NCBI RefSeq assembly: GCF_027497235.1
Contig: NZ_CP114902.1
Coordinates: 2,617,501-2,681,500, forward strand
Direction: 5' to 3'
From: Micromonospora sp. WMMD1128
GTDB taxonomy: Bacteria; Actinomycetota; Actinomycetes; Mycobacteriales; Micromonosporaceae
DNA: 64,000 nucleotides
The notes beneath the pieces were generated by a model, which was not told the DNA's origin, did no database searches, and saw nothing but the letters and a program-made list of their open reading frames with translations. Both the position numbers and the translations under genes were made by a program. Below are positions 1 through 64,000 of the stretch, piece after piece (position 1 is the first letter of the stretch; each line of letters begins with the position of its first letter).

Positions 1-49
1 GCGAGGTGTGCGTCGTCGGGCCCGCCCGGCGACCGAACGGAGGAGAACC

Positions 50-679
50 ATGGACGAGCCCCTGCCCAGCGCGACGATCCGGACCCGGGTCACGGTCCCG
101 CTACGGTTCCCCGACGGCTATGTGACCACCGCGCGGGTGCACACCTTCCACGGTCTGGTGGACGGCCGGGAGCATCTGGCGTTCGGGCTGGGTGAGCCCG
201 GTGGGTCCGCCCCGCCGCTGGTCCGCCCGCACAGCGAGTGCCTCACCGGTGACGTGTTCGGCAGCCAGCGCTGCGACTGCGGCCCGCAGTTGCGCGAGGC
301 GGTCGAGCGGATCGCCGAGGCCGGCGGCTACCTGCTCTACCTGCGCCAGGAGGGGCGGGGGATCGGCCTGTACGCCAAGCTCGACGCGTACGCCCTCCAG
401 GACGACGGCCTCGACACGTACGAGGCGAACCTGGCCCTGGGCCGGGGCGCGGACGAGCGGGACTACACCGTGGCCGCGCAGATGCTCGCCGCGCTGGGTG
501 TGGACCGGGTGGCCCTGCTCAGCAACAACCCGGACAAGGCCGACCAGATCGAGCGGCTGGGCATCACCGTGGCCGACCGGGTCGCCACCGGCGTGCACCT
601 GTCCCCGGCCAACGCCGGCTATCTGGCCGCCAAGGTCACCCGCGCCGACCATGCCCTCGACCTGCCGTTCGTGCCGTGA
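50..679 (+). CDS. ribA: GTP cyclohydrolase II (RibA)
   Basis: Opens the guanine ring of GTP to give 2,5-diamino-6-ribosylamino-4(3H)-pyrimidinone 5'-phosphate, formate and pyrophosphate, the first step of riboflavin synthesis; cytosolic. The 209-residue protein carries the zinc cluster Cys64, Cys75, Cys77 in HSECLTGDVFGSQRCDC and the catalytic stretch RQEGRGIGL near residues 99-107, followed by TYEANLALG. Length fits stand-alone GCHII rather than the RibBA fusion usual in actinomycetes. The ATG at 50 is preferred because GGAGG lies just upstream at 39-43; an in-frame start exists at 8. It overlaps the next gene by GTGA, so the two are probably translated together. Only 49 bases precede it, so any leader or riboswitch is outside the window. 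Confidence 0.95.
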   Translation: MDEPLPSATIRTRVTVPLRFPDGYVTTARVHTFHGLVDGREHLAFGLGEPGGSAPPLVRPHSECLTGDVFGSQRCDCGPQLREAVERIAEAGGYLLYLRQEGRGIGLYAKLDAYALQDDGLDTYEANLALGRGADERDYTVAAQMLAALGVDRVALLSNNPDKADQIERLGITVADRVATGVHLSPANAGYLAAKVTRADHALDLPFVP

Positions 680-1365
680 CCACCCGCCCGTACGTGCTGC
701 TCAGCTGCGCAATGTCGATCGACGGTTACATCGACGACGCGACCACCGAGCGGTTGCTGCTGTCCAACGACGACGACCTGGACCGGGTCGACGCGACGCG
801 GGCCGCGTGCGACGCGATCATGGTGGGCGCGGCCACGGTCCGCCGCGACGATCCCCGGCTGCTGGTGCGCAGCGAGCGGCGGCGGGCCGAGCGGGTGGCC
901 CGGGGCCTGCCGCCGTCGCCGGTGAAGGTGACGGTCACCGGCAGCGGTGACCTCGACCCGGGGGCCCGGTTCTTCACCACCGGCGACGGGCTCAAGCTCG
1001 TCTACTGCCCGAGCGGGGTGGTGGAGAAGGCCCGGGAGCAGGTGGGTGCCGTGGCCACCGTGGTCGACGCCGGTGCGCCGGCCACCCCGGACGCGGTGGT
1101 CGCCGACCTGGCCGGGCGGGGGATCGGCAGGTTGATGGTCGAGGGCGGCGGCATGATGCACCGCCAGTTCCTCACCGCCGGCCTCGCCGACGAGCTGCAC
1201 CTGGTGGTCGCGCCGTTCTTCGTGGGGGACGGCCGGGCGCCCAGGTTCGTCGGGGAGGGCCACTTCCCGTGGCACCCGGGCCGCCGTGCCCGGGTGATCG
1301 AGGTACGCCAGATCGGCGACGTGGTGCTCACCCGCTACGCCTTGTCCGACCGCTGCCCGGCCTGA
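676..1365 (+). CDS. RibD C-terminal-type / dihydrofolate reductase-family pyrimidine reductase
   Basis: A 229-residue single-domain protein of the RibD_C (dihydrofolate reductase-like) fold, expected to reduce a ribosylated pyrimidine with NADPH. Visible signs are the N-terminal MSIDGYI segment, the nucleotide-facing VGAATVRRDDPRL region near residue 50, and VEGGG near residue 155, the usual RibD_C signature. The zinc deaminase half of bifunctional RibD is absent. The GTG start at 676 overlaps the stop of ribA (GTGA), so the pair forms one unit. In family terms it could be the reductase step for the RibA product, either in riboflavin supply or in a side pathway that diverts the pyrimidine; the window shows no further pathway genes, so the end product is open. 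Confidence 0.85.
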   Translation: MTTRPYVLLSCAMSIDGYIDDATTERLLLSNDDDLDRVDATRAACDAIMVGAATVRRDDPRLLVRSERRRAERVARGLPPSPVKVTVTGSGDLDPGARFFTTGDGLKLVYCPSGVVEKAREQVGAVATVVDAGAPATPDAVVADLAGRGIGRLMVEGGGMMHRQFLTAGLADELHLVVAPFFVGDGRAPRFVGEGHFPWHPGRRARVIEVRQIGDVVLTRYALSDRCPA

Positions 1366-1470
1366 CCAAAGGCCGCCTCCGGTTCGCTCTTGTGCAAGCT
1401 CACGGTCGAAGTTAGTTTGTTGACCATCCATACGAACATTCCACCGTGCATCCCTCCCGAAGGGGGACCG

Positions 1471-3150
1471 ATGAGCGAGCACCACCCCGATCCGGGCTCC
1501 TCCCGTCGCCGCTTCCTCGGCCTGGTCGGCCTCGGCGTGGCCGCCACCACCACCGGCCCGCTGCTCGCCGGCTGCTCCGAGAAACCCGCCGGCTCCGGCG
1601 GCGCCCAGCAGCTCGACGCCGTCTCCGGCCTGCTGCCGACGCACAAGGACCTGACCGGCGCCATCAAACCCGACATCGTCGGCACCCGCCCGGTGGCCGA
1701 CGGCTACACCAGCTATCCGGCCACCCTCGTCGACGCGATCACCGACAAGCCCGGCACCAGCGGCAAGCAGGTCACCGCGATGACGCCCGCGTGGGGGCCG
1801 GCGCCGACCGGCATCGCGCAGAGCGCCTACCTCCAGGCCGTCAACGCCGAGCTGGGCACGCCCGTCAACTTCACCATCCAGGACGGCATCACCTACGCCG
1901 ACAAGCTCAACGCGATGCTCAGCGCCCGGGACGTGCCGGAGCTGCTCTGCGTGCCGAACTGGGAGGTGGAGAAGATCCCGCGCTTCGCCGAGGCGATCAA
2001 GGCGCTCTTCGAGGATCTCACCGACCACCTCAAGGGCGACGCCGTGTCCGCGTACCCGATGCTGGCGAGCTTCCCGACCGGGGCCTGGCGCCAGGCGGTG
2101 TGGAACGAGCGACTGGTGTCCGTGCCCAATCCCACCGACTCGCCGTTCCCGTGGGCGCTGTTCGCCCGCAAGGATGTGCTCGACGCGCGCGGCCTGTCGA
2201 TACCGACAAACCTCGACGACCTGCTCACCATCGCCAAGCAGGTCACCGACCCGGCCCGCAAGGTGTGGGCGTTCGACGACGTCTTCGCCATGATCCAGAT
2301 GTTCCACCGGGTGCCCGGCGCCAACCAGGGATGGCGGCTGCGCTCCGACGGGACGCCGGAGTTCAAGTACGAGACCCCGGAGTTCCGCCAGGCGCTTGAG
2401 GTGATGGCCAAGATCTACAAGGACGGCCTGGTCCACCCGGACATCGTGGCCAGCCGGGGCGCCGACGCCAAGCAGTTGTTCGCCAAGAACGGCGCGATCG
2501 TGTTCAAGCAGGACGGCATGGGCATGTGGCAGGGCGCCCAGGCCGAGCACCAGAAGACCAACCCGAAGTTGAACATCCAGCCGGTGCCGATCTTCTCCGC
2601 CACCGGCGGCGACCCGCTGGTCTGGGGCGAGGACAAGCCGATCTCGTACACCTTCGTCAAGAAGGGCCTCGGCAAGGACCGGGTCCAAGAGCTGCTGCGG
2701 ATCATCAACTGGTGCTCCGCGCCGCTCGGCAGCCAGGAGGCCCAGCTCCGCGACTACGGCGTCGAGGGCAAGCACCACACCACGTCGCCGAACGGGCCGG
2801 TGAAGACCGACCTGGCGTTCAAGGAGATCGCGAATCAATACTTCTTCATCAGCGGTCGCAACCCCACCATCGGGCCGTACCCGGAAACCCCCCGCTACGT
2901 GCCGGACGTGCTGAACTACTCCAACCAGATGGTCAAGTTCCTGGAGAAGAACCCCTGGGCCGGGGTCAAGCTGGAGATGCCGGCCGCCTTCAAGGCCAAC
3001 CAGGTGCCCACCGAGGACAAGTTCACCGACGTCCTGCGCGGCCGGCGCCCGCTCAGCGACGCGGACGCCATCGTCGCGGAGTGGAAGTCGAACGGCGGGG
3101 AGGAAGCCCGCAAGCTGCTCGCCGACTCGCTGCCCAAGGCGGCCAAGTGA
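1471..3150 (+). CDS. LplA-like extracellular solute-binding lipoprotein of an ABC importer
   Basis: A 559-residue binding protein for a sugar or oligosaccharide importer, anchored outside the membrane. The N terminus has a twin-arginine motif (SSRRRFLGL, residues 11-19) and a lipobox ending LAGC at Cys35, so export by Tat and lipidation are likely. The length and the two partner permeases match the LplA/YtcQ group (large binding proteins for oligogalacturonide- or rhamnogalacturonan-type ligands) rather than the shorter MalE type. The ATG at 1471 is chosen over an in-frame TTG at 1390 because the AGGGGG ribosome site at 1461-1466 and the signal peptide fit it. A TTGACC element at 1420-1425 may be a -35 box. 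No ATPase gene is present, which is usual since a shared MsiK-type ATPase serves such systems. Confidence 0.85.
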   Translation: MSEHHPDPGSSRRRFLGLVGLGVAATTTGPLLAGCSEKPAGSGGAQQLDAVSGLLPTHKDLTGAIKPDIVGTRPVADGYTSYPATLVDAITDKPGTSGKQVTAMTPAWGPAPTGIAQSAYLQAVNAELGTPVNFTIQDGITYADKLNAMLSARDVPELLCVPNWEVEKIPRFAEAIKALFEDLTDHLKGDAVSAYPMLASFPTGAWRQAVWNERLVSVPNPTDSPFPWALFARKDVLDARGLSIPTNLDDLLTIAKQVTDPARKVWAFDDVFAMIQMFHRVPGANQGWRLRSDGTPEFKYETPEFRQALEVMAKIYKDGLVHPDIVASRGADAKQLFAKNGAIVFKQDGMGMWQGAQAEHQKTNPKLNIQPVPIFSATGGDPLVWGEDKPISYTFVKKGLGKDRVQELLRIINWCSAPLGSQEAQLRDYGVEGKHHTTSPNGPVKTDLAFKEIANQYFFISGRNPTIGPYPETPRYVPDVLNYSNQMVKFLEKNPWAGVKLEMPAAFKANQVPTEDKFTDVLRGRRPLSDADAIVAEWKSNGGEEARKLLADSLPKAAK

Positions 3151-4160
3151 GCGAGCCGGCCGTCGTGGTCGGGCCCGAGCGGGCCCGACCCGACGAGCCG
3201 GCCCCACCGGTACGCGCGCCCCGCCGTCGTCGGGTGCCGCTGGGCACCCGGCTGCGGCGCGACTGGCAACTGCTGGCCATGGTGGCGCCCGGCTTCGGGA
3301 TCCTGCTGGTCTTCAGCTACCTGCCGATCGCCGGCAACGTCATCGCGTTCCAGGACTACAACCCCTACCTCGGCGACAACCCCTGGCAGGCGTTCACGCA
3401 CAGCAACTGGATCGGGTTCGGCCAGTTCCAGCTCCTCTTCGACGACCCGGCGTTCTGGGACGCGTTCCGCAACACGCTCGCCATCACCGCGTTCCAACTC
3501 GTGTTCTTCTTCCCGCTGCCGATCCTGCTCGCGGTCATGCTGCACAACCTGCTCTCCAGCCGGCTGCGCGGCTTCGTCCAGACCGTCGTCTACCTGCCGC
3601 ACTTCTTCAGCTGGGTGCTTGTGGTCACCTTCTTCGTCGCCATGCTCGGCGGCGCCGGGCTGCTGGCGCAGACCATGCGCGAAGCCGGCATGCAGCCGTG
3701 GCACGTGATGACCAACCCGGACACGTTCATCGTCCTGGTCACCGCGGAGGCGGTGTGGAAGGACGTCGGCTGGGGCACCATCGTCTTCCTGGCCGCGCTG
3801 TCCACCATCGACCAGAACCTCTACGAGGCAGCCGCCGCGGACGGCGCTGGGCGGTGGCGGCGGCTGTGGCACATCACGCTGCCCGGCCTGCGTCCGGTGA
3901 TCGTCCTGCTGCTCATCCTGCGCCTGGGCGACGCGCTCTCGGTCGGCTTCGAGCAGTTCCTGCTGCAACGCGACGCGGTCGGCCGGCAGGCCGCCGAGGT
4001 GCTCGACACCTTCGTCTACCACTTCTCCATCGCCACCGGAAACTACGGCTACGGCGCGGCGGCCGGGCTGTTCAAAGCCGTCATCGGCCTCGTGCTGATC
4101 CTGGCCGCCAACCGGGTGGCGCACATGCTCGGCGAGCGAGGGGTCTACTCGAAGTCATGA
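3147..4160 (+). CDS. LplB-like ABC sugar importer permease
   Basis: A 337-residue inner-membrane permease with six predicted membrane segments. The EAA loop that docks the ATPase is seen near residues 226-245 (EAAAADGAGRWRRLWHITLP). A charged, arginine-rich N-terminal tail of about 35 residues precedes the first helix (WQLLAMVAPGFGILLVF). The GTG start at 3147 overlaps the binding-protein stop (GTGA). Sequence style, including the YLPHFFSW segment, fits the LplB/YteP subfamily of oligosaccharide permeases. It should form a heterodimer with the following gene product. Confidence 0.88.
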   Translation: MSEPAVVVGPERARPDEPAPPVRAPRRRRVPLGTRLRRDWQLLAMVAPGFGILLVFSYLPIAGNVIAFQDYNPYLGDNPWQAFTHSNWIGFGQFQLLFDDPAFWDAFRNTLAITAFQLVFFFPLPILLAVMLHNLLSSRLRGFVQTVVYLPHFFSWVLVVTFFVAMLGGAGLLAQTMREAGMQPWHVMTNPDTFIVLVTAEAVWKDVGWGTIVFLAALSTIDQNLYEAAAADGAGRWRRLWHITLPGLRPVIVLLLILRLGDALSVGFEQFLLQRDAVGRQAAEVLDTFVYHFSIATGNYGYGAAAGLFKAVIGLVLILAANRVAHMLGERGVYSKS

Positions 4161-5077
4161 CCGTGCTCACCCGCCGGCCGTCCGGCGCCCGCGCCCGCCG
4201 CCCGATCTGGGAGGAGCCCCCGACCCCGGTCGGTCAGGGGCTCAAGGCCCTCGTGCTCACGCTGCTGGTGCTCGGGGTGCTCTTCCCGCTCTGGGTGGTG
4301 CTGGTGACAAGCCTCTCCTCCCGGCAGACCATCGCCGACGCCGGCGGCCTGGTGATCGTGCCGAAGGGCATCGACACCTCGGCCTACCAGACCATCCTCG
4401 CCGGCGGCGCGGTCACCCGGGCACTGTGGGTCAGCACGCTCGTCACCGTCTGCGGCACCGCGATCGCGCTCACCGTCACCGTGCTGGCCGCGTACGGGCT
4501 GTCCCGGCCGGGGTCGCTCGGGCACCGCTGGCTGCTCGCCTACTTCCTCCTCCCGTTCCTGGTCTACCCCCCGCTGGTGCCCCGCTATCTGGTGGTCACC
4601 GGGCTGGGGCTCAAGGACACCATCTGGGCGCTGGTCCTCCCGCCGGCGATCAGCGTGTTCAACCTCGTCGTGGTGCGCGGCTTCTTCCAGGGCATCCCGC
4701 AGGAGTTGCTGGACAGCGCCCGCATCGACGGGGCCAGCGACTTCCGTACCCTGGCCCGGATCGTGCTGCCGCTGTCCCGCGCGGTCATCGCCGTGGTCGG
4801 CCTCTTCTACGCGGTCAGCTACTGGAACGTCTGGTTCGACGCGTTGCTGTTCATCGACCGCAACGACATGTACCCGATCCAGCGGGTGCTCCAGAGCTAC
4901 CTGCTGGCCGGGCAGGCGCCGCACACCGCGGGCGGCACCACCGGGGTGAACATGCCGCCGACCGAGGCGGTCAAGATGGCGGTGGTGGTGCTGACCGTCG
5001 CGCCGATCGTCGCGGTCTACCCGTTCGTCCAGCGGCACTTCATCAAGGGCGTGCTGATCGGCGCGGTCAAGGGCTGA
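4157..5077 (+). CDS. LplC/YtcP-like ABC sugar importer permease
   Basis: A 306-residue second permease of the same importer, with six hydrophobic segments and an EAA-type loop near residues 184-205 (SARIDGASDFRTLARIVLP). The start ATG at 4157 overlaps the previous stop (ATGA). The ending HFIKGVLIGAVKG is typical of the YtcP group, and the ABC set stops here, just before a hairpin at 5079-5097. Context suggests the ligand is a plant polysaccharide fragment, in keeping with the pectate lyase locus 35 kb downstream, but nothing in the sequence proves the substrate. Confidence 0.88.
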   Translation: MTVLTRRPSGARARRPIWEEPPTPVGQGLKALVLTLLVLGVLFPLWVVLVTSLSSRQTIADAGGLVIVPKGIDTSAYQTILAGGAVTRALWVSTLVTVCGTAIALTVTVLAAYGLSRPGSLGHRWLLAYFLLPFLVYPPLVPRYLVVTGLGLKDTIWALVLPPAISVFNLVVVRGFFQGIPQELLDSARIDGASDFRTLARIVLPLSRAVIAVVGLFYAVSYWNVWFDALLFIDRNDMYPIQRVLQSYLLAGQAPHTAGGTTGVNMPPTEAVKMAVVVLTVAPIVAVYPFVQRHFIKGVLIGAVKG

Positions 5078-5078
5078 G

Positions 5079-5097
5079 CCGCCCGCGCACCGGGCGG
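5079..5097 (+). terminator. Hairpin after the LplABC-like operon
   Basis: CCGCCCG at 5079-5085 pairs perfectly with CGGGCGG at 5091-5097 across a 5-base loop, one base after the stop codon of the last permease gene. It has no T-run, as is common for actinomycete terminators. Confidence 0.55.
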
Positions 5098-5133
5098 TCG
5101 GCCTCCCGGGGGCCCGGCCGGTAGGTTGCACGC

Positions 5134-5676
5134 ATGTTCGCGATCGCGCTCACCGACGACGCCGAGCTGCGGCCACTCCAGCCGTGGCACGCCGACGAGT
5201 TCCTCGCCAACCTGGACCGCTGCCGGGAGCACATCGCCCCCTGGGTCGGCGCGTCCTTCGTGGCCACCGACGCCGACTCGGCCCGCCGGGTGCTCCAGAA
5301 CTACGCCGACCGCTGGGCCCGCGACGACGGCGGCATCTGGGGCATCTGGCAGCGCGGCACGCTCGTCGGGGGAGTGCTGCTGGTGTCGCTGAGCACCGCG
5401 CGCGGGGTCTGCGAGGCCGGCTGCTGGCTGGAGGCGGAGGCCGAGGGGCAGGGCCTGGTCACCCGCGCCGCCCGGGTGGTCATCGACTGGGCGGTCGTCG
5501 AGCGCGGCATCCACCGCGTCGAGTGGGTGACCCGGGCCGGCAACGAACGCAGCATCGCGGTCGCCCGGCGGCTCGGCATGCGCCGCGACGGCGTGCTCCG
5601 GGGTGCCGCGCCGACGCCTGAGGGCCGGGCCGACATGGAGGTCTGGTCGGTGCTGGCGCCGGAGTGGACGGCCTGA
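5134..5676 (+). CDS. GNAT-family N-acetyltransferase (RimJ/RimL type)
   Basis: A 180-residue acetyltransferase of the RimJ/RimL branch, which move acetyl groups from acetyl-CoA to N-terminal amines of proteins or to small amines. The order of elements fits the family: an N-terminal ELRPLQPWHADEF segment, the acceptor strand region GGVLLVSLS, the acetyl-CoA loop region EGQGLVTRAARVVIDWA near residue 108-124, then VEWVTRAGNERSIAVARRLG, which is the conserved asparagine-containing end of the fold. The start ATG at 5134 has no strong ribosome site. It stands alone between a terminator-like hairpin and a small unrelated gene, so the substrate cannot be inferred. Confidence 0.82.
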   Translation: MFAIALTDDAELRPLQPWHADEFLANLDRCREHIAPWVGASFVATDADSARRVLQNYADRWARDDGGIWGIWQRGTLVGGVLLVSLSTARGVCEAGCWLEAEAEGQGLVTRAARVVIDWAVVERGIHRVEWVTRAGNERSIAVARRLGMRRDGVLRGAAPTPEGRADMEVWSVLAPEWTA

Positions 5677-5714
5677 GGCGAATTCTTGTCACACCCGGAC
5701 GTCAACATGTGTCC

Positions 5715-6149
5715 ATGGCTGTTCCCGCACTGGCCGACCGGTCCCCGCAGCCGCGCGCCCTGCCGCTGCGCGAGGTCCGCACCCGGCTCACCCAGCTCGT
5801 CTCCCTGGCCGAGCTGACCGACACCGTCACCCTCGTCACCCGCGACGGCGACCCCCGCCCGATCGCCGCGATCGTGCCCGCCCCGGCCGCCCGCACCAGC
5901 GCCCAGGCCCGGGCCGACACCGATCGGGTCGCCGCGGTCAGCGCCGATCGGGTCGCCGCGGTCAGCGCCGGCTGGGCCCGTCGCCTGGAGGAGCTGCACC
6001 GGCAGTCCAGCCGGCGGCACGCCGCCGAGCTGCGGGCGCTCACCGACGCGCTCGCCGAGGCGTGGGCCGAGCTGGAGCGACGCGCGCCGGCCGGCGATCC
6101 GGCGCTCAACCGGCTCCGCGCCGCCCACGCCGACCTGCTGCGCCCCTGA
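5715..6149 (+). CDS. Small protein with Phd/YefM antitoxin-like N-terminal domain
   Basis: A 144-residue protein. Residues about 14-53 (LREVRTRLTQLVSLAEL, then VTLVTRDGDPRPIAAIVPA) resemble the dimerising, DNA-binding fold of Phd/YefM antitoxins, in which a strand-helix-strand unit ends in a hydrophobic A-A-I/L-V-P run. The remainder is a charged helical tail rich in Ala, Arg and Glu that could be a coiled coil. No RelE/Doc/PIN-type toxin gene lies on either side, so it is an orphan antitoxin-like regulator at best. The tail contains a perfect 24-base tandem duplication giving DRVAAVSA twice. The ATG at 5715 is chosen over 5664, which lies inside the upstream gene. Confidence is moderate for the domain and low for any function. 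Confidence 0.6.
   Translation: MAVPALADRSPQPRALPLREVRTRLTQLVSLAELTDTVTLVTRDGDPRPIAAIVPAPAARTSAQARADTDRVAAVSADRVAAVSAGWARRLEELHRQSSRRHAAELRALTDALAEAWAELERRAPAGDPALNRLRAAHADLLRP
5921..5968 (+). repeat. Perfect 24-bp tandem duplication inside the Phd-like gene
   Basis: Bases 5921-5944 and 5945-5968 are identical (CGATCGGGTCGCC... in both), adding one in-frame copy of DRVAAVSA to the helical tail. The identity suggests a recent slippage or unequal-crossover event. Confidence 0.95.
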
Positions 6150-6160
6150 CCCGGCCGTCC

Positions 6161-6178
6161 CCGGCCGCTTTCGGCCGG
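6161..6178. terminator. Bidirectional hairpin between convergent genes
   Basis: CCGGCCG (6161-6167), loop CTTT, CGGCCGG (6172-6178): a perfect 7-bp stem located between the ends of the Phd-like gene and pgi, which converge here. A role as a shared terminator is inferred. Confidence 0.6.
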
Positions 6179-6195
6179 AGACGGCGGACGCGGGG

Positions 6196-7830
6196 TCAGC
6201 TCCGGCCGCGCTCGGCGCGGTAGCGGCGGATCAGCTCGGCGGTGGAGGTGTCCACCTCGGCGAGGTCCGGGTCGGTCCCGGTGAGCTTCGGCGCGAGCTG
6301 GTTGGCCATCACCTTGCCCAACTCCACGCCCCACTGGTCGAACGCGTTGATGTCCCAGACCGCGGCCTCGGTGAACACGATGTGCTCGTAGAGCGCGATG
6401 AGCTGCCCCAGCGTCGCCGGGGTGAGCTTCGGCGCCAGGATCGAGGTGGTCGGGTGGTTGCCCGCCATCACCCGGTGCGGCACCACGTCGGCCGCGGTGC
6501 CCTCGGCCTCCACCTGCTCCCGGGTCCGCCCGAAGGCCAACGCGGCGGTCTGGGCGAAGAAGTTCGACATGAACAGGTCGTGCATGTCGCCCAGGTCGTG
6601 GTTGGGGTGGCTGAACGCGATGAAGTCCGCCGGGATCAGCCGGGTGCCCTGGTGGATGAGCTGATAGAAGGCGTGCTGACCGTTGGTGCCGGGCTCACCC
6701 CAGAAGATCTCCCCGGTCGGGCACGTCACGGGTGAGCCGTCGACCCGCGCCGACTTGCCGTTGCTCTCCATCGTCAACTGCTGGAGGTACGCCGGGAACC
6801 GGTGCAGATACTGCGCGTACGGCAGCACGGCGTGGGTCTCCGCGCCGAGGAAATCCGTGTACCAGACGTTGAGCAGGCCGAGCAGCGCCGGCACGTTGCG
6901 CTCGACCGGGCTGGCGCGGAAGTGCTCGTCGACGGCGTGGTAGCCGGCGAGCATCTCGCGGAACCGGTCCGGGCCGACCGCCAGCATCACCGACAGCCCG
7001 ACCGCCGACGGCAGCGAGTAACGCCCGCCCACCCAGTCCCAGAAGCCGAACATGTTCTCCGGGTCGATGCCGAAGTCGCGGACCCGCTGCTCGTTGGTGC
7101 TGACCGCGACGAAGTGCCGGGCGACGGCGTCGTCGTCGGCGTCCAGCCCGGCGAGCAGCCAGCGCCGCGCCTGGTCGGCGTTGGCGAGCGTCTCCTGCGT
7201 GGAGAAGGTCTTCGAGACCACCACGAACAGGGTGCTCGCCGGGTCCAGGTCGGCGGTCTTGTCGTGGATGTCGGTCGGGTCGATGTTGGACACGAACCGG
7301 CAGCTGATCCCGGCGTCCCGGTATGCCTTCAACGCCTCGTACGCCATCACCGGGCCGAGGTCGGAACCGCCGATGCCGATGTTGACCACGGTGGTGATCC
7401 GCTCGCCGGTGTGACCGCGCCACGCGCCGGAGCGGACCCGCTCGGCGAAGGCCGACATCCGGTCCAGCACGGCGTGCACGTCGGCGACGACGTCCTGGCC
7501 GTCCACGGTGAGCGAGGCGTCCCGGGGCAGGCGCAGCGCGGTGTGCAGCACGGCCCGGTCCTCGGTGACGTTGATGTGCCGGCCGGCGAACATCGCCGCG
7601 ATCTTCCCGGTCAGGCCGACCCGCTCGGCGAGCGCGACGAGCAGCGCGACCGTCTCGTCGGTGACCAGATTCTTGCTGTAGTCCACGTGCAGGTCGGCGA
7701 CCTCGCCGGTGAGCCGTTCGCCCCGCTGCCCGTCGGCGGCGAAGAGCTCACGCAGGTGGGTGCCGCGCATCGCCTCGGCGTGCTTGCGCAGCGCCTGCCA
7801 TTCGTCGGTGGTGGTGACGTCCACAGCCAT
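6196..7830 (-). CDS. pgi: Glucose-6-phosphate isomerase
   Basis: Interconverts glucose-6-phosphate and fructose-6-phosphate in glycolysis and gluconeogenesis; cytosolic dimer. The 544-residue length is normal for bacterial Pgi. Sugar-isomerase domains are marked by [19 protein letters not shown] and the Pgi signature [12 protein letters not shown] near residue 268. Catalytic residues known from the family are visible as Glu in [10 protein letters not shown], His in [15 protein letters not shown] and Lys in [13 protein letters not shown]. The ATG at 7828-7830 is preferred to in-frame starts further upstream because AAGGAGA precedes it about ten bases away. It is divergent from the ABC exporter at 8046, and an 18-bp perfect stem-loop lies in the shared 215-bp region. 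Confidence 0.97.
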
Positions 7831-7903
7831 CGGGTCGATCTTCTCCTTCACGACGGGCGGTCGGCGGGCATCCGCCCACGACCCCACAAGCCTGCCACCC
7901 GGC

Positions 7904-7942
7904 GCCGGCCGCCGCGACGCGACCCGCGTCGCGGCGGCCGGC
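7904..7942. repeat. 18-bp perfect stem-loop in the pgi / ABC exporter divergent region
   Basis: Bases 7904-7921 and 7925-7942 are exact reverse complements (left arm GCCGGCCGCCGCGACGCG) around the 3-base loop ACC. It lies about 75 bases upstream of the pgi start and 104 bases upstream of the exporter start, between divergent genes, so it is not a simple 3' terminator. It may be a leader structure in the pgi transcript or a cruciform/protein site; which is not decidable from the sequence. Confidence 0.9.
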
Positions 7943-8045
7943 ACGACACGGGCTTCGGACACCCGTTCGACACGCCGACTACTGGCTGACAGTCCAAGAT
8001 TGCCGACAGTAAGATCCTGCTGCTCGACCACTCGCGGGAGGTGCC

Positions 8046-10022
8046 ATGGCCGGGGTCGCCCACCCTCGTCCCCCGTCCGACCCGGCTGATCCGGTCGATC
8101 CGTCCGACCCGGCTGATCCGGGCGAGCCGGTCGGCGGGTCGGCGCTGCCGGAACTCGTCGATCCGCACTGGATGCACCGGGCCACCGAGCTGGCCCACAC
8201 CGGCTTCTGGTCGGTGGCGCGGCGGTTGCCCGCGCTGGTGCGCGAGGCGACCAGCCTGGCCTGGTCGACCAGCCGGCGGGACACGGCGGCGTCGCTCGGC
8301 CTCAACATCGCCGCCGGGGTGCTCACCACGCTCGGCCTGCTCGCCACCACCGGCGTACTCCAGCAGCTCTTCGCGGCCGGACCGACCCCGGCGCGGATCC
8401 GGGCGGCGCTGCCCGCCCTGGCGGTGGCCGCGGCGGCCGTGACCGGGCGCGGCGCGCTCACCGTCGCGGCCGGGTGGGCGCAGGCCCGACTCATCCCGCA
8501 GATCAACTTCGCGGTGGAGCGGCGGCTGTTCGAGACCACCTCCGAGGTCGAGCTGGCGGCCTTCGACGACGCCGGCTTCGCCGAGGAGATGGACCGCGCC
8601 CGCGACCGCGGGCTGGTCGAGGCCGGGGCCCTGGTCAACGACACGGTCAACCTGGTCACCGGCGTGGTGGGCGTGGTCGCCACCGCCACCGCGGTGACCA
8701 TCATCCACCCGTTGCTGCTGCCCTGCCTGCTGGTCGCCGCCGCGCCGGAGGCGGTGACGGCGGTGCGGATGGCCCGCCGCCAGCACGTCGACTGGCTGGC
8801 CCGGATCACCCGACGCCGCCGCAAGTGGATGCTCGGCGACCTGATGGCCAACCGGCACACCGCGGCCGAGATCCGCGCCTACCAGATGCGCGACTTCCTG
8901 CTCTCGGAATACCGCCTGATGACGCGCCTGGAGACGCGGGCCGAGCTGCGCCTGGCCCGCGCGCAGACGATCACCCGGGGGATCGGGCTGTCCGTCACCG
9001 GGATCGCCACGTTCGGGCTCTACCTGGTGCTCGGCGCGCTGCTGACCGGCGGCGTGGTCGCCCTCGCCGCCGCGGCCACCGCGCTGCTCGCCCTACAGTC
9101 CGCGCGCGGCAACCTGCGCACCGCGATCTTCGCCACCAACTCGCTCTACGAGGACGCCCTCTACTACCAGGACTACCGCGACTTCCTCGACCGGGCCGGG
9201 CGGCGGATCCCGTCCGGCGGCGACCGGCCGGTCGACGGGTTCGACCGGATGGACCTCGACCGGGTCAGCCTGCGCTACCCGGACACCGACGGCGCCGCCG
9301 TCGACGAGGTCAGCCTCAGCTTCCGGCGCGGCGAGGTGGTCGCGCTCGTGGGCGAGAACGGCTCCGGCAAGACCACGCTCGCGAAGCTGATCGCCGGCCT
9401 CTACCGGCCCACCGGCGGCACGATCCGGTGGGACGGGGTGGACGCCGCCGAGCTGGACCCGCGCCAGATCGCCGCCCAGGTCGCGGTGATGAGCCAGGAC
9501 TGGTGGAAGTTCCCGTTCACCGCCCGGCAGAACATCCGCGTCGGCCGCCACGACCGGGCCGGCCGGCCCGGCCCCAGCGTGGAGGCCGCCGCCCGGGACG
9601 CCGCCGCGCACGACATGATCAGCGAGCTGCCGTTCGGGTACGACACGTTGCTGGACCGGCAGTTCAAGGACGGCCAGGACCTGTCCGGCGGGCAGTGGCA
9701 GCGGCTGGTGGCCGCCCGCGGCCTCTACCGCGACGCCCGGCTGCTGATCTGCGACGAGCCCTCCGCGGCACTTGACGCGCGCGCCGAGCACGCCCTCTTC
9801 CAGCACCTGCGCCGGCACCCGGACCGCGCCGTCGTGCTGATCACCCACCGGCTGGCCAACGTGCGGCACGCCGACCGGATCTTCGTGCTCGACCACGGCC
9901 GGCTGGTGCAGTCCGGGGACCACGACACGCTGATGACCCAGGACGGTCCCTACCGGGAGCTGTTCGAGTTGCAGGCGGCCGGCTACCTGGCCGGCGCCGG
10001 AGAGCCGGCCGCCGACCGTTGA
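8046..10022 (+). CDS. ABC exporter, fused membrane and ATPase domains
   Basis: A 658-residue half-transporter with an N-terminal transmembrane domain and a C-terminal ATPase. The ATPase shows Walker [10 protein letters not shown] near residue 436, signature LSGGQWQR near 546 and Walker [12 protein letters not shown] near 566, then the H-loop ITHRLANV. The membrane domain is degenerate compared with MsbA-type exporters, as in many actinomycete exporters lying beside natural-product or orphan loci. The first 40 residues are soluble and hold a low-complexity run of Asp-Pro pairs ([15 protein letters not shown]). GGGAGG at 8036-8041 precedes the ATG. It probably acts as a homodimer; the substrate is unknown and no biosynthetic gene lies next to it. 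Confidence 0.88.
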
Positions 10023-10099
10023 CCTCCAGCGCACTCGAACCCCTACCGTGACCGGACCGGCCGCCGCCCGGTCAGCGCGGCGTCACCCCTGGAGTTCCC

Positions 10100-11149
10100 A
10101 TGCGCTACCGCGTCCTCGGCGGCACCGGCATCGAGGTCAGCGTCCACTGTCTCGGCACCATGATGTTCGGCGCGGTCGGCAACCCCGACCACGACGACTG
10201 CGTGCGGATCACGCACGCGGCGCTTGATCGCGGCGTCAACATGGTGGACACCGCCGACATGTACTCGGCGGGGGAGTCCGAGGTGATCGTCGGCAAGGCG
10301 CTGCGCGGCCGGCGTGACGACGTGGTGCTCGCCACCAAGGTGCACTTCCCGATGGGCGAGGGCCCCAACCGGGGCGGCAACTCGCGGCGCTGGATCGTCC
10401 ACGAGGTCGAGCAGAGCCTGCGCCGGCTGGGCACCGACTGGATCGACCTCTACCAGGTCCACCGGCCCGACCACACCACCGACGTCGAGGAGACGCTCGG
10501 CGTGCTCACCGACCTGGTTCGCGCCGGCAAGATCCGCGCCTTCGGCTGCTCGACCTATCCGGCCGACGAGATCGTGGAGGCGCAGCACGTCGCCGAGCGG
10601 CGGGCGCTCGGCCGGTTCCGCACCGAGCAGCCGCCGTACTCCATCCTGGCGCGCGGGATCGAGACGTCGGTGCTGCCGGTCTGCCACCGTTACCGGATGG
10701 GCGTGCTGGTCTGGAGCCCGCTGGCCTCCGGCTTCCTGTCCGGGCGCTACCGGCGCGACCGGCCGGTCGACCTCACCACCGGTCGACCGGCGCTCACCCC
10801 GGCCCGGTTCGACCCCGCGCTGCCGGGCAACGCCGCCAAGTACGCCGCCGTCGAGCAACTGGCGGCGCTCGCCGACGAGGTCGGCTGCACGCTGCCGGAA
10901 CTGGCCGTGGCGTTCACCGCGGCGCACCCGGCGGTCACCTCCACCATCATCGGACCCCGCACCATGGACCAGCTCGACGCGCTGCTCGCCGGCGCGACGC
11001 TGACGCTCGACGACGCGGTGCTCGACCGGATCGACGAGATCGTGCCGCCCGGCACGAACCTCTACCAGCCCGACGGAGCGTGGGCCCCGCCGTCGCTCAC
11101 CGATCCCGCCCTGCGCCGCCGTCCGCGGTCCGAACGCGCCGCCGCCTGA
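10100..11149 (+). CDS. Aldo/keto reductase
   Basis: A 349-residue NADPH-dependent oxidoreductase of the aldo/keto reductase superfamily, closest in style to the YajO/Tas-like (AKR12-type) group. The catalytic tetrad can be placed at Asp50, Tyr55 (DTADMYSAGESE), Lys80 (LATKVHF) and His121 (LYQVHRPD). The C-terminal cofactor site is seen as TSTIIGPRTMDQLD. The tail ends in an arginine-rich, probably disordered stretch. It stands as a single gene with its own spacing on both sides, so neither substrate nor pathway can be inferred. Confidence 0.92.
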   Translation: MRYRVLGGTGIEVSVHCLGTMMFGAVGNPDHDDCVRITHAALDRGVNMVDTADMYSAGESEVIVGKALRGRRDDVVLATKVHFPMGEGPNRGGNSRRWIVHEVEQSLRRLGTDWIDLYQVHRPDHTTDVEETLGVLTDLVRAGKIRAFGCSTYPADEIVEAQHVAERRALGRFRTEQPPYSILARGIETSVLPVCHRYRMGVLVWSPLASGFLSGRYRRDRPVDLTTGRPALTPARFDPALPGNAAKYAAVEQLAALADEVGCTLPELAVAFTAAHPAVTSTIIGPRTMDQLDALLAGATLTLDDAVLDRIDEIVPPGTNLYQPDGAWAPPSLTDPALRRRPRSERAAA

Positions 11150-11256
11150 CGGCGCTCGCGTGCGGGAAAACGGGCAACCGGCCGCACGGTGGCCTGCTCT
11201 CCGGCCGGGTCTCGTGCGAGGAAGCGCGGGCGGTGATCGTTTGGCCATGATCAACA

Positions 11257-11315
11257 CCAGTTCGGTGAAGTGGGGGCATCGCCGGTGGTCGGATACCGCC
11301 ACATCACCGAACTGG
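11257..11315. repeat. Intergenic inverted repeat, family 2 copy A (in the 411-bp gap 11150-11560)
   Basis: Left arm 11257-11276 (CCAGTTCGGTGAAGTGGGGG) matches the reverse complement of right arm 11296-11315 at 18 of 20 positions, with 19 bases between. A second, outer pair CGTTTGGCC (11238-11246) and GGCCAAACG (11360-11368) encloses it. Copy B with the same design lies at 37921-37981. I see no gene in the rest of the 11150-11560 gap. Confidence 0.8.
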
Positions 11316-11560
11316 CGTCCGGCCTACCGACGTCTCCCGAGCACCGCGGGCATCAAGACGGCCAAACGGGTGCAAGCTGGGTCTGTTTACCGGTCAGATC
11401 TACGCCAATCCTGTTGGGCGGAACGAGGATCGTGGAGTGTGAGAGCGCGCCGAGCTGTCCGGGCACCGCGGAACCAACCGCCGCCGGTGCCGCCCGTTGC
11501 ACTCGCCGCCTGTCGTGGAACCCGGTCGACGCCGGCCGGCTGAGCGCCCAGACTGTCCGG

Positions 11561-12109
11561 ATGGAACACCGTGACCTGGTGCGGGTGAGCAAGCGGATGT
11601 CGCTGGCGCTGCGCCACCGCCCCGACCGGTTCGGGCTGACGCTCGACCGGGCCGGCTGGGCGCCGGTCGCCGACCTGCTCGCCGCGCTGCGGATCAGCCG
11701 CACCGACCTGGACGCCGTGGTCGCCGGCAACGACAAGCAGCGGTTCGCCGTCGAGCCCGGCCCGGACGGGATCGACCGGGTCCGCGCCAACCAGGGGCAT
11801 TCCGTTCCGGTCGACCTCGGTCTGACCCCGGCCGTGCCGCCGAGCCGGCTCTTCCACGGCACCGGAGAGGCTGTGCTGACCGCCATCCGGGCACAGGGGC
11901 TGCGCCGGGGCCGTCGACACCACGTACACCTGTCGCCGGATGTGGCGACGGCCCGGCGGGTCGGCGCGCGGCGCGCGGGCGCGGTGGTGGTGTTGTCGGT
12001 CGACGCCGCCGCGATGGCCGAGCACGGCCACCTGTTCTACCGGTCCGCGAACGGGGTGTGGCTGACCGACACCGTCCCGCCGGCCTACCTGGCGGTCAGC
12101 ACATCGTGA
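11561..12109 (+). CDS. kptA: RNA 2'-phosphotransferase (Tpt1/KptA family)
   Basis: Family enzymes transfer an internal RNA 2'-phosphate to NAD, giving ADP-ribose 1''-2''-cyclic phosphate and nicotinamide; some members instead ADP-ribosylate nucleic-acid ends. The 182-residue length and landmarks fit: SKRMSLALRHRPDRFGLTL at the start with the conserved Arg-His pair, RANQGHS near residue 76, LFHGT near 97-101, and the HVHLSPD strand-turn. The ATG at 11561 is used because the protein begins at the family's normal first helix; in-frame sequence upstream has no homology-like content. Bacteria have no obvious need for tRNA-splicing phosphate removal, so the true substrate is unknown. Its neighbours, a Nudix hydrolase and a NADAR protein, also act on NAD or ADP-ribose derivatives. 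Confidence 0.92.
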   Translation: MEHRDLVRVSKRMSLALRHRPDRFGLTLDRAGWAPVADLLAALRISRTDLDAVVAGNDKQRFAVEPGPDGIDRVRANQGHSVPVDLGLTPAVPPSRLFHGTGEAVLTAIRAQGLRRGRRHHVHLSPDVATARRVGARRAGAVVVLSVDAAAMAEHGHLFYRSANGVWLTDTVPPAYLAVSTS

Positions 12110-12227
12110 TGGGGTGGGCTGCCTCGCCCCCGGTGCTTCCCGGTGCGGCCGGAGGACACCGGCGTGGCGAGTGTTTTGAGCGGCGCCGGGTTCGAGGGCA
12201 TCCCGGCCGGGGCCGGCGTGGGTCGGG

Positions 12228-12737
12228 TCAGGCCGGGCGCTGGCCGGCCAGGAAGTCGGCGAGCACCCGGGTGTGTGTGGAGAACGCCAGCTCGACCGGC
12301 TCGGTGAGCACCACCCACTCGGTCGCCTCGTCGGTCGGCGCGGACGGCGGCAGGTCACCCACCGGCCGCTCGGGCAGCACACCGAAGAGCATCATCGTGC
12401 CGCCGGCTGGCGCGCCGTACACCGCGAACAGCCGCGCCTCGCCGGCCTCGGCCCGCAGCCCGGTCTCCTCGCGCAGCTCGCGGACCAGCGCCTCGGACCA
12501 CTCCTCGCCGTACTCGACGAAACCGCCGGGCAGCGCCAGCTCACCCCGTGCCGGCTCGATGTCGCGGCGCACGGCCACCACGCCGAGCCCCGTGGGTGTG
12601 CGGACCGGCAGCACCGCCACCGCGACCGGCAGCGGGTTGCGCCACACCGTCTCCCCGCAGGCCGGGCAGACACGCGGCCACCCGGCGTCCGCCGGATAGG
12701 CCGCGCCGCAGAACGAGCAGTGCGAGTGCGCCGTCAC
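12228..12737 (-). CDS. Zinc-ribbon Nudix hydrolase
   Basis: A 169-residue pyrophosphohydrolase. A four-cysteine zinc ribbon (Cys7, Cys10, Cys24, Cys27; CSFCGAAY and CPACGETVW) precedes the Nudix fold. The Nudix box runs from Gly72 to about residue 94 (GFVEYGEEWSEALVRELREE) with the metal-binding Glu cluster intact. Zinc-ribbon Nudix proteins include NADH and capped-RNA pyrophosphatases, but the SQPWPFPxS motif of true NudC is not seen, so the substrate may be ADP-ribose or another dinucleotide. GTG start at 12737. The stop of the upstream NADAR gene is 11 bases away, so the two are probably one transcript facing kptA. Confidence 0.88.
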   Translation of the reverse strand: MTAHSHCSFCGAAYPADAGWPRVCPACGETVWRNPLPVAVAVLPVRTPTGLGVVAVRRDIEPARGELALPGGFVEYGEEWSEALVRELREETGLRAEAGEARLFAVYGAPAGGTMMLFGVLPERPVGDLPPSAPTDEATEWVVLTEPVELAFSTHTRVLADFLAGQRPA

Positions 12738-12748
12738 GCCGCAGCACG

Positions 12749-13309
12749 TTACCCGCCCCGCCGGGCCAGCGTGGCGCGCGCCTCCATCAGGGCGAAGCCG
12801 AGCAGGTTCGCGCCCCGCCAGGTCGCCGGGTCGGTGGCGCGGGGGTCACCGGCGGCCAGGCCGATGCCCCAGACCCGGTCCGTCGGGCTCGCCTCCACCA
12901 GCACCCGCTCCCCGGTGCCGAGCAGGAACCGCCGCAACGGCTCGTGCTGGCCGAACTTGGCGACGCTGCCGGCCACCACGATCTCCCAGCGGCGAGCCGT
13001 CCAGACGGCCTCGTCGAAGCCGCGCACCTGGCGGCCGAACGCCTTGGCCCGGTGCGGATGCGTGGCGGCGAGCACCTCTTCGGCGATCGCGTGGTCGCCG
13101 AAGAGGGTGGCCTTGTGCCACATCATCCAGTGCTCGGCGGTGGCGAAGTGCCGACCGTCCACGGTGAACGCCGCCGGCCACCACTGGCTCAGGCAGCCGG
13201 CGCCGACGCCGCCGTCGCGCTGCGGCCGGTGCCCCCAGAAGTGCAGGAACGTGACCGGCGCGCCGGAGTCGAGCGCGACGGTCAGCTCGGCGACGGATCG
13301 AATCAGCAC
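12749..13309 (-). CDS. NADAR family protein (YbiA/RibX-like)
   Basis: A 186-residue NADAR-domain protein. Landmarks are the opening FLHFWGH strand, FATAEHWMMWHKA (the Glu and Lys-Ala that define the family), the long helix with GQHEPLRRFLLGTG, and the closing SPTDRVWGIGLA and RGANLLGFALMEAR segments. Members act as N-glycosidases on riboflavin-pathway intermediates (YbiA) or reverse ADP-ribosylation of guanine bases. Here it is encoded just ahead of a Nudix hydrolase and opposite kptA, which favours ADP-ribose chemistry. Start is GTG at 13309. Its promoter side (13310-13357) abuts a 65-bp palindromic repeat. Confidence 0.88.
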   Translation of the reverse strand: MLIRSVAELTVALDSGAPVTFLHFWGHRPQRDGGVGAGCLSQWWPAAFTVDGRHFATAEHWMMWHKATLFGDHAIAEEVLAATHPHRAKAFGRQVRGFDEAVWTARRWEIVVAGSVAKFGQHEPLRRFLLGTGERVLVEASPTDRVWGIGLAAGDPRATDPATWRGANLLGFALMEARATLARRGG

Positions 13310-13357
13310 ACCGGCATTCTGCCCACCCCCACCGACATCCCCGCCACGCCTGGCGGC

Positions 13358-13422
13358 GTGGTGTTAAGCGGGGCCCCTTCCTCTACCGAATGCGTTAAGA
13401 AGGGGCCCCGCCTTACACCTCA
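13358..13422. repeat. 65-bp palindromic repeat, family 1 copy 1
   Basis: Core arms 13360-13380 and 13399-13419 (GGTGTTAAGCGGGGCCCCTTC against GAAGGGG...) pair at 19 of 21 positions around a loop containing CTCTACCGAATGCG. The same 65 bases recur at 19605-19669 with only two changes. The distal end encodes the TAA stop of the minus-strand SRPBCC gene (13413-13415), so the repeat forms that gene's 3' end. Confidence 0.95.
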
Positions 13423-14063
13423 GCGCCGGTGTAGAAGGCGGTGACCCGCTCGGCGGCGGCGCGCGCCTCGTCGACCGGGGTGCCGGCGTCCACGCTGGCT
13501 GCCGTCCACCGGTCACTGGATTCCGTGACGAATCGGCGGCCCTCGTCGGAGCCCATCCACTCGGCCGCCGCGGCCGGGTCCACGCCGGTGCCGGCCGCGA
13601 CGTGTGCGGCGCCGACGTGCGAGGCGAGGCCGAGGAGCGCGAGGTCCCAGCCGATGCCGACCGCGCCCGGACCGTACTCGGCCCACCGGTTGTCGTCGAC
13701 GTGCGCGACGTGTTCCAGCTCGAACCGGGTGCGGTCGGGGCCGGCGTCGCTCAGGCGCACCTCGATCCAGCTGATCTCGCCGCCGAACTCCCAGGTGGCG
13801 GCGAAACCGTGCGGCGGGTCGCAGCGTTCGACCGTGCCCTCGGCGTTGCCCTCCAGCCGGTACCGGCCGCCGACGCTCAGGTCGCCGGAGACCGGCAGGA
13901 ACCAGCGTGGGATCCGCGCCGGATCGGTGCAGGCGTCGAAGACGTCGGCCACTGGCGCGTCATACGTCTGACTGATGGTCAGCACCCGCGCCTGGCCGGC
14001 GGGGAGGGTACGGTCGCCGATCCGGCGTTCGACGGCGCTGATCTGCCCGGTCACGTCGATCAT
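13413..14063 (-). CDS. SRPBCC (AHSA1-like) domain protein
   Basis: A 216-residue START-like lipid/ligand-binding fold of the activator-of-Hsp90 type. Residues about 20-150 hold the domain: LTISQTYDAPVADVFDACTD, then PRIPRWFLPV-like and GGRYRLEGNAEGTVERCDPP segments, ending with the C-terminal helix. It follows an ArsR regulator with a 4-base ATGA overlap, the standard pairing in which the regulator controls its SRPBCC partner. The last codons and the stop lie inside the 65-bp palindromic repeat, so the C terminus may have been altered by that repeat's arrival. Ligand unknown. Confidence 0.88.
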   Translation of the reverse strand: MIDVTGQISAVERRIGDRTLPAGQARVLTISQTYDAPVADVFDACTDPARIPRWFLPVSGDLSVGGRYRLEGNAEGTVERCDPPHGFAATWEFGGEISWIEVRLSDAGPDRTRFELEHVAHVDDNRWAEYGPGAVGIGWDLALLGLASHVGAAHVAAGTGVDPAAAAEWMGSDEGRRFVTESSDRWTAASVDAGTPVDEARAAAERVTAFYTGAEV

Positions 14064-14425
14064 GGGTTGGTCTTCCTCTCGTCGGTGTCGTCCTCGCGCA
14101 GTCGCCGTTCGCGGCGGCCCCGGGCCAGCTCGGTGGCGAGCGCGGCCAGCGGCGGGGCCCAGAAGCGACGGAACCCGGCCAGCCAGGCGTCGATCTCGCG
14201 CAGCGGGCCGGGGTCGACCGCGTAGAGCCGGCGGGTGCCCTCGGCGCGCACGGTGGTGAAGCCGTGCTCGCGCAGCACCTTGAGGTGCTGGGAGACGGCC
14301 GGCTGACTGATGCCGAACTCGCGCCGCACGGTGTCGCCGAGCGCGCCGGCCGACTGCTCGCCGTCGGCGAGCAGCTCCAGGATCCGGCGGCGGACCGGAT
14401 CGCCGAGGACGTCGAAAGCGTGCAC
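14060..14425 (-). CDS. ArsR-family winged-helix repressor
   Basis: A 121-residue regulator with a canonical ArsR winged helix: DVLGDPVRRRILELLADGE, recognition region GISQPAVSQHLKVLREHG near residues 38-55, and the wing TTVRAEGTRRLYAVDP. No metal-binding cysteines are visible, so it belongs to the non-metal ArsR set usually paired with SRPBCC proteins. Start is GTG at 14425. Its upstream region is shared with the divergent response regulator and contains the AT-rich segment TTATATAA (14449-14456). Confidence 0.88.
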   Translation of the reverse strand: MHAFDVLGDPVRRRILELLADGEQSAGALGDTVRREFGISQPAVSQHLKVLREHGFTTVRAEGTRRLYAVDPGPLREIDAWLAGFRRFWAPPLAALATELARGRRERRLREDDTDERKTNP

Positions 14426-14448
14426 GACCTGTTTCTATCAGACTCGGC

Positions 14449-14492
14449 TTATATAAGCGAGCGCTATAATCTCATCGAACTCTCATCGAACT
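14449..14492. promoter_or_regulatory. Divergent promoter with TATAAT and a tandem 11-bp direct repeat
   Basis: TTATATAA at 14449-14456 is a perfect palindrome, TATAAT at 14465-14470 is a consensus -10 for the rightward gene, and CTCATCGAACT occurs twice head to tail at 14471-14481 and 14482-14492. Direct repeats spaced one helical turn (11 bp) are the usual target of OmpR-type regulators, so autoregulation by the response regulator encoded 18 bases downstream is plausible. Confidence 0.6.
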
Positions 14493-14509
14493 GTGCTCTG
14501 CTGGCCCTG

Positions 14510-15196
14510 ATGCGTACGACGGTCCTGGTGGTTGACGACGAGCCGAACATCGTCGACATGGTGGCGACGGTGCTGCGGTTCCACGACTTCGAGGTGGTCA
14601 CCGCCGGCACCGCGCGCGAGGCGGAGCGGCTGTCCGGCGAGAAGCCGCCGCACCTCGTGGTGCTGGACGTGCTGCTGCCCGACGGAGACGGGTTCGCGCT
14701 CTGCCGCCGCCTGCGCGCCGCGGGGCACCGGTTCGGCATCGTCTTCCTCACCGCGCGGGACGCGCCCCGAGACAAGATCGCCGGGCTCACCTGGGGCGGC
14801 GACGACTACGTGACCAAGCCGTTCTCGGTCGACGAGCTGGTCGCCCGGGTGCGGGCCGTGCTGCGCCGGATCGGCCCGGACGCCGACACCGGCGCCGGCC
14901 TGCTCCGCTACGCCGACGTGGAGCTGGACGAGGAGACCTGCCAGGCCCGCCGCGCCGGGCAGCTGCTCGCGCTCTCGCCCACGGAGTTCAAACTGCTGCG
15001 CTACCTGATGCTCAACCCCGGCCGGGTGCTCAGCCGCACCCAGATCCTCGAGGCGGTGTGGAGCTACGACTTCGGCGGCGCGTCGAACGTGGTCGACACC
15101 TACATCGGCTACCTGCGCCGCAAGCTCGACCCGCTCGGGCCACCCCTGATCGTCACCCAACGCGGGTTCGGATACGCGCTCCGGGCCGGCGGATGA
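14510..15196 (+). CDS. OmpR-family response regulator
   Basis: A 228-residue two-component response regulator. The receiver domain has the acidic pair Asp9-Asp10, phospho-acceptor Asp53 (LVVLDVLLPDGDG), Thr81 and Lys103 (YVTKPF). The C-terminal winged helix (SPTEFKLLRYLMLNPGRVLS and the end VDTYIGYLRRKLD) is of the OmpR/PhoB type. The ATG at 14510 starts the receiver directly; it lacks a clear ribosome site and the 11-bp repeats end 17 bases before it. It overlaps the sensor kinase gene by ATGA. Confidence 0.94.
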   Translation: MRTTVLVVDDEPNIVDMVATVLRFHDFEVVTAGTAREAERLSGEKPPHLVVLDVLLPDGDGFALCRRLRAAGHRFGIVFLTARDAPRDKIAGLTWGGDDYVTKPFSVDELVARVRAVLRRIGPDADTGAGLLRYADVELDEETCQARRAGQLLALSPTEFKLLRYLMLNPGRVLSRTQILEAVWSYDFGGASNVVDTYIGYLRRKLDPLGPPLIVTQRGFGYALRAGG

Positions 15197-16551
15197 CCCG
15201 GCTCCCGCTGCGGCGCAGCCTGCTCACCGGCATGGTGGCGCTGACCGCCGTGGCGCTGCTGGTGGCCGGCGTGGTCAGCGTCACGGCGCTGCGGTCGTAC
15301 CTGCTGGACCGGACCGACGACCAGCTCCGCGCCGGCGCGACGCTCGCCACCCAACGGGTCGGGGTGTTGCAGCGCGAGCCCGGCGGGGTGGCCCGCGCGA
15401 TCGTCGCGCCGTCGGACTACCTGGTGGAGATCCGACACCCGGACGGCACGCTGACCCGGCTCGGCGGGTCACCGCCGGCCGTACCGTTGCTCGACCGGGC
15501 CCCCGCGCCGCCCGCCGGCGGCGCTCCGGGCCCGGCCACCACGCTCGGCGACGGGGACTGGCGGGCGGTCACCGTGCGGGCCGGCGCGACGGTCGTGCTC
15601 ATCGCGCTTCCACTGGCACCGGTACGCGAGACGGTGCGCCGCCTGGTCCTGGTGCAGGTGGCCGGCGGCGTGACCGTGCTGGTGCTGCTCGCCGCGTTCG
15701 CCCGGGTGCTGCTGGTGCGCGGGCTGCGCCCGCTGGACCGGATCACCGACACGGCGACCGCGATCGCCGGAGGCGACCTGGACCGCCGGGTGCCGGTCGA
15801 GGGCGGTGACCGGACCGAGGTGGGACGGTTGACCCGCGCGGTCGACGGCATGCTCGCCCGGCTCCAGTCGGCGATCACCGCCCGGGTCCGGTCCGAGGAA
15901 CGGCTGCGCACCTTCGTGGCCGACGCCTCGCACGAGCTGCGTACGCCGCTGACCTCCATCCGCGGCTACCTCCACCTGCTGCGCCGGGACATGGTCGAGC
16001 CCGCGCGCCGGCCGGAGGTGCTGCGCCGGGGCGACGAGGAGGCGACCCGGATGAGCCGGATCCTCGACGACCTGCTCTACCTGGCCCGCCTGGACGCCGA
16101 GCCCCGGCTCGACCGCAGCGACGTCGACCTGGCCGAGGTGGCCCGGGAGTCGGTGGCCGACGCGCTCGCCGTGCAGCCGGGCCGCCCGTTGCGGGTCGAC
16201 GCACCCGACGCGGCCCCGGTACGCGGCGACGCCGACGCGCTGCGTCAGGTGCTGGCGAACCTGCTCGCCAACGTCCGCGCGCACACCCCGGCGGGCACCC
16301 CGACCGTCGTCGAGGTGCGCCGTCGCGGCGACCGGGTCGAGATGACGGTCCGCGACACCGGCCCCGGGATGCCGCCCGAGTTGGCCGCTCGGGCGTTCGA
16401 CAGGTTCAGCCACGGCGGCGCCGGCGGCAGCGGGCTCGGGCTGGCCATCGTCGCCGAGATCGTCGCCGCGCACGGCGGCGAGCTGGGCCTGGACACCGTC
16501 GAGGGGACCGGCACGGCGGTCCGGGTCCGCCTGCCCGGGGCCGACTCTTGA
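15193..16551 (+). CDS. Sensor histidine kinase
   Basis: A 452-residue membrane kinase, partner of the preceding regulator. Two membrane helices (about residues 10-32 and 150-172) flank an extracytoplasmic sensor of about 115 residues, followed by a HAMP linker (LRPLDRITDTATAIAGGDLD). The phospho-accepting His247 lies in FVADASHELRTPLTSIRGYL, and the ATPase lobe shows the N box (LANLLANVRAHT), G1 (VRDTGPGMP) and G2 (GGSGLGLAI). Start ATG at 15193 overlaps the regulator stop. The next genes, an LmeA-like protein and an MMPL exporter, are probable co-transcribed targets. Confidence 0.93.
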   Translation: MTRLPLRRSLLTGMVALTAVALLVAGVVSVTALRSYLLDRTDDQLRAGATLATQRVGVLQREPGGVARAIVAPSDYLVEIRHPDGTLTRLGGSPPAVPLLDRAPAPPAGGAPGPATTLGDGDWRAVTVRAGATVVLIALPLAPVRETVRRLVLVQVAGGVTVLVLLAAFARVLLVRGLRPLDRITDTATAIAGGDLDRRVPVEGGDRTEVGRLTRAVDGMLARLQSAITARVRSEERLRTFVADASHELRTPLTSIRGYLHLLRRDMVEPARRPEVLRRGDEEATRMSRILDDLLYLARLDAEPRLDRSDVDLAEVARESVADALAVQPGRPLRVDAPDAAPVRGDADALRQVLANLLANVRAHTPAGTPTVVEVRRRGDRVEMTVRDTGPGMPPELAARAFDRFSHGGAGGSGLGLAIVAEIVAAHGGELGLDTVEGTGTAVRVRLPGADS

Positions 16552-16606
16552 CGTTCTCTCATCCGGCTCCGGTCGGACGCCCAGCCGGCGCTGGTGTGCT
16601 CGGGAC

Positions 16607-17320
16607 ATGCGGAAATTCACCCGCCGCCGGCTGCTGGCCGGAACGGCGGTCCTGTTCCTCGTCGTGGCGGCGGTGGTCGCCGACCGGGTGGCGGCCCGGC
16701 TCGTCGCCGGGCGGCTCGCCGACCGGCTCGCCTGTGCGGCCGGGGTGCCCCGGCCCTCGGTGGAGCTGTCCGGTTTCCCGGTGCTGCCGCAGGTGCTCGG
16801 CGGCCGGCTGGACCGGCTCCGGGTCGGCGTGACCGACGCCCGGGCCGGTGGGCTGCGGGTCGCCCGTGCCGACGCCGACCTGCGGAACGTCCGGTCCGGT
16901 GACGGGCCGGCGCGGATCGGCGCCGCGGCGGTGGAGGTGCTCGTCGGCTACGCGGCGCTGCCCACCGAGGCGGCGGGACGGACGTTGCGTTACCGCTACG
17001 CCGACGGGCTGCTCGGCGTCGAGACGCAGATGTCGACAGTGCCGGTCACGTTGCTGGTCCGACCGACGTTGACCGGTGGGCGGCTCACCTTCACCCCGAG
17101 CGAGGTGGAGGTGTTCGGGATCCGACGTCCGGCCGGCAAACTGCTCGACCGGCTCGGCGGGGGCCCCGACCTGGGGCGCGACCTGCCGGCCCTGCCAACC
17201 GGCCTGTCCTACCGGTCGGTGACGGCGACCGCCGACGGGCTTCTCGTCCGGGTCGATGGACACGATCTCACCCTGCCGGCGGCCGGTGGCCGCACCGGCG
17301 CACGCTGCGGAGGAGCATGA
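16607..17320 (+). CDS. DUF2993 / LmeA-like phospholipid-binding protein
   Basis: A 237-residue membrane-anchored protein. An N-terminal helix (LLAGTAVLFLVVAAVVA) exports it; the remainder has the DUF2993 pattern: ARLVAGRLADRLACAAGVP, SVELSGFPVLPQVLGGRLD, an internal IGAAAVEVLVGYAAL strand, and the closing YRSVTATADGLLVRVDG. The mycobacterial relative LmeA binds phospholipid and is needed for mature lipomannan. It overlaps the MMPL gene by ATGA, which suggests a role in envelope lipid traffic with that exporter. A 55-bp gap separates it from the kinase gene. Confidence 0.85.
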   Translation: MRKFTRRRLLAGTAVLFLVVAAVVADRVAARLVAGRLADRLACAAGVPRPSVELSGFPVLPQVLGGRLDRLRVGVTDARAGGLRVARADADLRNVRSGDGPARIGAAAVEVLVGYAALPTEAAGRTLRYRYADGLLGVETQMSTVPVTLLVRPTLTGGRLTFTPSEVEVFGIRRPAGKLLDRLGGGPDLGRDLPALPTGLSYRSVTATADGLLVRVDGHDLTLPAAGGRTGARCGGA

Positions 17321-19569
17321 TGCGGGTCGACGACGGAAACCTGGTGCACCGCGCCCTGGGCGGGCTGGGCCGGTTCTGTGCCCGCCGCCCCCGCACGGTG
17401 CTGGCGGGATGGCTGCTCCTCGCGGTCGCGCTCGTCGGCGCCGCGGCGGTGCTCGGCCGGCCGGTCGACAACGACGTGGCGCTGCCCGGCAGCGACGCCC
17501 AGCAGGCCCGGGACCTGCTCGGCCGGGCCGGGTCGGGCGACGGCACGGACGGCCAGCTCGTGCTGTACGCCGACGGCGGCCGGCTCGACGACCCGGCCCG
17601 GCAGGACGCGCTCGCGCGGGCAATCCGGGAGATCGCCGGGGTGCCCCACGTGACAGACGTGGACGGGGTGGACGCCGCCGCGGGCACGCTCAGCCCCGAC
17701 GGGCGCACCGGCTGGCTGACCGTACGGCTCGACGTGTCGCCGCGGCAGGTGGACAAGGCGCTCGCGCGCGCGGTCACGGACGCGGCGGCGCCCGCCGGGG
17801 CGGCCGGCATCGAGGTCACCCCCGGTGGGGTGCTCGCCTCGGCGGCCGAACGCGGCGGCTCCCGGGACAGCGAGCTGCTCGGCCTGGCGGTCGCCGCGCT
17901 GGTGCTGCTGCTCGCCTTCGGTGGCCTGGTCGCCGCGGCGGTGCCACTTGTCACCGCGCTCGTCACGCTCGCGTGCGCGGTCAGCGCGGTGGGGTTGGCC
18001 GGGCACCTGGCGGCGGTGCCGTCGGTGGCCGGGACGCTCGCCACCATGGTCGGTCTCGGCGTCGGCATCGACTACGCGCTGTTCCTGGTCACCCGGCACC
18101 GCCGGTTGCTGGCCGAGGGGGTGCCGGTGCCCGAGGCGGTGGCCCGCAGCGTCGCCGGCTCGGGCAGCGCGGTCGTGTTCGCCGGCGGGACCGTGGTGGT
18201 CGCCCTCGGTGGGCTGGCCGTGGCCGGCGTACCGATCCTGGGCACGCTCGGCTGGACCACCGGCCTGGTGGTGGTCGTCGCGGTGGCCGGCGCGGTGACC
18301 CTGTTGCCGTCGTTGCTGACCCTGCTCGGGCACCGGCTCGACCGGCTGCGGATCCGCCGCCGACGCCCGGCCCCGGCATCACCCGCCGCGCCCGGCCCCG
18401 CCACGGCGAGCGGCAGCGGTGTCGCTACGGCGAGCGGCGGCGGTGCCGCCACGGCGAGCGGCAGCGGGACCGGGGAGCGGCGGCTGACCGGCTGGGCCCG
18501 GCAGGCGGACCGGGTCACCCGCCGGCCGTGGCGCTGGGCGATCCTCGCGCTGCTGCTGCTCGGCGTGCTCGCCGCGCCCGCCCTCGACCTGCGGCTGGGT
18601 CAGGTCGACCCGGGGGACAGCCCGGTCGGCACGGCCGGCCGGACCAGCTACGACCGCCTCGCGGCCGGGTTCGGGCCGGGCGTGAACGGACCGCTGACCG
18701 TGGTCGCCGAACTGGAGCCGCCGGCCGCATCGGGCGCCGACGCCCGGGTGGGCGAGCTGTCCGCCCGGGTGGCCGGCACGGCCGGCGTCGCCCGGGTCGC
18801 CCCGGTCCGGCTCGCCGACGGCGGGCGGGTCGCGGTGCTCACCGCGTACCCCCGGACCGCGCCGGGCGACCCGGCGACCGCCGGGCTGGTGCGGACGCTG
18901 CGGACCGTCGGCCCGCCCGGGGTGGCCGTGCACGTGGGTGGCGCGACCGCCACCCGGGTCGACCTCGCCGACCGGGTGGGGGAGCGGATGCCCTGGGTCA
19001 TCGCGGTGGTGGTCGGGTTGGCCACGGTGCTGCTGTACGCGGCGTTCCGGGCGCCGGTCGTCGCGGTCAAGGCGGCGGTGATGAATCTGGTGTCGATCGG
19101 GGCCGCGTACGGCGTGCTGACCGCGGTCTTCGCCTGGGGCTGGGGCGCCGGGCTGACCGGACTGTCCGGCCCGGTGCCGGTGGAGAGCTACCTGCCGATG
19201 ATGTTGTTCGCGTTGCTCTTCGGGCTCTCCATGGACTACGAGGTGTTCCTGTTGACGGCCGTACAGGAGTCCTGGCGGGCCACCGGCGACAACCGGGTGG
19301 CGGTCCGTGAGGGGCTGGCCGGCACCGGCCAGGTGATCACCTCGGCCGCGCTCATCATGGTGACCGTCTTCGCCGGCTTCGTGCTCCAGGATGATCCGGT
19401 GATCAAGATGTTCGGCCTCGGCATGGCGGTCGCGGTCGCGGTCGACGCCACAGTGGTCCGCGGGCTGCTGGTGCCGGCCACCATGGCACTGCTCGGCCGG
19501 GCGAACTGGTGGCGGCCCGCCCGACGGCGCCGGGCGGCCGAGCGGACGCCGCCGGTGCCGGTCGGCTGA
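17317..19569 (+). CDS. MMPL-family RND lipid exporter
   Basis: A 750-residue inner-membrane transporter of the RND superfamily, typically moving lipids or polyketide-lipids to the envelope. It shows two halves, each with one membrane helix, an extracytoplasmic loop and five helices; MMPL signatures include GVGIDYALFLVTRHR near residue 250 and GLSMDYEVFLLTAVQE near 640, whose Asp-Tyr pairs form the proton path. Between the halves, a cytoplasmic linker holds a repetitive Ala-Thr-Ala-Ser-Gly run encoded by 24-bp repeats (18397-18468). GGAGG at 17309-17313 precedes the ATG. The gene ends 35 bases before the second copy of the 65-bp palindromic repeat. Confidence 0.92.
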   Translation: MMRVDDGNLVHRALGGLGRFCARRPRTVLAGWLLLAVALVGAAAVLGRPVDNDVALPGSDAQQARDLLGRAGSGDGTDGQLVLYADGGRLDDPARQDALARAIREIAGVPHVTDVDGVDAAAGTLSPDGRTGWLTVRLDVSPRQVDKALARAVTDAAAPAGAAGIEVTPGGVLASAAERGGSRDSELLGLAVAALVLLLAFGGLVAAAVPLVTALVTLACAVSAVGLAGHLAAVPSVAGTLATMVGLGVGIDYALFLVTRHRRLLAEGVPVPEAVARSVAGSGSAVVFAGGTVVVALGGLAVAGVPILGTLGWTTGLVVVVAVAGAVTLLPSLLTLLGHRLDRLRIRRRRPAPASPAAPGPATASGSGVATASGGGAATASGSGTGERRLTGWARQADRVTRRPWRWAILALLLLGVLAAPALDLRLGQVDPGDSPVGTAGRTSYDRLAAGFGPGVNGPLTVVAELEPPAASGADARVGELSARVAGTAGVARVAPVRLADGGRVAVLTAYPRTAPGDPATAGLVRTLRTVGPPGVAVHVGGATATRVDLADRVGERMPWVIAVVVGLATVLLYAAFRAPVVAVKAAVMNLVSIGAAYGVLTAVFAWGWGAGLTGLSGPVPVESYLPMMLFALLFGLSMDYEVFLLTAVQESWRATGDNRVAVREGLAGTGQVITSAALIMVTVFAGFVLQDDPVIKMFGLGMAVAVAVDATVVRGLLVPATMALLGRANWWRPARRRRAAERTPPVPVG
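18397..18468 (+). repeat. Degenerate 24-bp minisatellite in the MMPL linker
   Basis: Three 24-base units (18397-18420, 18421-18444, 18445-18468) share CACGGCGAGCGGC and encode ATASGSG/ATASGGG repeats. All preserve the reading frame. Confidence 0.85.
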
Positions 19570-19604
19570 CGGCGCGTACGCGGGACGCTGGGTGCGCCGG
19601 TTCC

Positions 19605-19669
19605 GTGGTGTTAAGCGGGGCCCCTTCCTCTACCGAATGCGTTAAGCGGGGGCCCCGCCTTACACCTCA
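19605..19669. repeat. 65-bp palindromic repeat, family 1 copy 2
   Basis: Identical to 13358-13422 except for two adjacent bases in the right arm (GTTAAGCGGGGG instead of GTTAAGAAGGGG), which shortens the paired stem. It lies between two convergent genes, and its last three bases (19667-19669, TCA) are the stop codon of the minus-strand amidase gene. No target-site duplication is evident. Confidence 0.95.
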
Positions 19670-20320
19670 ACCGAGGCGGGTGGCGACCGTCCGGCGAAGC
19701 TCGGGCAGCCGGTCGTGCAGCAGGCCCGGGCACTGCGTCGAGGCGAAGTCGCGATGGCCGTAGATCTCGGTGGGCGCGATGCCGTACTGCTGGCAGGTGA
19801 ACGCGCAGAACCAGACCAGGCTGTCCCAGAGCGCCTGCGGCGGCTGCACGTCGACGTAGATGCCGTCGTTCTCGATGCCGATGGCCTGGCTGTTCTGCCC
19901 GACGCAGTGCGCGCCCTGCACCATCGACTGCCCGTGCAGCAGCCCGTAGAGGCTGCCGTGCCGGCCTTCGGTCAGGTGGCCGCCCCGGCTGTTGGTGAAG
20001 TGCTGGCCGGAGTCGAGCCACCCGTTGGAGTCCATGTGCAGGTCCTGGATGTCGCGGGAGTTCCGGTACGCCTGGGCGAGGCTGTAGTCGGGCGTGTTGG
20101 GGAACGCCGTGTGGTGAATGATGATCTTGTTGGGGCGGCTGGACACCACGCTCACCGGCGACGACGGCGGGCGGGCGCCCCAGGTCGCGCAGTTGGCGAT
20201 GGTCGGCTGGTCGACCCGGGCCGCGGCGGCCCGCGCCGCGCCGCCGGCCTGGGTGAGCGCGCCGGCGCCGAGCAGGACCGCGCCGCGCAGCACGGCCCGC
20301 CGGGGGAGTGGAACGGACAT
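19667..20320 (-). CDS. Secreted N-acetylmuramoyl-L-alanine amidase (PGRP fold)
   Basis: Cleaves the amide bond between N-acetylmuramic acid and the peptide stem of peptidoglycan, outside the cell. The 217-residue protein begins with a Tat-like signal (PRRAVLRGAVLLGAGAL). The catalytic domain shows the zinc site KIIIHHTAF (His69/His70) with the distal His and Cys in IYGHRDFASTQCPG, and the AQAYRNSRDIQDLHMDSNGW region typical of PGRP/amidase-2 proteins. GAGGAGG lies upstream of the ATG at 20318-20320. Its stop codon is formed by the 65-bp palindromic repeat. It is followed upstream by another wall hydrolase on the same strand, so the two may share a role in wall turnover. Confidence 0.92.
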   Translation of the reverse strand: MSVPLPRRAVLRGAVLLGAGALTQAGGAARAAAARVDQPTIANCATWGARPPSSPVSVVSSRPNKIIIHHTAFPNTPDYSLAQAYRNSRDIQDLHMDSNGWLDSGQHFTNSRGGHLTEGRHGSLYGLLHGQSMVQGAHCVGQNSQAIGIENDGIYVDVQPPQALWDSLVWFCAFTCQQYGIAPTEIYGHRDFASTQCPGLLHDRLPELRRTVATRLG

Positions 20321-20388
20321 CGGGGCCTCCTCGTGGGTACGGACACGACGGCGGGACGGGCGGTCACGGCCCGCCCCGCCGGGGTGGG

Positions 20389-21135
20389 TCAGCAGGCGCC
20401 GTTGCAGGCCAGCACCCGGAGCCGGTCCAGGCTGCCGTTCCAGACGTTCTGGTCGCCGGGGAAGGTGCCGGCGGAGGACCACTGCCAGAAGGAGTACGTG
20501 CCCCAGCCGGCCGGCAGCGTGCCGACGCCGCTGGCGTAGCGGGCGATCCACAGCGGATTGTTCGCCGCGAACTGCGACGTGTTGCCGGTGCAGGTGCTCC
20601 ACCAGTCGGTGGTGGTGTAGATGGTGGCCCACCGGCCGGTGCGGGCGTGGTACTGGTTGACGAACGAGGCGATCCAGCTCCGCATGGACGCCTGGCTGAG
20701 CCCGTAGCAGGTGGCGCCGTACGGGTTGTACTCGATGTCCAGCGCGCCGGGCAGCGTCCTGCCGTCCTTGGACCAGCCGCCGCCGTGGTCGACGAAGTAG
20801 TTGGCCTGGGTGGCGCCGGTGGTGGTGTCGGGGCGGGCGAAGTGGTAGGCCCCGCGGATCATCCCGACGTTGTAGGAGCCGTTGTACTGCTGGGCGAAGT
20901 ACGGGTTGGTGTAGTAGGTGCCCTCGGTCGCCTTGACGTACGCGAACCGGGCGCCGTTGGCCCACGCGGCGGACCAGTTCACGTTGCCCTGGTAGCTGGA
21001 GACGTCCATGCCTGGTAGTCCGGCCGGCGCGGCGTGGGCGGGGGCCGCGCCGGTGAGGGCCGCCGCGGCGGCGGTGACGGTGGCGAGCACGGCGGCGCCG
21101 GTGGTGCGCAACGCCGATCGCAGGAGACGGTGCAT
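20389..21135 (-). CDS. Secreted GH25 muramidase (lysozyme M1-like)
   Basis: A 248-residue glycoside hydrolase family 25 enzyme that cuts between N-acetylmuramic acid and N-acetylglucosamine. A Sec signal peptide (residues about 1-36, ending APAHA-AP) leads into the domain, which opens with GMDVSSYQG (Asp44) and carries the catalytic Asp133-x-Glu135 pair in GALDIEYN. The C terminus FWQWSSAGTFPGDQNVWNG is the family's closing strand. The ATG at 21133-21135 is favoured by the ribosome site GGGAGGAAAG; a longer in-frame start at 21198 has none and would mask the signal peptide. It lies 68 bases upstream of the amidase gene. Confidence 0.94.
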   Translation of the reverse strand: MHRLLRSALRTTGAAVLATVTAAAAALTGAAPAHAAPAGLPGMDVSSYQGNVNWSAAWANGARFAYVKATEGTYYTNPYFAQQYNGSYNVGMIRGAYHFARPDTTTGATQANYFVDHGGGWSKDGRTLPGALDIEYNPYGATCYGLSQASMRSWIASFVNQYHARTGRWATIYTTTDWWSTCTGNTSQFAANNPLWIARYASGVGTLPAGWGTYSFWQWSSAGTFPGDQNVWNGSLDRLRVLACNGAC

Positions 21136-21261
21136 CTTTCCTCCCGGGGGGTTGCCGCCTGCTGGCGGCGGGAGTATGACGAAAGGATCTGTCGACATTA
21201 GGACACAGGACGGAGAAACTTTTCAATAGACGTATCGAAGATTCTCTCTGAATTTCGGGGC

Positions 21262-22611
21262 TCAGCCGAGTGCGGCGAGCACCTCGGCGGCGGCGCGCTC
21301 GCCGGCCGTCACCGCGCCCTCCAGATAGCCGCTCCACCGGGTCGCGGTCTCCGTCCCGGCCCAGTGCACCCGGCCCACCGGCGCCCGCAGCTCCGGCCCG
21401 AAGTCGCGCCACGAGCCGGGCGTCAGGACGCCGCCGAAGCAGCCCCGGGTCCACGGATCGGCCGACCAGTCGTACTCGATCAGGTTCTCGGGGTCGGCGG
21501 CGGCCGGGCCGAGGAGCGCGCCGAGCGCGTCCCGCAGCGCGGACCGGCGCGCGGCGTCCGGCAGCCGGCGCAACGCCCGGGCCTGCGCGCCGTAGCTGAA
21601 CGCGGTGAGCACCCCGCCGGGCAGTCCGGGCAGCGAGTTGTCCACCGTCTCGGTGAGCGGCCCGGTGTCCGTGGTGGCCACCCCGGAGCGGCCGGCGGCG
21701 CGCCAGAACGGCTCCAGGTAGAGCGCGTGCACCTTCAGCGCGGCGCCCATCGGCATCCGCTGGGTCAGGCCGTCGCGCAGCGCCGGCAGCGGCGGGTCGT
21801 ACCGGATCCGGCCGGCCAGGGCCGGCGCCAGCGCGACCACCACCGCGTCGCCCCGGTGCGTCTCGTCGCCGGCCCGGACCCGCACGCCGTCGCGGTCCTG
21901 CGCCACGGCGTCGACCGGGGCGTCGAGGCGTAGCCGCGCGGGCGGCAGCGCGTCGGCCATCCGCTGCGCCAGCGCGGCCGGTCCGCCGACGATCCGGTCC
22001 TGCTGGGCGCCGCCGGCCATGCCGAGCAGCGCGTCGGCGCCGCCGCCGCTGCGCAGGTAGAACAGCAGATGCAGCAGCGACACCTCGGCCGGCGAGACGG
22101 CCAGCAGCCCACCGGCGAGCAGGCGCCCGGCGTAGCGGGCGGTGACCGGGTCGGGCGCGGTGGCGGCGAGCCAGCCGCCGAGCGTGGTCCCGTCCCACTC
22201 CGCCGCCCCGGCGGCCCGCCACGGCGCGGCCGGGTCGAGCCCGGCCGCCAGCTCGTCGAGCGTGCCGAGCAGCCCGGCCAGGCCGGCCGGCGGCGCGGTG
22301 ACCCGCCGCCCGTCCAGGAGCAGCGTCGGCGCGCCGTGCGCCGCCGATGGAAAGGTCGCCAGGCCGTACGCGGCGACGAGCGCGTACATCCGGTCCTGGG
22401 TGGGGCCGATCCACTGCGCGCCGAGGTCGAGCCAGCCGCCGTCGGGCAGCGGGCGGCTCAGCGTCCGGCCGCCCACCCGGTCCCGGGCCTCCACGAGCAG
22501 CACGTCGACGTCGGCGGCGTGCAGCGCGAGCGCGCAGGCGAGCCCGGAGAACCCCGCCCCCACCACGATCACCCGGCCACCGCGCACGGCCCGGCATACC
22601 CCGATCCCCAC
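21262..22611 (-). CDS. Flavin-containing amine oxidase-family protein
   Basis: A 449-residue FAD-dependent oxidoreductase of the monoamine oxidase type, likely oxidising an amine with release of hydrogen peroxide. FAD-binding motifs are [17 protein letters not shown] near residues 14-31 and [12 protein letters not shown] near 41-52, and the closing [20 protein letters not shown] contacts the isoalloxazine ring. A GTG at 22611 is the furthest start; a GTG just before GGRVIVVG would also work and would trim about ten residues. It is divergent from the DGPF-protein gene. Substrate unknown. Confidence 0.9.
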
Positions 22612-22709
22612 CGAAATCCCGTACGCCCGGCGTGTCGAAACCGGCGTCCGCCGTTCGTGTGAAGGTGGAGGGCGGCGCCGGGGGCGCCGGCGGCGACGAG
22701 GAGGAACCC

Positions 22710-23060
22710 GTGAAGCAGTACCTGATCAGCATGTACCAGCCCACCGGCGTGGACCGGCCGGACCCGGAGTTCCTGGCCGGGGTGATGCGCGAGGTCGAGG
22801 CCATCGGGCGGGACCTGCGGGAGGCCGGCTGCTGGGTGTTCGGCGACGGGCTGCACGCGCCGGACACCGCCACCGTGCTGCGCCCGGCCGGCGACGAGGT
22901 GCTCGTCACCGACGGGCCGTTCGTCGAGGGCAAGGAATACCTGGGCGGCGTCACCGTCATCCGCGCCCCGGACCTGGACGCGGCGCTGGACTGGGGCCGC
23001 CGGTACGCCCGCGCCACCACGTTGCCGATCGAGGTGCGCCCGTTTCAGGGCGAGGGATGA
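22710..23060 (+). CDS. YCII/DGPF-domain protein
   Basis: A 116-residue small alpha/beta-barrel protein of the YciI family. The diagnostic DGPF motif is at residues 68-71 ([15 protein letters not shown]). In actinobacteria such proteins are the standard neighbours of ECF42 sigma factors and are thought to feed into their signalling. GAGGAGG at 22698-22704 fixes the GTG start at 22710. The gene overlaps the sigma factor gene by ATGA. Confidence 0.92.
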
Positions 23061-24268
23061 CCGAGGTCGAACGGGTCTTCCGGGCCGAGTACGGCCGGGT
23101 GGTCGCCACCCTGGTCCGCCTCCTCGGCGACATCGACCTCGCCGAGGAGGCGGTCCAGGAGGCGTTCGCGGTCGCGGCGCGGCGGTGGGCCGTCGACGGT
23201 CCACCGCCCAGCCCGGCCGGCTGGATCGTCACCACCGCGCGGAACCGGGCGATCGACCGGCTGCGCCGCGAGTCCACCCGGGCCGCGCGGCACGCCGAGG
23301 CCGCCCGGCTGTACGCCGCCGACCCACCCGCCGAGGAGGGACCCGTGCCCGACGAGCGGCTGCGCCTGATCTTCACCTGCTGCCACCCGGCGCTCGGGGC
23401 CAACGCCCGGGTGGCGTTGACGCTGCGGCTGCTCGGCGGCCTGAGCACCGCCGAGATCGCCCGGGCCTTCCTGGTGCCGGAGCGGACCATGGCGCAGCGC
23501 CTGGTCCGGGCCAAGGCGAAGATCCGGGACGCCGGGATCCCGTACCGGGTGCCCCGCGACGCCGACCTGCCGGACCGGCTGCGCGGGGTGCTGGCCGTGG
23601 TGTATCTGATCTTCAACGAGGGGCACACGGCGAGCGCGGGGGAGCGGTTGGGTCGGGTCGAGCTGGGCGCCGAGGCGATCCGGCTGGGTCGGCTGCTGGT
23701 GGCGTTGATGCCGGACGAGCCGGAGGCGCTCGGGCTGCTCGCGCTGATGCTGCTCACCGAGTCGCGACGGGCCGCCCGGACCGGGCCGGACCAGGTGGCG
23801 GTGTCGCTGTCCGAGCAGGACCGCGGCCGGTGGGACCGGGCGCTCGTCGTCGAGGGGCAGGACCTCGTGCGGCGCTGCCTGCGGCGCAACCGGCCCGGCC
23901 CGTACCAGATCCAGGCCGCGATCAACGCGGTGCACGTCGACGCGGCCACCGCCGTCGCCACCGACTGGGCCCAGATCCTCGCCCTCTACGACCAACTGCT
24001 GGTCTGCGCGCCGGGCCCGGTGGTGGCGTTGAACCGGGCGGTCGCGCTGGCCGAGGTACGCGGACCGGCCGCCGCGCTGGTCGAGGTGGACCGGCTGGAC
24101 CTGCGCGGATACCACCCGTGGCACGCGGTCCGGGCCGACCTGCTGCGCCGCCTGGACCGGCCGGTCGAGGCGCGGGCGGCGTACGACGCGGCGATCGCCG
24201 GCACCGGCAACGAGGCGGAGCGGGAGTTCCTGCGCCGCCGGCGCGACCGATCGAGGGAGACCACGTGA
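23057..24268 (+). CDS. ECF42-type RNA polymerase sigma factor with C-terminal extension
   Basis: A 403-residue extracytoplasmic-function sigma factor, about twice the size of ordinary ECFs. Region 2 is seen in [21 protein letters not shown] and the [11 protein letters not shown] end; region 4 in [20 protein letters not shown] and the [14 protein letters not shown] helix. The extra 200 residues are helical and TPR-like, with the conserved [13 protein letters not shown] segment typical of ECF42. No anti-sigma factor is encoded nearby, as expected for this group. It sits between a DGPF protein and an SMP-30-like protein, each joined by a 4-base overlap. Confidence 0.93.
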
Positions 24269-25101
24269 ACACACCGGAACTGCTCGTCGACGGCCTGGCG
24301 TTCGGGGAGTCGCCCCGCTGGCTCGACGGCCGGCTCTGGCTGGCCGACTGGGGCGCCGGTGAGGTGCTGGCCGTGGACGCCGAGGGGCGGACCGAGGTGG
24401 TCGTCCGGGTCGACGGCCTGCCGATCTGCTTCGACCGGCTGCCCGACGGGCGGCTGCTGGTGGTCGCCGGCCGGGACGGGCGGCTGCTGCGCCGGGAACC
24501 GGACGGCGCCCTGACCGTCCACGCCGACCTGGCCGCGCTCGACCCGCACCCGTGGAACGAGGTGGTGGTCGACGCGCGGGGCAGCGCGTACGTCAACACG
24601 ATCGGTTTCGACTTCCCGGGCGGGACGTTCGCGCCCGGCTCGGTGGCCCTGGTCACGCCGGACGGCGCAGTCCGGCTGGTCGCCGGCGACCTGGCCTTCC
24701 CGAACGGCATGGCGCTCACCCCGGACGGGCGGACGCTGATCGTCGCCGAGTCGTACGCGGGGCAGCTCACCGCGTTCGACGTCGCCGCCGACGGGACGCT
24801 CGGCGGGCGGCGGGTCTGGGCGGCGGTGGCCGACTCCGCGCCGGACGGCATCTGCCTCGACGCCGCCGGCGCGGTCTGGTACGGCGACGTGCCGAACCAG
24901 TGCGCCGTGCGGGTGGCCGAGGGCGGCGAGGTGCTCGACCGGATCGAGCTGGACCGGGGCTGCTTCGCCTGTGCCCTCGGCGGTCCGGACGGGCGCACGC
25001 TGCACCTGGTCACCATGCGGTGGGACCCGGGCGCGCTGGCCGGCGGGCCGCGGACCGGCACCGTGCTGACCGTCCGGGTGCCGGTCCCGGGCGTCGCCTG
25101 A
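24265..25101 (+). CDS. SMP-30/gluconolactonase-like beta-propeller hydrolase
   Basis: A 278-residue six-bladed propeller of the SMP-30/gluconolactonase/LRE family, which hydrolyse lactones or related esters with a divalent metal. Metal ligands are recognisable as Glu15 (LAFGESPRW), Asn in [13 protein letters not shown] and [11 protein letters not shown], and Asp in APDGICLD. The GTG at 24265 overlaps the sigma factor stop (GTGA), making a three-gene operon of DGPF protein, sigma factor and this enzyme. An enzyme in such operons may be an output or a co-regulated partner; the substrate is unknown. Confidence 0.88.
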
Positions 25102-25105
25102 GCGC

Positions 25106-25525
25106 CTAACCGTCGCGCAGCCGGCGCAGGATCCGGGACAGTTCCGCCTGGTCGCTCGCGTCGAGGGCGGCGAAGAACCGTTCCGCCTCGGTGGCCCGGG
25201 CGGCCTGGATGGCGGCGCCGACCCGGTCGCCCTCGGCGGTGGGGGCGACGAGCGTGGCCCGCCGGTCGCCGAGGTCGGGCCGCCGCTCGACCAGGCCGCG
25301 TTCCTGGAGGCCGTCGACCACCTCGGTGGCCGAGCGGGGCGCGATGCGCAGGTGCTCGGCGAGCGCGCCGGGCCGCAACGCGCCGTGCCGCATGAGCACG
25401 CCGAGCGCCCGCGCCTGCCCGGGGCTGATCTCCCACGGCTCCAGCGCGCGCTTGGCCTGGTGGCGCAGCCGCCGGGTCACCGCCCAGAACGTCTCGGCCA
25501 GGCTCTCCTCGTCGCTGCCGGTCAC
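25106..25525 (-). CDS. MarR-family regulator
   Basis: A 139-residue winged-helix regulator. The DNA-binding part is RPGALAEHLRIAPRSATEVVD, with the wing RRPDLGDRRATLVAPTAEG, and helices at both ends form the dimer. It is divergent from an ABC exporter gene 78 bases away, and overlapping palindromes (25557-25577) lie between them, so it likely represses the exporter in response to an exported toxin. Start is GTG at 25525 without a clear ribosome site. Its 3' end converges with the SMP-30-like gene 5 bases away. Confidence 0.9.
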   Translation of the reverse strand: MTGSDEESLAETFWAVTRRLRHQAKRALEPWEISPGQARALGVLMRHGALRPGALAEHLRIAPRSATEVVDGLQERGLVERRPDLGDRRATLVAPTAEGDRVGAAIQAARATEAERFFAALDASDQAELSRILRRLRDG

Positions 25526-25556
25526 GGGAATACGGTAGCAGCAGGTCCTGTTGTTC

Positions 25557-25577
25557 CCTCATGATGAGGTAACCTCA
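25557..25577. promoter_or_regulatory. Two overlapping palindromes, probable MarR operator
   Basis: CCTCATGATGAGG (25557-25569) and TGAGGTAACCTCA (25565-25577) are each perfect apart from the central base and overlap by five bases, between the divergent marR-like gene and the exporter. TTGTTC at 25551-25556 may be a -35 element. Confidence 0.65.
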
Positions 25578-25603
25578 GCATTACCCGACAGAGGAGAACC
25601 CCG

Positions 25604-27394
25604 TTGGATCACACCCCCGACGGCCGCGGTGGCGGCCGAACCGTGTCCCCCGCCGAGAAGGCCCAGGCCCGCGACGTGTCGCTGCGCCGCATCGGCGGCC
25701 TCTTCACCGCACACCGACGCCCGCTCGCCGCCGTGGTGGCGATCATCGTGGCGTCCTCGATCATCGCGATGGCCTCGCCGTTCCTTCTGCGTACCGTGAT
25801 CGACCGGGCCCTGCCCGAGCGTGACCTGACGCTGCTGGCCTGGCTGGTCGCGGCCATGATCGCGGTGGCCGCCGTGACCGCCGTGCTCGGCGTCGCCCAG
25901 ACCTGGATCTCCACCCGGGTCGGCCAGGAGGTCATGCACCGCCTGCGCACCGACGTCTTCGCCCACCTCCAGCGGCAGTCGATCGGCTTCTTCGTGCGCA
26001 CCCGCACCGGCGAGGTGCAGTCGCGCATCACCAACGACATCGGCGGCATGCAGTCGGTGGTCACCTCCACCGCCACCTCGATCGCCGCGAACCTCACCAC
26101 GGTCGTCGCCACCACCGTCGCCATGCTGGCGCTGAGCTGGCGACTCACGCTCGTCTCGCTCGTCGTGCTGCCGCCCGCGCTCTGGCTCACCCGCCGCGTC
26201 GCCCGGCTCCGCCGGGAGATCACCGCGCGCCGCCAGCGGGAACTGGCCGACCTCACCGTCACCATCGAGGAAGGGCTGTCGGTCAGCGGCGTACGCCTGG
26301 CCAAGACGCTCGGCACCGGCGCGGCGCTCGTCGACCGGTTCACCGCCTCCTCGGCCCGCCTGGTCGACCTGGAGCTGCGCTCCGAGCTGGCCGGCCGCTG
26401 GCGGATGGCCGCCATGACGATCGTCTTCGCCGCCATCCCCGCGGTGATCTACCTGGGCGCCGGCCTGCCCGGCACCGCCGGCACCCTCACCATCGGCACG
26501 CTCGTCGCCTTCACCGCGCTCCAGGCCAACCTGTTCCGCCCGCTGATGGGCCTGCTCAACGTGGGCGTCACGCTGACCGCCTCGCTCGCGCTGTTCGCCC
26601 GCATCTTCGAATACCTCGACCTGCCGGTGGAGGTCGCCGAACCGGCCCGCCCGGCGGCGCTCGACCCGGCCACGGTCCGCGGCCACCTGCGCGTCGAGGA
26701 CGTCACCTTCAGCTACCCGGGCAGCGACACCGCCGCGCTGGCCGGCGTCAGCCTGGACGTCCCCGCCGGCACCAGCCTCGCCCTGGTCGGCGAGACCGGC
26801 TCCGGGAAGAGCACCCTCGCCGCCCTGATCAGCCGGCTGCACGACCCGGACGCCGGCCGGATCACCGTCGACGGCGTCGACCTGCGCGACATGCGCCTGG
26901 CCGACCTGGCCGCCGTCGTGGGCGTGGTCAGCCAGGAGACCTACCTGCTGCACGCCACCGTGCGCGACAACCTGCGGTACGCCCGCCCCGACGCCACCGA
27001 CGCCGACATCGAGGCCGCCGCCCGCGCCGCCCGCATCCACGACCTGATCGCCGCGCTGCCCGACGGGTACGACACCATGGTCGGCTCCCGCGGCCACCGC
27101 TTCTCCGGTGGCGAGCAGCAACGCCTGGCCATCGCCCGGACGCTGCTACGCGACCCGCGGATCCTGGTGCTGGACGAGGCGACGAGCGCGCTCGACACGG
27201 AGACCGAACGCGCGGTGCAGCGGGCGCTCGACGAGCTGGCCCGGGGCCGCACCGTGGTGACCATCGCGCACCGCCTCTCCACGGTCCGCGACGCCGACCG
27301 GATCGCCGTCCTCGACCACGGCCGAATCGTCGAGTCCGGCACCCACGATTCGCTGCTGGACCACCAGGGCCGCTACGCCACCCTGCTCGGCTGA
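25604..27394 (+). CDS. ABC multidrug exporter, fused membrane and ATPase domains
   Basis: A 596-residue half-transporter of the MsbA/LmrA type. Six membrane helices span about residues 35-330; the ATPase shows Walker A GETGSGKST near 397, the signature FSGGEQQRLAIAR near 501 (first residue Phe rather than Leu) and Walker B ILVLDEATSAL near 521, then IAHRLSTV. The start is a TTG at 25604, supported by GAGGAG at 25591-25596 seven bases upstream; no ATG or GTG in frame is better placed. A MarR-type repressor gene is divergent, so drug-inducible expression is likely. It probably works as a homodimer. Confidence 0.92.
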   Translation: MDHTPDGRGGGRTVSPAEKAQARDVSLRRIGGLFTAHRRPLAAVVAIIVASSIIAMASPFLLRTVIDRALPERDLTLLAWLVAAMIAVAAVTAVLGVAQTWISTRVGQEVMHRLRTDVFAHLQRQSIGFFVRTRTGEVQSRITNDIGGMQSVVTSTATSIAANLTTVVATTVAMLALSWRLTLVSLVVLPPALWLTRRVARLRREITARRQRELADLTVTIEEGLSVSGVRLAKTLGTGAALVDRFTASSARLVDLELRSELAGRWRMAAMTIVFAAIPAVIYLGAGLPGTAGTLTIGTLVAFTALQANLFRPLMGLLNVGVTLTASLALFARIFEYLDLPVEVAEPARPAALDPATVRGHLRVEDVTFSYPGSDTAALAGVSLDVPAGTSLALVGETGSGKSTLAALISRLHDPDAGRITVDGVDLRDMRLADLAAVVGVVSQETYLLHATVRDNLRYARPDATDADIEAAARAARIHDLIAALPDGYDTMVGSRGHRFSGGEQQRLAIARTLLRDPRILVLDEATSALDTETERAVQRALDELARGRTVVTIAHRLSTVRDADRIAVLDHGRIVESGTHDSLLDHQGRYATLLG

Positions 27395-27506
27395 CCGCCC
27401 CCCACCCCACCGCCCCCGCCTCCCGATGCCGTGATGGGGTGTACGGGGCGTCGTGCGCGACGATCCGCGCTCCAACCTCACAACGGAAGCCACCCGGCGC
27501 GGCCGG

Positions 27507-27539
27507 CCGATCGGACGACGTGTCGCGTAGTCCGATCGG
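27507..27539. repeat. 10-bp perfect inverted repeat in the 27395-27730 gap
   Basis: CCGATCGGAC (27507-27516) and GTCCGATCGG (27530-27539) pair perfectly across a 13-base loop. It precedes the larger palindrome at 27575-27602. No gene is visible in the 336-bp gap. Confidence 0.85.
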
Positions 27540-27574
27540 TGGGACTCGGTGGCGGGTCTGTTAACGTTCTCATG

Positions 27575-27602
27575 CGGTCGGTCCCGTGCACGGGACCGAC
27601 CG
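27575..27602. repeat. 28-bp perfect palindrome upstream of the PD-(D/E)XK-like gene
   Basis: CGGTCGGTCCCGTG at 27575-27588 is followed directly by its exact reverse complement to 27602, with no loop. GTTAAC at 27560-27565 lies nearby, and a third short pair ACCGTCC/GGACGGT follows (about 27600-27628). A protein-binding site or cruciform is more likely than a terminator, as the nearest stop codon is 180 bases upstream. Confidence 0.95.
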
Positions 27603-27730
27603 TCCAAACCGGAACGCCATCGGACGGTGATGTCTTGATTCCGCTAGGTCGCGCTTCGTAGCGTGAGGCTCCGCAACCCCTCGGCCGGTGGGGCGCCGCC
27701 AGCGGCTGCGGTCGTCACTGTGGGGTGTGC

Positions 27731-28417
27731 ATGCTGATCGCCGGAGCCGTACCGGTCACGAGCGTCATGGCGGAGCTGCGCGCCGAGCGGTCCCTGTTCC
27801 ACTCCGAGGCCGACTTCCAACACGCGTTCGCCTGGACCGTGCGCCGCCTCGACGCGGGCCTCCGCGTCCGCCTGGAGGTGCGGCAGGAGGCGCGGCAGGA
27901 GCAGGACGAACACCTGGACCTGCTCTGCCACGGCCCGGCCGGCCGGACGGCGATCGAGTTCAAGTACTTCACCGCCCGGTTCAACGGCGTCGACCCGCAC
28001 ACCGACGAGGCGTACGCCCTGCGCAGCCACGCCGCCGCCGACGTGGCCCGACGCAACTTCGTCTTCGACATCGAACGGCTGGAACGCTTCGTCCGCGTCG
28101 GCCCGGCGCGGACCAACGGCCTCGCCCTCCTGCTCACGAACGCCCACGGGCTGTGGCAGGCCCCCGCCGTCGACCGGCCGACCCGGGACCGCGAGTTCCG
28201 GCTCCACGAGGGCCGCCGCCTCGCCGGCATCCTCAAGTGGGGCGTCGACGGACGCTACTTCCAGCCGAACCGGCGCCACCTCACCGGCGACTACCGGCTC
28301 GGCTGGCAGGATTTCACCGAACTGCCGGGGCGCAACGGCCGGTTCCGGTGGCTCGCCGTACCGGTGAATGCCGCCGACCCCCCGACGCCCGCCGGGCCGG
28401 GCGTGGGAAGGGACTGA
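27731..28417 (+). CDS. Hypothetical protein with a PD-(D/E)XK nuclease-like core
   Basis: A 228-residue protein I do not recognise as a named family. It has an early acidic helix (SEADFQHAFAWTV) followed by HLDLLCHGPAGRTAIEFKYF near residues 61-80, that is Asp-x(n)-Glu-x-Lys, the arrangement of the PD-(D/E)XK catalytic core (Asp and Glu-Phe-Lys). A later FDIERLERF helix and a DGRYFQPNRRHLTGDYRLGWQ region have no match I can name. No signal peptide or membrane segment. Starts are uncertain: ATG 27731, GTG 27725 or ATG 27767; none has a strong ribosome site. It is 4 bases ahead of the next gene, so they are probably co-expressed. The nuclease call is a motif-level inference. Confidence 0.6.
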   Translation: MLIAGAVPVTSVMAELRAERSLFHSEADFQHAFAWTVRRLDAGLRVRLEVRQEARQEQDEHLDLLCHGPAGRTAIEFKYFTARFNGVDPHTDEAYALRSHAAADVARRNFVFDIERLERFVRVGPARTNGLALLLTNAHGLWQAPAVDRPTRDREFRLHEGRRLAGILKWGVDGRYFQPNRRHLTGDYRLGWQDFTELPGRNGRFRWLAVPVNAADPPTPAGPGVGRD

Positions 28418-28421
28418 CCGC

Positions 28422-28967
28422 ATGGGCGTGGACGCTCGCCAGGCCGCCGACCGGACCCTCGAGTTCCTGAAGTCCCTCGCCGAGCGGCGGTACGACCGGG
28501 TGTGGACTCCGGACTTCCTGAGCCACGCCCCGGACGTGCGGGGCTTCGTCATCTTCCACGGCGGCGCGCTCGTGCTCGTCCACAGCGGGGTGGCGCCGGG
28601 GGAACCGACCCGCTGGCTGTTCCGGATGGCCTGCGCTCCAGGCGCGGACGTGACCGACACGGCCGAGGCGATGGAGTGGGCGAACATCAGGAACCGGCTC
28701 GCCGAGGGCGGGCGCTACTACTGCGTCGTCACCGCCGACCGGAGCGCCTGCCATGTGGTGTTCGCGCTCGACGTCTGGAGCCCGCTGCTGGCGGACGTGA
28801 CGGCGCCCGACGCGCAGACCGCCCGCGACCTGCTCGACGGCGCGCTCACGGTGTGCGTCCACAACGCCATCGCCGACTTCCGGGACCTGTCCGCCTACCT
28901 TCCGGCCCGACGGTTGGATCCCACCGAGGAGGACGCCTCGACGCTGTTCGCCTGCACGCGGCACTGA
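28422..28967 (+). CDS. Hypothetical protein, possibly YbjN-like
   Basis: A 181-residue soluble protein of mixed helix and strand. The pattern of a leading helix, then strands FVIFHGGALVLVHSG and WLFRMACAP, a helix (DTAEAMEWANIRNRL), strand YYCVVTADRSACHVVFALD and a long C-terminal helix resembles the YbjN/type III chaperone-like fold, but I cannot confirm this. GGGAAGGGA at 28404-28412 serves as the ribosome site. It directly follows the PD-(D/E)XK-like gene, so a two-gene cassette is likely. The last 73 bases overlap the end of a convergent gene on the minus strand. Confidence 0.6.
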   Translation: MGVDARQAADRTLEFLKSLAERRYDRVWTPDFLSHAPDVRGFVIFHGGALVLVHSGVAPGEPTRWLFRMACAPGADVTDTAEAMEWANIRNRLAEGGRYYCVVTADRSACHVVFALDVWSPLLADVTAPDAQTARDLLDGALTVCVHNAIADFRDLSAYLPARRLDPTEEDASTLFACTRH

Positions 28968-29242
28968 GCCGTACGCCGGGGGTACGCCGGCGCCGCCGCG
29001 GGACGCAGCCCGGCGAGCTGGACGAAGACCTCCCGCTTGGCGGTGGCGAGGCCACGACGGTCGACGACGTAGCCGGTCAGCCAGAGCCAGCCGAGGTGGG
29101 TCAGCTCGGGGCCGACCGACACGACCCGGAACGTCAGGGCGCGGTCGCCGCCGAACTGCACCGAGGCGCGGCCGTCGATCCGCAGCAGGTCACCCGGTTG
29201 TGGGAGCACCGCTACCAGTGGCCCTGGTTCGGTGGGCGGCAC
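28895..29242 (-). CDS. Small hypothetical protein downstream of the DivIVA-domain gene
   Basis: A 115-residue protein. The first 80 residues look genuine: LVAVLPQPGDLLRIDGRASVQF-like beta segments and TGYVVDRRGLATAKREVFVQ, a pattern I recall as a conserved actinobacterial partner of small DivIVA-domain proteins (recollection, not verified). The last 35 residues are basic and low in structure and are antisense to the end of the gene at 28422-28967; the stop may have been extended. GTG start at 29242, 30 bases inside the frameshifted DivIVA-domain gene's 3' end. Confidence 0.55.
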   Translation of the reverse strand: MPPTEPGPLVAVLPQPGDLLRIDGRASVQFGGDRALTFRVVSVGPELTHLGWLWLTGYVVDRRGLATAKREVFVQLAGLRPAAAPAYPRRTAQCRVQANSVEASSSVGSNRRAGR

Positions 29243-29489
29243 TCGCGGGCGTGCATGGCCTGCCAGTCGCGCAGCGCCCGCTTCAGCCGCTCGTTCTCCA
29301 CGTCAACCGGCGGATCTGCCGGTGCAGGTCGGTCAGCTCGTCGGCGACCTCGGTCTGGAACGCGCGTACCTGCTCGGGGTCGACGCCACGACGACGCGGA
29401 TCGAACGCGCGGGTCCGCGCCTCGCGCGGCGTCATCCGGGCCGGCAGGCCGGTTCCGTAGAGCTGGCCGGAGCGAAACACCTCGGTCAC
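29212..29489 (-). pseudogene. DivIVA-domain protein with a single-base frameshift
   Basis: From GTG 29489 the reading gives a DivIVA-type domain: MTPREARTRAFDPRRRGVDP near residues 19-38, then EQVRAFQTEVADELTDLHRQ, a coiled-coil start. It ends early at 29283 with the out-of-place RLTWRTSG. In the next frame the coiled coil continues as VENERLKRALRDWQAMHA and ends at 29212. Restoring one base in the run ACGTGGAG (plus-strand bases about 29299-29302) would give RLTVENERLK and one continuous protein of about 92 residues. So the gene carries a one-base deletion, or the sequence has an error. AAAGGA lies upstream of the start. Family members are small pole- or septum-associated scaffolds. Confidence 0.75.
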
Positions 29490-29516
29490 GTCGGTCCTTT
29501 CGCGGTTGCGTCCGCG

Positions 29517-29566
29517 CCTTTGGGTGCACTTGTGGTTGCCAGGGCAACAACAAGCGCACCCAAAGG
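29517..29566. repeat. 24-bp-arm inverted repeat upstream of the DivIVA-domain gene
   Basis: Left arm 29517-29540 (CCTTTGGGTGCACTTGTGGT...) and right arm 29543-29566 pair at 22 of 24 positions around the dinucleotide AG. It lies 27 bases upstream of the GTG start of the DivIVA-domain gene, in the region shared with the divergent GntR-like regulator; probably a regulatory or leader structure. Confidence 0.9.
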
Positions 29567-29683
29567 GCAGCGGCGATCGGAGACAGAGCGTTCCGGTGGG
29601 CCGGGACGGGCACGCGCACCCGCCCCGACCGGGGGAATGAGCCGAACTCGTTGCCACGCGAGGAGCGGCTCCGGTCCAACATA

Positions 29684-29698
29684 TCTAGACATGTCAGA
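29684..29698. promoter_or_regulatory. GntR-type operator-like palindrome
   Basis: TCTAGACATGTCAGA is an imperfect palindrome with the perfect core GACATGTC (29688-29695), located 67 bases upstream of the GntR-like gene. Sites of TCTAGACA type are known for actinomycete plasmid-transfer GntR repressors; binding by the adjacent regulator is inferred. Confidence 0.45.
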
Positions 29699-29764
29699 TG
29701 AGTCAACGCTGCTTGTTAGGCGCGTCGCGGTGTGATCGAATCGGATCGCCACGCGAGGAGTGCT

Positions 29765-30004
29765 ATGCGAGAAGTGCCGGATTACTGGCGCATCGCCGAT
29801 GACGTGATCGCCGATGTCAGGTCGAACAAGCTGAAGCCGGGGGACAAGCTGCCCTCGATCGTTGAGCTGCGCGAGAACTACCGCGTCAGCCACGGAACGG
29901 TCCAGATGGCCTATGCCCGGCTGGAAGCGCTGCGCGTGATCCGGCGTCAGCAGGGCAAGGGCGTCTTCGTCACCGACCCGAAGACGTGGATGCGCGAGCC
30001 GTAG
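29765..30004 (+). CDS. Short GntR-like winged-helix regulator
   Basis: A 79-residue protein consisting of only the GntR DNA-binding domain: YWRIADDVIADVRSNKLKPG, DKLPSIVELRENYRVSHGTV (recognition helix) and the wing RRQQGKGVFVTD. There is no effector domain, as in short GntR proteins linked to mobile or conserved actinomycete modules. The ATG at 29765 follows GAGGAG (29755-29760); the 13 bases GCCACGCGAGGAG around this ribosome site also occur at 29653-29665. It is divergent from the DivIVA-domain gene and likely controls it and itself through the palindromes between them. Confidence 0.88.
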   Translation: MREVPDYWRIADDVIADVRSNKLKPGDKLPSIVELRENYRVSHGTVQMAYARLEALRVIRRQQGKGVFVTDPKTWMREP

Positions 30005-30013
30005 ACAGCGGCG

Positions 30014-30784
30014 TCAGTCCAGCAGGGCACTCGTCCACTTGTCGGTGTGGCGCTCGGTGTAGTCGGCGTCGGCGCGCCACGTGTCGCCGTGCCCGGTCCG
30101 CCAGTGCGTCGCCCACGGCTCGACCCCGAGCGCGGCCTGATCGCGCAGGAAGTCGTGCATCGCCCGGGTCCGGACGGTCAGCAACGGCACCAGGTCGCGG
30201 CGCTGCCGTTCGTCCAACCCGTACGCGTCCACGAAGGCGCGCAGACGCTGCCCCGCGTCCGCCCGCTGCCAGTCATGATGCGCCGACAGCGGGACGAAGC
30301 CGTGCGCCGCGTAGGCGAGATCCCACAGCCGTGACCCGGGCCCGGCGTTGTCCCAGTCGATGACGACCCAGCGGTCCCCGATCACCAGGTTCCACGGCGC
30401 GAGGTCGTGGTGGACGATCATCTCGTCCCGGTCGGCCGGGATCAGGGCGTTCCATCGCGCGTCGGGCGGCGGCGTGAACGTCGCGAGCGCGTCGTGCAGC
30501 TCCCGCGCCAGCCGGCCCACCCGGGCGAGCTGGTCCAGCGGTGCGAGCAGGTCGAACCGGTGCGGCCAGGGCACCTCACCCGCCGCGTAGGTGAGCACCT
30601 CCCGCCCTTTCTCGTCGACACCGAGCGGCCGGGGCGCGCCCCGGAAACCGACCGACCGCAGGTGGCCGAGCAGCGCGTGCACCGCCGGGGTCCACGGACC
30701 GGCCTGCCGGCGTACGGTGTCCCCGACCCGCACCACGCCCGCCGTCACGTTCCCACCGGCGAGCGGGACCTCCTCCACGCTCAT
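30014..30784 (-). CDS. Aminoglycoside-phosphotransferase-family kinase
   Basis: A 256-residue protein with the APH/choline kinase fold. The catalytic loop is IVHHDLAPWNLVI (Brenner-type motif with the catalytic Asp) and the metal-binding motif is VVIDWDNAGPGSRLWDLAYA. The N-terminal lobe is short, with no classic lysine strand obvious. Substrate may be a small alcohol or antibiotic; family members often are not resistance enzymes. The ATG at 30782-30784 overlaps the stop of an upstream AraC-type fragment (ATGA), which shows it was once the second gene of an operon behind that regulator. Confidence 0.86.
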   Translation of the reverse strand: MSVEEVPLAGGNVTAGVVRVGDTVRRQAGPWTPAVHALLGHLRSVGFRGAPRPLGVDEKGREVLTYAAGEVPWPHRFDLLAPLDQLARVGRLARELHDALATFTPPPDARWNALIPADRDEMIVHHDLAPWNLVIGDRWVVIDWDNAGPGSRLWDLAYAAHGFVPLSAHHDWQRADAGQRLRAFVDAYGLDERQRRDLVPLLTVRTRAMHDFLRDQAALGVEPWATHWRTGHGDTWRADADYTERHTDKWTSALLD

Positions 30785-30873
30785 CCGCCCACGGTCCCGT
30801 CCGCGCGGAAGGCCCGCCGGAACGCGGAGGGCGAGGTGGTCGTCGCCCGTGCGACGTGCTGGCGACAGGTCAC
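30781..30873 (-). pseudogene. Relic of an AraC/GlxA-type regulator (C-terminal helix only)
   Basis: The frame ending at 30781 encodes RQHVARATTTSPSAFRRAFR followed by a ten-residue tail, which matches the last helix of the AraC-type DNA-binding domain as found in GlxA-like regulators. Nothing upstream in this frame continues the domain. A 28-residue open frame (30870-30956, starting MTVVPMRDNAGR) ends in a GTGA overlap with it. Most of the regulator gene therefore seems to be lost, with only its coupled 3' end kept ahead of the phosphotransferase gene. Confidence 0.6.
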
Positions 30874-31030
30874 GGTCTCTCGACCCGCACCGAGGGGAGG
30901 TGGGCCGGCACTGCCACCATCCGGCCGGCGTTGTCCCGCATGGGTACCACGGTCATGGCGCGACCGTAGCGGATGACCTACTGCCGGGGGCCGGCCTTGC
31001 GGCCGGAGACGAGATCGCCACACTGTAGCG

Positions 31031-31573
31031 GTGAACATGGGCAGGTATCTCAGGACGACGACGGCCCGCTTCGACGAGGTGACCGCGACCTTGTGGGACC
31101 CGGCCGAGGAGGAGGAACGCACGGAGGCCGGCGAGCGCCGCAAGGTCATCCTGGAGCAGTACAAGACATATGTCGAGATGGCCGACCGGGTGAGTGCCCG
31201 GCGCGGTCTCACCAACACGTTCTTCCTGAGTTTGAACACGCTGATCGCGACCGCCGCCGGGGTGGTCTGGCGCAGTCGCGGCGGCGTCGAGCCCAGCTAT
31301 CTGACCGTCCCGGTGGCGGCGCTGCTGTTGCAGTGTGCGGCCTGGTTCTGGCTGCTGCGTTCCTACCGCCAGCTCAACTCCGCCAAGTACGTCGTGATCG
31401 GCGCGCTGGAGGAGCGGCTGCCGGCCTCGCCGTACTGGCGGGCGGAGTGGAAGGCGCTCGGCGAGGGCCGTGATCCGTCGCGGTACTGGCCGTTGACCCA
31501 CCTCGAACAGTGGATACCCGTGTCGTTCGCCGTCGTCTACGTAACCGGATTCGCCCTGGCGATACTTGCCTGA
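31031..31573 (+). CDS. Octameric-type small membrane protein (RipA/8xMP-like)
   Basis: A 180-residue protein with three predicted membrane helices: about residues 60-78 (TNTFFLSLNTLIATAAGVV), 92-112 (VPVAALLLQCAAWFWLL) and 160-178 near the C terminus. The pattern YKTYVEMADRVSARR before helix 1, and after helix 2 LNSAKYVVIGALEERLPA with a Tyr-Trp-x-x-Glu-Trp stretch, matches what I know of the RipA-family octameric membrane proteins (recollection of the family, not checked). These are often found beside TIR and other immune-type genes. GTG 31031 and ATG 31037 are both possible starts. It is 97 bases ahead of the FxsC-like gene on the same strand. Confidence 0.7.
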   Translation: MNMGRYLRTTTARFDEVTATLWDPAEEEERTEAGERRKVILEQYKTYVEMADRVSARRGLTNTFFLSLNTLIATAAGVVWRSRGGVEPSYLTVPVAALLLQCAAWFWLLRSYRQLNSAKYVVIGALEERLPASPYWRAEWKALGEGRDPSRYWPLTHLEQWIPVSFAVVYVTGFALAILA

Positions 31574-31670
31574 GCAGCGGCTTCGTCGAACTGTCGGCAA
31601 ACGGACAATTGCTGCCTCCTCGGTCCTTGGTTCAGACTGTCTCCTCGGCGTCGGCGAGGGTGTGCAGGGG

Positions 31671-32936
31671 ATGTCATTTCTTTTCTTTCTCAGCTATAGC
31701 GGCGTTGACGGGAACGGCGTCTACGTCGGCGAGTTCTTCAAGGATCTGTCCGAGGAGATCCGGCGTAGCACCGACCTGGAGGAAAGCCGCATCGGGTTCG
31801 CGTACGGGGGGATGCGTGACGGGACACAGTGGCGCCCGACCGTCGCGAAGGCGCTCGCCACCTGCCGCGTGTTCGTGCCGCTCTACTCGCCGCGATATTT
31901 CCGGGCGCGCTTCTGCGGTCAGGAGTGGGGAATCTTCGCCGAGCGGCTGCGGGCGTACGAGCAGGAGCACGGGACCACGCCGGATCTGATCGTGCCGGTG
32001 CTGTGGGAAGACGTGTTCGACGACGGGCAACTCCAGATTCCGAGGCTCGCCGAGGACATCTGGGCCCGAAGCGGGACGCTCGGCGACGCCCAGAAACCGA
32101 CCGGCGTGCGCAGGTTGGTGCAGCAGAAGGCCAGATACCGCGACGAGTATCACGACGTGGTGTACCAGTTGGTCGCGCGGATCCGCGCCGTCGCCGCGGA
32201 ACACGACCTCCCGGCGTACGATGCGGCAATCGATTTTGACACCGCGGCGGACGTCTTCCGGCCTGCGGGCGACGGCGACGAGTGCCTGGTCCCCCGGCCG
32301 CGGCCGGGGGAACCGGGCACGAGCGGTCCGCGCCACGTGCACCTCGTGGTGGCGGCGCCAACCGCGACCGAAGCCGCGGAGAAGCGCACCGACGTGCACC
32401 GCTACGGGACACGCTCCGAGGACTGGATGCCCTACCTGCCGGAGGCGGTCAAACCCGTGGTGCGCTACGCGATGACGGTGGCCGACGAGCAGGACCTCAC
32501 CTCGCACCCGGTCGGTGCCGCCGAGAAACTGCCCGACCTGCTCGCCGACGCGGAGTCGGCGAACGAGTTGGTCGTCCTGCTTGTGGACGCCTGGGCCACA
32601 CTCATACCCGCCTACGTGGAGGCGCTGGCGCCCTACGACGATGGGTTCTACGGCAACTGCGCCGTGCTGGTGCCGTGGAACCCGGCGGACGAGGAGTCGA
32701 CGTCGAACGTGGCGGTGTTGAAGGAATCGGTGACGACGTTGTTCGCGAAGAACATCCGCGTGCCGCACCCGACCTTCCACCATTCGCTCCGCAATGTGGA
32801 CGAGTTCACCGACGCCTTGCGGCAGGTCCTCATCCGGACCCAGAAGTTCGTCTTCGAGAAGCACCCGGTGCCGGACTTCGCGGATGCCGCCCCGATCGTC
32901 GCCCGCCCGATCCTCGACGGGCCGGGTGCCGGCTGA
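31671..32936 (+). CDS. fxsC: FxsC-like protein: TIR domain plus FxsC C-terminal domain
   Basis: A 421-residue protein. Residues 1-170 form a TIR-like domain: MSFLFFLSYS at the first strand, CRVFVPLYSPRYFRA, then FCGQEWGIF, where Glu85 is in the place of the catalytic Glu of NAD-cleaving TIRs. Residues about 225-410 form the domain that defines FxsC of the FxSxx-COOH system (HVHLVVAAPTATE, GTRSEDWMPYLP and the repeated PVPDFADA end). The ATG at 31671 with AGGGG before it begins exactly at the domain; the longer frame from 31566 adds no structure. It shares a TGATG overlap with the next gene. Canonical FxsC occurs with the FxsA peptide and FxsB radical-SAM enzyme, neither of which is visible here. 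Confidence 0.78.
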   Translation: MSFLFFLSYSGVDGNGVYVGEFFKDLSEEIRRSTDLEESRIGFAYGGMRDGTQWRPTVAKALATCRVFVPLYSPRYFRARFCGQEWGIFAERLRAYEQEHGTTPDLIVPVLWEDVFDDGQLQIPRLAEDIWARSGTLGDAQKPTGVRRLVQQKARYRDEYHDVVYQLVARIRAVAAEHDLPAYDAAIDFDTAADVFRPAGDGDECLVPRPRPGEPGTSGPRHVHLVVAAPTATEAAEKRTDVHRYGTRSEDWMPYLPEAVKPVVRYAMTVADEQDLTSHPVGAAEKLPDLLADAESANELVVLLVDAWATLIPAYVEALAPYDDGFYGNCAVLVPWNPADEESTSNVAVLKESVTTLFAKNIRVPHPTFHHSLRNVDEFTDALRQVLIRTQKFVFEKHPVPDFADAAPIVARPILDGPGAG

Positions 32937-35900
32937 TGGGTGCCGACGTGACCGAGGGACGCATCGTCACCTTCTACTCGTACAAGGGCGGGACCGGCCG
33001 CTCGATGGCGCTGGCCAACATGGCCTGGATCCTGGCCAGCAACGGCCACCGCGTGCTCGTGGTGGACTGGGACCTGGAAGCGCCCGGCCTGCACCGGTAT
33101 TTCCACCCGTTCCTTCCGGACACGGAGTTGACCTCCACGACCGGCCTGATGGACATGTTCTGGAACTACGCGGCAGGCATGGTCGATCCGTCGCTCGACA
33201 ACCGCGAGGAATGGCGGGAGAAGCACGCCGACGTGTTGGAATACGCGGTGTCGCTGCGCCATCGTTTCGCCTTGGGCGGGTTCATCGACCTGTTGTCCGC
33301 CGGCCGGCAGGACCGGTCCTACGCGAGTCGTGCCATGTCGTTCGACTGGGACAACTTCTACGACCGGCTGCACGGTGGCTCCTTCATCGACGAGATGAGG
33401 GACAGCATGCGCCGGCACTACGACTACGTCCTGATCGACAGTCGAACCGGGCTGAACGACACCTCGGGCATCTGCACGGTGCAGCTTCCCGACATTCTCG
33501 TCATCTGCTTCACGCTCAACAACCAGAGCGTCACCGGAGCACTCGCCGTCGCGGACTCGGTCCGCCGGCAGCGCGCCGATCGTGAACTGCGCATCCTTCC
33601 GGTGCCGTCGCGGGTGGAGGACGGCGAGAAGGCCCGGCTGGAGACGGCCCGCAGCTATGTGCGCCACGGCTTCCGGCGTTTCCTCGACAATCAGAGTCGG
33701 GAGGAGCGGGACCGCTACTGGGGTGACGTCGAGATCCCCTACAAGATTTTCTACGCGTACGAGGAAATCCTGGCGTCGGTCGGCGACCGCCCCCACCAGG
33801 AGGGCACGTTGCTGGCCGCCTACGAGCGACTGACCGCACACGTGACGAACGGCCGGGTGACCGAGGCCGCGCCGCTGGGCGAGGTGGAGCGGGAGGCGCT
33901 GGTCCGACGCTTCTGGCGGCAGACCGTCGGAGTCAGCCTGTACGACTTCTTCCTCAGCCATCATCCCGCGGACCGGAAATGGGCCGAGTGGATCGCCGCC
34001 GAACTGGAAGAGGCGGGATATCGGGTCTCGGTCGGGTCGCGCGACCTTCGCCCCGGCGCCCGCTGGTCGGAGGAGATCGAGAAGATCATCCTGTCCAGCG
34101 ACGTGACGCTCGCGCTGCTGTCCCCCGCGGCGCTCCGATCGCCGGACGTCGCGCGGGAACGGCAACTCGCCCACGACATCGATCCGGGCGGCGAGGCCGC
34201 ACGCCTGGTCCCCGTGCAGGTCGTCGAATGCAGGATGCCGGCCGGGCTCGGAGATCTGAACGGCATCCGGCTGGTCGGCATCGACGAGAAGACCGCGCAC
34301 CAGCGGCTGCTCTCGGCGATCCGGCTGGTGCAGCCCCGGTCCAGCGGCCACCATCCCCGCCGCGAACCTGCGACGTTCCGCGACTTCCCCGGGCGGTTGC
34401 CGAAGATATTCAACGCGCCGCCGCGGCCGAAGGGCCTGGTGGGGCGGGAGGACGAGATCTTCGAGCTGTGGTCCGGTTTCGAGGGGCTCCGCGGCGGGGC
34501 GCAGGTGGTCTGCGGACCCGCCGGGGTTGGCAAGACGGCACTCGCCCTTGAGTTCGTCTACCGGTTCGCGCCCACGTACGACGCCGTCTGGTGGATCTCC
34601 GTTGGTTCCCGCGACGACATCGTTCTCGATATCTCGGAGCTTGCCGTGGCCCTCGGCGGCGCAAAGGGGCACGACCTGCACGAGCCGCTCCGGGAGCTGA
34701 TGTACCTGCTCGACGGCCGGCGGTGTCTGATGATCCTCGACAACGTCGAGGACGTCCGCAGCCGGTTCGCGGTCGCCCCGCCGCCCGGAGTGGACGTTCT
34801 CATCACCTCTCGGCTTCAGGCGTGGGGCTCGGACGTCGTCCGACACGAGCTGCCGGTCCTGTCCCCAGCGGAGTCCGTCGAGTTGCTCCGCCGCATCGAG
34901 CCCGACCTGAGCGAGGGATCCGCGCGGGAGGTCGCCGGTCTGTTGGGTGGCCTGCCGCTGGCGCTGCGGATGGTGGCCACCGATTCCACGTTGGCGGCCC
35001 AGCTTCGGGACGACTCCCAGCAGCGGTCGTTCGGCAACATCCTCGCGCCGGCCTGGAAATGGACGCGGCAGCGGCTGTGGGCCGACGAACCGGCCGCCGT
35101 CGAACTGCTGCGTGTCGTGGCGTTCTTCGCGCCCGAGCCGATCCCGGTCAGCCTTTTCGTCGACACCCCGGCCGCGGCGGACCACCCGGGCCTGCGGTAC
35201 GCGATGACGCGGGGCTCGAACTTCGAGGAGTTGCTGGCCCGGCTGCACGACTACAGCATGGTGGAGCGGGACGAGGACTGGTTCCGTGTGCATCCACTGG
35301 TACAGGCGACCGTGCGGGAGGAGTTGACCGCCGTCGCCCAGGAGTCGTACCGACGCCAGGGGGAGCGTCTACTCGTCTCCGCCCGTCTCGGCGACCCGGT
35401 CGACGCGCGTAGCTGGCCCCGCTACCGGCGGCTGCTCCCGCATGTGGTGGCCGCGGACTGGGCCCAGGGACAGTCGCTGCGGGCACTGGTGCTGCTCCTG
35501 TGCGGCTACCTCGCCGCCGCCGGTGAGATCGACCGGGCGAGGAGCCTGAGCGCGGAAGTGGTGGAACGCTTCACCGTGCTGCTCGGCGCGAACCACCGGG
35601 ACACGGTCGCGGCGCTGCACACCCTCGCCGCCGTGACCTGGCAGGCCGGTGACGGGGGTACGGCTCTCGATCTGGCCGGACAGGTCTGGACGCAGCGAGG
35701 CGACCTGCTCGGCCCGGAACACGGCGACACCCTCGCCGCTTTGAACAACTTCGCGGTGATGTTGTGGAGCCAGGGCCGGCACCACGAGGCGTTGAACCAG
35801 AACGAGGAACTCTTGACCCGGCGGCGGGAGACGCTCGGGCCTGACCATCCCGACACGCTTGTGGCCCTGGGCAACCGGGCGACGATGCTGTTCGGGGTGG

Positions 35901-36304
35901 GCCGGTTGCCGGAGGCGTTCGACTGCGAGCGGATCGTGCACGACATGCGGCTGAGACGACTCGGCGCGCACCATCCGCTCACCCTGGCGTCCCTGGAGAA
36001 CATCGCCTCGATCAAGCTCGAACTGGGGGAGAAACACGACGCCGCGGAGACCTACGAGTTGTTGGTCGAACGCTACGGCGCACTGCTGGGTTCCGATCAC
36101 CCGGATGCCTTACGCGCGATGTTCCTCTCGGCGCGGGCGAGACAGCGACTCGGCGAGGTGACCGCCGCACAACGCCTGCTCGCCGAGGCGTTGAGTCGGC
36201 AACAGCGGGTCCTGCCCGCAGAACATCCACAGCTTGCGGCGACCAGAGAACTGTTGCACGAGATTCAGGCGGCGATGAGCGACCAGGAACGGACGGGCAC
36301 CTGA
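32936..36304 (+). CDS. fxsT: FxsT-like protein: ParA-like ATPase, TIR, NB-ARC and TPR domains
   Basis: A 1122-residue multidomain protein. Residues 1-310: a ParA/MinD-like domain with signature Lys17 in YKGGTGRSM, but the invariant P-loop lysine is Arg22; the Asp44-Asp46 pair follows (VVDWDLEAPG). About 333-465: a TIR domain (YDFFLSHHPADRKWAEWI). About 497-800: NB-ARC STAND ATPase opening with GLVGREDEIF, Walker A GPAGVGKTA near 527, Walker B CLMILDNVED. About 840-1115: five or six kinesin-light-chain-type TPRs of 42 residues (LGPDHPDTL). This order matches FxsT of the FxSxx-COOH system. Leu1059 is a TTA codon (36110-36112). TGATG overlaps join it to both neighbours. Known STAND proteins oligomerise on sensing a ligand through the repeats; the trigger here is unknown. 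Confidence 0.85.
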   Translation: MGADVTEGRIVTFYSYKGGTGRSMALANMAWILASNGHRVLVVDWDLEAPGLHRYFHPFLPDTELTSTTGLMDMFWNYAAGMVDPSLDNREEWREKHADVLEYAVSLRHRFALGGFIDLLSAGRQDRSYASRAMSFDWDNFYDRLHGGSFIDEMRDSMRRHYDYVLIDSRTGLNDTSGICTVQLPDILVICFTLNNQSVTGALAVADSVRRQRADRELRILPVPSRVEDGEKARLETARSYVRHGFRRFLDNQSREERDRYWGDVEIPYKIFYAYEEILASVGDRPHQEGTLLAAYERLTAHVTNGRVTEAAPLGEVEREALVRRFWRQTVGVSLYDFFLSHHPADRKWAEWIAAELEEAGYRVSVGSRDLRPGARWSEEIEKIILSSDVTLALLSPAALRSPDVARERQLAHDIDPGGEAARLVPVQVVECRMPAGLGDLNGIRLVGIDEKTAHQRLLSAIRLVQPRSSGHHPRREPATFRDFPGRLPKIFNAPPRPKGLVGREDEIFELWSGFEGLRGGAQVVCGPAGVGKTALALEFVYRFAPTYDAVWWISVGSRDDIVLDISELAVALGGAKGHDLHEPLRELMYLLDGRRCLMILDNVEDVRSRFAVAPPPGVDVLITSRLQAWGSDVVRHELPVLSPAESVELLRRIEPDLSEGSAREVAGLLGGLPLALRMVATDSTLAAQLRDDSQQRSFGNILAPAWKWTRQRLWADEPAAVELLRVVAFFAPEPIPVSLFVDTPAAADHPGLRYAMTRGSNFEELLARLHDYSMVERDEDWFRVHPLVQATVREELTAVAQESYRRQGERLLVSARLGDPVDARSWPRYRRLLPHVVAADWAQGQSLRALVLLLCGYLAAAGEIDRARSLSAEVVERFTVLLGANHRDTVAALHTLAAVTWQAGDGGTALDLAGQVWTQRGDLLGPEHGDTLAALNNFAVMLWSQGRHHEALNQNEELLTRRRETLGPDHPDTLVALGNRATMLFGVGRLPEAFDCERIVHDMRLRRLGAHHPLTLASLENIASIKLELGEKHDAAETYELLVERYGALLGSDHPDALRAMFLSARARQRLGEVTAAQRLLAEALSRQQRVLPAEHPQLAATRELLHEIQAAMSDQERTGT

Positions 36305-36708
36305 TGGATCCGGTGGTGATGTCGCTGGCCCGGCAGGCCGGTCAGGCGGTCGTGGCCGCGATGGCCTCCGAGATGTGGCCGATCCTGCGTGACCGGCTGA
36401 CCCGGCTCTACGCCCGGACGAGCGAGGGCCGGGCCACGGAGGTCGCGGACGCGCTGGAGGATTCCCGCCGGGCCGTGCTGGGCGGGAACTCTTCACCTGA
36501 CATCGTGGCCACTCGCTGGCAGGGCCGGTTCGAGGCCATGTTGGAGGTGTACCCGGATCAACTCGAGCCGCTGCGCGAGGTTGTCGTCGGGGCGAGCACC
36601 GAGGCGGAAACCGATCCGGGCCAGGTGTTCCGGGTCGGCAGCGGCACGTTGCTCGGCCACGGCCAGATCGTCGCTCACAACACCGGCGGCGGCATGATCT
36701 GGCCCTGA
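36304..36708 (+). CDS. Small partner protein of the FxsC/FxsT-like operon, function unknown
   Basis: A 134-residue protein whose ATG overlaps the FxsT-like stop (TGATG). Residues 1-100 are helical (QAGQAVVAAMASEMWPILRD and YARTSEGRATEVADALEDS), with no membrane segment. The tail changes character: VFRVGSGTLLGHGQIVAHNT then a Gly-rich end GGGMIWP, with glycines every few residues, like a short beta-solenoid strand or a display tag. It does not end in Phe-x-Ser-x-x, so it is not an FxsA precursor. The strict coupling suggests it is produced in proportion to the STAND protein and may bind or be modified by it. Confidence 0.7.
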   Translation: MDPVVMSLARQAGQAVVAAMASEMWPILRDRLTRLYARTSEGRATEVADALEDSRRAVLGGNSSPDIVATRWQGRFEAMLEVYPDQLEPLREVVVGASTEAETDPGQVFRVGSGTLLGHGQIVAHNTGGGMIWP

Positions 36709-36893
36709 GGCGCGACGGTTCCCGCCCAACCGGCGCACCGGCCCGTCCGCATCCGCCATCGCGTGTTCACCGGGGGTTCGGGGCGCGGTCGCCGGGTGAG
36801 GGCTGTACGCCGGGCAGGATCCTCGGCAGACTGAGCGCCGGCCATCCAACGACGATGGTCAATGTCATGTCCGGTTCGCTCAAGGAGGATCCC

Positions 36894-37334
36894 TTGACCC
36901 CGTTCCGCGTCGCCGCCACCCGCGTACGCCGCGCCCTGGCCGCGTCCGCCCTGGTCACCGCCCTGGCCGCCGTCGCGCTCGTCGCACCGGCCACCGTCTC
37001 CACCCGACTCGCCGAGCCCGCCCGGGCCGCCGTCTACAGCTCCTGCACGCTGTCCCGCTGCGCGGACGCGCGCACCGCCCGATCCGGGTGGTCGGCGAAG
37101 AGCTTCCCGACCAGCCGCGGCTGGTACTCGTGGAGCGGCGGCACGTGCAACTTCGCCGGCGGGCAGTTCTACAACCGCGAGGGTCAACTGCCCGCCAACG
37201 CCACCTACTACGAGTACGACGTCTACCCGCGCGCCTGCAACGCCTCCCGCGACGCGTACCGGATCGTGGTGAACAAGAGCACCGGGACGACCTGGTTCTC
37301 ACCCGACCACTACGCCAACTTCTACCGGCTCTGA
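36894..37334 (+). CDS. Secreted guanyl-type ribonuclease (N1/T1, RNase Sa-like)
   Basis: A 146-residue secreted RNase. A Sec signal peptide covers about residues 1-45 (ending EPARA-AVYSS). The mature domain contains FAGGQFYNREGQLPANATYY, with catalytic Glu107 (YYEYDVYP), Arg119 or Arg123 (SRDAYRIVV) and His139 (SPDHYANF), the Glu-Arg-His set of the RNase Sa/barnase superfamily. Four cysteines (51, 56, 85, 115) could pair. The start is taken as TTG 36894 because AAGGAGG (36883-36889) sits five bases before it; the in-frame ATG at 36855 has no ribosome site and would add 13 residues ahead of the signal. A barstar gene follows 99 bases downstream. Confidence 0.88.
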   Translation: MTPFRVAATRVRRALAASALVTALAAVALVAPATVSTRLAEPARAAVYSSCTLSRCADARTARSGWSAKSFPTSRGWYSWSGGTCNFAGGQFYNREGQLPANATYYEYDVYPRACNASRDAYRIVVNKSTGTTWFSPDHYANFYRL

Positions 37335-37354
37335 GTCGTACCGGCTCTGAGCTT

Positions 37355-37370
37355 GTGCCGGTACCGGCAC
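37355..37370 (+). terminator. 16-bp perfect palindrome after the RNase gene
   Basis: GTGCCGGTACCGGCAC is self-complementary and lies 20 bases after the RNase stop, before the barstar gene; it may terminate or attenuate read-through. TACCGGCTCTGAG, which includes the stop codon, is duplicated just before it. Confidence 0.45.
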
Positions 37371-37433
37371 TGACGCACGTCGACGCCGGCCGGGCGCCCG
37401 CTCCGGCCGGCGCCGACCGGAAAGGACGGATCG

Positions 37434-37871
37434 ATGGGCGCAGCGTCCCCGCAGCCGCCGGCCTGGCTCACGCTCGACCCCGACTCCGCGCCCGAGCCGG
37501 CAGGCGTGCCGGTCCCCGGTGCGGCCACCCGCACCCGGGCGGCCCTGCACGACACGCTCGCCGTGGCGATGTCCCTGCCCGACTGGTACGGCCGCAACTG
37601 GGACGCCCTCGCCGACGCCCTGGCCGACGTCCTCACCGACCGGATCGGGCCGGACCCGTTGACCCTCGTCGTGCGGGACGCGGCGAACCTGCTCGCCGAC
37701 GAGCCGCCCGCCCAGCTCGGCACGTTCCTCGACGTGCTCGGCGCGGCAGCCGCCGGTGGTCATGCCAGCCTGCGGCTGGTGCTGCGCGACACCCCCGAGC
37801 GGCTGTCCGCCCTGCGCGACCGCATCGCCGCAGCCCTGGGCGGTCACGTCGGCGCCCCCGAAGCCACCTGA
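37434..37871 (+). CDS. Barstar-family RNase inhibitor
   Basis: A 145-residue cytosolic inhibitor expected to bind and block the adjacent RNase before export. The barstar core is visible as SLPDWYGRNWDALADALADV (residues 47-66), matching the family's helix and loop that plug the RNase active site, and LRLVLRDTPERLSALRD near the end. AAAGGA at 37421-37426 precedes the ATG. It is about 50 residues longer than classical barstar because of an N-terminal extension. It lies downstream of the RNase gene on the same strand. Confidence 0.9.
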   Translation: MGAASPQPPAWLTLDPDSAPEPAGVPVPGAATRTRAALHDTLAVAMSLPDWYGRNWDALADALADVLTDRIGPDPLTLVVRDAANLLADEPPAQLGTFLDVLGAAAAGGHASLRLVLRDTPERLSALRDRIAAALGGHVGAPEAT

Positions 37872-37920
37872 CCACGCCCCCCGTCGCCTCCCCGCCGCTC
37901 GCGTGCCCGCTCGCCGTCCG

Positions 37921-37981
37921 CCAGCTCGGGGAAGTGGCGTGCTCGGGTGGTCGTGGATGCCGCCACTTCGGCGAAGTGGCG
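37921..37981. repeat. Intergenic inverted repeat, family 2 copy B (in the 318-bp gap 37872-38189)
   Basis: Begins CCAGCTCGGGGAAGTGGCG (37921-37939) and ends with a 9-bp perfect hairpin, CGCCACTTC (37961-37969), loop GGC, GAAGTGGCG (37973-37981). The outer arms pair at 15 of 19 positions with about 20 bases between. Order, spacing and sequence (GGTGGTCG then GCCGCCAC) parallel copy A at 11257-11315. Confidence 0.8.
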
Positions 37982-38092
37982 CCAGTTCGGGGCCGTGGTG
38001 TGGCTGCTCGGCCGGATTCTCGCCGGCTCGGGCGGCCCGACAAAACCCCTTGATCACGCCGAGGAGACGCCCCGGTGGGCGGGCGACCTCGG

Positions 38093-38149
38093 TGATCATG
38101 AAGTTAGCGTGGTCCGGGAGCGCTCTCCGGGCAGCCAACTTCATGATCA
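38093..38149. repeat. 13-bp-arm inverted repeat downstream of the HD phosphohydrolase gene
   Basis: TGATCATGAAGTT (38093-38105) and AACTTCATGATCA (38137-38149) pair perfectly; the loop contains GAGCGCTC, itself a palindrome. CCCCTTGATCA at about 38046-38056 partly mirrors the right flank TGATCAACGGGG. It could serve as terminator for the leftward HD gene ending at 38190. I see no gene in the rest of the 37872-38189 gap. Confidence 0.75.
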
Positions 38150-38189
38150 ACGGGGTGAGGGCGGGGGTGGTGGGGTCGGGGTGGGTGGG

Positions 38190-38924
38190 TCAGGTTGGGG
38201 GGTCGAGGATGGCGCTGAAGCGCTCCTCGGCCAGGTCCAGCTGGGCGAAGATGTGCTGCTTGACCGGCGCCGACAAGGGGGTGTCCGGGCGGGCGACCAG
38301 CTCGCGGAAGACCGGCACCAGCGGGCGGTACTTGGCGGCCAACCGGGCTACCTTCGGTCCGACGGTGTGGATCACGCCCACGCCGTTGTCGGTGAAGTCC
38401 GACACCTTGATCACCCGGGCCCAGGGTTCCCGGTCGAGGCTTGCCGCCACGTGTTCCCGGTACTGCGTGTGCCGGTCCCGGCCCGGGTCGTACGCCGGGT
38501 TGGTGACCGCCGCGACGAGCCGGGCCACCCGCGGGCCGAAGCGGTCGGCGAGCGTGGCCAGCGCCGCCCCGGTCACGTCGTCGCCGGCGTCCGCCGCGGA
38601 CGCCGGCACGCCGGCCAGCTCGGCGGGGTGGTCCTCCACCGCGTCGTGCAGCAGCCCCGCGACGATCACGTCGACGTCCCGGACCTGGTAGTGGTGCATC
38701 ATCCGGATCGCCACCCGGAGCAGGTGGTTCAGGTACGGCTCGCGGACCCGCCGGTCGTCGCGGTGCAGGTCGGCGGCGAGGTCCAGCGCCTCGGTCAGCC
38801 GGGCACGCGCGGCGTCGTCGAACGCGGCGATCTCCAGCCGGAAGCGGGCCAGCAGGCCGGGCTCGCCGTGGATCTCGGTGATCGCGTGCATCGGCATGGT
38901 GGCGAGGTACGCGGGGAAGTCCAT
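38190..38924 (-). CDS. RelA/SpoT-type HD phosphohydrolase
   Basis: A 244-residue HD-domain protein resembling the hydrolase half of SpoT and small alarmone hydrolases. Metal ligands are seen as His67 (YLNHLLRVAIRM), His93-Asp94 (AGLLHDAVED) and a later Asp (IKVSDFTDNGVG). The synthetase and regulatory domains are absent. The closing LAPVKQHIFAQLDLAEERF-like helix is C-terminal to the fold. It is directly downstream of an anti-sigma-type kinase gene (7 bases apart) and probably co-transcribed. Substrate may be (p)ppGpp or another nucleotide. Confidence 0.85.
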   Translation of the reverse strand: MDFPAYLATMPMHAITEIHGEPGLLARFRLEIAAFDDAARARLTEALDLAADLHRDDRRVREPYLNHLLRVAIRMMHHYQVRDVDVIVAGLLHDAVEDHPAELAGVPASAADAGDDVTGAALATLADRFGPRVARLVAAVTNPAYDPGRDRHTQYREHVAASLDREPWARVIKVSDFTDNGVGVIHTVGPKVARLAAKYRPLVPVFRELVARPDTPLSAPVKQHIFAQLDLAEERFSAILDPPT

Positions 38925-38931
38925 GGCTCCC

Positions 38932-39453
38932 TTATAGCTGATCTTCGCTGGAGGCCGCCGTCGACTTCCCGACGCCGGGACCCTCGGCCACGCCGTGACC
39001 CTTTGCGACGCCGTGACCCTCGGCGACGCCGTGATCCTTGGCGCCGCCGTAACCGATGAGCCGCTTGGCCAGGCGTACGCAGGTGCCGTCCGGGGTGCCG
39101 ACGATTGTCGCCTCGTCCATCACCCGGGCCATGATCAGCCGCCCGCGACCGCGGTCGCTGCCGTCGCCGCCGTCGGTCGGCCGCCAGCCACCCTGGTCGC
39201 GTACCTCGATCTCCAGCCGGTCGTCGCGCAGCTCGACCTGGACCGTGGTGATCCCCTCGGGGGCGAAGCGGTAGCCGTGTTCGATGGCGTTGGCGCACGC
39301 CTCCCCGGTGGCGATGAGCACGGTCTCGACGTCCCACTCGTCGACGCCGTGCGCGTGCAGCCAGCCGCGCAGCCGCTCCCGGGTGGGCGCCAGCAGGCCG
39401 GGGTCGGCCGGCAGGTCGATGGTGAGGACCCGGCCGGTTGTCCCACCCGTCAC
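38932..39453 (-). CDS. RsbW-like ATP-binding anti-sigma / serine kinase
   Basis: A 173-residue GHKL-fold protein of the HATPase_c_2 type found in anti-sigma factor kinases. The N box is EACANAIEHGY, G1 is VRDQGGWRPTD and the closing GTCVRLAKRL is typical. The GTG at 39453 follows GGAGGA six bases upstream; longer in-frame starts lack one. After the domain a 30-residue tail is built from repeats of HGVAEG/HGVAKG encoded by an 18-bp minisatellite. No sigma factor or STAS antagonist gene is adjacent, so the partner must be encoded elsewhere. Confidence 0.86.
   Translation of the reverse strand: MTGGTTGRVLTIDLPADPGLLAPTRERLRGWLHAHGVDEWDVETVLIATGEACANAIEHGYRFAPEGITTVQVELRDDRLEIEVRDQGGWRPTDGGDGSDRGRGRLIMARVMDEATIVGTPDGTCVRLAKRLIGYGGAKDHGVAEGHGVAKGHGVAEGPGVGKSTAASSEDQL
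38968..39057 (-). repeat. 18-bp minisatellite at the 3' end of the anti-sigma kinase gene
   Basis: About five units of 18 bases (38968-38985, 38986-39003, 39004-39021, 39022-39039 and a partial) share GACGCCGTGACCCT and encode the hexapeptide HGVA(E/K)G. Frame is kept. Confidence 0.9.
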
Positions 39454-39664
39454 GTCCGGTCCTCCGTCCCGTGCCCGTCCCCGGGCGTGGGCGCCACTCG
39501 CGCTGTCACCGACTGTTCTCACCCTCCTGTCCCCGATGGCCACTGTTTCATGCCATCGGCGACCGGGATCGTCAAAGGTGATCATCGCGCATCGCGGCCG
39601 GCGTGTCAGCCGACACCCCCGGGCGGGCCGCCGGCAACAGCCCGACGGGACGCCGCCGACATCC

Positions 39665-39727
39665 GGACGGGAGCCGCCGACCCCCCGACGGGAGCCGCCG
39701 ACCCCCCGACGGGAGCCGCCGACCCCC
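39665..39727. repeat. 21-bp tandem repeat in the 39454-39787 gap
   Basis: Three units at 39665-39685, 39686-39706 and 39707-39727 (CGACGGGAGCCGCCGACCCC then C) plus a partial fourth. The repeats are contiguous, so this is not a CRISPR array. No gene is supported in the 334-bp gap; it also contains the hairpin at 39740-39773. Confidence 0.92.
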
Positions 39728-39739
39728 CGACGGGTGGGT

Positions 39740-39773
39740 GCCGCCGGCGTCCCGGGCGGGGGACGCCGGCGGC
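39740..39773 (-). terminator. 14-bp-stem terminator of the pectate lyase operon
   Basis: GCCGCCGGCGTCCC (39740-39753) and GGGACGCCGGCGGC (39760-39773) pair perfectly around GGGCGG, 14 bases past the pectate lyase stop codon on the minus strand. Confidence 0.8.
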
Positions 39774-39787
39774 GTGGGCGCGACCGG

Positions 39788-41131
39788 TCAGAGCGGCAGC
39801 CGGCCCGCCCCGGCCCAGGCGTCGACGACCGGCGGGACCAGCGGCGTCGGCAGCGGCGGGGTGGCCCGCAGGGTGGGCGTCCAGCCGGCGTCGCCGCCGA
39901 GGTCCGGGTCGTGCGCGGCGTTGTACGCGGCCCGCAGGTCCACCGGCCGGGGGAGGTGGCGGCCCTGCTTCACCCAGCTTCCGCGCTCGGTCAGCGCGGT
40001 GCCGCCCCAGTCGTGGATGAGGTCCGCCGGGTCGACGTCGTCGGTGAGGGTGAAGAAGTTGTTCTGCGCGTAGATGGCGGACTGCACGCCGACGCCGAGG
40101 GCGTACTCGAAGCCGGCGCCGCCGAGCCGGTAGTGGTTCTCGTGCACGTCCACCTGGCCGAACCGCACCCGGGGCAGCCGTTGGAGGTCGCCGTCGAAGA
40201 GGTTGTGGTGCACGCTGACCTTGAGCCGGCCGACGTCCGGGCCGACCGTGTTGGAGGAGCCGATCAGCATCAGCTTGTCCCGGCCGGTGAACCGGTTCCA
40301 GGAGGCGGTGACCAGGCTGGCGGTGTGCGTGACGTCGAGGGAGCCGTCGTGCACCTGCCAGGGCCGGCCGAAGTAGATCGGCTGGGCGCTGTCCGGGTTG
40401 TCGCCGTCGGTGAACGTGTTGTGGTCGACCCACACGTGCTCGCTGCGGCGTACCGAGATCTGGTCGTACTGGGAGTTCCAGTTGCCGGTGTCGCCGTCGT
40501 CGGGGGACCAGGCCGGGAAGCAGTCCCGGGCGTCGTCGAACGTCAGGTTGCGCACGATCACGTTGGCCACCCGGTCGATCATCAGGGTGAGGCCGGTGAG
40601 CCGGGCGCCGCGCAGCCCGACGATCGTGGTGTTGGACCCGACGTTGATCTGCGTCTGCCGGGTCTGGTTGGCCACGGACCGGACCCGGGCCGCCTCCAAC
40701 GGGCCGCTCGGGTCCACCCGCCCCCAGACCGCCGGGTCGTACGCGGCCAGGTAGGCCGGCAGCGTGTACTCCGGGTCGGCCAGGTCGGCGCAGTCGAGCG
40801 GCGTGTCGTCGGCGCCTTCGAAGCCGTCGATCGTGCCGGCGACGTACACGATCTTCGGGGTGGCGTCGGTGGCGTTCGTGGCGTTGTCGCCGCCGAGCGC
40901 GGCGACCAGCTCGGCCCGGGTACGCACGACGCGGGTCCGGTCGGCGGTGGCCGCGCCGCCGCCGGTGGTGCCGGCGCCCTCGGCGGCCCAGCCATCGTTT
41001 GCGGGTAGGGCCTGGCGGCCGATCAGCTCGGCCGCCCGGGACGGCTTGGCGGGTGCGGCCGGCGCGGGCGCGGCGACGGTGAGGGTGAGCGTGGCGGCGA
41101 GGGCCGCGACGCCGACTGTTCGGGTACGCAT
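39788..41131 (-). CDS. Secreted pectate lyase, polysaccharide lyase family 1
   Basis: Cleaves polygalacturonate by beta-elimination outside the cell, releasing unsaturated oligogalacturonides. The 447-residue protein has a Sec signal peptide (about 1-27, MRTRTVGVAALAATL to APA). The parallel beta-helix of PL1 is marked by NTTIVGLRGARLTG, VIVRNLTFDDA, calcium-site VWVDHNTFTDGDN, and LQRLPRVRFGQVDVHENHYR with the catalytic-region Arg. It is last in a six-gene leftward operon of uronate enzymes and is followed by a strong hairpin, which fits its role as supplier of substrate for that pathway. Confidence 0.94.
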   Translation of the reverse strand: MRTRTVGVAALAATLTLTVAAPAPAAPAKPSRAAELIGRQALPANDGWAAEGAGTTGGGAATADRTRVVRTRAELVAALGGDNATNATDATPKIVYVAGTIDGFEGADDTPLDCADLADPEYTLPAYLAAYDPAVWGRVDPSGPLEAARVRSVANQTRQTQINVGSNTTIVGLRGARLTGLTLMIDRVANVIVRNLTFDDARDCFPAWSPDDGDTGNWNSQYDQISVRRSEHVWVDHNTFTDGDNPDSAQPIYFGRPWQVHDGSLDVTHTASLVTASWNRFTGRDKLMLIGSSNTVGPDVGRLKVSVHHNLFDGDLQRLPRVRFGQVDVHENHYRLGGAGFEYALGVGVQSAIYAQNNFFTLTDDVDPADLIHDWGGTALTERGSWVKQGRHLPRPVDLRAAYNAAHDPDLGGDAGWTPTLRATPPLPTPLVPPVVDAWAGAGRLPL

Positions 41132-41148
41132 GGCTCGGTTCCGTCCTG

Positions 41149-42321
41149 TCAGGTGGTGGGAAGGTGCACGTCGTGGGGTCGGACCGCCCAGGGCACCCCG
41201 GCCTCGGACGGCAGTACGCCGGTCTCCGCCGCCGCGCGCAGCACCGCGTTGACGCCCCGGATCACCCGCACCCGTTGCGGGCCGTCGCCGACGGCGCGCA
41301 CCGGGTCGCCGTCGAGCAGCGTCGGTTCCGGCGCGTCCCGCAGCGCGTCGAGCACCGCGGTGAACGGCTCGGTACGCGCCAGCGGCGCGATCAGCGGCAT
41401 GCCCGTGGCGCGGTGGTCGAGCAGGTTCGCCAGCAGTCCCTGCCGGCCGGGCACGGTGCGCGGGTGGGCGTCGCCGGGCAGGCGCAGCCGGTCGGTCGGG
41501 TATTCCAACACCGCCCGCCCCCGCTCGCCGGTGACCAGCACGTCGCCGGCGACGTGCTCCTCGGCGGCCAGGGTCAACGCGGCCAGCACCGGCGGGCCGG
41601 CGTGCGGGGTGAGCCGCAGGATCGTGGTGTCGTCCACCTCGATCGGGCGGACCCGGTAGCGCTCCACCTCGATCCGGGTCGGCCGCACCGGCGCGCCGGT
41701 CACCGACTCGGCCACCGCCAGGCACTGCATGACGGCGTGCGCGAGCGGGTTGGCGAGCGCCCCGTCGACCGCCGGCCGGCCGTCCACCGACCGGCGGCCG
41801 GCCCAGGGGGAGCGGGCGTAGTAGGCGTCCGGACGCTGCCAGGCGGCGACCGTCGCGATGCCGGTGACCGGGCCGAGCCGCCCGGCGGTCAGCGCGCCGG
41901 TGAGCGCGGTCAGCGCCGCCGAGCCGAGCGCCTGGAAGTTGACCTGCACGGCCCGGCCGGCGGCGGCGGACGCGGCCCGCAACGCGCGGTGTTCGGCCAG
42001 GTCGAGCACCGGCGGTTTCTCCAGCAGCAGATCCGCGCCGGCGGCGAGGACGTCCCGCGCGATCGGCAGGTGGGTGTGCGGCGGCGTGCACACCACCACC
42101 GCGTCGGGGCGGGACGTGGCGAGCATCGCCAGGTGGTCGGTGAAGATCCGCGTCCCGGGTGGTGTCGGTGCGTCCGGCTCGTCCTCCGGCGGTCGTACGT
42201 CGACGAGGGCGACCAGGCGCAGCCGGCCGGCGGCGTGCAGCGCGGCGATCACCCGCCGGTGCCAGCGGCCGTGCCCGTTCACCCCGACGAGCGCCACCCG
42301 CGGGGGCCCGCTGCCGCTCAC
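41149..42321 (-). CDS. Gfo/Idh/MocA-family oxidoreductase
   Basis: A 390-residue NAD(P)-dependent sugar dehydrogenase. The Rossmann start is RVALVGVNGHGRWHRR; family signatures include VVVCTPPHTH and LLLEKPPVLDLAEH, with the active-site Lys in EKPP. A GTG at 42321 is chosen as the protein begins at the usual point before the Rossmann strand; a start at 42399 would overlap the upstream gene. It follows the UxuB-like gene by 67 bases and precedes pectate lyase by 17. The exact sugar is unknown; it may reduce or oxidise uronates or side-chain sugars of pectin. Confidence 0.87.
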   Translation of the reverse strand: MSGSGPPRVALVGVNGHGRWHRRVIAALHAAGRLRLVALVDVRPPEDEPDAPTPPGTRIFTDHLAMLATSRPDAVVVCTPPHTHLPIARDVLAAGADLLLEKPPVLDLAEHRALRAASAAAGRAVQVNFQALGSAALTALTGALTAGRLGPVTGIATVAAWQRPDAYYARSPWAGRRSVDGRPAVDGALANPLAHAVMQCLAVAESVTGAPVRPTRIEVERYRVRPIEVDDTTILRLTPHAGPPVLAALTLAAEEHVAGDVLVTGERGRAVLEYPTDRLRLPGDAHPRTVPGRQGLLANLLDHRATGMPLIAPLARTEPFTAVLDALRDAPEPTLLDGDPVRAVGDGPQRVRVIRGVNAVLRAAAETGVLPSEAGVPWAVRPHDVHLPTT

Positions 42322-42388
42322 CGGGCCACCCCCGGCGGGCCGCCGCCGGCCGGACCAGCGCCGCCGGATCGACGCGGGAACCCGCCCG

Positions 42389-43879
42389 TCACCGGGCACC
42401 GGCCAGGGTGGCGCGGACGCCGTGTCGTTCCAGCGCGGTCAGCCAGCCGGTCACGGCCGCGCGGAATTCGTCGTCGGCGGCCAGGTCGGCGGGGATGACC
42501 TCGCGGACCGCGAAGATCGCGTCCACCACACCGGCCGGGGTGTGTCGGCCGTCGGCGAGCGCCGCGCGCAGCCGGTCGGCGAGCGGGTCGTCGAGCGGCA
42601 GCGGGCGGCCGTCGTCGGTGTGGCCGAGCAGGAACCGCAGCCAGGCCGCGACCACGAGCGCGCTCCACCGCGCGGACCGGCCGGCGGCCCGTAGGTCGGC
42701 CGCCGTGTGCAGCACCCGCTGCGGCAGCTTCTGCGAACCGTCCGAGGCGACCTGCGCGGTGCGGTAGCGGATCGCCGGGTTGCCGAACCGGGCGAGCACC
42801 TGCTCCCCGTAGTCGGGCACGGAGACGCCGGGCGGCGGGGTGAAACTCGGCGCGATCTCCTCGGCGACCAGCCGGCGCAGCACCGCGTCCAGGTGCGGCA
42901 GCGCCAGCGCGTCGACCACCGTCTCCGCGCCGGCCAGCGCGCCGAGGTACGCGGTGGCCGAGTGCACGCCGTTGAGCGCGCGCAGCTTCAGCCGTTCCCA
43001 CGGGCCGGCGTCGTCGGTGAGGACCGCGCCGGCCCGTTCCCAGGCGGGTCGGCCGCCGGGGAAGTCGTCCTCGATCACCCACTGCGACCACGGCTCGGCG
43101 GCGACCGCCGCCAGGTCGGTGACGCCGAGCGCCAGGCGTGCGGTGTCCCGGGTCTCGTCGGTGCTGGCCGGCACGATCCGGTCGACCATGGTGCCGGGGC
43201 AGGTGAGCTGCGCGGCCACCCGGTCGAGCGTGGCGTCGGGCACCCGGGCCAGGGTCAGGCACTGGTCGACGAGCGAGCGCAGCCGGCGGCCGTTGGCGGG
43301 CAGGTTGTCGCAGCTCACCAGCGCGATCGGCCCGGCGTCGGCGGCGGCGCGGGCGAGCAGCCCGCGCACCAGCAGCCCGGGCACGGTGCGCGGCGGCCGG
43401 TCGGTGGTGAGGTCGGCGGTCAACTCCGGGTCGGCGGCAAGCGCGCCGGTCACCGGGTCGAGCTGGTATGCCTTCTCCGTCACGGTGAGCGTGACCACCC
43501 GGATCGCCGGGTCGGCGAGCAGGCGCACCACCGCGTCCGGGTCGCTCGCCGCGTGGCGTACCCCGGCCAGCGCGCCGATCACCCGGGTCGACGCGCCGTC
43601 GGCGGCGAGCGTGGTGACGCTGAACAGCGCGTCCTGGGCGGCGAGCGCCTCCACCACGTCGGTGCTGCGCGGCGCGACGCCGATGATGCCCCAGTCGCCG
43701 CCGGCCGCGCCGATCGCCGCCTCGGTGTGTACGGCCTGGTGGGCGCGGTGGAACGCGCCGAGCCCCAGGTGCACGATGCCGGCCGGCACGGTGCCGGGGC
43801 GCACCAGCGGCCGGCTCGCCTCGGGCAGCCGGCGCAGCGTGGCCAGGCCGAGCCGGCCGGTGTCGACGGTCACCGCCAT
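42389..43879 (-). CDS. Mannitol dehydrogenase-family reductase, probable fructuronate reductase (UxuB)
   Basis: A 496-residue polyol dehydrogenase-type enzyme, in this setting expected to reduce D-fructuronate to D-mannonate or D-tagaturonate to altronate with NADH. N-terminal nucleotide fold near GIVHLGLGAFHRAHQAVHTE; the catalytic K-x5-N-x2-H arrangement lies in LKLRALNGVHSATAYLG. The length matches UxuB. The ATG at 43877-43879 lies ten bases inside the upstream dehydratase gene, so they are translationally linked. The adjacent UxaC supplies the likely substrate, fructuronate or tagaturonate. Confidence 0.9.
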   Translation of the reverse strand: MAVTVDTGRLGLATLRRLPEASRPLVRPGTVPAGIVHLGLGAFHRAHQAVHTEAAIGAAGGDWGIIGVAPRSTDVVEALAAQDALFSVTTLAADGASTRVIGALAGVRHAASDPDAVVRLLADPAIRVVTLTVTEKAYQLDPVTGALAADPELTADLTTDRPPRTVPGLLVRGLLARAAADAGPIALVSCDNLPANGRRLRSLVDQCLTLARVPDATLDRVAAQLTCPGTMVDRIVPASTDETRDTARLALGVTDLAAVAAEPWSQWVIEDDFPGGRPAWERAGAVLTDDAGPWERLKLRALNGVHSATAYLGALAGAETVVDALALPHLDAVLRRLVAEEIAPSFTPPPGVSVPDYGEQVLARFGNPAIRYRTAQVASDGSQKLPQRVLHTAADLRAAGRSARWSALVVAAWLRFLLGHTDDGRPLPLDDPLADRLRAALADGRHTPAGVVDAIFAVREVIPADLAADDEFRAAVTGWLTALERHGVRATLAGAR

Positions 43880-45171
43880 GCCGGCCCCTCGGGGAAGCGG
43901 AACTCCGCGATCGACTCCGGCCGCATGGTGGCGCTGTAGCCCGGCGCGGTGGGCAGCAGGTAGCGCCCGCCCCGGGTGCGGACCGGGTCGACGAAGTGCT
44001 CGTGCAGGTGGTCCACGTACTCGACCATCCGGCCGTCCAGGCCGGTGCTCACCCGCAGGTGGTCGAAGACGGCGAGGTGCTGCACGTATTCACAGAGCCC
44101 GACGCCGCCGGCGTGCGGGCAGACCGGCACCCCGAACTTCGCCGCCAGCAGCAGCTCGGCGAGCACCTCGTCGACGCCGCCGACCCGGCACGCGTCGACC
44201 TGCATCACGCCGATCGCCTCGGCCTGGAGCAACTGTTTGAAGATGACCCGGTTGGCGGCGACCTCGCCGGTGGCGACCCGGCACCGGCCGCCGGACAGCT
44301 CGGTCACCGCGCGGGCGATCCGGGCGTGGCCGAGCACATCGTCGGCGTGCGTGGGCTCCTCGATCCAGTACGGGTCGACCTCGACCAGCACCGCCATCGC
44401 GGCGATCGCCTCGTCGACGTCCCAGACCTGGTTGGCGTCCATCATCAGCAGCGCGTCCGGGCCGATCTCGGCCCGGATGATCCGGGCCCGTCGCAGGTCG
44501 TCGTCGAGCCGTCCGCCGACCTTCATCTTCATCGCGCGCCACCCCTGGGCGTACGCGTCGCGGGTCAGCGCCCGCACCTGCTCGTCCGGGTAGCCGAGCC
44601 AGCCCACCGACGTGGTGTACGAGGGGAAGCCGTCGCGTTCGAGCGCGGCCGACCGGTCGGTGAGGCCGTCGCGTCCCTTGTCGAGGAGGGCGGCTGCCTC
44701 GTCCGGGGTGAGCGCGTCGGTGATGTGGTGGAAGTCGACGGTGGCCACCAGCTCGTCGGTGGGCATCTCGGCGAGGTACCGCCACATCGGCTTGCCGGCG
44801 AGCTTGGCGCGCAGGTCCCAGACCGCGTTGACAAGCGCGCCGGTGGCCATGTGGATGACGCCCTTCTCCGGGCCGAGCCAGCGCAGCTGCACGTCGGCGC
44901 TGAGCGAGCGCCAGAACGCCACCGGCTCGGCGGCGATCTCGGCGACGGTGCGCCCGCGCACGTGGTGGGCGAGGGCCCGCACCGCGGCGCAGGTGATCTC
45001 GTTGCCCCGGCCGTTGGTGAAGGTGAACCCGGCGCCGGTCGGCCCGCCATCCGTGGTCAGCTCCACGTACGTGGCGGAGTAGTCGCCCCGGTTGATGGCG
45101 TCCGACCCGTCGCCGCTGGCGGCGGTCGGGAAGCGCACGTCGTGCACCGTGACGTCGACGATCCTGGTCAC
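43870..45171 (-). CDS. Enolase-superfamily sugar-acid dehydratase, L-fuconate dehydratase-like
   Basis: A 433-residue member of the mandelate racemase/enolase group. Catalytic and metal residues are visible in the barrel: Lys in MKMKVGGRLD, Asp in MMDANQVWD, Glu in WIEEPTHADD and ATGEVAANR, and the catalytic His in CPHAGGVGLCEY. The N-terminal cap (GAGFTFTNGRGNEITCAAV) and the VDFHHITD segment are characteristic of L-fuconate dehydratase. The GTG at 45171 overlaps the UxaC stop (GTGA). In this operon the reaction actually needed is dehydration of mannonate or altronate to 2-keto-3-deoxygluconate, so either this protein has that activity or the locus handles more than one sugar acid. Confidence 0.88.
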   Translation of the reverse strand: MTRIVDVTVHDVRFPTAASGDGSDAINRGDYSATYVELTTDGGPTGAGFTFTNGRGNEITCAAVRALAHHVRGRTVAEIAAEPVAFWRSLSADVQLRWLGPEKGVIHMATGALVNAVWDLRAKLAGKPMWRYLAEMPTDELVATVDFHHITDALTPDEAAALLDKGRDGLTDRSAALERDGFPSYTTSVGWLGYPDEQVRALTRDAYAQGWRAMKMKVGGRLDDDLRRARIIRAEIGPDALLMMDANQVWDVDEAIAAMAVLVEVDPYWIEEPTHADDVLGHARIARAVTELSGGRCRVATGEVAANRVIFKQLLQAEAIGVMQVDACRVGGVDEVLAELLLAAKFGVPVCPHAGGVGLCEYVQHLAVFDHLRVSTGLDGRMVEYVDHLHEHFVDPVRTRGGRYLLPTAPGYSATMRPESIAEFRFPEGPAWR

Positions 45172-46601
45172 GCGCGGTCACCTCCGAACTTGAAGACCTG
45201 CTTGGGCAGCCGGTAGGCCAGGTCGACGATCGTCTCGGCGGCCTCGTCCGCGCCGAGGCGGTGCTCGGCGACCAGGCGGGCCAGGAAACCGGCGTCGACC
45301 CGGCGGGCCACGTCGTGGCGTACCGGGATGGAGCAGAACGCGCGGGTGTCGTCGACGAACCCGGCCGTGTTGTAGAAACCGGCGCTCTCGGTGACCGCCT
45401 CCCGGAACCGGCGCAGCACCTCCGGCGAGTCGAGGAACCACCAGGGCGCGCCGAGGCGCAGCGCGGCGTAGCCGCCGGCCAGGGGCGCCAGCTCCCGGGT
45501 GAAGGTGTCCTCGTCGAGCGTGTAGAGCACCACGGTCAGCCGCGGGTCGTTGCCGTGCGCGTCCAGCAGCGGCGCCAGGCCGTGCACGTAGTCGGTGGCC
45601 TGCGGCACGTCGCCGCCGACGTCGCGGCCGTGCCGGGCGTACAGCCAGCGGTTGTGGTTGCGCACCGCGCCGGGGTGCAGCTGCATCACCAGGCCGTCGT
45701 CGAGCGACATCCGGGCGAACTCCAGCAGCATGTGCGCCCGGAACGCCTCCGCGTCGCCCGGGTCGGCCAGGCCGCGCCGGCCCTTGTCGTAGAGCGCCGC
45801 GGCCTCCGCCGGGTCGAGATCGAGGGTACGGGCGGTGGGGTGCCCGTGGTCGGAGGAGGTGGCCCCGGCGGCGGCGAACGCGGCCCGGCGCTGCCGCAGC
45901 GCGGCCAGGTAGCCGGCGTACGTGCCGGTGTCCTCGCCGGAGACGTCGGCGAGCCGGTCCACGTTCGCCGCCCAGCCGTCGAACTCCATGTCCACCACGT
46001 CGTCCGGGCGGAACGTGGTGACCACCCGGCCACCCGGCCCACCCCAGCCGTCGGCGGCGAGCTTGGCGTGCCGGCCCAGGTCGTCCAGGGGCGACTCGGT
46101 GGTGGCGAGCACCTCGATGCCGAAGCGGGTGAACAGCTCCCGGGGCCGGAACGCCGGCTCGGCGAGGCGGGCGGCGAGCGCGTCGTAGACGGCGTCGGCG
46201 GTGGCCGGGCCCAGCGGGGTGTCCACGCCGAACACGTTGCGGAACGTCTGTTCCAGCCACAGCCGCGACGGGGTGCCCCGGAACAGGTGCCAGTGCGCGG
46301 CGAACCGCCGCCAGATGGTGCGCCCGTCGGTCTCGACCGGGCTGCCGTCGACGCTCGGCACGCCCAGGTCGGCCGGCGGCACGCCCTGGCTGAGCAGCAT
46401 CCGGGTCAGGTAGTGGTCGGGCACGATCAGCAACCGGGCCGGGTCGGGGAACGGGCGGTCCTCGGCCAGCAGCGCCGGGTCGACGTGCCCGTGCGGGGAG
46501 ATGATCGGCTGCTCGGCGGCCAGGGCGTACAGCTCGCGCGCCAGGGCGCGCTGGCCGGGCTCGGCGGGCAGCAGCAGATCGCTGGGGGAGATGATCGGCA
46601 C
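45168..46601 (-). CDS. uxaC: Glucuronate/galacturonate isomerase
   Basis: Converts D-glucuronate to D-fructuronate and D-galacturonate to D-tagaturonate, the first intracellular step of hexuronate catabolism. The 477-residue length is typical. The metal site of this amidohydrolase-like barrel is ISPHGHVDP (His37, His39), and WRRFAAHWHLFRGTPSRLWL is a conserved UxaC block; the later barrel strand VVLYTLDEDTF also fits. Start is GTG at 46601. It lies 17 bases after the first operon gene. Confidence 0.95.
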   Translation of the reverse strand: MPIISPSDLLLPAEPGQRALARELYALAAEQPIISPHGHVDPALLAEDRPFPDPARLLIVPDHYLTRMLLSQGVPPADLGVPSVDGSPVETDGRTIWRRFAAHWHLFRGTPSRLWLEQTFRNVFGVDTPLGPATADAVYDALAARLAEPAFRPRELFTRFGIEVLATTESPLDDLGRHAKLAADGWGGPGGRVVTTFRPDDVVDMEFDGWAANVDRLADVSGEDTGTYAGYLAALRQRRAAFAAAGATSSDHGHPTARTLDLDPAEAAALYDKGRRGLADPGDAEAFRAHMLLEFARMSLDDGLVMQLHPGAVRNHNRWLYARHGRDVGGDVPQATDYVHGLAPLLDAHGNDPRLTVVLYTLDEDTFTRELAPLAGGYAALRLGAPWWFLDSPEVLRRFREAVTESAGFYNTAGFVDDTRAFCSIPVRHDVARRVDAGFLARLVAEHRLGADEAAETIVDLAYRLPKQVFKFGGDRA

Positions 46602-46618
46602 GGGTGCGGGCTCCTCGG

Positions 46619-47947
46619 TCAGGGCAGGGTGAGCAGGTCGGCGACCCGGACGGGCGCGCCGGTCTCCAGCGAGCGGTTGGCGGCCAGGCCGGTGAGCAGG
46701 GCGAGCGCGCCGTCGTACGCGGTGGCGGCCCGGCCGAGCGGGTCGGCCTCGCCGCCGAGCAGCACCCGGGTCATCCGGGTGTCCGCGCCGCCGTGCCCGC
46801 CCCGGGTCCAGCCGTCCACCGGGATCTGGACCGGCGGCTCCCAGAACGGTCGCAGGGTGAGCCGGGCCTCACCGCGCTCCACGGCGGCCTCGTCGCCGTG
46901 CAGCGCCGCGCCCTTGAGCGCGGACGCGTCGCCGGGGCTGACGTGGTCACTCTCGGTCACCTCCAGTTCGAGGCGGCCCCGGCTGCCGTTGACCATCACC
47001 CGGTAGCCCTCCCAGGGGGCGTACGCGGTGAGGTGGTAGGTCATGGTGGCGCCGGTGGAGTAGCGGGCCAGTACGGCGAGGTCGTCCTCGATGGTCACGC
47101 CGGGGGCGAAGACGTTGCGGTCGCGGTGGTAGCCGTCCTCGGCCTCGGCGTCGAGGTAGAGCTCGCGCAGCCGGGGGTGCTCGGCCAGCCGCAGCGCGAA
47201 CGGGTCGTCGGCGGCGGCCGGGGCGCCGTGCGCCCGGTCGTAGTCGCGGGCGTAGCCGTGCCGGCGGCCGGTCTCGCCGTAGAAGAACAGCCGCCCGGCC
47301 GCGTGCACCTCGACCGGGCGCGCGTCCAGCCACCAGTTGACCAGGTCGAAGTGGTGGCTGGCCTTGTGCACGAGCAGACCGCCGGAGGTGGCTTTGTCCC
47401 GGTGCCAGCGGCGGAAGTAGTCGGCGCCGTGGCGCACGTCGAGCAGCCACTCGAAGTGCACCGACCCGATCTCGCCCACCGCGCCGTCGGCGAGCAGCCG
47501 CCGGAGCTGTTCGTGCAACGGGTTGTAGCGGTAGTTGAACGCGACGGTGACCTGCCGGCCGGTCTCCGCGACCGCGTCCAGGATGCGCCGGCAGCGGGGT
47601 GCGTCGACGGTCATAGGCTTCTCGGTGATGACGTCGCAGCCGGCCCGCAGGGCCGCCACCACGTACTCGTCGTGGGTGACGTCGACGCTCGTCACCAGCA
47701 CCACGTCGACGCGCTCCTTCGCCAGCATGGTGGTGAAGTCGGCGGCGGCGTACGTGGGCACCGGCGGCTGGCCGAGTTCGGCGAGCCAGCGGTTGTGCGC
47801 GTCCATCCGGGTCTGGTTGACGTCGGCCAGGGCGACCAGCTCGGTGGCGTCGGCGTGGTCGAGCGCGAGCGCGCGGACGAACATCTCGGCGCGCGCTCCG
47901 GCGCCGACCAGGGCGTGGCGGACCCGTCTCCGGGCCGGTGATGACAT
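46619..47947 (-). CDS. Gfo/Idh/MocA-family oxidoreductase, first gene of the uronate operon
   Basis: A 442-residue NAD(P)-dependent dehydrogenase. The Rossmann strand begins VRHALVGAGARAEMF; CDVITEKPMTVDAPRCRR holds the active-site Lys, and HKASHHFDLVNWWLDARP is the conserved His-containing helix of this branch. The ATG at 47945-47947 follows GGGAGG eight bases upstream. An 18-bp LacI-type operator lies 20 bases before the start, so it heads the leftward operon controlled by the divergent regulator. Similar proteins in plant-polysaccharide loci act on free or terminal uronic acids. Confidence 0.88.
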   Translation of the reverse strand: MSSPARRRVRHALVGAGARAEMFVRALALDHADATELVALADVNQTRMDAHNRWLAELGQPPVPTYAAADFTTMLAKERVDVVLVTSVDVTHDEYVVAALRAGCDVITEKPMTVDAPRCRRILDAVAETGRQVTVAFNYRYNPLHEQLRRLLADGAVGEIGSVHFEWLLDVRHGADYFRRWHRDKATSGGLLVHKASHHFDLVNWWLDARPVEVHAAGRLFFYGETGRRHGYARDYDRAHGAPAAADDPFALRLAEHPRLRELYLDAEAEDGYHRDRNVFAPGVTIEDDLAVLARYSTGATMTYHLTAYAPWEGYRVMVNGSRGRLELEVTESDHVSPGDASALKGAALHGDEAAVERGEARLTLRPFWEPPVQIPVDGWTRGGHGGADTRMTRVLLGGEADPLGRAATAYDGALALLTGLAANRSLETGAPVRVADLLTLP

Positions 47948-47966
47948 GACGTCGGCCTCCCGCGGT

Positions 47967-47984
47967 GCTGCAAAGGTTTGCAGC
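47967..47984. promoter_or_regulatory. LacI-type operator of the leftward uronate operon
   Basis: GCTGCAAAGGTTTGCAGC: arms GCTGCAAA and TTTGCAGC are perfect around a GG centre. It sits 20 bases before the first leftward gene. A TTGACG (minus strand, 48011-48016) about 30 bases further out could be its -35 box. A sister site is at 48122-48133. Confidence 0.8.
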
Positions 47985-48110
47985 CGAAGAAACCATGCCG
48001 GGCGACGCGTCGTCAATGGTCGATGGCTTTCCCGTACCATGAATCCTGATCCGTGTGGTTATATCCGCCCACCGGGCGTGCGGTCGAAATCGATCCGTAA
48101 CAATGAGGCG

Positions 48111-48139
48111 TTGACACCGGAGCAACCGTTTGCATTAAT
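48111..48139 (+). promoter_or_regulatory. Rightward promoter with a LacI operator in its spacer
   Basis: TTGACA at 48111-48116 and ATTAAT at 48134-48139 are 17 bases apart. Within the spacer, GCAACCGTTTGC (48122-48133) is a 10-of-12 palindrome resembling the GCAAAGGTTTGC core of the leftward operator. The regulator should thus block RNA polymerase at its own promoter. Confidence 0.7.
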
Positions 48140-48183
48140 TGGCGGCACCCGTGACCCCCACCACATCGGACCAGGGAGCCGCC

Positions 48184-49230
48184 GTGCCAGCCACCATCCG
48201 GGACGTCGCCCGGGCCTCCGGCGTGCACATCTCCACCGTCTCCCGCACGTTCTCGGCCCCGCACCTGGTCAACCCGGAGACCCGGGGCCGGGTGCTGGCC
48301 TGCGCGGAGGACCTCGGCTACCGCCCCAACCGGGCCGCCCGCGCCCTGATCACCGGTCGGACGCACAACATCGGCCTGATCGTCGCCGACATCGCCAACC
48401 CGTTCTTCCCGCCGCTGATCAAGGCGGCGGAGGGGCAGGCCCGGCACCGCGACTACCACGTGTTCGTGGCCGACACCAACGAGGACGTGATCGCCGAGGA
48501 GGACCTCGTCCACGCCCTGGCCAAGCAGGTCGACGGCGTGCTGCTGTGCAGCCCGCGGATGAGCAACAGCCTGATCGAGCAGGTCAGCCGCGAGGTCCCG
48601 GTGGTGGTGATCAACCGCCAGGTCGCCGGCCTGCCCTGCGTGATGATGGACGTCGGGCAGGGCGCCCGGTCCGCGATCGAGCACCTGCTCGGCCTCGGCC
48701 ACCGGCGGATCGCGCTGCTCGGCGGCCCGCGCGGCTCGTGGACCGCGCGGGAGATGCGCCGGGCCGCCTCGGCCGCCGCCCGCAGCGGCGGCGGCGAGCT
48801 GACCCTGCTCGGACCCAACCAGCCCACCGAGACCGGCGGCGGCGCGCTCGCCGAACCGGTACGCCGCAGCGGCGTCACCGCCGTGCTCGCCTACAACGAC
48901 CTGATGGCGCTCGGCCTGATCGAAGGGCTCGACGCGCTGGGGCTACGGGTGCCGCAGGACGTCAGCGTGGTCGGCGTCGACGACATCGCGCTGAGCCGAC
49001 TCACCCGCCCCAAGTTGACGACGGTGGCCACGCCGACCGCGGCCGCCGGCCGGACGGCCGTCGACATGCTGCTGCAACTCGACTCCGACGCGCCGCGCGG
49101 CGCCCGGGGCCGGGGCGCGGCGGCCGGCGACCGTCGCACCACCGCACAGGTAATGCTCCAGACCGTACTTGTCGTCCGCGACTCGACCGGGCCCGTGCCC
49201 GAGCCCGGTCGGGACGGCGCCGGGACCTGA
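48184..49230 (+). CDS. LacI-family transcriptional regulator of the uronate locus
   Basis: A 348-residue repressor. The N-terminal helix-turn-helix is TIRDVARASGVHISTVSRTF, followed by the hinge NRAARALITGRT and a periplasmic-binding-protein-like effector domain (NIGLIVADIANPFF at its first strand, GVTAVLAYNDLMALG later). The GTG at 48184 with AGGGA upstream puts the HTH at residue 4, as usual; an in-frame TTG at 48139 overlaps the -10 box and is unlikely. It is divergent from the uronate enzyme operon and leads the transporter operon; two similar operators flank it. The effector is probably a uronate or a keto-deoxy intermediate. Confidence 0.92.
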   Translation: MPATIRDVARASGVHISTVSRTFSAPHLVNPETRGRVLACAEDLGYRPNRAARALITGRTHNIGLIVADIANPFFPPLIKAAEGQARHRDYHVFVADTNEDVIAEEDLVHALAKQVDGVLLCSPRMSNSLIEQVSREVPVVVINRQVAGLPCVMMDVGQGARSAIEHLLGLGHRRIALLGGPRGSWTAREMRRAASAAARSGGGELTLLGPNQPTETGGGALAEPVRRSGVTAVLAYNDLMALGLIEGLDALGLRVPQDVSVVGVDDIALSRLTRPKLTTVATPTAAAGRTAVDMLLQLDSDAPRGARGRGAAAGDRRTTAQVMLQTVLVVRDSTGPVPEPGRDGAGT

Positions 49231-49237
49231 CCGGGTG

Positions 49238-49269
49238 GCCCGGGCCCGCATAGCGGTGCGGACCCGGGC
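49238..49269 (+). terminator. Hairpin between lacI-like gene and transporter operon
   Basis: GCCCGGGCCCGCA (49238-49250) pairs with TGCGGACCCGGGC (49257-49269) at 12 of 13 positions around TAGCGG, eight bases after the regulator stop. It may terminate or partly attenuate transcription into the ABC genes. Confidence 0.6.
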
Positions 49270-49327
49270 GGCCCGTGGACGGCCACCGGTGACGTCGTCG
49301 CCTCCCACAGCCGAGGAGTGAGCGCAG

Positions 49328-50671
49328 ATGCACCCCGCAACGTCCCCCACCGCCGGCGCACCCGCCGGGCGGAATCACCGTACCCCCCTGTCCCGACGTC
49401 GATTCGTCCGCGGCCTCGCCGCCGTCGCGCTGGCCGCGCCGCTCGCCCTGGGCGCCGCCGCCTGCGGCGACGACGACGGCGGCGGTGACGGCGGCCAGGT
49501 CAAGCTCTCCATCTTCTGGTGGGGCGGCGAGGCCCGGGCCAAACTCACCGAGGACGCCCTGGCCCTCTACACCAAGAAGCACCCCGAGGTGACCTTCGAG
49601 AAGACCTGGCAGGCCAACCAGGGCTACTTCGACAAGCTCGCCACGCTCACCGCCGGCGGCAACCCGCCCGACCTGTTCCAGATCGACGACAACTACCTGG
49701 CCGAGTACGCCGGCCGCAGCACCACGCTCGACCTGGGCAGCTACCGCGACTCCGGCAAGCTCGACGTGTCGAAGTTCCCCAAGAGCCTGCTGGAGTACGG
49801 CGTGGTCGACGGCAAGCTCGCCGGGGTGGCCGCCGGGGAGAACACCCAGGGCCTGGTCTACAACAAGACGCTGCTGGTGGAGAACGGGCTGCCCGAGCCG
49901 ACCACCGGGATGAGCTGGGAGGAGCACATCGCCTGGGCCGAACAGGTGGCGAAGAAGACGAAGGTCCCGGGCACCCAGGACCCCAGCGCCGACTACAAGG
50001 CGCTCTGGGTCTGGCTGCGCCAGCAGGGCAAGGACCTCTACCAGGGCAAGGAGCTCGGCTTCACGGCCGAGGACGTGACGAAGTGGTTCGAGCTGTGGAA
50101 GGGCGCGCGGGACTCCGGCGCCACCCCGACCGCGGACGTCATCCACGTGGGCAACGCCACCGACATCACCAAGCAGCTCGTGGTCACCGGCAAGGCGGCC
50201 ACCTCCTGGGTCTGGGCCAACCAGATGCCGGACCTGAAGAAGAACACCAAGAACGAGCTGGGCGTGGTGGCGTACCCGGGTGACCCGAGCGGCCAGTGGG
50301 CCCGCGCCTCGATGTACTGGTCGGTGTTCAAGGGCAGCAAGCACCGCGACGCCGCGGTCGACGTGATCAACTTCCTGAACAACGACCCGGAGGCGGTCGC
50401 GCTGCTCGGCACCGACCGGGGCCTGCCGTCCAACATGGACCTTAGGGCCAAGGTCAGCGAGACCGCCACCGACCCGGCCATGAAGCAGTCCATCCAGGTC
50501 GAGTCCGACCTGGCGCAGAAGTTCGGCCCGTCCCCGCAGGTCCCGATCAAGGGACACAGCAAGGTCAAGGCCGAGCTGACCAAGGCCGCCGAGAACGCCC
50601 AGTACGGCCGGGCCACTCCGGCCCAGGCCGCGGAGCAGTTCGTCACCGCCTGCAAAGCCGCGATCGCCTGA
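49328..50671 (+). CDS. Sugar-binding lipoprotein of an ABC importer (CUT1 type)
   Basis: A 447-residue extracellular binding protein. The Tat signal SRRRFVRGLAAVALA (residues about 22-36) and lipobox-like end AAAC mark it as an exported lipoprotein, followed by an Asp/Gly-rich linker (GDDDGGGDGGQ). The mature start VKLSIFWWGGEARAK and the segment NPPDLFQIDDNYLAEYA are typical of CUT1 sugar-binding proteins. GAGGAG precedes the ATG. It is first in a seven-gene rightward operon with uronate enzymes, so a uronate or oligogalacturonide is the likely ligand. Confidence 0.9.
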   Translation: MHPATSPTAGAPAGRNHRTPLSRRRFVRGLAAVALAAPLALGAAACGDDDGGGDGGQVKLSIFWWGGEARAKLTEDALALYTKKHPEVTFEKTWQANQGYFDKLATLTAGGNPPDLFQIDDNYLAEYAGRSTTLDLGSYRDSGKLDVSKFPKSLLEYGVVDGKLAGVAAGENTQGLVYNKTLLVENGLPEPTTGMSWEEHIAWAEQVAKKTKVPGTQDPSADYKALWVWLRQQGKDLYQGKELGFTAEDVTKWFELWKGARDSGATPTADVIHVGNATDITKQLVVTGKAATSWVWANQMPDLKKNTKNELGVVAYPGDPSGQWARASMYWSVFKGSKHRDAAVDVINFLNNDPEAVALLGTDRGLPSNMDLRAKVSETATDPAMKQSIQVESDLAQKFGPSPQVPIKGHSKVKAELTKAAENAQYGRATPAQAAEQFVTACKAAIA

Positions 50672-50703
50672 CACCCCGCCGCCGAGAAGAAAGGAACCGG
50701 CCC

Positions 50704-51687
50704 GTGGCCCTCACCACGGCGCCCGGCCGGACCCCACGAACCGGACCGGCCGGCCCCCGCCCCACGCGGCGCGGGGCCGGCCGGGCCCGGCTCGGTGAGG
50801 GCCTGGCAGGGTACGTCTTCCTCTCGCCCTGGCTCATCGGACTGATGGGCATCACGGCGATCCCGATGCTGCTCTCGCTCTGGCTGAGCTTCACCGACTA
50901 CGACATCCTCACCCCGCTGTCCGAGGTGCGCTGGGTCGGGCTGGACAACTACGAACGGATGTTCACCGCCGACCCGTCGTACTGGCACGCGGTGCGGGTC
51001 ACGCTGACGTTCGCGCTGGTCGCCGTACCGCTGAAGCTGGCCGCCGCGCTCGGCGTGGCGCTGCTGCTCAACCGCGCCTGGCGCGGCGTCGGGCTGTTCC
51101 GCGGCCTGTTCTACCTGCCGTCGCTGCTCGGCGGCAGCGTGGCGCTCGCCATCGTCTGGGTCAACATGTTCAACCGGGACGGCGCGTTCAACTCGTTCCT
51201 CGCGCTGTTCGGCATCGAGGGGCTGCCCTGGGTCGCCGACCCGGACTGGGCCCTGCAGACGCTCATGGTGCTGGCCATCTGGCAGTTCGGCGCGCCCATG
51301 GTGATCTTCCTGGCCGGGCTCAAGCAGGTCCCCACCGAGCTGTACGAGGCGGCGGCCGTGGACGGCGCCGGGGTGTGGCGGCGCTTCCGCGCGGTCACCC
51401 TGCCGATGCTCTCCCCGGTGATCTTCTTCAACCTGGTGCTGGAGACCATCCACGGGTTCCAGGGCTTCACCGCCGCGTTCGTGCTCAGCAACGGCACCGG
51501 CGGCCCGGTCGACTCCACCCTGATGTACACGCTGAAGCTCTACATCTCCGGCTTCACCGACCTGGAGATGGGCTACGCCTCGGCGATGGCCTGGGTGTTC
51601 CTGCTGGCCATCGCGCTCATCACGGCCGTGTTCTTCAGCACCGGCCGGTTCTGGGTGCACTACTCGGACGGAGGGGACGACTCATGA
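50704..51687 (+). CDS. ABC sugar importer permease, MalF type
   Basis: A 327-residue inner-membrane protein with six predicted helices. The EAA loop is in ELYEAAAVDGAGVWRRFRAV near residues 215-234. AAAGGA at 50690-50695 precedes the GTG start. It overlaps the following permease gene by ATGA and with it forms the membrane channel for the binding protein at 49328. Confidence 0.92.
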   Translation: MALTTAPGRTPRTGPAGPRPTRRGAGRARLGEGLAGYVFLSPWLIGLMGITAIPMLLSLWLSFTDYDILTPLSEVRWVGLDNYERMFTADPSYWHAVRVTLTFALVAVPLKLAAALGVALLLNRAWRGVGLFRGLFYLPSLLGGSVALAIVWVNMFNRDGAFNSFLALFGIEGLPWVADPDWALQTLMVLAIWQFGAPMVIFLAGLKQVPTELYEAAAVDGAGVWRRFRAVTLPMLSPVIFFNLVLETIHGFQGFTAAFVLSNGTGGPVDSTLMYTLKLYISGFTDLEMGYASAMAWVFLLAIALITAVFFSTGRFWVHYSDGGDDS

Positions 51688-52556
51688 CCGCGGTGACCGC
51701 CGTCGCCGGCCGCCGTCGCCCGCGCAACCGGCAGACGCTGCGCCTGCTGGTGCTCGTGGCGATCGTGGCGGTGGTGCTCTACCCGCTGATCTGGATGCTC
51801 GGCACCTCGGTCAAGTCGCAGGCCGAGATCGTCAACAACATCGGCCTGCTGCCGGAGACGTTCACCCCCGGCAACTACGTCGACGGCTGGACCAACTTCG
51901 ACGTCAGCTTCGGCCGGTTCTTCCTGAACAGCGCCATGGTCAGCCTGCTTACCGTGGTCGGCAACGCGCTGTCCTGCCTGCTCGCCGCGTACGCCCTCGG
52001 GCGGCTGCGGTTCCGGCTGCGCAAGATGTGGTTCGCCGTCATGATCGGCACCCTGCTGCTGCCCGGGCACGTGCTGATCGTCCCGCAGTACATCCTGTTC
52101 CGCAGCCTCGGCCTGGTCGGCGGCGACTGGCCGTACCTGCCGCTGCTCATCCCGCACTTCCTGGCCACCGAGGCGTTCTTCGTCTTCCTCATGGTTCAGT
52201 TCATGCGCGGCATCCCGCGCGAGCTGGACGAGGCCGCCAAGATCGACGGCGCCACGCCGTACGGCGTGTTCCGGCACGTGATCCTGCCGCTGAGCCGGCC
52301 CGCGCTGGTCACCACCGCGATCTTCTCGTTCATCTGGACCTGGAACGACTTCTTCCGCCAACTGGTCTTCCTGTCCACCCTGGAGGACTACACCGTTCCG
52401 GTGGCGCTGACCCTGTTCATCGACTCGACGAGCCAGAGCGCGGTCGGCCCGATGTTCGCCATGTCCGTGCTGTCCCTGCTGCCGGTGTTCCTGTTCTTCC
52501 TCGCCTTCCAGCGGATGCTCGTCGAGGGCATCAACACCAGCGGGTTGAAGGGATGA
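51684..52556 (+). CDS. ABC sugar importer permease, MalG type
   Basis: A 290-residue permease with six helices and the EAA motif LDEAAKIDGATPYGVFRHVI near residues 175-194. The C terminus MLVEGINTSGLKG is typical of MalG-like subunits. Start ATG at 51684 overlaps the previous stop, and its own stop overlaps the next gene (ATGA). No ATPase gene is in the operon; a shared MsiK-type ATPase is probable. Confidence 0.92.
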   Translation: MTAVTAVAGRRRPRNRQTLRLLVLVAIVAVVLYPLIWMLGTSVKSQAEIVNNIGLLPETFTPGNYVDGWTNFDVSFGRFFLNSAMVSLLTVVGNALSCLLAAYALGRLRFRLRKMWFAVMIGTLLLPGHVLIVPQYILFRSLGLVGGDWPYLPLLIPHFLATEAFFVFLMVQFMRGIPRELDEAAKIDGATPYGVFRHVILPLSRPALVTTAIFSFIWTWNDFFRQLVFLSTLEDYTVPVALTLFIDSTSQSAVGPMFAMSVLSLLPVFLFFLAFQRMLVEGINTSGLKG

Positions 52557-53236
52557 GCGCCGACCGCCCCCGCCGGGACTGGCGGGACACCCTCGCCGAG
52601 GCGACCGACCTGGCGCTGCTCGGCTTCGCCGTGGCGCTCGCCGCGCTGCCGGTGCTCACGCTCGCCCCGGCGATCGCCACCGCCAGTGCCGCGCTGCACG
52701 ACCGCGCGGTCACCGGGTCGTGGCCCGCGGCTCGGACCACCCTCATCCGGTTCGGCCGGGCGCTGCCCGCCGGCCTCGCCGCCAGCGCCGTCGCGCTCAC
52801 CGTCGCCGTGGCGCTCGGCGCCGACCTGCTCGCGCTGGCCACCGGCCGGGCACCCGGCGGCGGCCCCGCCCTGGCCGTCACCGCCGTCGTGGCCGCGGCC
52901 CTGCTCGGGTACGCCGGCCTGGTCGCCGTCGCGATCGGGCGCACCGGCGGCCGGGGCTGGCGGGCCGCCGCCCGGCACGTCGCCCGCACCTGCCCGCAGC
53001 GGCCCGGCGCGTGGGCCGCCGCCGCCGGGACCTGCGGCCTGGCCGTGCTGCTCGCCGCGCTCGTCACCCCGGTCGCGGTGCCGATCCTCGGCGGGTACAC
53101 CCTGGCCGCGCTGCACGCGATCGACGTCCGCTTCGCCGACCGTCAAGCGGCCCTCGCCGGTGCCCTCGGCCGTCCGGGCGGCGCGCCGGAGCCGGCGCGG
53201 GCCCACCACCCGGCAGTCGGACCGGAGGCGTCGTGA
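52553..53236 (+). CDS. DUF624/YesL-like membrane protein
   Basis: A 227-residue protein with five or six hydrophobic segments (TDLALLGFAVALAALPVLTL, LPAGLAASAVALTVAVALG, GPALAVTAVVAAALLGYAGL). DUF624 proteins are regular members of pectin and rhamnogalacturonan uptake operons (YesL in Bacillus) with unknown function. It overlaps both neighbouring genes by four bases, so it is made together with the permeases and may help assembly or sensing. Confidence 0.75.
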   Translation: MSADRPRRDWRDTLAEATDLALLGFAVALAALPVLTLAPAIATASAALHDRAVTGSWPAARTTLIRFGRALPAGLAASAVALTVAVALGADLLALATGRAPGGGPALAVTAVVAAALLGYAGLVAVAIGRTGGRGWRAAARHVARTCPQRPGAWAAAAGTCGLAVLLAALVTPVAVPILGGYTLAALHAIDVRFADRQAALAGALGRPGGAPEPARAHHPAVGPEAS

Positions 53237-54213
53237 CCGCCGATCCCCGCGCCGCCGCTGCCGGGACGGACGCTGCCGCCGCCGGGACGGAAGCTGCCGC
53301 CGCCGGGACGGACGCTGCCGCCGCCGTTCCGGACGCGGCCCGGGCCGGCACGCCGGACGCCGCCGCGACTGGTGCGGAGCGGCTGGTCGTGGCCGGGGTG
53401 GAGGTGGCCCGCTACGTGGTCCGCCCCGACCTGGACCCCCGGCACGGGCCCCGGCCCTACCTGCACCCGGTGCGGACCCGGGCCGGCGTCCCGGTCACCG
53501 ACGCGCTCCCCGCCGACCACGTCTGGCACCTCGGCGCGTCCCTCGCCGTGCAGGACGTGGCCGGCGCGAACCTGTGGGGCGGCCGGACGTACGTGCGCGG
53601 CACCGGCTACACCTGGCGCGACGACCACGGCGTCATCGCCCACACCGGCTGGCGGGACCGGGCCGCCGACCGCCTCGACCACGATCTCGAATGGCGGGCC
53701 GCGGGCGGGCGGCCGTTGCTGCGCGAGCACCGCACGCTGACCGCCGCCCCGGCCGGCGACGACGCCTGGTGGCTCGACCTGAGCGCCACCCTCACGTCCG
53801 CCACCGGCGGCGACGTCCACCTCGGCAGCCCGGCCACCAACGGCCGACCCGGCGGGGCCGGCTACGGCGGCTTCTTCTGGCGGGTCGCGGCCGGGCCGGA
53901 ACCCCGGGTGCGCACCGTGGACGCCGCCGGCGAGGAGGCGGTCAACGGTTCGGCCGCGCCCTGGCTGGCGCTGTTCGGCACCGGGTCCGGCGGCGGCGCG
54001 TACACGCTCGTGTTCACCGGCCTCGGGCCCGGCGACAGGTGGTTCGTGCGGACGGCGATGTACCCGGGCGTCTGCGTCGCGTACGCCTTCGACCGGCCGG
54101 CGGTGGTCGCCGCCGACCGCCCCCGCCGCAACCGGCACCGGGTGCTCGTCGTCGACGGTCACCTCGACCCGGCGGACGTCCCGGCCCGGCTGGCCGCGAA
54201 GGCCACGTCGTGA
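53233..54213 (+). CDS. PmoA-family (DUF6807) protein
   Basis: A 326-residue cytosolic protein with a large beta-sandwich pattern: RPYLHPVRTRAGVPVTDALP near residue 75, HVWHLGASLAVQDVAGANLW near 95, and RDDHGVIAHTGWRD. This matches the family annotated PmoA-like, common in carbohydrate-use operons, with no known reaction; the name does not mean methane oxidation. The first 45 residues are an Ala/Gly/Thr/Asp low-complexity leader encoded by a 21-bp triplet repeat (53260-53322). The GTG at 53233 overlaps the previous stop. Confidence 0.78.
   Translation: MTADPRAAAAGTDAAAAGTEAAAAGTDAAAAVPDAARAGTPDAAATGAERLVVAGVEVARYVVRPDLDPRHGPRPYLHPVRTRAGVPVTDALPADHVWHLGASLAVQDVAGANLWGGRTYVRGTGYTWRDDHGVIAHTGWRDRAADRLDHDLEWRAAGGRPLLREHRTLTAAPAGDDAWWLDLSATLTSATGGDVHLGSPATNGRPGGAGYGGFFWRVAAGPEPRVRTVDAAGEEAVNGSAAPWLALFGTGSGGGAYTLVFTGLGPGDRWFVRTAMYPGVCVAYAFDRPAVVAADRPRRNRHRVLVVDGHLDPADVPARLAAKATS
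53260..53322 (+). repeat. 21-bp tandem repeat at the start of the PmoA-family gene
   Basis: Three units (53260-53280, 53281-53301, 53302-53322), GCCGGGACGGACGCTGCCGC then C, with one base change in the middle unit; they encode AGTDAAA, AGTEAAA, AGTDAAA. Confidence 0.95.
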
Positions 54214-54242
54214 CCGGCCCGGCCCGCCGTGCAGGCCACCTC

Positions 54243-55226
54243 ATGAGCGGGCCGGAGGTGGCCTGCGTGGGCGAGACCATGGTGGTGCTCGCCCCCGACG
54301 ACGGCGGTCCGCTGGAGCACGCCGCCCGGCTCACCGTCGGGGTGGGCGGCGCGGAGTCCAACGTGGCGATGGGGCTGGCCCGGCTCGGCCACCGCGCGGC
54401 CTGGCTCAGCCGGGTCGGCGACGATCCGTTCGGCCGCCGGGTGATCGCCGAGATCGTCGCGTCCGGCGTGGACGTCTCCCTGGTCACCGTCGACCCGGCC
54501 GCGCCGACAGGCGTCTACCTCAAGGACCCCGGCCCGGCCGGCACCCGGGTCCACTACCACCGGGCCGGATCGGCGGCCAGCCGCCTCGACGCGCCGGACC
54601 TCACCGACCCCCGGCTGGCCGGCGTCCGGCTGCTGCACCTGTCCGGGATCACCGCCGCGCTCTCCGATTCCTGCCACGGGCTGCTCGCGCACGCGCTGAC
54701 CGGGCGGGCGCTGCCCGACGCCCGGGTCGTCTTCGACGTGAACCACCGGCCCGCGCTCTGGCCCGCCGACCGGGCCGCCCCGATCCTGCGCGACCTGGCC
54801 GACCGCGCCGACGTGGTGCTCGTCGGGCTGGACGAGGCGGCGACGCTCTGGGGCAGCGCCGACCCGACCGCCGTCCGCGACCTGCTGCCCGGACCCGAAC
54901 TGGTGGTGGTCAAGGACGGGCCGGTCGGCGCGACCGCGCTGCCGCGTACCGGGCCGGCGGTCTTCGTGCCGGCGCCGCAGGTGGACGTGGTGGAGCCGGT
55001 CGGTGCCGGGGACGCCTTCGCCGCCGGCTTCCTCGCCGGACTGCTGCGCGAGGTTGACCTGAGATCGTGCCTGCGGTTGGGTCACCTCACCGCGGCACCG
55101 GTGCTGGCCGTGCCGGGCGACACCGCGCCACCGCCGGACCCGGCGCGGATCGCCCGGGCGCTGGCGCTGACCGACCGGGACTGGGCGACGCCGGTACGGC
55201 GACGCGACGGAGGGAACGGCACATGA
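54243..55226 (+). CDS. kdgK: PfkB-family sugar kinase, probable 2-keto-3-deoxygluconate kinase
   Basis: Phosphorylates 2-keto-3-deoxygluconate to KDPG with ATP. The 327-residue protein shows PfkB landmarks: VACVGETMVVLAPDD at the start, VGVGGAESNVAMGLARLG, and the C-terminal signature PVGAGDAFAAGFLAG with the catalytic Asp. ATG 54243 starts at the family's usual point; GTG 54210, which overlaps the previous stop, would add 11 residues and is an equal candidate by operon style. It overlaps the aldolase gene by ATGA, which supports KDG as substrate over ribose or fructose. Confidence 0.88.
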   Translation: MSGPEVACVGETMVVLAPDDGGPLEHAARLTVGVGGAESNVAMGLARLGHRAAWLSRVGDDPFGRRVIAEIVASGVDVSLVTVDPAAPTGVYLKDPGPAGTRVHYHRAGSAASRLDAPDLTDPRLAGVRLLHLSGITAALSDSCHGLLAHALTGRALPDARVVFDVNHRPALWPADRAAPILRDLADRADVVLVGLDEAATLWGSADPTAVRDLLPGPELVVVKDGPVGATALPRTGPAVFVPAPQVDVVEPVGAGDAFAAGFLAGLLREVDLRSCLRLGHLTAAPVLAVPGDTAPPPDPARIARALALTDRDWATPVRRRDGGNGT

Positions 55227-55837
55227 GCGCACACGACTTCGCACCGCTGTTCGGCGACGCGCGGGTGATGGTGATCCTGCGGGACCTGCCGCCGGAGGAG
55301 ACGGTCCGCCTCGCCGAGGTGGCCTGGGACCTCGGCATCGACGTGGTGGAGGTGCCGATCCGTACCCCGGGGGCGGTGCCCGCGCTGCGCGCCGCCGTCA
55401 CCGCCGGGCGGCGCCGGGACCGGATCGTCGGCGCCGGCACGGTCCGCAGCCCCGCCCAGGTCCGCCAGGCGATGAGCGCCGGCGCGGCGTTCACCGTCGC
55501 CCCCGGCCTCGACCTGGCCGTCGCGGACACGGCCCGCGGCTACGGCATCCCGCACCTGCCCGGCGTGGCCACCCCCACCGAGGCGCAGCGGGCGCTCGAC
55601 CACGGCCTGATCTGGCTCAAGGCGTTCCCGGCGGTCAGCCTGGGCCCGGCCTGGTTCCGGGCGGTCGCCGGACCGCTGCCGGAGGCCCGGTTCGTGGCCA
55701 CCGGCGGCATCGACGCCGGCAACGCGGGCGACTTCCTGGCCGCCGGGGTGCGCGTGGTGGCGGTCGGCTCGGCGCTCACCGACCCGGCGCAGCTCCCGCG
55801 CCTCGCCGCGCTCGCCACCGGGGACCCGGTCAGCTGA
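55223..55837 (+). CDS. eda: KDPG aldolase
   Basis: Splits 2-keto-3-deoxy-6-phosphogluconate to pyruvate and glyceraldehyde-3-phosphate, the last step of hexuronate breakdown. The 204-residue TIM barrel has the base Glu in VVEVPIRTPGA, GAGTVRSPAQ, and the Schiff-base Lys in IWLKAFPA, then the phosphate site FVATGGID. It ends the rightward operon and its last 8 bases overlap the end of a convergent gene for a membrane protein, the boundary with the injection-system cluster. Confidence 0.94.
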   Translation: MSAHDFAPLFGDARVMVILRDLPPEETVRLAEVAWDLGIDVVEVPIRTPGAVPALRAAVTAGRRRDRIVGAGTVRSPAQVRQAMSAGAAFTVAPGLDLAVADTARGYGIPHLPGVATPTEAQRALDHGLIWLKAFPAVSLGPAWFRAVAGPLPEARFVATGGIDAGNAGDFLAAGVRVVAVGSALTDPAQLPRLAALATGDPVS

Positions 55838-56594
55838 CCGTGCGACCGGACGTGGTGGCGGTGGTGCGGATCGCCTTCACGATCGCCGGAATCGAACCGA
55901 TCAGCAGCACCAGCGCCCAGATCAGCGCCACCACGGCGAACACCACCGCGCCCAGGTCGTCGAGGATGCTGACCAGGATCACCGGCAGCAGGCCGTGCAG
56001 GAACTGCAGCACCACCGTGCACAACAACGTGGTCAGCGCCAGCGCGACGAGGCCCTTGTTGCGCAGGAAACGCGGTTGGGCGGCGAGCAGCAGCCCGGCC
56101 CACACCAGCTTGAGCAGCAGCACCAGCCCGAGCAGCACGGCCGCGTCACCGACCGGGAAGAACCCCCACACCGCCAGGTACGCCAGCGTGCCGAACGGGG
56201 GCGCCAGGAACAGCGAGACCATCACCGTCAGCTCGACGAACGCGACGATCAGCAGGACCAGCGACACCAGCAGCAGCACGATCGAGAAGACGAGCGTGGC
56301 GACGCCCTGCAACCGACCCTGGACCCGGTCCGGCAGCACCAGGCTCAACGCGAACAGCCCGGTGGTCCAGAGCGCCACCACGTCGATCAGCGCGAGATAG
56401 CCGGTGCCCCGGCCGGACGGCTCGGCCACCCCGCCCACGTCGCCCAGCTCCACGCCGAGCTGCCCGGCGCTGTCCCGCAGCGCGGAACCCGCGTCCCCGC
56501 CGCCGGTCAGCGCCGCCGCGCCCAGCTCCACCCCGACCACGAGCGCCACCGCCAGCAACGCCAGCAGCAGGAACGGCTTGCGTAGCTCACCCAT
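55830..56594 (-). CDS. Multi-pass membrane protein at the end of the injection-system cluster
   Basis: A 254-residue protein with about six membrane helices (PFLLLALLAVALVVGVELGA at the start; VATLVFSIVLLLVSLVLLIV; AAVLLGLVLLLKLVWAGLLL; VALALTTLLCTVVLQFLHG; AVVFAVVALIWALVLLIG). An extracytoplasmic loop follows the first helix. I cannot name a family. It is the last gene of the leftward contractile-system cluster by position; 63 bases separate it from the gene before. It might anchor or gate the apparatus at the membrane, but it could also be unrelated. Confidence 0.7.
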   Translation of the reverse strand: MGELRKPFLLLALLAVALVVGVELGAAALTGGGDAGSALRDSAGQLGVELGDVGGVAEPSGRGTGYLALIDVVALWTTGLFALSLVLPDRVQGRLQGVATLVFSIVLLLVSLVLLIVAFVELTVMVSLFLAPPFGTLAYLAVWGFFPVGDAAVLLGLVLLLKLVWAGLLLAAQPRFLRNKGLVALALTTLLCTVVLQFLHGLLPVILVSILDDLGAVVFAVVALIWALVLLIGSIPAIVKAIRTTATTSGRTVS

Positions 56595-56657
56595 GTCGCG
56601 TCCCCTCCCGGACGGGCCCGGTCCGGACCGGGCGCGCTCCTCCCCGGGCGGGCCCGG

Positions 56658-57134
56658 TCAGGAACGGGCGATCGTGACCGCGCACCCGCCACCTCCCGGG
56701 CACCGCAGGACCACCTCGGTCTCCCGGTCCACCGCCACCTTCGCCACCGGCCCGCCGTCCGGCCCGGGCGTCACCTCGTCGGTGACGGTGACGTCCGCGT
56801 CGCCGGGCGCGGGGGCCGTCACCTCGAACGGCGTCCCGCCGCGCAGCACGAGCGTGCGCAGGGACCCCGGATCGGCGACCCGCAGCCGGCAGACGGCGTC
56901 GAAGCCGACCACCACCCCGTCGGCGGTGGCGGTCGGCGCGGTGGCCGGCGGCACGCACGCCACGGTCACCGTCGCCGGGTCCACCGCACCGGCGCCGCGC
57001 CCGAGCCGGCCCAGCGGGCCCGGCCCGGCGGCCGGGTCGCCCGGACCGTCACGTCGCCCGGCCACCGCCACCAGCCAGAGCGCCACCAGCAGCCCGGCCA
57101 GCGCGACAAGCAGCACCTTCTGCCGCCCGGTCAT
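56658..57134 (-). CDS. Membrane-anchored small protein in the injection-system cluster
   Basis: A 158-residue protein with one N-terminal anchor (VLLVALAGLLVALWLVAVAG), a Gly/Pro-rich spacer, and an outer beta-rich domain. The domain has four cysteines in total spaced such that pairs could form (TVTVACVPPATAP, FDAVCRLRV, LRCPGGGGCAV). No named family is recognised. It lies between two other membrane proteins at the 3' end of the cluster and is likely exported and surface-exposed. Confidence 0.65.
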   Translation of the reverse strand: MTGRQKVLLVALAGLLVALWLVAVAGRRDGPGDPAAGPGPLGRLGRGAGAVDPATVTVACVPPATAPTATADGVVVGFDAVCRLRVADPGSLRTLVLRGGTPFEVTAPAPGDADVTVTDEVTPGPDGGPVAKVAVDRETEVVLRCPGGGGCAVTIARS

Positions 57135-57189
57135 GCTGCCGATCCGGTTCGCGACTGCGGGGCTCGCAACACCGGCTCACTCCTCGCGC

Positions 57190-58110
57190 TCACGGCAGGT
57201 CGACCGGGGTGAACCGGATCAGGTCCACCCCGGCGAAGTAGCCGTCGGTGCCCTGGGTCTTGCTCACCGCCACGAGCGTCAGCGTGTGCGGCCCCCGGGC
57301 CAGCTCCACCGTGTCCACGTCCAGCTCGTCGGTGCGCACCACGGTCGGGGTGAAGCCGAAGAACGTGTCACCCACCTGCCGCCCGTCCACCAGCCAGATG
57401 GTGTTCGCGTAGTCGTACGACGTGACGCGCACGGTGGAGAACCGCCACCTGCCGTCCGCCGGCAGGTCCACCGACACGGTCACCCGGTCGCCGACCGCCC
57501 GGCCCAGGAAGAACAACTGTTTGTCGCCGGAGAAGACCACGCCGCAGCAGTTGTCCTGCGCCACCACCGCCGCCTTCGTGGCGCTCTTCGACGTCACCTC
57601 GGCGCCGGCGACGAGCGTCTCCGCCTCCACCGCCACCGGCTGCACCGCCGGCGTGGGGGGCGTGTCCGGGCCGCGGGTCACCAGCCACACCACCACGCCG
57701 GTCACCACGAGCAGCAGCACCGCCGCGGCGGCCACCCACGGCCACGGCGAGCGCCTCGGCCGTTCGACCGCCCGCACGTCGTACGTCACCCGGCCGCTGG
57801 ACCGGGAACTCTCCTCCGGCGCGGTGTTCGCCGAGTACGCGAACCCGGTCACGTCGTAGCGCCGGGGCGGGGTGCCGGGCGGCACGGCGAGCCGGACCAG
57901 GACCGACACCGACCCCTGCCCGGGCACCACGCGCTGCGGCTCGGCCACCGTGAACCAGGCGCGTTGGCTGCCCTCGCCGGGGGCGACGTCGAACACCACG
58001 GTGTCCGGCGCCGCCCCCGGGTTCGACACGGTGAAGGTCAGCTCGCCGGTGTTGCGGGCGTCCAGGGTGAACTGTTCGGCGGCGGCGACGACTGTCCATT
58101 CGGTGGTCAT
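57190..58110 (-). CDS. Anchored protein: Ig-like domain, one membrane helix, CBM-like sandwich
   Basis: A 306-residue protein. Residues 1-110 form an Ig-like domain (FTLDARNTGELTFTVSNPG, VPPGTPPRRYDVTGFAYSAN). A single helix follows at about 121-144 (WPWVAAAAVLLLVVTGVVVW), then a Thr/Pro linker and a C-terminal beta-sandwich of about 140 residues (VEAETLVAGAEV, GDRVTVSVDLPADGRWRFST, closing YFAGVDLIRFTPVDLP) resembling CBM35/6-type carbohydrate-binding modules. The orientation suggests the Ig part is inside and the sandwich outside. Its ATG overlaps the gpI stop by ATGA, so it is made with the baseplate proteins. Confidence 0.72.
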   Translation of the reverse strand: MTTEWTVVAAAEQFTLDARNTGELTFTVSNPGAAPDTVVFDVAPGEGSQRAWFTVAEPQRVVPGQGSVSVLVRLAVPPGTPPRRYDVTGFAYSANTAPEESSRSSGRVTYDVRAVERPRRSPWPWVAAAAVLLLVVTGVVVWLVTRGPDTPPTPAVQPVAVEAETLVAGAEVTSKSATKAAVVAQDNCCGVVFSGDKQLFFLGRAVGDRVTVSVDLPADGRWRFSTVRVTSYDYANTIWLVDGRQVGDTFFGFTPTVVRTDELDVDTVELARGPHTLTLVAVSKTQGTDGYFAGVDLIRFTPVDLP

Positions 58111-58787
58111 GACGGCTCCTCGGGCGGATCGTGCGGCGGGGGAGGGGGCACGTGCGCCCGGCCGACCGCGCGCACCGGCTCTGGCGGCATCGGGTCGGCC
58201 GGCGGCGTCGGGTCGGTGGGCGGCGTCGGGTCGGTGGGCGGCGTCGGGTCGGTGGGCGGCGTCGGGCCGGCGGGTGTGCCGGCCGGCGCGGCGACCACCT
58301 CGACGGTGACCGCGGCCGGCTTCTCCGCCTCGACGATCCGGGTGACGAGCGCCAGCCGGTCCGCGGCGGCCGGCGGCACGCGCACCACCAGGTGGAACGG
58401 CCGCTCCGCCGGCTCGTCGAGGACGAACCCGGTCACCCCGGTGGCCAGCTCCAACGCGGTGCGCATCCCGTACGGGGTGCCCCGCCAGCGGGCCAGCAGC
58501 GCGCCGTGCGCCACCAGGTCGCGCAGCCGGCCCACCGGCAGCGGCAGCGGCGCGTCCGCGGGCGGCGCGGCGACCACGTGGTCCATCGCCACCCACCGGC
58601 TCAGGTACGCCACGAACCCGTCCGCCGTCCGGTACGGCCCGAACAACGCGTCGACGTCGGCGAGCACCGCCTCGTCCGGGGCGTGCAGCGCCTCCATCAC
58701 GTCCAGCAGCGCGCCCAGCACGCTGCCCGGGCCGGCGGCCCGCTGGTACGCGGCCGGCAGCAGCCGCTCAATCGCCGCTCGACGCAT
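58107..58787 (-). CDS. gpI-like phage-tail/baseplate protein
   Basis: A 226-residue protein of the P2 gpI-like tail family used in contractile injection systems (Afp12-like wedge component). The conserved stretch is LLPAAYQRAAGPGSVLGALL at the start, then YLSRWVAMDHVV and HGALLARWRGTPYGMRTALELATG. After residue 165 a Pro/Thr/Asp tail is encoded by an 18-bp repeat. The ATG at 58785-58787 lies 20 bases inside the upstream baseplate gene. Proline-rich tails are not part of the core fold and may contact other plates. Confidence 0.85.
   Translation of the reverse strand: MRRAAIERLLPAAYQRAAGPGSVLGALLDVMEALHAPDEAVLADVDALFGPYRTADGFVAYLSRWVAMDHVVAAPPADAPLPLPVGRLRDLVAHGALLARWRGTPYGMRTALELATGVTGFVLDEPAERPFHLVVRVPPAAADRLALVTRIVEAEKPAAVTVEVVAAPAGTPAGPTPPTDPTPPTDPTPPTDPTPPADPMPPEPVRAVGRAHVPPPPPHDPPEEPS
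58201..58272 (-). repeat. 18-bp tandem repeat in the gpI-like gene
   Basis: Four units of GGCGGCGTCGGGTCGGTG (58201-58218, 58219-58236, 58237-58254, 58255-58272, the last with two changes) encode the hexapeptide PTPPTD repeated. Confidence 0.95.
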
Positions 58788-61455
58788 CCTGCCGCACCAC
58801 CTCGATGTCGTGCTCGCCGGAGCAGAGCAGCCAGGTGCCGGGCACGGTGACCACGTCGGCGGTGGACTGGTTGGCGCTGGCCGCCCAGTCCTCGCCGTCG
58901 CCGCTGCGGTACACGCCGCGCTCGCCGCCGGCCAGCACCAGCCGCCCGCCGTCACCGGCCGGCGCGGTGGCGGCGATCGCGTCCACCGGGGAGAACCGGG
59001 TCCGGTCCCGCAGCGGCAGGCCGCAGTTGACCATCACCGACCGCCACTGCGGCTGCCCGGCGAGGGTGTCCAGCCGGACCACCCCGCCGCTCTGCGTGGC
59101 GGCAAGCGCCAGCGGGCCGCTGAACGCCAGGTCCCGGCAGGTGCCGCCGATCCAGCCGGCGGACATCGACTGCCACTGCACGTCGGACTCGAACAGGCGG
59201 GTGCGGTGGGCGCCCTGGCCGGGCTTCTTCGGGTCCGGCTCACCCGCGCCGCACCACAGCAGCGTGGCCGGGCCGTCGTACTGCACGGCGAGAACCCGGT
59301 TGTCCACGTTGGCCAGACCCACGTGGGTGAACGTGCCGGGGCGGCCGGCGGCGGTGGACAGGTAGACCCCGAACCCGGCCTGCGCGGCGACCGCCACCCC
59401 GGGCGCGCCCCGCTCGGAGACGAACGACCGCACCGCGTAGAAACCCCGGTCGGCGTCGGCCGGGTCGACCAGGATCTGCAACGGCACCGCGCCTGGCAGC
59501 AGCGGCACCTCGTACAGGCCCGCGTCGGTGGCCAGCAGCAACGCGCCGGTGCCGTCCCGGTCGATCCAGGCCAGGTCCCGCACCCCGGCCTCCAGGTCGG
59601 TCAGCAGCGTCCAGCTCTCGCCCAGGTCGGTGCTCAGCCGCACCCGGGAGCCACCGGCGTCGCGGGTGCTCACCACCGCCACCGAGCCGGCCCGGGGCAC
59701 CACGCCGGGGCGGACGGGGGCGGGCGCGGGGGCCACCCGCACCACCGTCTCCTCGTCGAACCGGCCGGCCGGCTCCCAGCCCGCGCCCGCGTCGGTCGAC
59801 CGGAACAGCACCGGCCCCCGCCCGGCGTACCAGGTGCCCGGCTGGTACTGGTCCACCGCGACGGTGCGGACCTGCGCGTCCGGCGCCTCGTCCACCACGA
59901 AGCGCACCGACTCGACGTAGCGCACGCCCGGCTCGGCGTGCTCCAGCATCCGGTAGACGTTCGAGGCCCGCAGCGGCTCGCCGAACGCCCAGCCGGCCGG
60001 GTTGAGCGGCGTGGGCAGCGGGCTCAACGTCTGGTGCAGCCGGTCGTGGATGCGGCGGCGGACCGCGTCGACGTCCTCCTCGCGGCGCACCACCACCCGG
60101 GCCCGGACGGAGACCGCCTTGTAGCGTGCCCAGCCGGCGCGCACCGCCGTACCCAGCGCCCGGCGCCGCTCCAGGTCCGCCTCGACCCGGCGGCGGGCCT
60201 CCTCGACCTCGTGCTCGCGCAGCATCGACACCGGCAGCCGGCCGCCGGGGCGGGCCGCCTCCGGCACGTACGGCACCAGCACCACCTCCACCTCGCCCGG
60301 GCGGGCGAAGCTGTAGACGGCGGCCCGGGTGAACGCGCGGGCCCGAGCGACCGCGCCGGAGCCGGTGGCGAGGATCTCGAAGTCCCGCGCGGTCACCGCG
60401 CGCTGCTGGGCGAAGAACTCGTACGGCCCGCGCGCCAGCACCGACTCCAACGACTCCAGTTCCCGCCCGCCGGTGGCCGGCGCCGGGTTGTCCACCCGCA
60501 GCCCCGGCAGCGGGTCCCGCAGGCTGGTCAGCACCCCGGCGGCCACGTTCCCGGCCGGCCCGCCGCCGCACCGGTACCAGAGCCGCACCTGCCGCCCGGC
60601 CGGCGGGACCGCCACCGTCGTCGGCCCGGCCGCCCCCTCGACGGCCGGGCCGCTCCCGGGTCCGTTCCCGGTGTCCGGCTCGGTGCCGGTATCCGGTCCG
60701 GTCCCGGTGTCCGGTTCGGTCCCGGTGGCGCTTACCGGGCGCAGGTCCAGCGCCGGGGCGAACGTGACCACCCCGGAGGCCCGGTCGACCAGGTAGACCT
60801 TGGCCTGCGGGCCGAGACCGGCGAAGCTGTCCACCGGCCGCCAGATCTCGTACGTGCGGCCCTCGTGCTCCCGGGCCGCGGCGCCCAGCTCCACCGAACC
60901 GGTCGGCACCTCCACCCCGAGCAGCAGGTCCAGCGCTTCGGTGGTGCGGGTCAGCGGGGCGCGGGCGGCCCGGAACGTCTGCCCGGGCTGACCGGTGCCG
61001 GTGCCCAGCAGCTCCGCCTCGACCGGCTCGCAGTGGTGCACCCGTACCGTCACCTCGGTCTCGCCGGCGGGCAGCAGGGCCGGCTCGGTGGTCACGAAGA
61101 CGACCGGCCGGGGATCGGCGCCGCGGGCGGCGGCGACCCGGGTGCCGGCCGGCACCCGGACCGGGCCGCTATCGGCGCCGGTGCGGGTGAGGCGCACGTC
61201 CGCCCAGGCCGCCGCCGGCGGGTGCCGGGTCGCGCCGAGCAGGTTCAGGAACGCGACGTACGCCTTCTCCGGCAACTGGTTCAGCCGGTAGATCATCACC
61301 TCGGTCAGGTAGGCGAACGCCTCCAGCAACGCCATCCCCGGGTCGTGCGCGGACAGGTCCGTCCAGTCCGGGCAGGAGCGGCGGATCCGCTCCCGGGCCT
61401 CGGTGACCAGGTCGAGGAAGGCGCGGTCGTCCAGGTGCGGCACCGGCAGCGTCAT
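58768..61455 (-). CDS. gpJ-like baseplate assembly protein with a C-terminal propeller
   Basis: An 895-residue protein. The N-terminal part (about 1-530) is a gpJ-like baseplate wedge protein: LTEVMIYRLNQLPEKAYVAF near residue 50, RAVTARDFEILATGSGAVAR near 352, and VSVRARVVVRREEDVDAVRR near 448. An internal low-complexity insert at about 243-268 repeats GTEPDT/GTGPDT. From about 535 the chain changes: LFRSTDAGAGWEP, RLSTDLGESWT and VYRSGDGEDW are Asp-box (BNR) motifs spaced along 350 residues, so a sialidase-like propeller is fused behind the wedge. Family gpJ proteins normally end before this point. ATGA overlap with gp25. Confidence 0.85.
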   Translation of the reverse strand: MTLPVPHLDDRAFLDLVTEARERIRRSCPDWTDLSAHDPGMALLEAFAYLTEVMIYRLNQLPEKAYVAFLNLLGATRHPPAAAWADVRLTRTGADSGPVRVPAGTRVAAARGADPRPVVFVTTEPALLPAGETEVTVRVHHCEPVEAELLGTGTGQPGQTFRAARAPLTRTTEALDLLLGVEVPTGSVELGAAAREHEGRTYEIWRPVDSFAGLGPQAKVYLVDRASGVVTFAPALDLRPVSATGTEPDTGTGPDTGTEPDTGNGPGSGPAVEGAAGPTTVAVPPAGRQVRLWYRCGGGPAGNVAAGVLTSLRDPLPGLRVDNPAPATGGRELESLESVLARGPYEFFAQQRAVTARDFEILATGSGAVARARAFTRAAVYSFARPGEVEVVLVPYVPEAARPGGRLPVSMLREHEVEEARRRVEADLERRRALGTAVRAGWARYKAVSVRARVVVRREEDVDAVRRRIHDRLHQTLSPLPTPLNPAGWAFGEPLRASNVYRMLEHAEPGVRYVESVRFVVDEAPDAQVRTVAVDQYQPGTWYAGRGPVLFRSTDAGAGWEPAGRFDEETVVRVAPAPAPVRPGVVPRAGSVAVVSTRDAGGSRVRLSTDLGESWTLLTDLEAGVRDLAWIDRDGTGALLLATDAGLYEVPLLPGAVPLQILVDPADADRGFYAVRSFVSERGAPGVAVAAQAGFGVYLSTAAGRPGTFTHVGLANVDNRVLAVQYDGPATLLWCGAGEPDPKKPGQGAHRTRLFESDVQWQSMSAGWIGGTCRDLAFSGPLALAATQSGGVVRLDTLAGQPQWRSVMVNCGLPLRDRTRFSPVDAIAATAPAGDGGRLVLAGGERGVYRSGDGEDWAASANQSTADVVTVPGTWLLCSGEHDIEVVRQDASSGD

Positions 61456-61913
61456 GAGATGGCCCCCTCACCGGTCCGGTCGGCCGGGTCGTCGTCGAGG
61501 TCGGCGTCGGGCGGCAGCAGGTCCACGGAGAACACCAACTGGCCGGGGGAGAGGCTCGCCCGCACCCGGTAGTCCAGCCGGATCACCAGCCGCCACGGGT
61601 CGTCCGGGTCCGGCCCCGCGTCCACGTCCAGCACCTCGACCCGCGGCTCCCACCGCCGGATCGCCTGCCGGACATAGTGGATGGCCAGGCCGGCGGTGGT
61701 GTCGTCGTTGGGCGCGAAGACCAGCCGGTGCAGCCGCGACCCGTACCCCGGACGCATCAGCCGCTCGCCCGGCGTGGTGGACAGCAGCAGGCACAACGCC
61801 TGGCGTACCGTCTCGTCCCCCTCGGTCATCGCGAGCCCGCCGGCGGCGGTCAGCGCGAGCCCACCGGCGCGGCCCGCGTCGAAGCCGGCGCCCACGAACC
61901 GGAAGGCCCTCAT
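61452..61913 (-). CDS. gp25/GPW-like baseplate protein
   Basis: A 153-residue baseplate wedge protein (Afp9-like) with the gp25 lysozyme-like fold that starts sheath assembly. Landmarks: AMTEGDETVRQALCLLLSTT, PGERLMRPGYGSRLHRLVFA (the conserved Glu-Arg and Pro-x-Tyr-Gly), and the closing YRVRASLSPGQLVFSVDL. The acidic tail (DADLDDDPADRTGEG) is beyond the core. It shares ATGA overlaps with the genes on both sides. Confidence 0.9.
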   Translation of the reverse strand: MRAFRFVGAGFDAGRAGGLALTAAGGLAMTEGDETVRQALCLLLSTTPGERLMRPGYGSRLHRLVFAPNDDTTAGLAIHYVRQAIRRWEPRVEVLDVDAGPDPDDPWRLVIRLDYRVRASLSPGQLVFSVDLLPPDADLDDDPADRTGEGAIS

Positions 61914-62248
61914 GCGTCCGCCCCCAGGAAGCTCTGCCGCGGGTCGCGGACCTGGTGGTGCACGGTCCCCGGCGGGGTCCCGTCGGTGAGGCCGTCCAGG
62001 TGCGACAGCACCACGGGTTGCCGGTCCACCCGCAGCCAGGCGCTGTAGCCGACGGTCACGGTCATGGTGTGCAGGCAGGGTTTGATCGTCGGGCCGTAGT
62101 TCGGGCAGGCGGTGATGTCGCGCTCCTCGGGGTCGGGCCGCACCAGCACCGGCACGCCCCGCACGCGCACCCACTGCTGCGACGGGCGGTTCGCCACCCG
62201 CCCGTCGTGTCCGCAGGTGATCAGCGAGTCGCGGTGGATCCAACGCAT
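61910..62248 (-). CDS. Candidate PAAR-like spike-tip protein
   Basis: A 112-residue beta-rich protein between the VgrG-like and gp25-like genes, the position of the PAAR-like tip (Afp10) in these clusters. It carries LITCGHDGRVANRPS, then ITACPNYGPTIKPCLHTMTV, with three Cys and two His that could hold a metal as PAAR tips do, and a repeat-like pattern of short strands. It is not a clear PAAR motif match, so the call rests on position and metal-ligand spacing. ATGA overlaps join it to both neighbours. Confidence 0.55.
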   Translation of the reverse strand: MRWIHRDSLITCGHDGRVANRPSQQWVRVRGVPVLVRPDPEERDITACPNYGPTIKPCLHTMTVTVGYSAWLRVDRQPVVLSHLDGLTDGTPPGTVHHQVRDPRQSFLGADA

Positions 62249-63846
62249 CAGCCACCTCCGGCGGAGCGGGCGAGGGTGCGGGCCTGGGCGGCGGCGGTCG
62301 CGGCGTCCTCGGCCGCCGGGGCGTGCAGGAAGTCGACGGTCCTCGCGCGCACCACCACGGCCCGACCCGGCGCGGACAGCACCAGGTCACCGGCCGCGTG
62401 CACGGTGGTCAGCTCGGGGCGCAGCTCGACGAAACTGCCCGCGTCGGTGGCCAGCCGCAGCGTGCGGCCGTCGTCGTCGATCACGATCGACTGGCCGGTG
62501 CCGGTCCGCACCGACCACCGCCGGGACCGGCCGGAGACGATCCCCGCGTCGTACGGCTCGACCGCGCCGAACAGCGAGCCGAGCACCACGCCCGCCGCCG
62601 GCTCGCCGCCGGGCAGCGCCACCAGCACGGTGTCGTCCGGGTCGGGCAGCGCGACGATGCCCTTGCCCCGGCCCGCGCCCGGACAGGCCACGGCCAACCA
62701 GCCGGCGTCCAGGTCGCCGTACGCGGGCAGCGACACCCGGGCCCGGCCCAGCCCGTCCGGGTCGTCGACGTCGGTGACCGTGCCGAGGGTGACCGTCGCC
62801 GCCGGGGGCGCGGCCACCGGGGGCGGCTCCGGCGGGGCGGTGGAGAACCGGGTCAGGTGGCCGTCGGCGTCCACCGTGTGCACCACGTCCGTGAGCACGT
62901 ACACGCCGCACACCGGATCCGGGACCCCGGCCAGGGCGATCCGCCGGCCCGGCCGCAACGCCGGATCGCCCCCGGCCGTGCCCTCGACGGTGACAAGTGA
63001 CGCGACCCGGGCGTCCAACCCGGCCTGGGCCAGCGCGGCCAGCTCGTCGTCGCTGCGCCCGGGCTGGTCCACGGCGGTACGCACCCCGTCCGCGCCGACG
63101 TCGCCCGGCGCCGGGCGCAACGCGATCCGTCGCCCGCTGCGTGCCTCGCCGGCCCGCTGGCCCAGCGGCTCGGCGCGCTGCGGATGCCAGCCCAGCGCGG
63201 CGCACTGGGCGCCGGCCCGGTCCAGGTTCTCGGAGATCCGCACCGCGTGCACGGTCTCGCCGAGGGTCAACGGCACCGGCTCGCCATGACCGTCCAGGGT
63301 GAACAGACGCAGCCGGTCACCGTCCACGCTCAGGTGCAGCCCGGCCCTCTGCGCCACCTCGCACAACAGCTCCAAGTCGGTGTGCCGGTGCTGGAGCAGC
63401 CGGTCCAGGCGCGGCCCGTCGGCCTCGGCGGACACCCGCAGGCCCAGCCCGGCGCACAGCTCCCCGGCCAGCTCGGCGGCCGTCACCGACTCGAACACCC
63501 GCAACTCCTGACGCTTGCGCAGCCGGTGCAGCGGGTCGTACGCCCGGATCCGCAGCAGTGCCGCGCCGTCACCCGCGTACTCCACCTCCACGGCGGTCAC
63601 CTCACCGGTGAACAGGGCATCCGGGGTGCCGTCCAGGCGTACGTCGAGGGCGGCGCCGGGGCGTACCTGTGGGTCGAGGGCGCCCGGACCGGGCAGGGCG
63701 GCCAGGGTCACCTCGCACTGCGTCGGCACGTCCAGCCGGGCGGCCACCCGGATCCCGCGCAGCCGGGCCGGGTCGGCCGGCGGCCGGCCGTCCACGGTCA
63801 CCGTCGCGGCCCGGTTCACGGCGCGCCTCCCGTCGTGGTGGGTCAC
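62248..63846 (-). CDS. VgrG/gpD-like central spike protein
   Basis: A 532-residue spike (Afp8-like). The N-terminal gpD-like portion contains FTGEVTAVEVEYAGDGAALL and DPLHRLRKRQELRVFESVTA; the gp5-type OB fold is LGTVTDVDDPDGLGRARVSL to GWLAVACPGAGRGKGIVALP, followed by VLGSLFGAVEPYDAGIVSG and a short beta-helix needle (RRWSVRTGTGQSIVIDDDG). GTG 63846 is chosen for its GTGA overlap and GGAGG; GTG 63819 has an equal ribosome site and would remove nine residues. Its 5' end lies in the triplicated segment 63816-63897. Confidence 0.88.
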   Translation of the reverse strand: MTHHDGRRAVNRAATVTVDGRPPADPARLRGIRVAARLDVPTQCEVTLAALPGPGALDPQVRPGAALDVRLDGTPDALFTGEVTAVEVEYAGDGAALLRIRAYDPLHRLRKRQELRVFESVTAAELAGELCAGLGLRVSAEADGPRLDRLLQHRHTDLELLCEVAQRAGLHLSVDGDRLRLFTLDGHGEPVPLTLGETVHAVRISENLDRAGAQCAALGWHPQRAEPLGQRAGEARSGRRIALRPAPGDVGADGVRTAVDQPGRSDDELAALAQAGLDARVASLVTVEGTAGGDPALRPGRRIALAGVPDPVCGVYVLTDVVHTVDADGHLTRFSTAPPEPPPVAAPPAATVTLGTVTDVDDPDGLGRARVSLPAYGDLDAGWLAVACPGAGRGKGIVALPDPDDTVLVALPGGEPAAGVVLGSLFGAVEPYDAGIVSGRSRRWSVRTGTGQSIVIDDDGRTLRLATDAGSFVELRPELTTVHAAGDLVLSAPGRAVVVRARTVDFLHAPAAEDAATAAAQARTLARSAGGG

Positions 63847-63897
63847 GGCGTACCTCCGGTGGTGGTGGCGGTCACGGCGCGCCTCCCGTCGTGGTGG
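63816..63897 (-). repeat. Triplicated ribosome-site/start segment between LysM and VgrG genes
   Basis: 63816-63841 and 63872-63897 are identical over 26 bases (TCACGGCGCGCCTCCCGTCG then TGGTGG); 63843-63868 is a diverged third copy. Each carries, on the minus strand, a GGAGG site and GTG. The copies create a ten-codon frame (63843-63875, VTATTTGGTP) linked by GTGA overlaps to LysM upstream and VgrG downstream. Confidence 0.9.
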
Positions 63898-64000
63898 TGG
63901 CGTCCGGCGGTGGTGCGGTGCCACCGGTCGGGGGGACCGCGAGGGCGGTGCCGGCCGGCACCGCAAGCGGGTCGGCGATCCGGTTGTGCTCTGCCAGCAG
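63872..64000 (-). CDS. LysM-domain baseplate hub protein (partial, runs off the right edge)
   Basis: Only the last 42 codons are in the window. They read LLAEHNRIADPLAVPAGTAL then AVPPTGG and a Thr/Pro tail ending in TGA at 63872-63874. This is the end of a LysM motif as found in the Afp7-like protein of contractile injection systems, which joins tube and spike. It is immediately ahead of the VgrG-like gene, the usual order. The tail residues ATTTTGGAP are the source of the repeat that follows. Confidence 0.75.
   Translation of the reverse strand: MLAEHNRIADPLAVPAGTALAVPPTGGTAPPPDATTTTGGAP

Follow-up and report, generated by a model that had tools for sequence, protein, structure and literature searches.

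The FxSxx-COOH (fxs) RiPP systems consist of FxsA, FxsB, a HExxH hydroxylase, FxsC and FxsT. Thoeris is composed of the TIR protein ThsB and of ThsA, which is of the SIR2-SLOG, TM-macro or caspase-like kind. Passages of Kaur et al. 2020 (eLife, PMC7159879) describe standalone peptide-processing systems with an AP-ATPase and an inactive MinD/ParA-like domain, and treat SLATT proteins as the membrane effectors of conflict systems built on nucleotide signals; neither 8xMP nor FxsC is mentioned in the main text of this paper. For type II Thoeris, an effector that perturbs the membrane is reported in part of PMC12847820.

Layout of the cassette

The window, i.e., the whole stretch of 64,000 nucleotides that was analysed, carries a cassette of four genes, named here A to D, with the following features:

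31037-31573, + strand: gene A, 178-aa membrane protein of the 8xMP family (PF24838)
31671-32936, + strand: gene B, 421 aa, TIR plus FxsC C-terminal domain
31680-32198, + strand: TIR (FxsC_Nterm) domain of B, residues 4-176
31923-31925, + strand: putative catalytic Glu85 of B, in the Glu column of the alignment
32337-32855, + strand: FxsC_Cterm domain of B, residues 223-395
32936-36304, + strand: gene C, 1122 aa, FxsT-like STAND protein
32960-33559, + strand: KGGVGR-variant ParA/MinD-like domain of C, residues 9-208, motif KGGTGRS
33947-34309, + strand: TIR domain of C, residues 338-458 (TIR_2, 2.1e-28)
34157-34159, + strand: putative catalytic Glu408 of C, in the Glu column of the alignment
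34508-34978, + strand: NB-ARC (STAND) NTPase of C, residues 525-681, Walker A GPAGVGKT
35612-36202, + strand: TPR (kinesin-light-chain-like) region of C, residues 893-1089, TPR_10 and TPR_12
36304-36708, + strand: gene D, 134 aa, predicted five-helix bundle, no family match

A GTG at 31031 is a possible alternative start of gene A. The start of gene C overlaps the stop of gene B by one base, and both the B-C and the C-D junctions in the window read TGATG. The B-C junction is kept in both relatives that were read, the C-D junction in one of the two, the other having a gap of 21 nt. The 8xMP gene comes first in the cassette, with 97-109 nt between A and B in the window and the two relatives. Profile searches confirmed the genes, domains and TGATG joins, and the four-gene set drawn in the preliminary description is thus real; the order A-B-C-D, which is the same in the two relatives, is beyond chance and shows that the membrane protein and the small protein are conserved with the B-C pair, as had been proposed. 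At all 20 of the 20 comparable sites, none of the four genes was seen. The cassette, which occurs in some soil bacteria (Micromonospora), looks like an immune alarm.

Gene D has six homologues, and the five with a source name are all from Micromonospora. The AF2 model predicts a five-helix bundle at residues 3-102, followed by a disordered Gly-rich tail at 103-134 (pLDDT 91-97 in the blocks of residues 1-90, 81 in 91-100 and below 50 in 103-134). Searches of Pfam, NCBIfam and PADLOC assigned the protein to no family (E ≤ 1), and its model matched no PDB fold at E ≤ 0.001.

Relation to the FxSxx-COOH systems

The cassette resembles the fxs systems in its two central genes. Protein B passes the cut-offs of both FxsC profiles (FxsC_Nterm, NF040588: 2.7e-42, 144.8 bits, cut-off 130; FxsC_Cterm, TIGR04276: 7.8e-31, 107.4 bits, cut-off 55), and its FxsC_Cterm domain is the sole match in the host genome at E ≤ 0.001. 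Protein C passes that of FxsT (FxSxx_TPR, NF040586: 1.9e-117, 393.8 bits, cut-off 300), as well as those of AAA_KGGVGR (NF047398: 5.4e-44, 150.8 bits, cut-off 90) and NB-ARC (PF00931: 5.5e-10, 39.4 bits, cut-off 23.5), and the FxsT proteins scanned have its same ParA-like/TIR/NB-ARC/TPR order. Residues 894-1089 of C match the kinesin light chain in the PDB (3.4e-14). The features of STAND (AP-ATPase) conflict proteins are present in C: an NB-ARC domain with an intact P-loop, a repeat sensor and an effector domain. Its AP-ATPase is of the same kind as in the systems described in the passages of Kaur et al. 2020 (PMC7159879), but the peptide genes that form the core there are missing in the cassette. 

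Unlike the fxs systems, the cassette locus is without FxsA, FxsB and the hydroxylase, and it adds the 8xMP gene and gene D. Protein C itself differs from other FxsT proteins in two respects. The first is the TIR domain, which in C scores 99.7 bits against TIR_2 (cut-off 28); four other FxsT reach 48.6-70.2 bits, and the FxsT of the host's fxs locus 22.9. The Glu of the putative catalytic column is found in 3/3 cassette proteins versus 0/37 other FxsT with a residue there (13 are gapped); since 17 of those 37 do carry a Glu, one or two positions earlier, the loss in other FxsT could be in part an alignment effect. For protein B, the Glu is present in 3/3 cassette proteins and in 30 of the 40 other FxsC with a residue in the column (two are gapped). 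The alignments thus agree with the two TIR domains of the preliminary description, both having a Glu in the putative catalytic column. The second difference is the TPR array of C, which stops about 164 alignment columns before that of most other FxsT, whose extra part looks like further TPRs. The candidate of gene D as a split-off FxsT C-terminal domain was rejected (profile comparison probability 0.2%).

The expectation that FxsC is normally accompanied by FxsB was borne out, FxsB being present in 114 of the 118 genomes with FxsC. In the window, no match was found to FxsB (E ≤ 10) or to FxsA (150 of 510 first-look candidates scored). The region at 26-42 kb contains two ORFs ending in FxSxx, which overlie genes B and C in other frames and are probably due to chance. 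Elsewhere in the host genome, genes for FxsA, FxsB and the hydroxylase pass the cut-offs, with fxsA-fxsB at 5.77 Mb, 3.1 Mb from the cassette, and an FxsT of their own; these are the host's only FxsA (among the 150 of 510 candidates scored) and FxsB over the cut-offs. The preliminary description of the operon as being without FxsA or FxsB therefore holds for the locus but not for the genome. It had also named, as evidence against its reading, an fxsA-fxsB pair elsewhere in the genome with co-conserved occurrence: the pair is there, whereas co-conservation with the cassette was rejected, because the two cassette-bearing relatives (G239 and G245) have no FxsB over the cut-off (best 90 and 83 bits versus 370; one of the two genomes is 93% complete). 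Since both relatives are without FxsB, although 114/118 FxsC genomes have it, the B-C pair is free-standing. The cassette and the FxsC-FxsT pair of the FxSxx-COOH peptide loci share a common ancestry, but the cassette is uncoupled from FxsA/FxsB.

The 8xMP protein and its TIR neighbours

The RipA/8xMP-like membrane protein reported ahead of genes B-D was assigned to 8xMP by Pfam (PF24838: 7e-45, 152.6 bits, curated cut-off 30). It has 1844 homologues at E ≤ 1e-3 (best 120 of 1844 listed), and several relatives carry the NCBI name RipA family octameric membrane protein. Two hydrophobic segments are over the threshold (about 88-111 and 158-180), and a third membrane segment, below it, is assumed at about 62-82; 29 of the 41 invariant 8xMP residues fall outside the assumed membrane segments. 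No solved structure is related to gene A by sequence at E ≤ 1. The AF2 monomer model is poor (mean pLDDT 64.5), so that the list of PDB fold matches, with none at E ≤ 0.001, means little. Gene A matched no PADLOC model, and the 2023 PADLOC models matched none of six TIR-adjoining 8xMP-type proteins tested. There was no 8xMP match among 50,697 phage records, and hence no phage-borne copy that would speak for a role in defence. As small membrane proteins beside nucleotide-signal enzymes, 8xMP proteins recall the SLATT effectors as these appear in the passages of PMC7159879. However, assignment to SLATT was rejected: 43 8xMP relatives matched 17 Pfam families, and SLATT was not among them at E ≤ 10.

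On plasmids, a TIR-type gene lies immediately 5' of the 8xMP gene in 14 of 16 annotated loci (12 annotated as TIR, one TIR-NB-ARC and one weak); four of the positives (L196, L197, L202 and L203) share one arrangement, so the independent cases are about 11 at most. The loci span haloarchaea, actinobacteria, cyanobacteria and proteobacteria, and two-gene TIR-8xMP loci are found in Synechococcus, Polaromonas, Paenarthrobacter and haloarchaea. The Pfam scan covered eight of the 12 annotated TIR neighbours (all but L197, L200, L202 and L203), and all eight are ThsB_TIR. Overall, 24 plasmid records matched 8xMP and 19 were viewed, the other five being three Leptolyngbya, Natronomonas and Halorarius. 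Three of the 19 (L184, L192 and L201) had no annotation and were left outside the 16: L184 and L192 gave no hit with the local TIR profiles, and in L201 (Paracoccus) a ThsB-like ORF adjoins 8xMP pieces that look broken.

The chromosomal set comprised 23 loci, retrieved with PF24838 at family level (E ≤ 1e-8) and at class level (E ≤ 1e-25), after the three cassette loci had been taken out. A TIR-type gene was present within 1 kb on the same strand in 7/23, and within 1.5 kb on either strand in 11/23; in 11/23 there was none within 3 kb. There was also none within 3 kb in 11 low-scoring loci (L077-L087), nine unmatched and two weakly matched by the local 8xMP profile and hence left out of the 23; two of the nine (L081 and L086) have one TIR each more than 3 kb away. 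Of the local profiles, that for TIR had C and four counted loci as seeds, and that for ThsB five; applied to 20 carrier genomes, from which 400 kb of arbitrary DNA were taken, they gave 0 matches, a background that leaves CAP12-type TIRs (as in L066) outside. Pfam confirmed over the cut-off the TIR-type genes of L065, L066, L067, L074, L075, L076, L120 and L125, and the TIR-TPR gene of L124; that of L068 is below it (21.1 versus 28), and those of L069 and L072 were seen by local profiles only.

The closest parallel to A plus C is in Rhizobium leguminosarum pRL22b6 (L189), where an NB-ARC-annotated protein with an N-terminal TIR lies 1 nt from 8xMP. Unlike C, it has WD40 in place of TPR repeats, and no FxsC or ParA-like domain was seen there.

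Proposed mechanism and alternative readings

The recurrence of TIR genes directly beside 8xMP elsewhere favours effector over anchor for the membrane protein, for which both roles had been suggested. The explanation we put forward, at about an even chance, is a free-standing conflict cassette, probably anti-phage and abortive, in which TIR chemistry, triggered by the STAND protein, would drive the 8xMP effector. The TPR end of C would sense the trigger and its NB-ARC ATPase would oligomerise, as expected from the family. Clustering could activate one or both TIRs, that of C and its partner in B, and these, having the Glu, may cleave NAD. A NAD-derived product, or contact with the TIR assembly, would then open or assemble protein A, and A would damage the membrane and stop the cell, as the recurrent TIR-8xMP gene pair suggests. 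As a guess, D could be a small helical adaptor or brake. We count against this explanation the reversed order in the cassette, with 8xMP first, and its A-B spacing, the many 8xMP loci without a nearby TIR, the Glu close to the column in 17 of 37 other FxsT, the absence of a PADLOC match for A and of 8xMP from the phage records, and the TIRs of B and C, neither of which is of the ThsB_TIR type.

The proposed logic, a TIR product driving a separate effector, would be analogous to that of Thoeris, and the plasmid 8xMP partners scanned are ThsB_TIR. The cassette differs from Thoeris in its STAND protein and in its TIRs: B and C have no ThsB_TIR (PF08937) match at E ≤ 1 and both match TIR_2, with C giving a weak match to the PADLOC ThsB (16.4 bits). 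None of the known kinds of ThsA domain (SIR2-SLOG, TM-macro, caspase-like) was found in A-D with Pfam and PADLOC. The cassette is thus best read as Thoeris-like by analogy of logic, not as Thoeris by membership.

More broadly, and as a tentative proposal, 8xMP could be a general, uncharacterised class of membrane effectors whose gating depends on TIR products, serving TIR-STAND systems as well as the two-gene ThsB-like systems of bacteria and archaea; the window would then show a peptide-linked FxsC/FxsT pair rewired to 8xMP, the STAND protein itself carrying a TIR capable of catalysis. This points to a recurrent membrane partner of TIR enzymes, from haloarchaea to proteobacteria, outside the 2023 PADLOC models (six proteins), and the few two-gene plasmid loci listed above offer a direct way of testing the idea. 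Among the titles and abstract openings listed, our literature search found no description of a TIR-8xMP system; should type III Thoeris consist of ThsB and 8xMP, however, the gene pair would be known already, and the novelty would be confined to the way FxsC/FxsT are wired. In the cassette, moreover, the FxsC-FxsT alarm half of a peptide system common in actinobacteria stands apart from the peptide half, so that this alarm half can be tested alone.

It is rather unlikely that the TIR domains are themselves the effectors, stopping the cell by NAD depletion, with 8xMP doing no more than tethering the complex to the membrane. The Glu of both TIRs fits this reading, as do the TIR proteins known to act alone in this way (PMC12847820) and the 11/23 chromosomal loci lacking a TIR-type gene within 3 kb. 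On the other hand, anchoring would not require 8xMP to turn up repeatedly next to ThsB_TIR genes, from archaea to proteobacteria, and the invariant residues outside the assumed membrane segments are seemingly more than an anchor needs.

We consider improbable a role in kin or self/non-self recognition, in which the TPR protein would sense modified FxSxx-type peptides of neighbouring strains and cause altruistic death. C belongs to a protein family tied to FxSxx peptides, and a passage of Kaur et al. 2020 (PMC7159879) proposes the peptide as a toxin or a signal amplifying the core system; however, peptide binding by C is hypothetical, and its TPR array is the shortened one described above. Quite doubtful is also that the cassette is a detached arm of the host's own FxSxx-COOH system, sensing or answering in trans the FxsA peptide made 3.1 Mb away: the host does have those peptide genes, and the window holds the sole FxsC_Cterm match of its genome, but an FxsT is already present in the fxs locus, and both cassette relatives, one of them with the 93% complete genome, are without FxsB.

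Finally, despite the missing peptide genes and the few carriers (8xMP and FxsC are side by side in 3/354 genomes), a decaying leftover of an fxs locus is very hard to credit, as all genes are open, each is under purifying selection in both comparisons with the relatives (dN/dS 0.16-0.36), and the cassette proteins form their own clade with a long stem.

Gene content and conservation of the cassette

Profile searches identified four adjacent genes in the WMMD1128 genome (one contig of 6.81 Mb), listed here by window position:

Gene A, 31037-31573: 8xMP membrane protein
Gene B, 31671-32936: TIR and FxsC
Gene C, 32936-36304: KGGVGR ParA-like, TIR, NB-ARC and TPR; FxsT cut-off passed
Gene D, 36304-36708: no family match in Pfam, NCBIfam or PADLOC

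Genes B, C and D are linked by TGATG junctions, and 97 bases separate A from the downstream B. The gene D product is predicted to form a five-helix bundle that ends in a disordered tail. The A-B-C-D order is identical in Micromonospora sp. RP3T and M. solifontis: relative to the window, protein identities for A/B/C/D are 87.6/79.1/78.1/92.5% in the former and 82.6/63.7/66.3/69.4% in the latter, and dN/dS is 0.16-0.36 for every cassette gene in both comparisons. In the protein database, gene D has six homologues (61-97% identity), and all five with a source name come from Micromonospora. Gene B has eight at 60% identity or more, including the window's own protein and one fragment; for more remote matches, identity does not exceed 36% across most of the protein. 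The locus tags of A and D differ by fifteen both in M. carbonacea (ABT344_19060 and ABT344_19045) and in Micromonospora sp. S4605 (DLJ47_28245 and DLJ47_28260), a spacing that fits a four-gene set with tags in steps of five.

The HD gene flanking the cassette was detected in 146 of the 160 genomes of the genus, and the flanks were compared in 20 of these 146, taken among the best matches. The flanking block (an ABC transporter on one side, RNase-barstar-HD genes on the other) is kept wholly or partly in all 20; at these sites, none of genes A-D was found in the gene calls, and other genes occupy the interval. Genes A-D thus seem to be gained and lost jointly, at a site of variable content.

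The content of the interval between the ABC transporter and the RNase-barstar-HD block (window about 27400-36850; regions L164-L183) differs between Micromonospora, several of which carry there a 957-aa gene; in RP3T this gene encodes an M36 peptidase. The cassette is followed at 36855-37871 by a ribonuclease-family gene (PF00545) and then a barstar inhibitor gene, a flank conserved in most cassette-free relatives.

Relation to the FxSxx-COOH systems

FxSxx peptide systems with the same kind of AP-ATPase are described in passages of Kaur et al. 2020 (PMC7159879). The literature searched yielded no description of an AP-ATPase with FxsC and without the peptide. In the host's family (354 genomes), FxsC_Cterm was found in 118 at E<=1e-5 (110 of these over the cut-off) and FxsB over the cut-off in 225. 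FxsB is present in 114 of the 118 FxsC genomes (Fisher p 1.8e-23, a nominal value because the genomes are related). The four with no FxsB over the cut-off even in a looser search (G062, G100, G239 and G245) include two of the three cassette genomes, M. solifontis (G239) and RP3T (G245); completeness is 93% for G239 and 94% for G100. In the third, WMMD1128, genes for FxsT, FxsA, FxsB and an HExxH hydroxylase form an fxs locus at 5.77 Mb, where FxsC_Cterm has no match. Among 31 other FxsC regions, a selected set (L088-L118), an FxsB-like gene is in view in 27, the remaining ones being L090, L106, L110 and L117.

In the FxsT of the host fxs locus (L014, contig positions 5764000-5783999), the ParA motif is degenerate and the TIR weak; a 260-aa neighbour gene gave no family match. 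A third FxSxx_TPR protein over the cut-off (590 bits; L017, 6138428-6140308) lies distant from both cassette and fxs locus. In G062, two genes of region L061 (C68:256000-272000) resemble FxsC (33-38 bits to B), with no FxsT called beside them.

The other FxsT proteins scanned share the domain order of cassette C. In a tree of 53 proteins, the cassette C proteins form a separate clade (support 100, stem 1.62). The C-terminus of window C falls about 164 alignment columns earlier than in most other FxsT. TIR_2 scores are 99.7 for window C and 104.8 for RP3T C, against 48.6-70.2 for four other FxsT and 22.9 for the host's own. At the putative TIR catalytic Glu column, E occurs in 3/3 cassette C proteins. 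Among the other FxsT (regions L014 and L088-L138), 13 have a gap at this column and 0/37 of the ungapped ones have E. Of those 37, E stands one place earlier in 9 and two places earlier in 8, and the difference could thus be partly an alignment slip. The corresponding FxsC column has E in 3/3 cassette B proteins and 30/40 other FxsC. We take this residue, in the TIRs of both B and C, to be the catalytic Glu of TIR enzymes. The counts of 0/37 and 30/40 suggest that fxs systems pair an inactive TIR (FxsT) with an active one (FxsC), with the same alignment caveat (17/37).

Possible role of the cassette

Gene order, conservation, domains, Glu-column residues and neighbourhoods are direct observations, and from them we infer that the cassette serves defence. 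C would sense a trigger and oligomerise, the TIR of C or of B would cleave NAD, and the cleavage product, or the complex itself, would act on A, which would then harm the membrane.

8xMP genes beside TIR genes

The 8xMP family (PF24838) was found in 27/354 family genomes (E<=1e-8) and in 9/394 class genomes (E<=1e-25), the host being in both sets. At 23 non-cassette loci, a TIR-type gene lies within 1 kb on the same strand in 7, within 1.5 kb on either strand in 11 and within 3 kb in 12. The same TIR and ThsB profiles had no match in twenty 20-kb stretches taken arbitrarily from carrier genomes.

In region L075 (8382-11712), 8xMP is flanked by a cyclic-nucleotide-binding and TIR protein and by an opposite-strand ThsB_TIR gene. 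L074 and L076 have 8xMP with a small TIR protein, close to a TIR-CHAT-AAA-TPR protein of 1755-1771 aa, and L074 additionally has a gene with a DnaK-like start. In L123 (9058-10217), 8xMP immediately follows a 162-aa protein of SLOG-like appearance (only 15.5 bits to YpsA, below the cut-off).

On plasmids, 24 records with 8xMP were matched and 19 viewed, 16 of them annotated. In 14 of these, the gene immediately 5' of 8xMP is of the TIR type (8-base overlap to 23-base gap). Twelve of the partners are annotated as TIR (L188, L190, L191, L194-L200, L202 and L203) and come from Synechococcus (cyanobacteria), Polaromonas (betaproteobacteria), Novosphingobium (alphaproteobacteria), the actinobacterium Paenarthrobacter and eight haloarchaea. 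Of the other two, the Rhizobium partner is annotated as NB-ARC and combines an N-terminal TIR with WD40 repeats, and the Leptolyngbya partner is a weak TIR (18.7 bits, cut-off 28). No adjacent 5' TIR was found in Streptomyces sp. NBC_00984 and Acaryochloris (TIR 2.5 kb upstream). The cut-off of the Thoeris-type family ThsB_TIR (PF08937; 21.2) was passed by all eight annotated TIRs scanned of the 12 (27.9-69.4 bits), and the 8xMP cut-off by all nine neighbours scanned. Best PADLOC matches of the four plasmid TIRs tried were ThsB models (22-52 bits); five 8xMP proteins tried matched no PADLOC model. Restriction or helicase genes are close to some of the pairs, and defence genes are often found near such genes.

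The plasmid TIR-8xMP pair appears to be a separate two-gene system. In the passage of PMC12847820 that describes Thoeris types I, II and IV, none of them includes 8xMP. Type III is named in PMC12390725, in a passage that does not give its make-up, so the pair may already be known as type III Thoeris. Single proteins of the cassette type already carry NCBI names.

In Paracoccus pPAN3 (L201, 915-3282), a ThsB-like ORF adjoins an apparently broken 8xMP gene, which is present as two separate pieces. On the conjugative Paenarthrobacter plasmid (L194, 1-3438), the TIR-8xMP pair is preceded, at a distance of about 1.7 kb, by a caspase-family gene.
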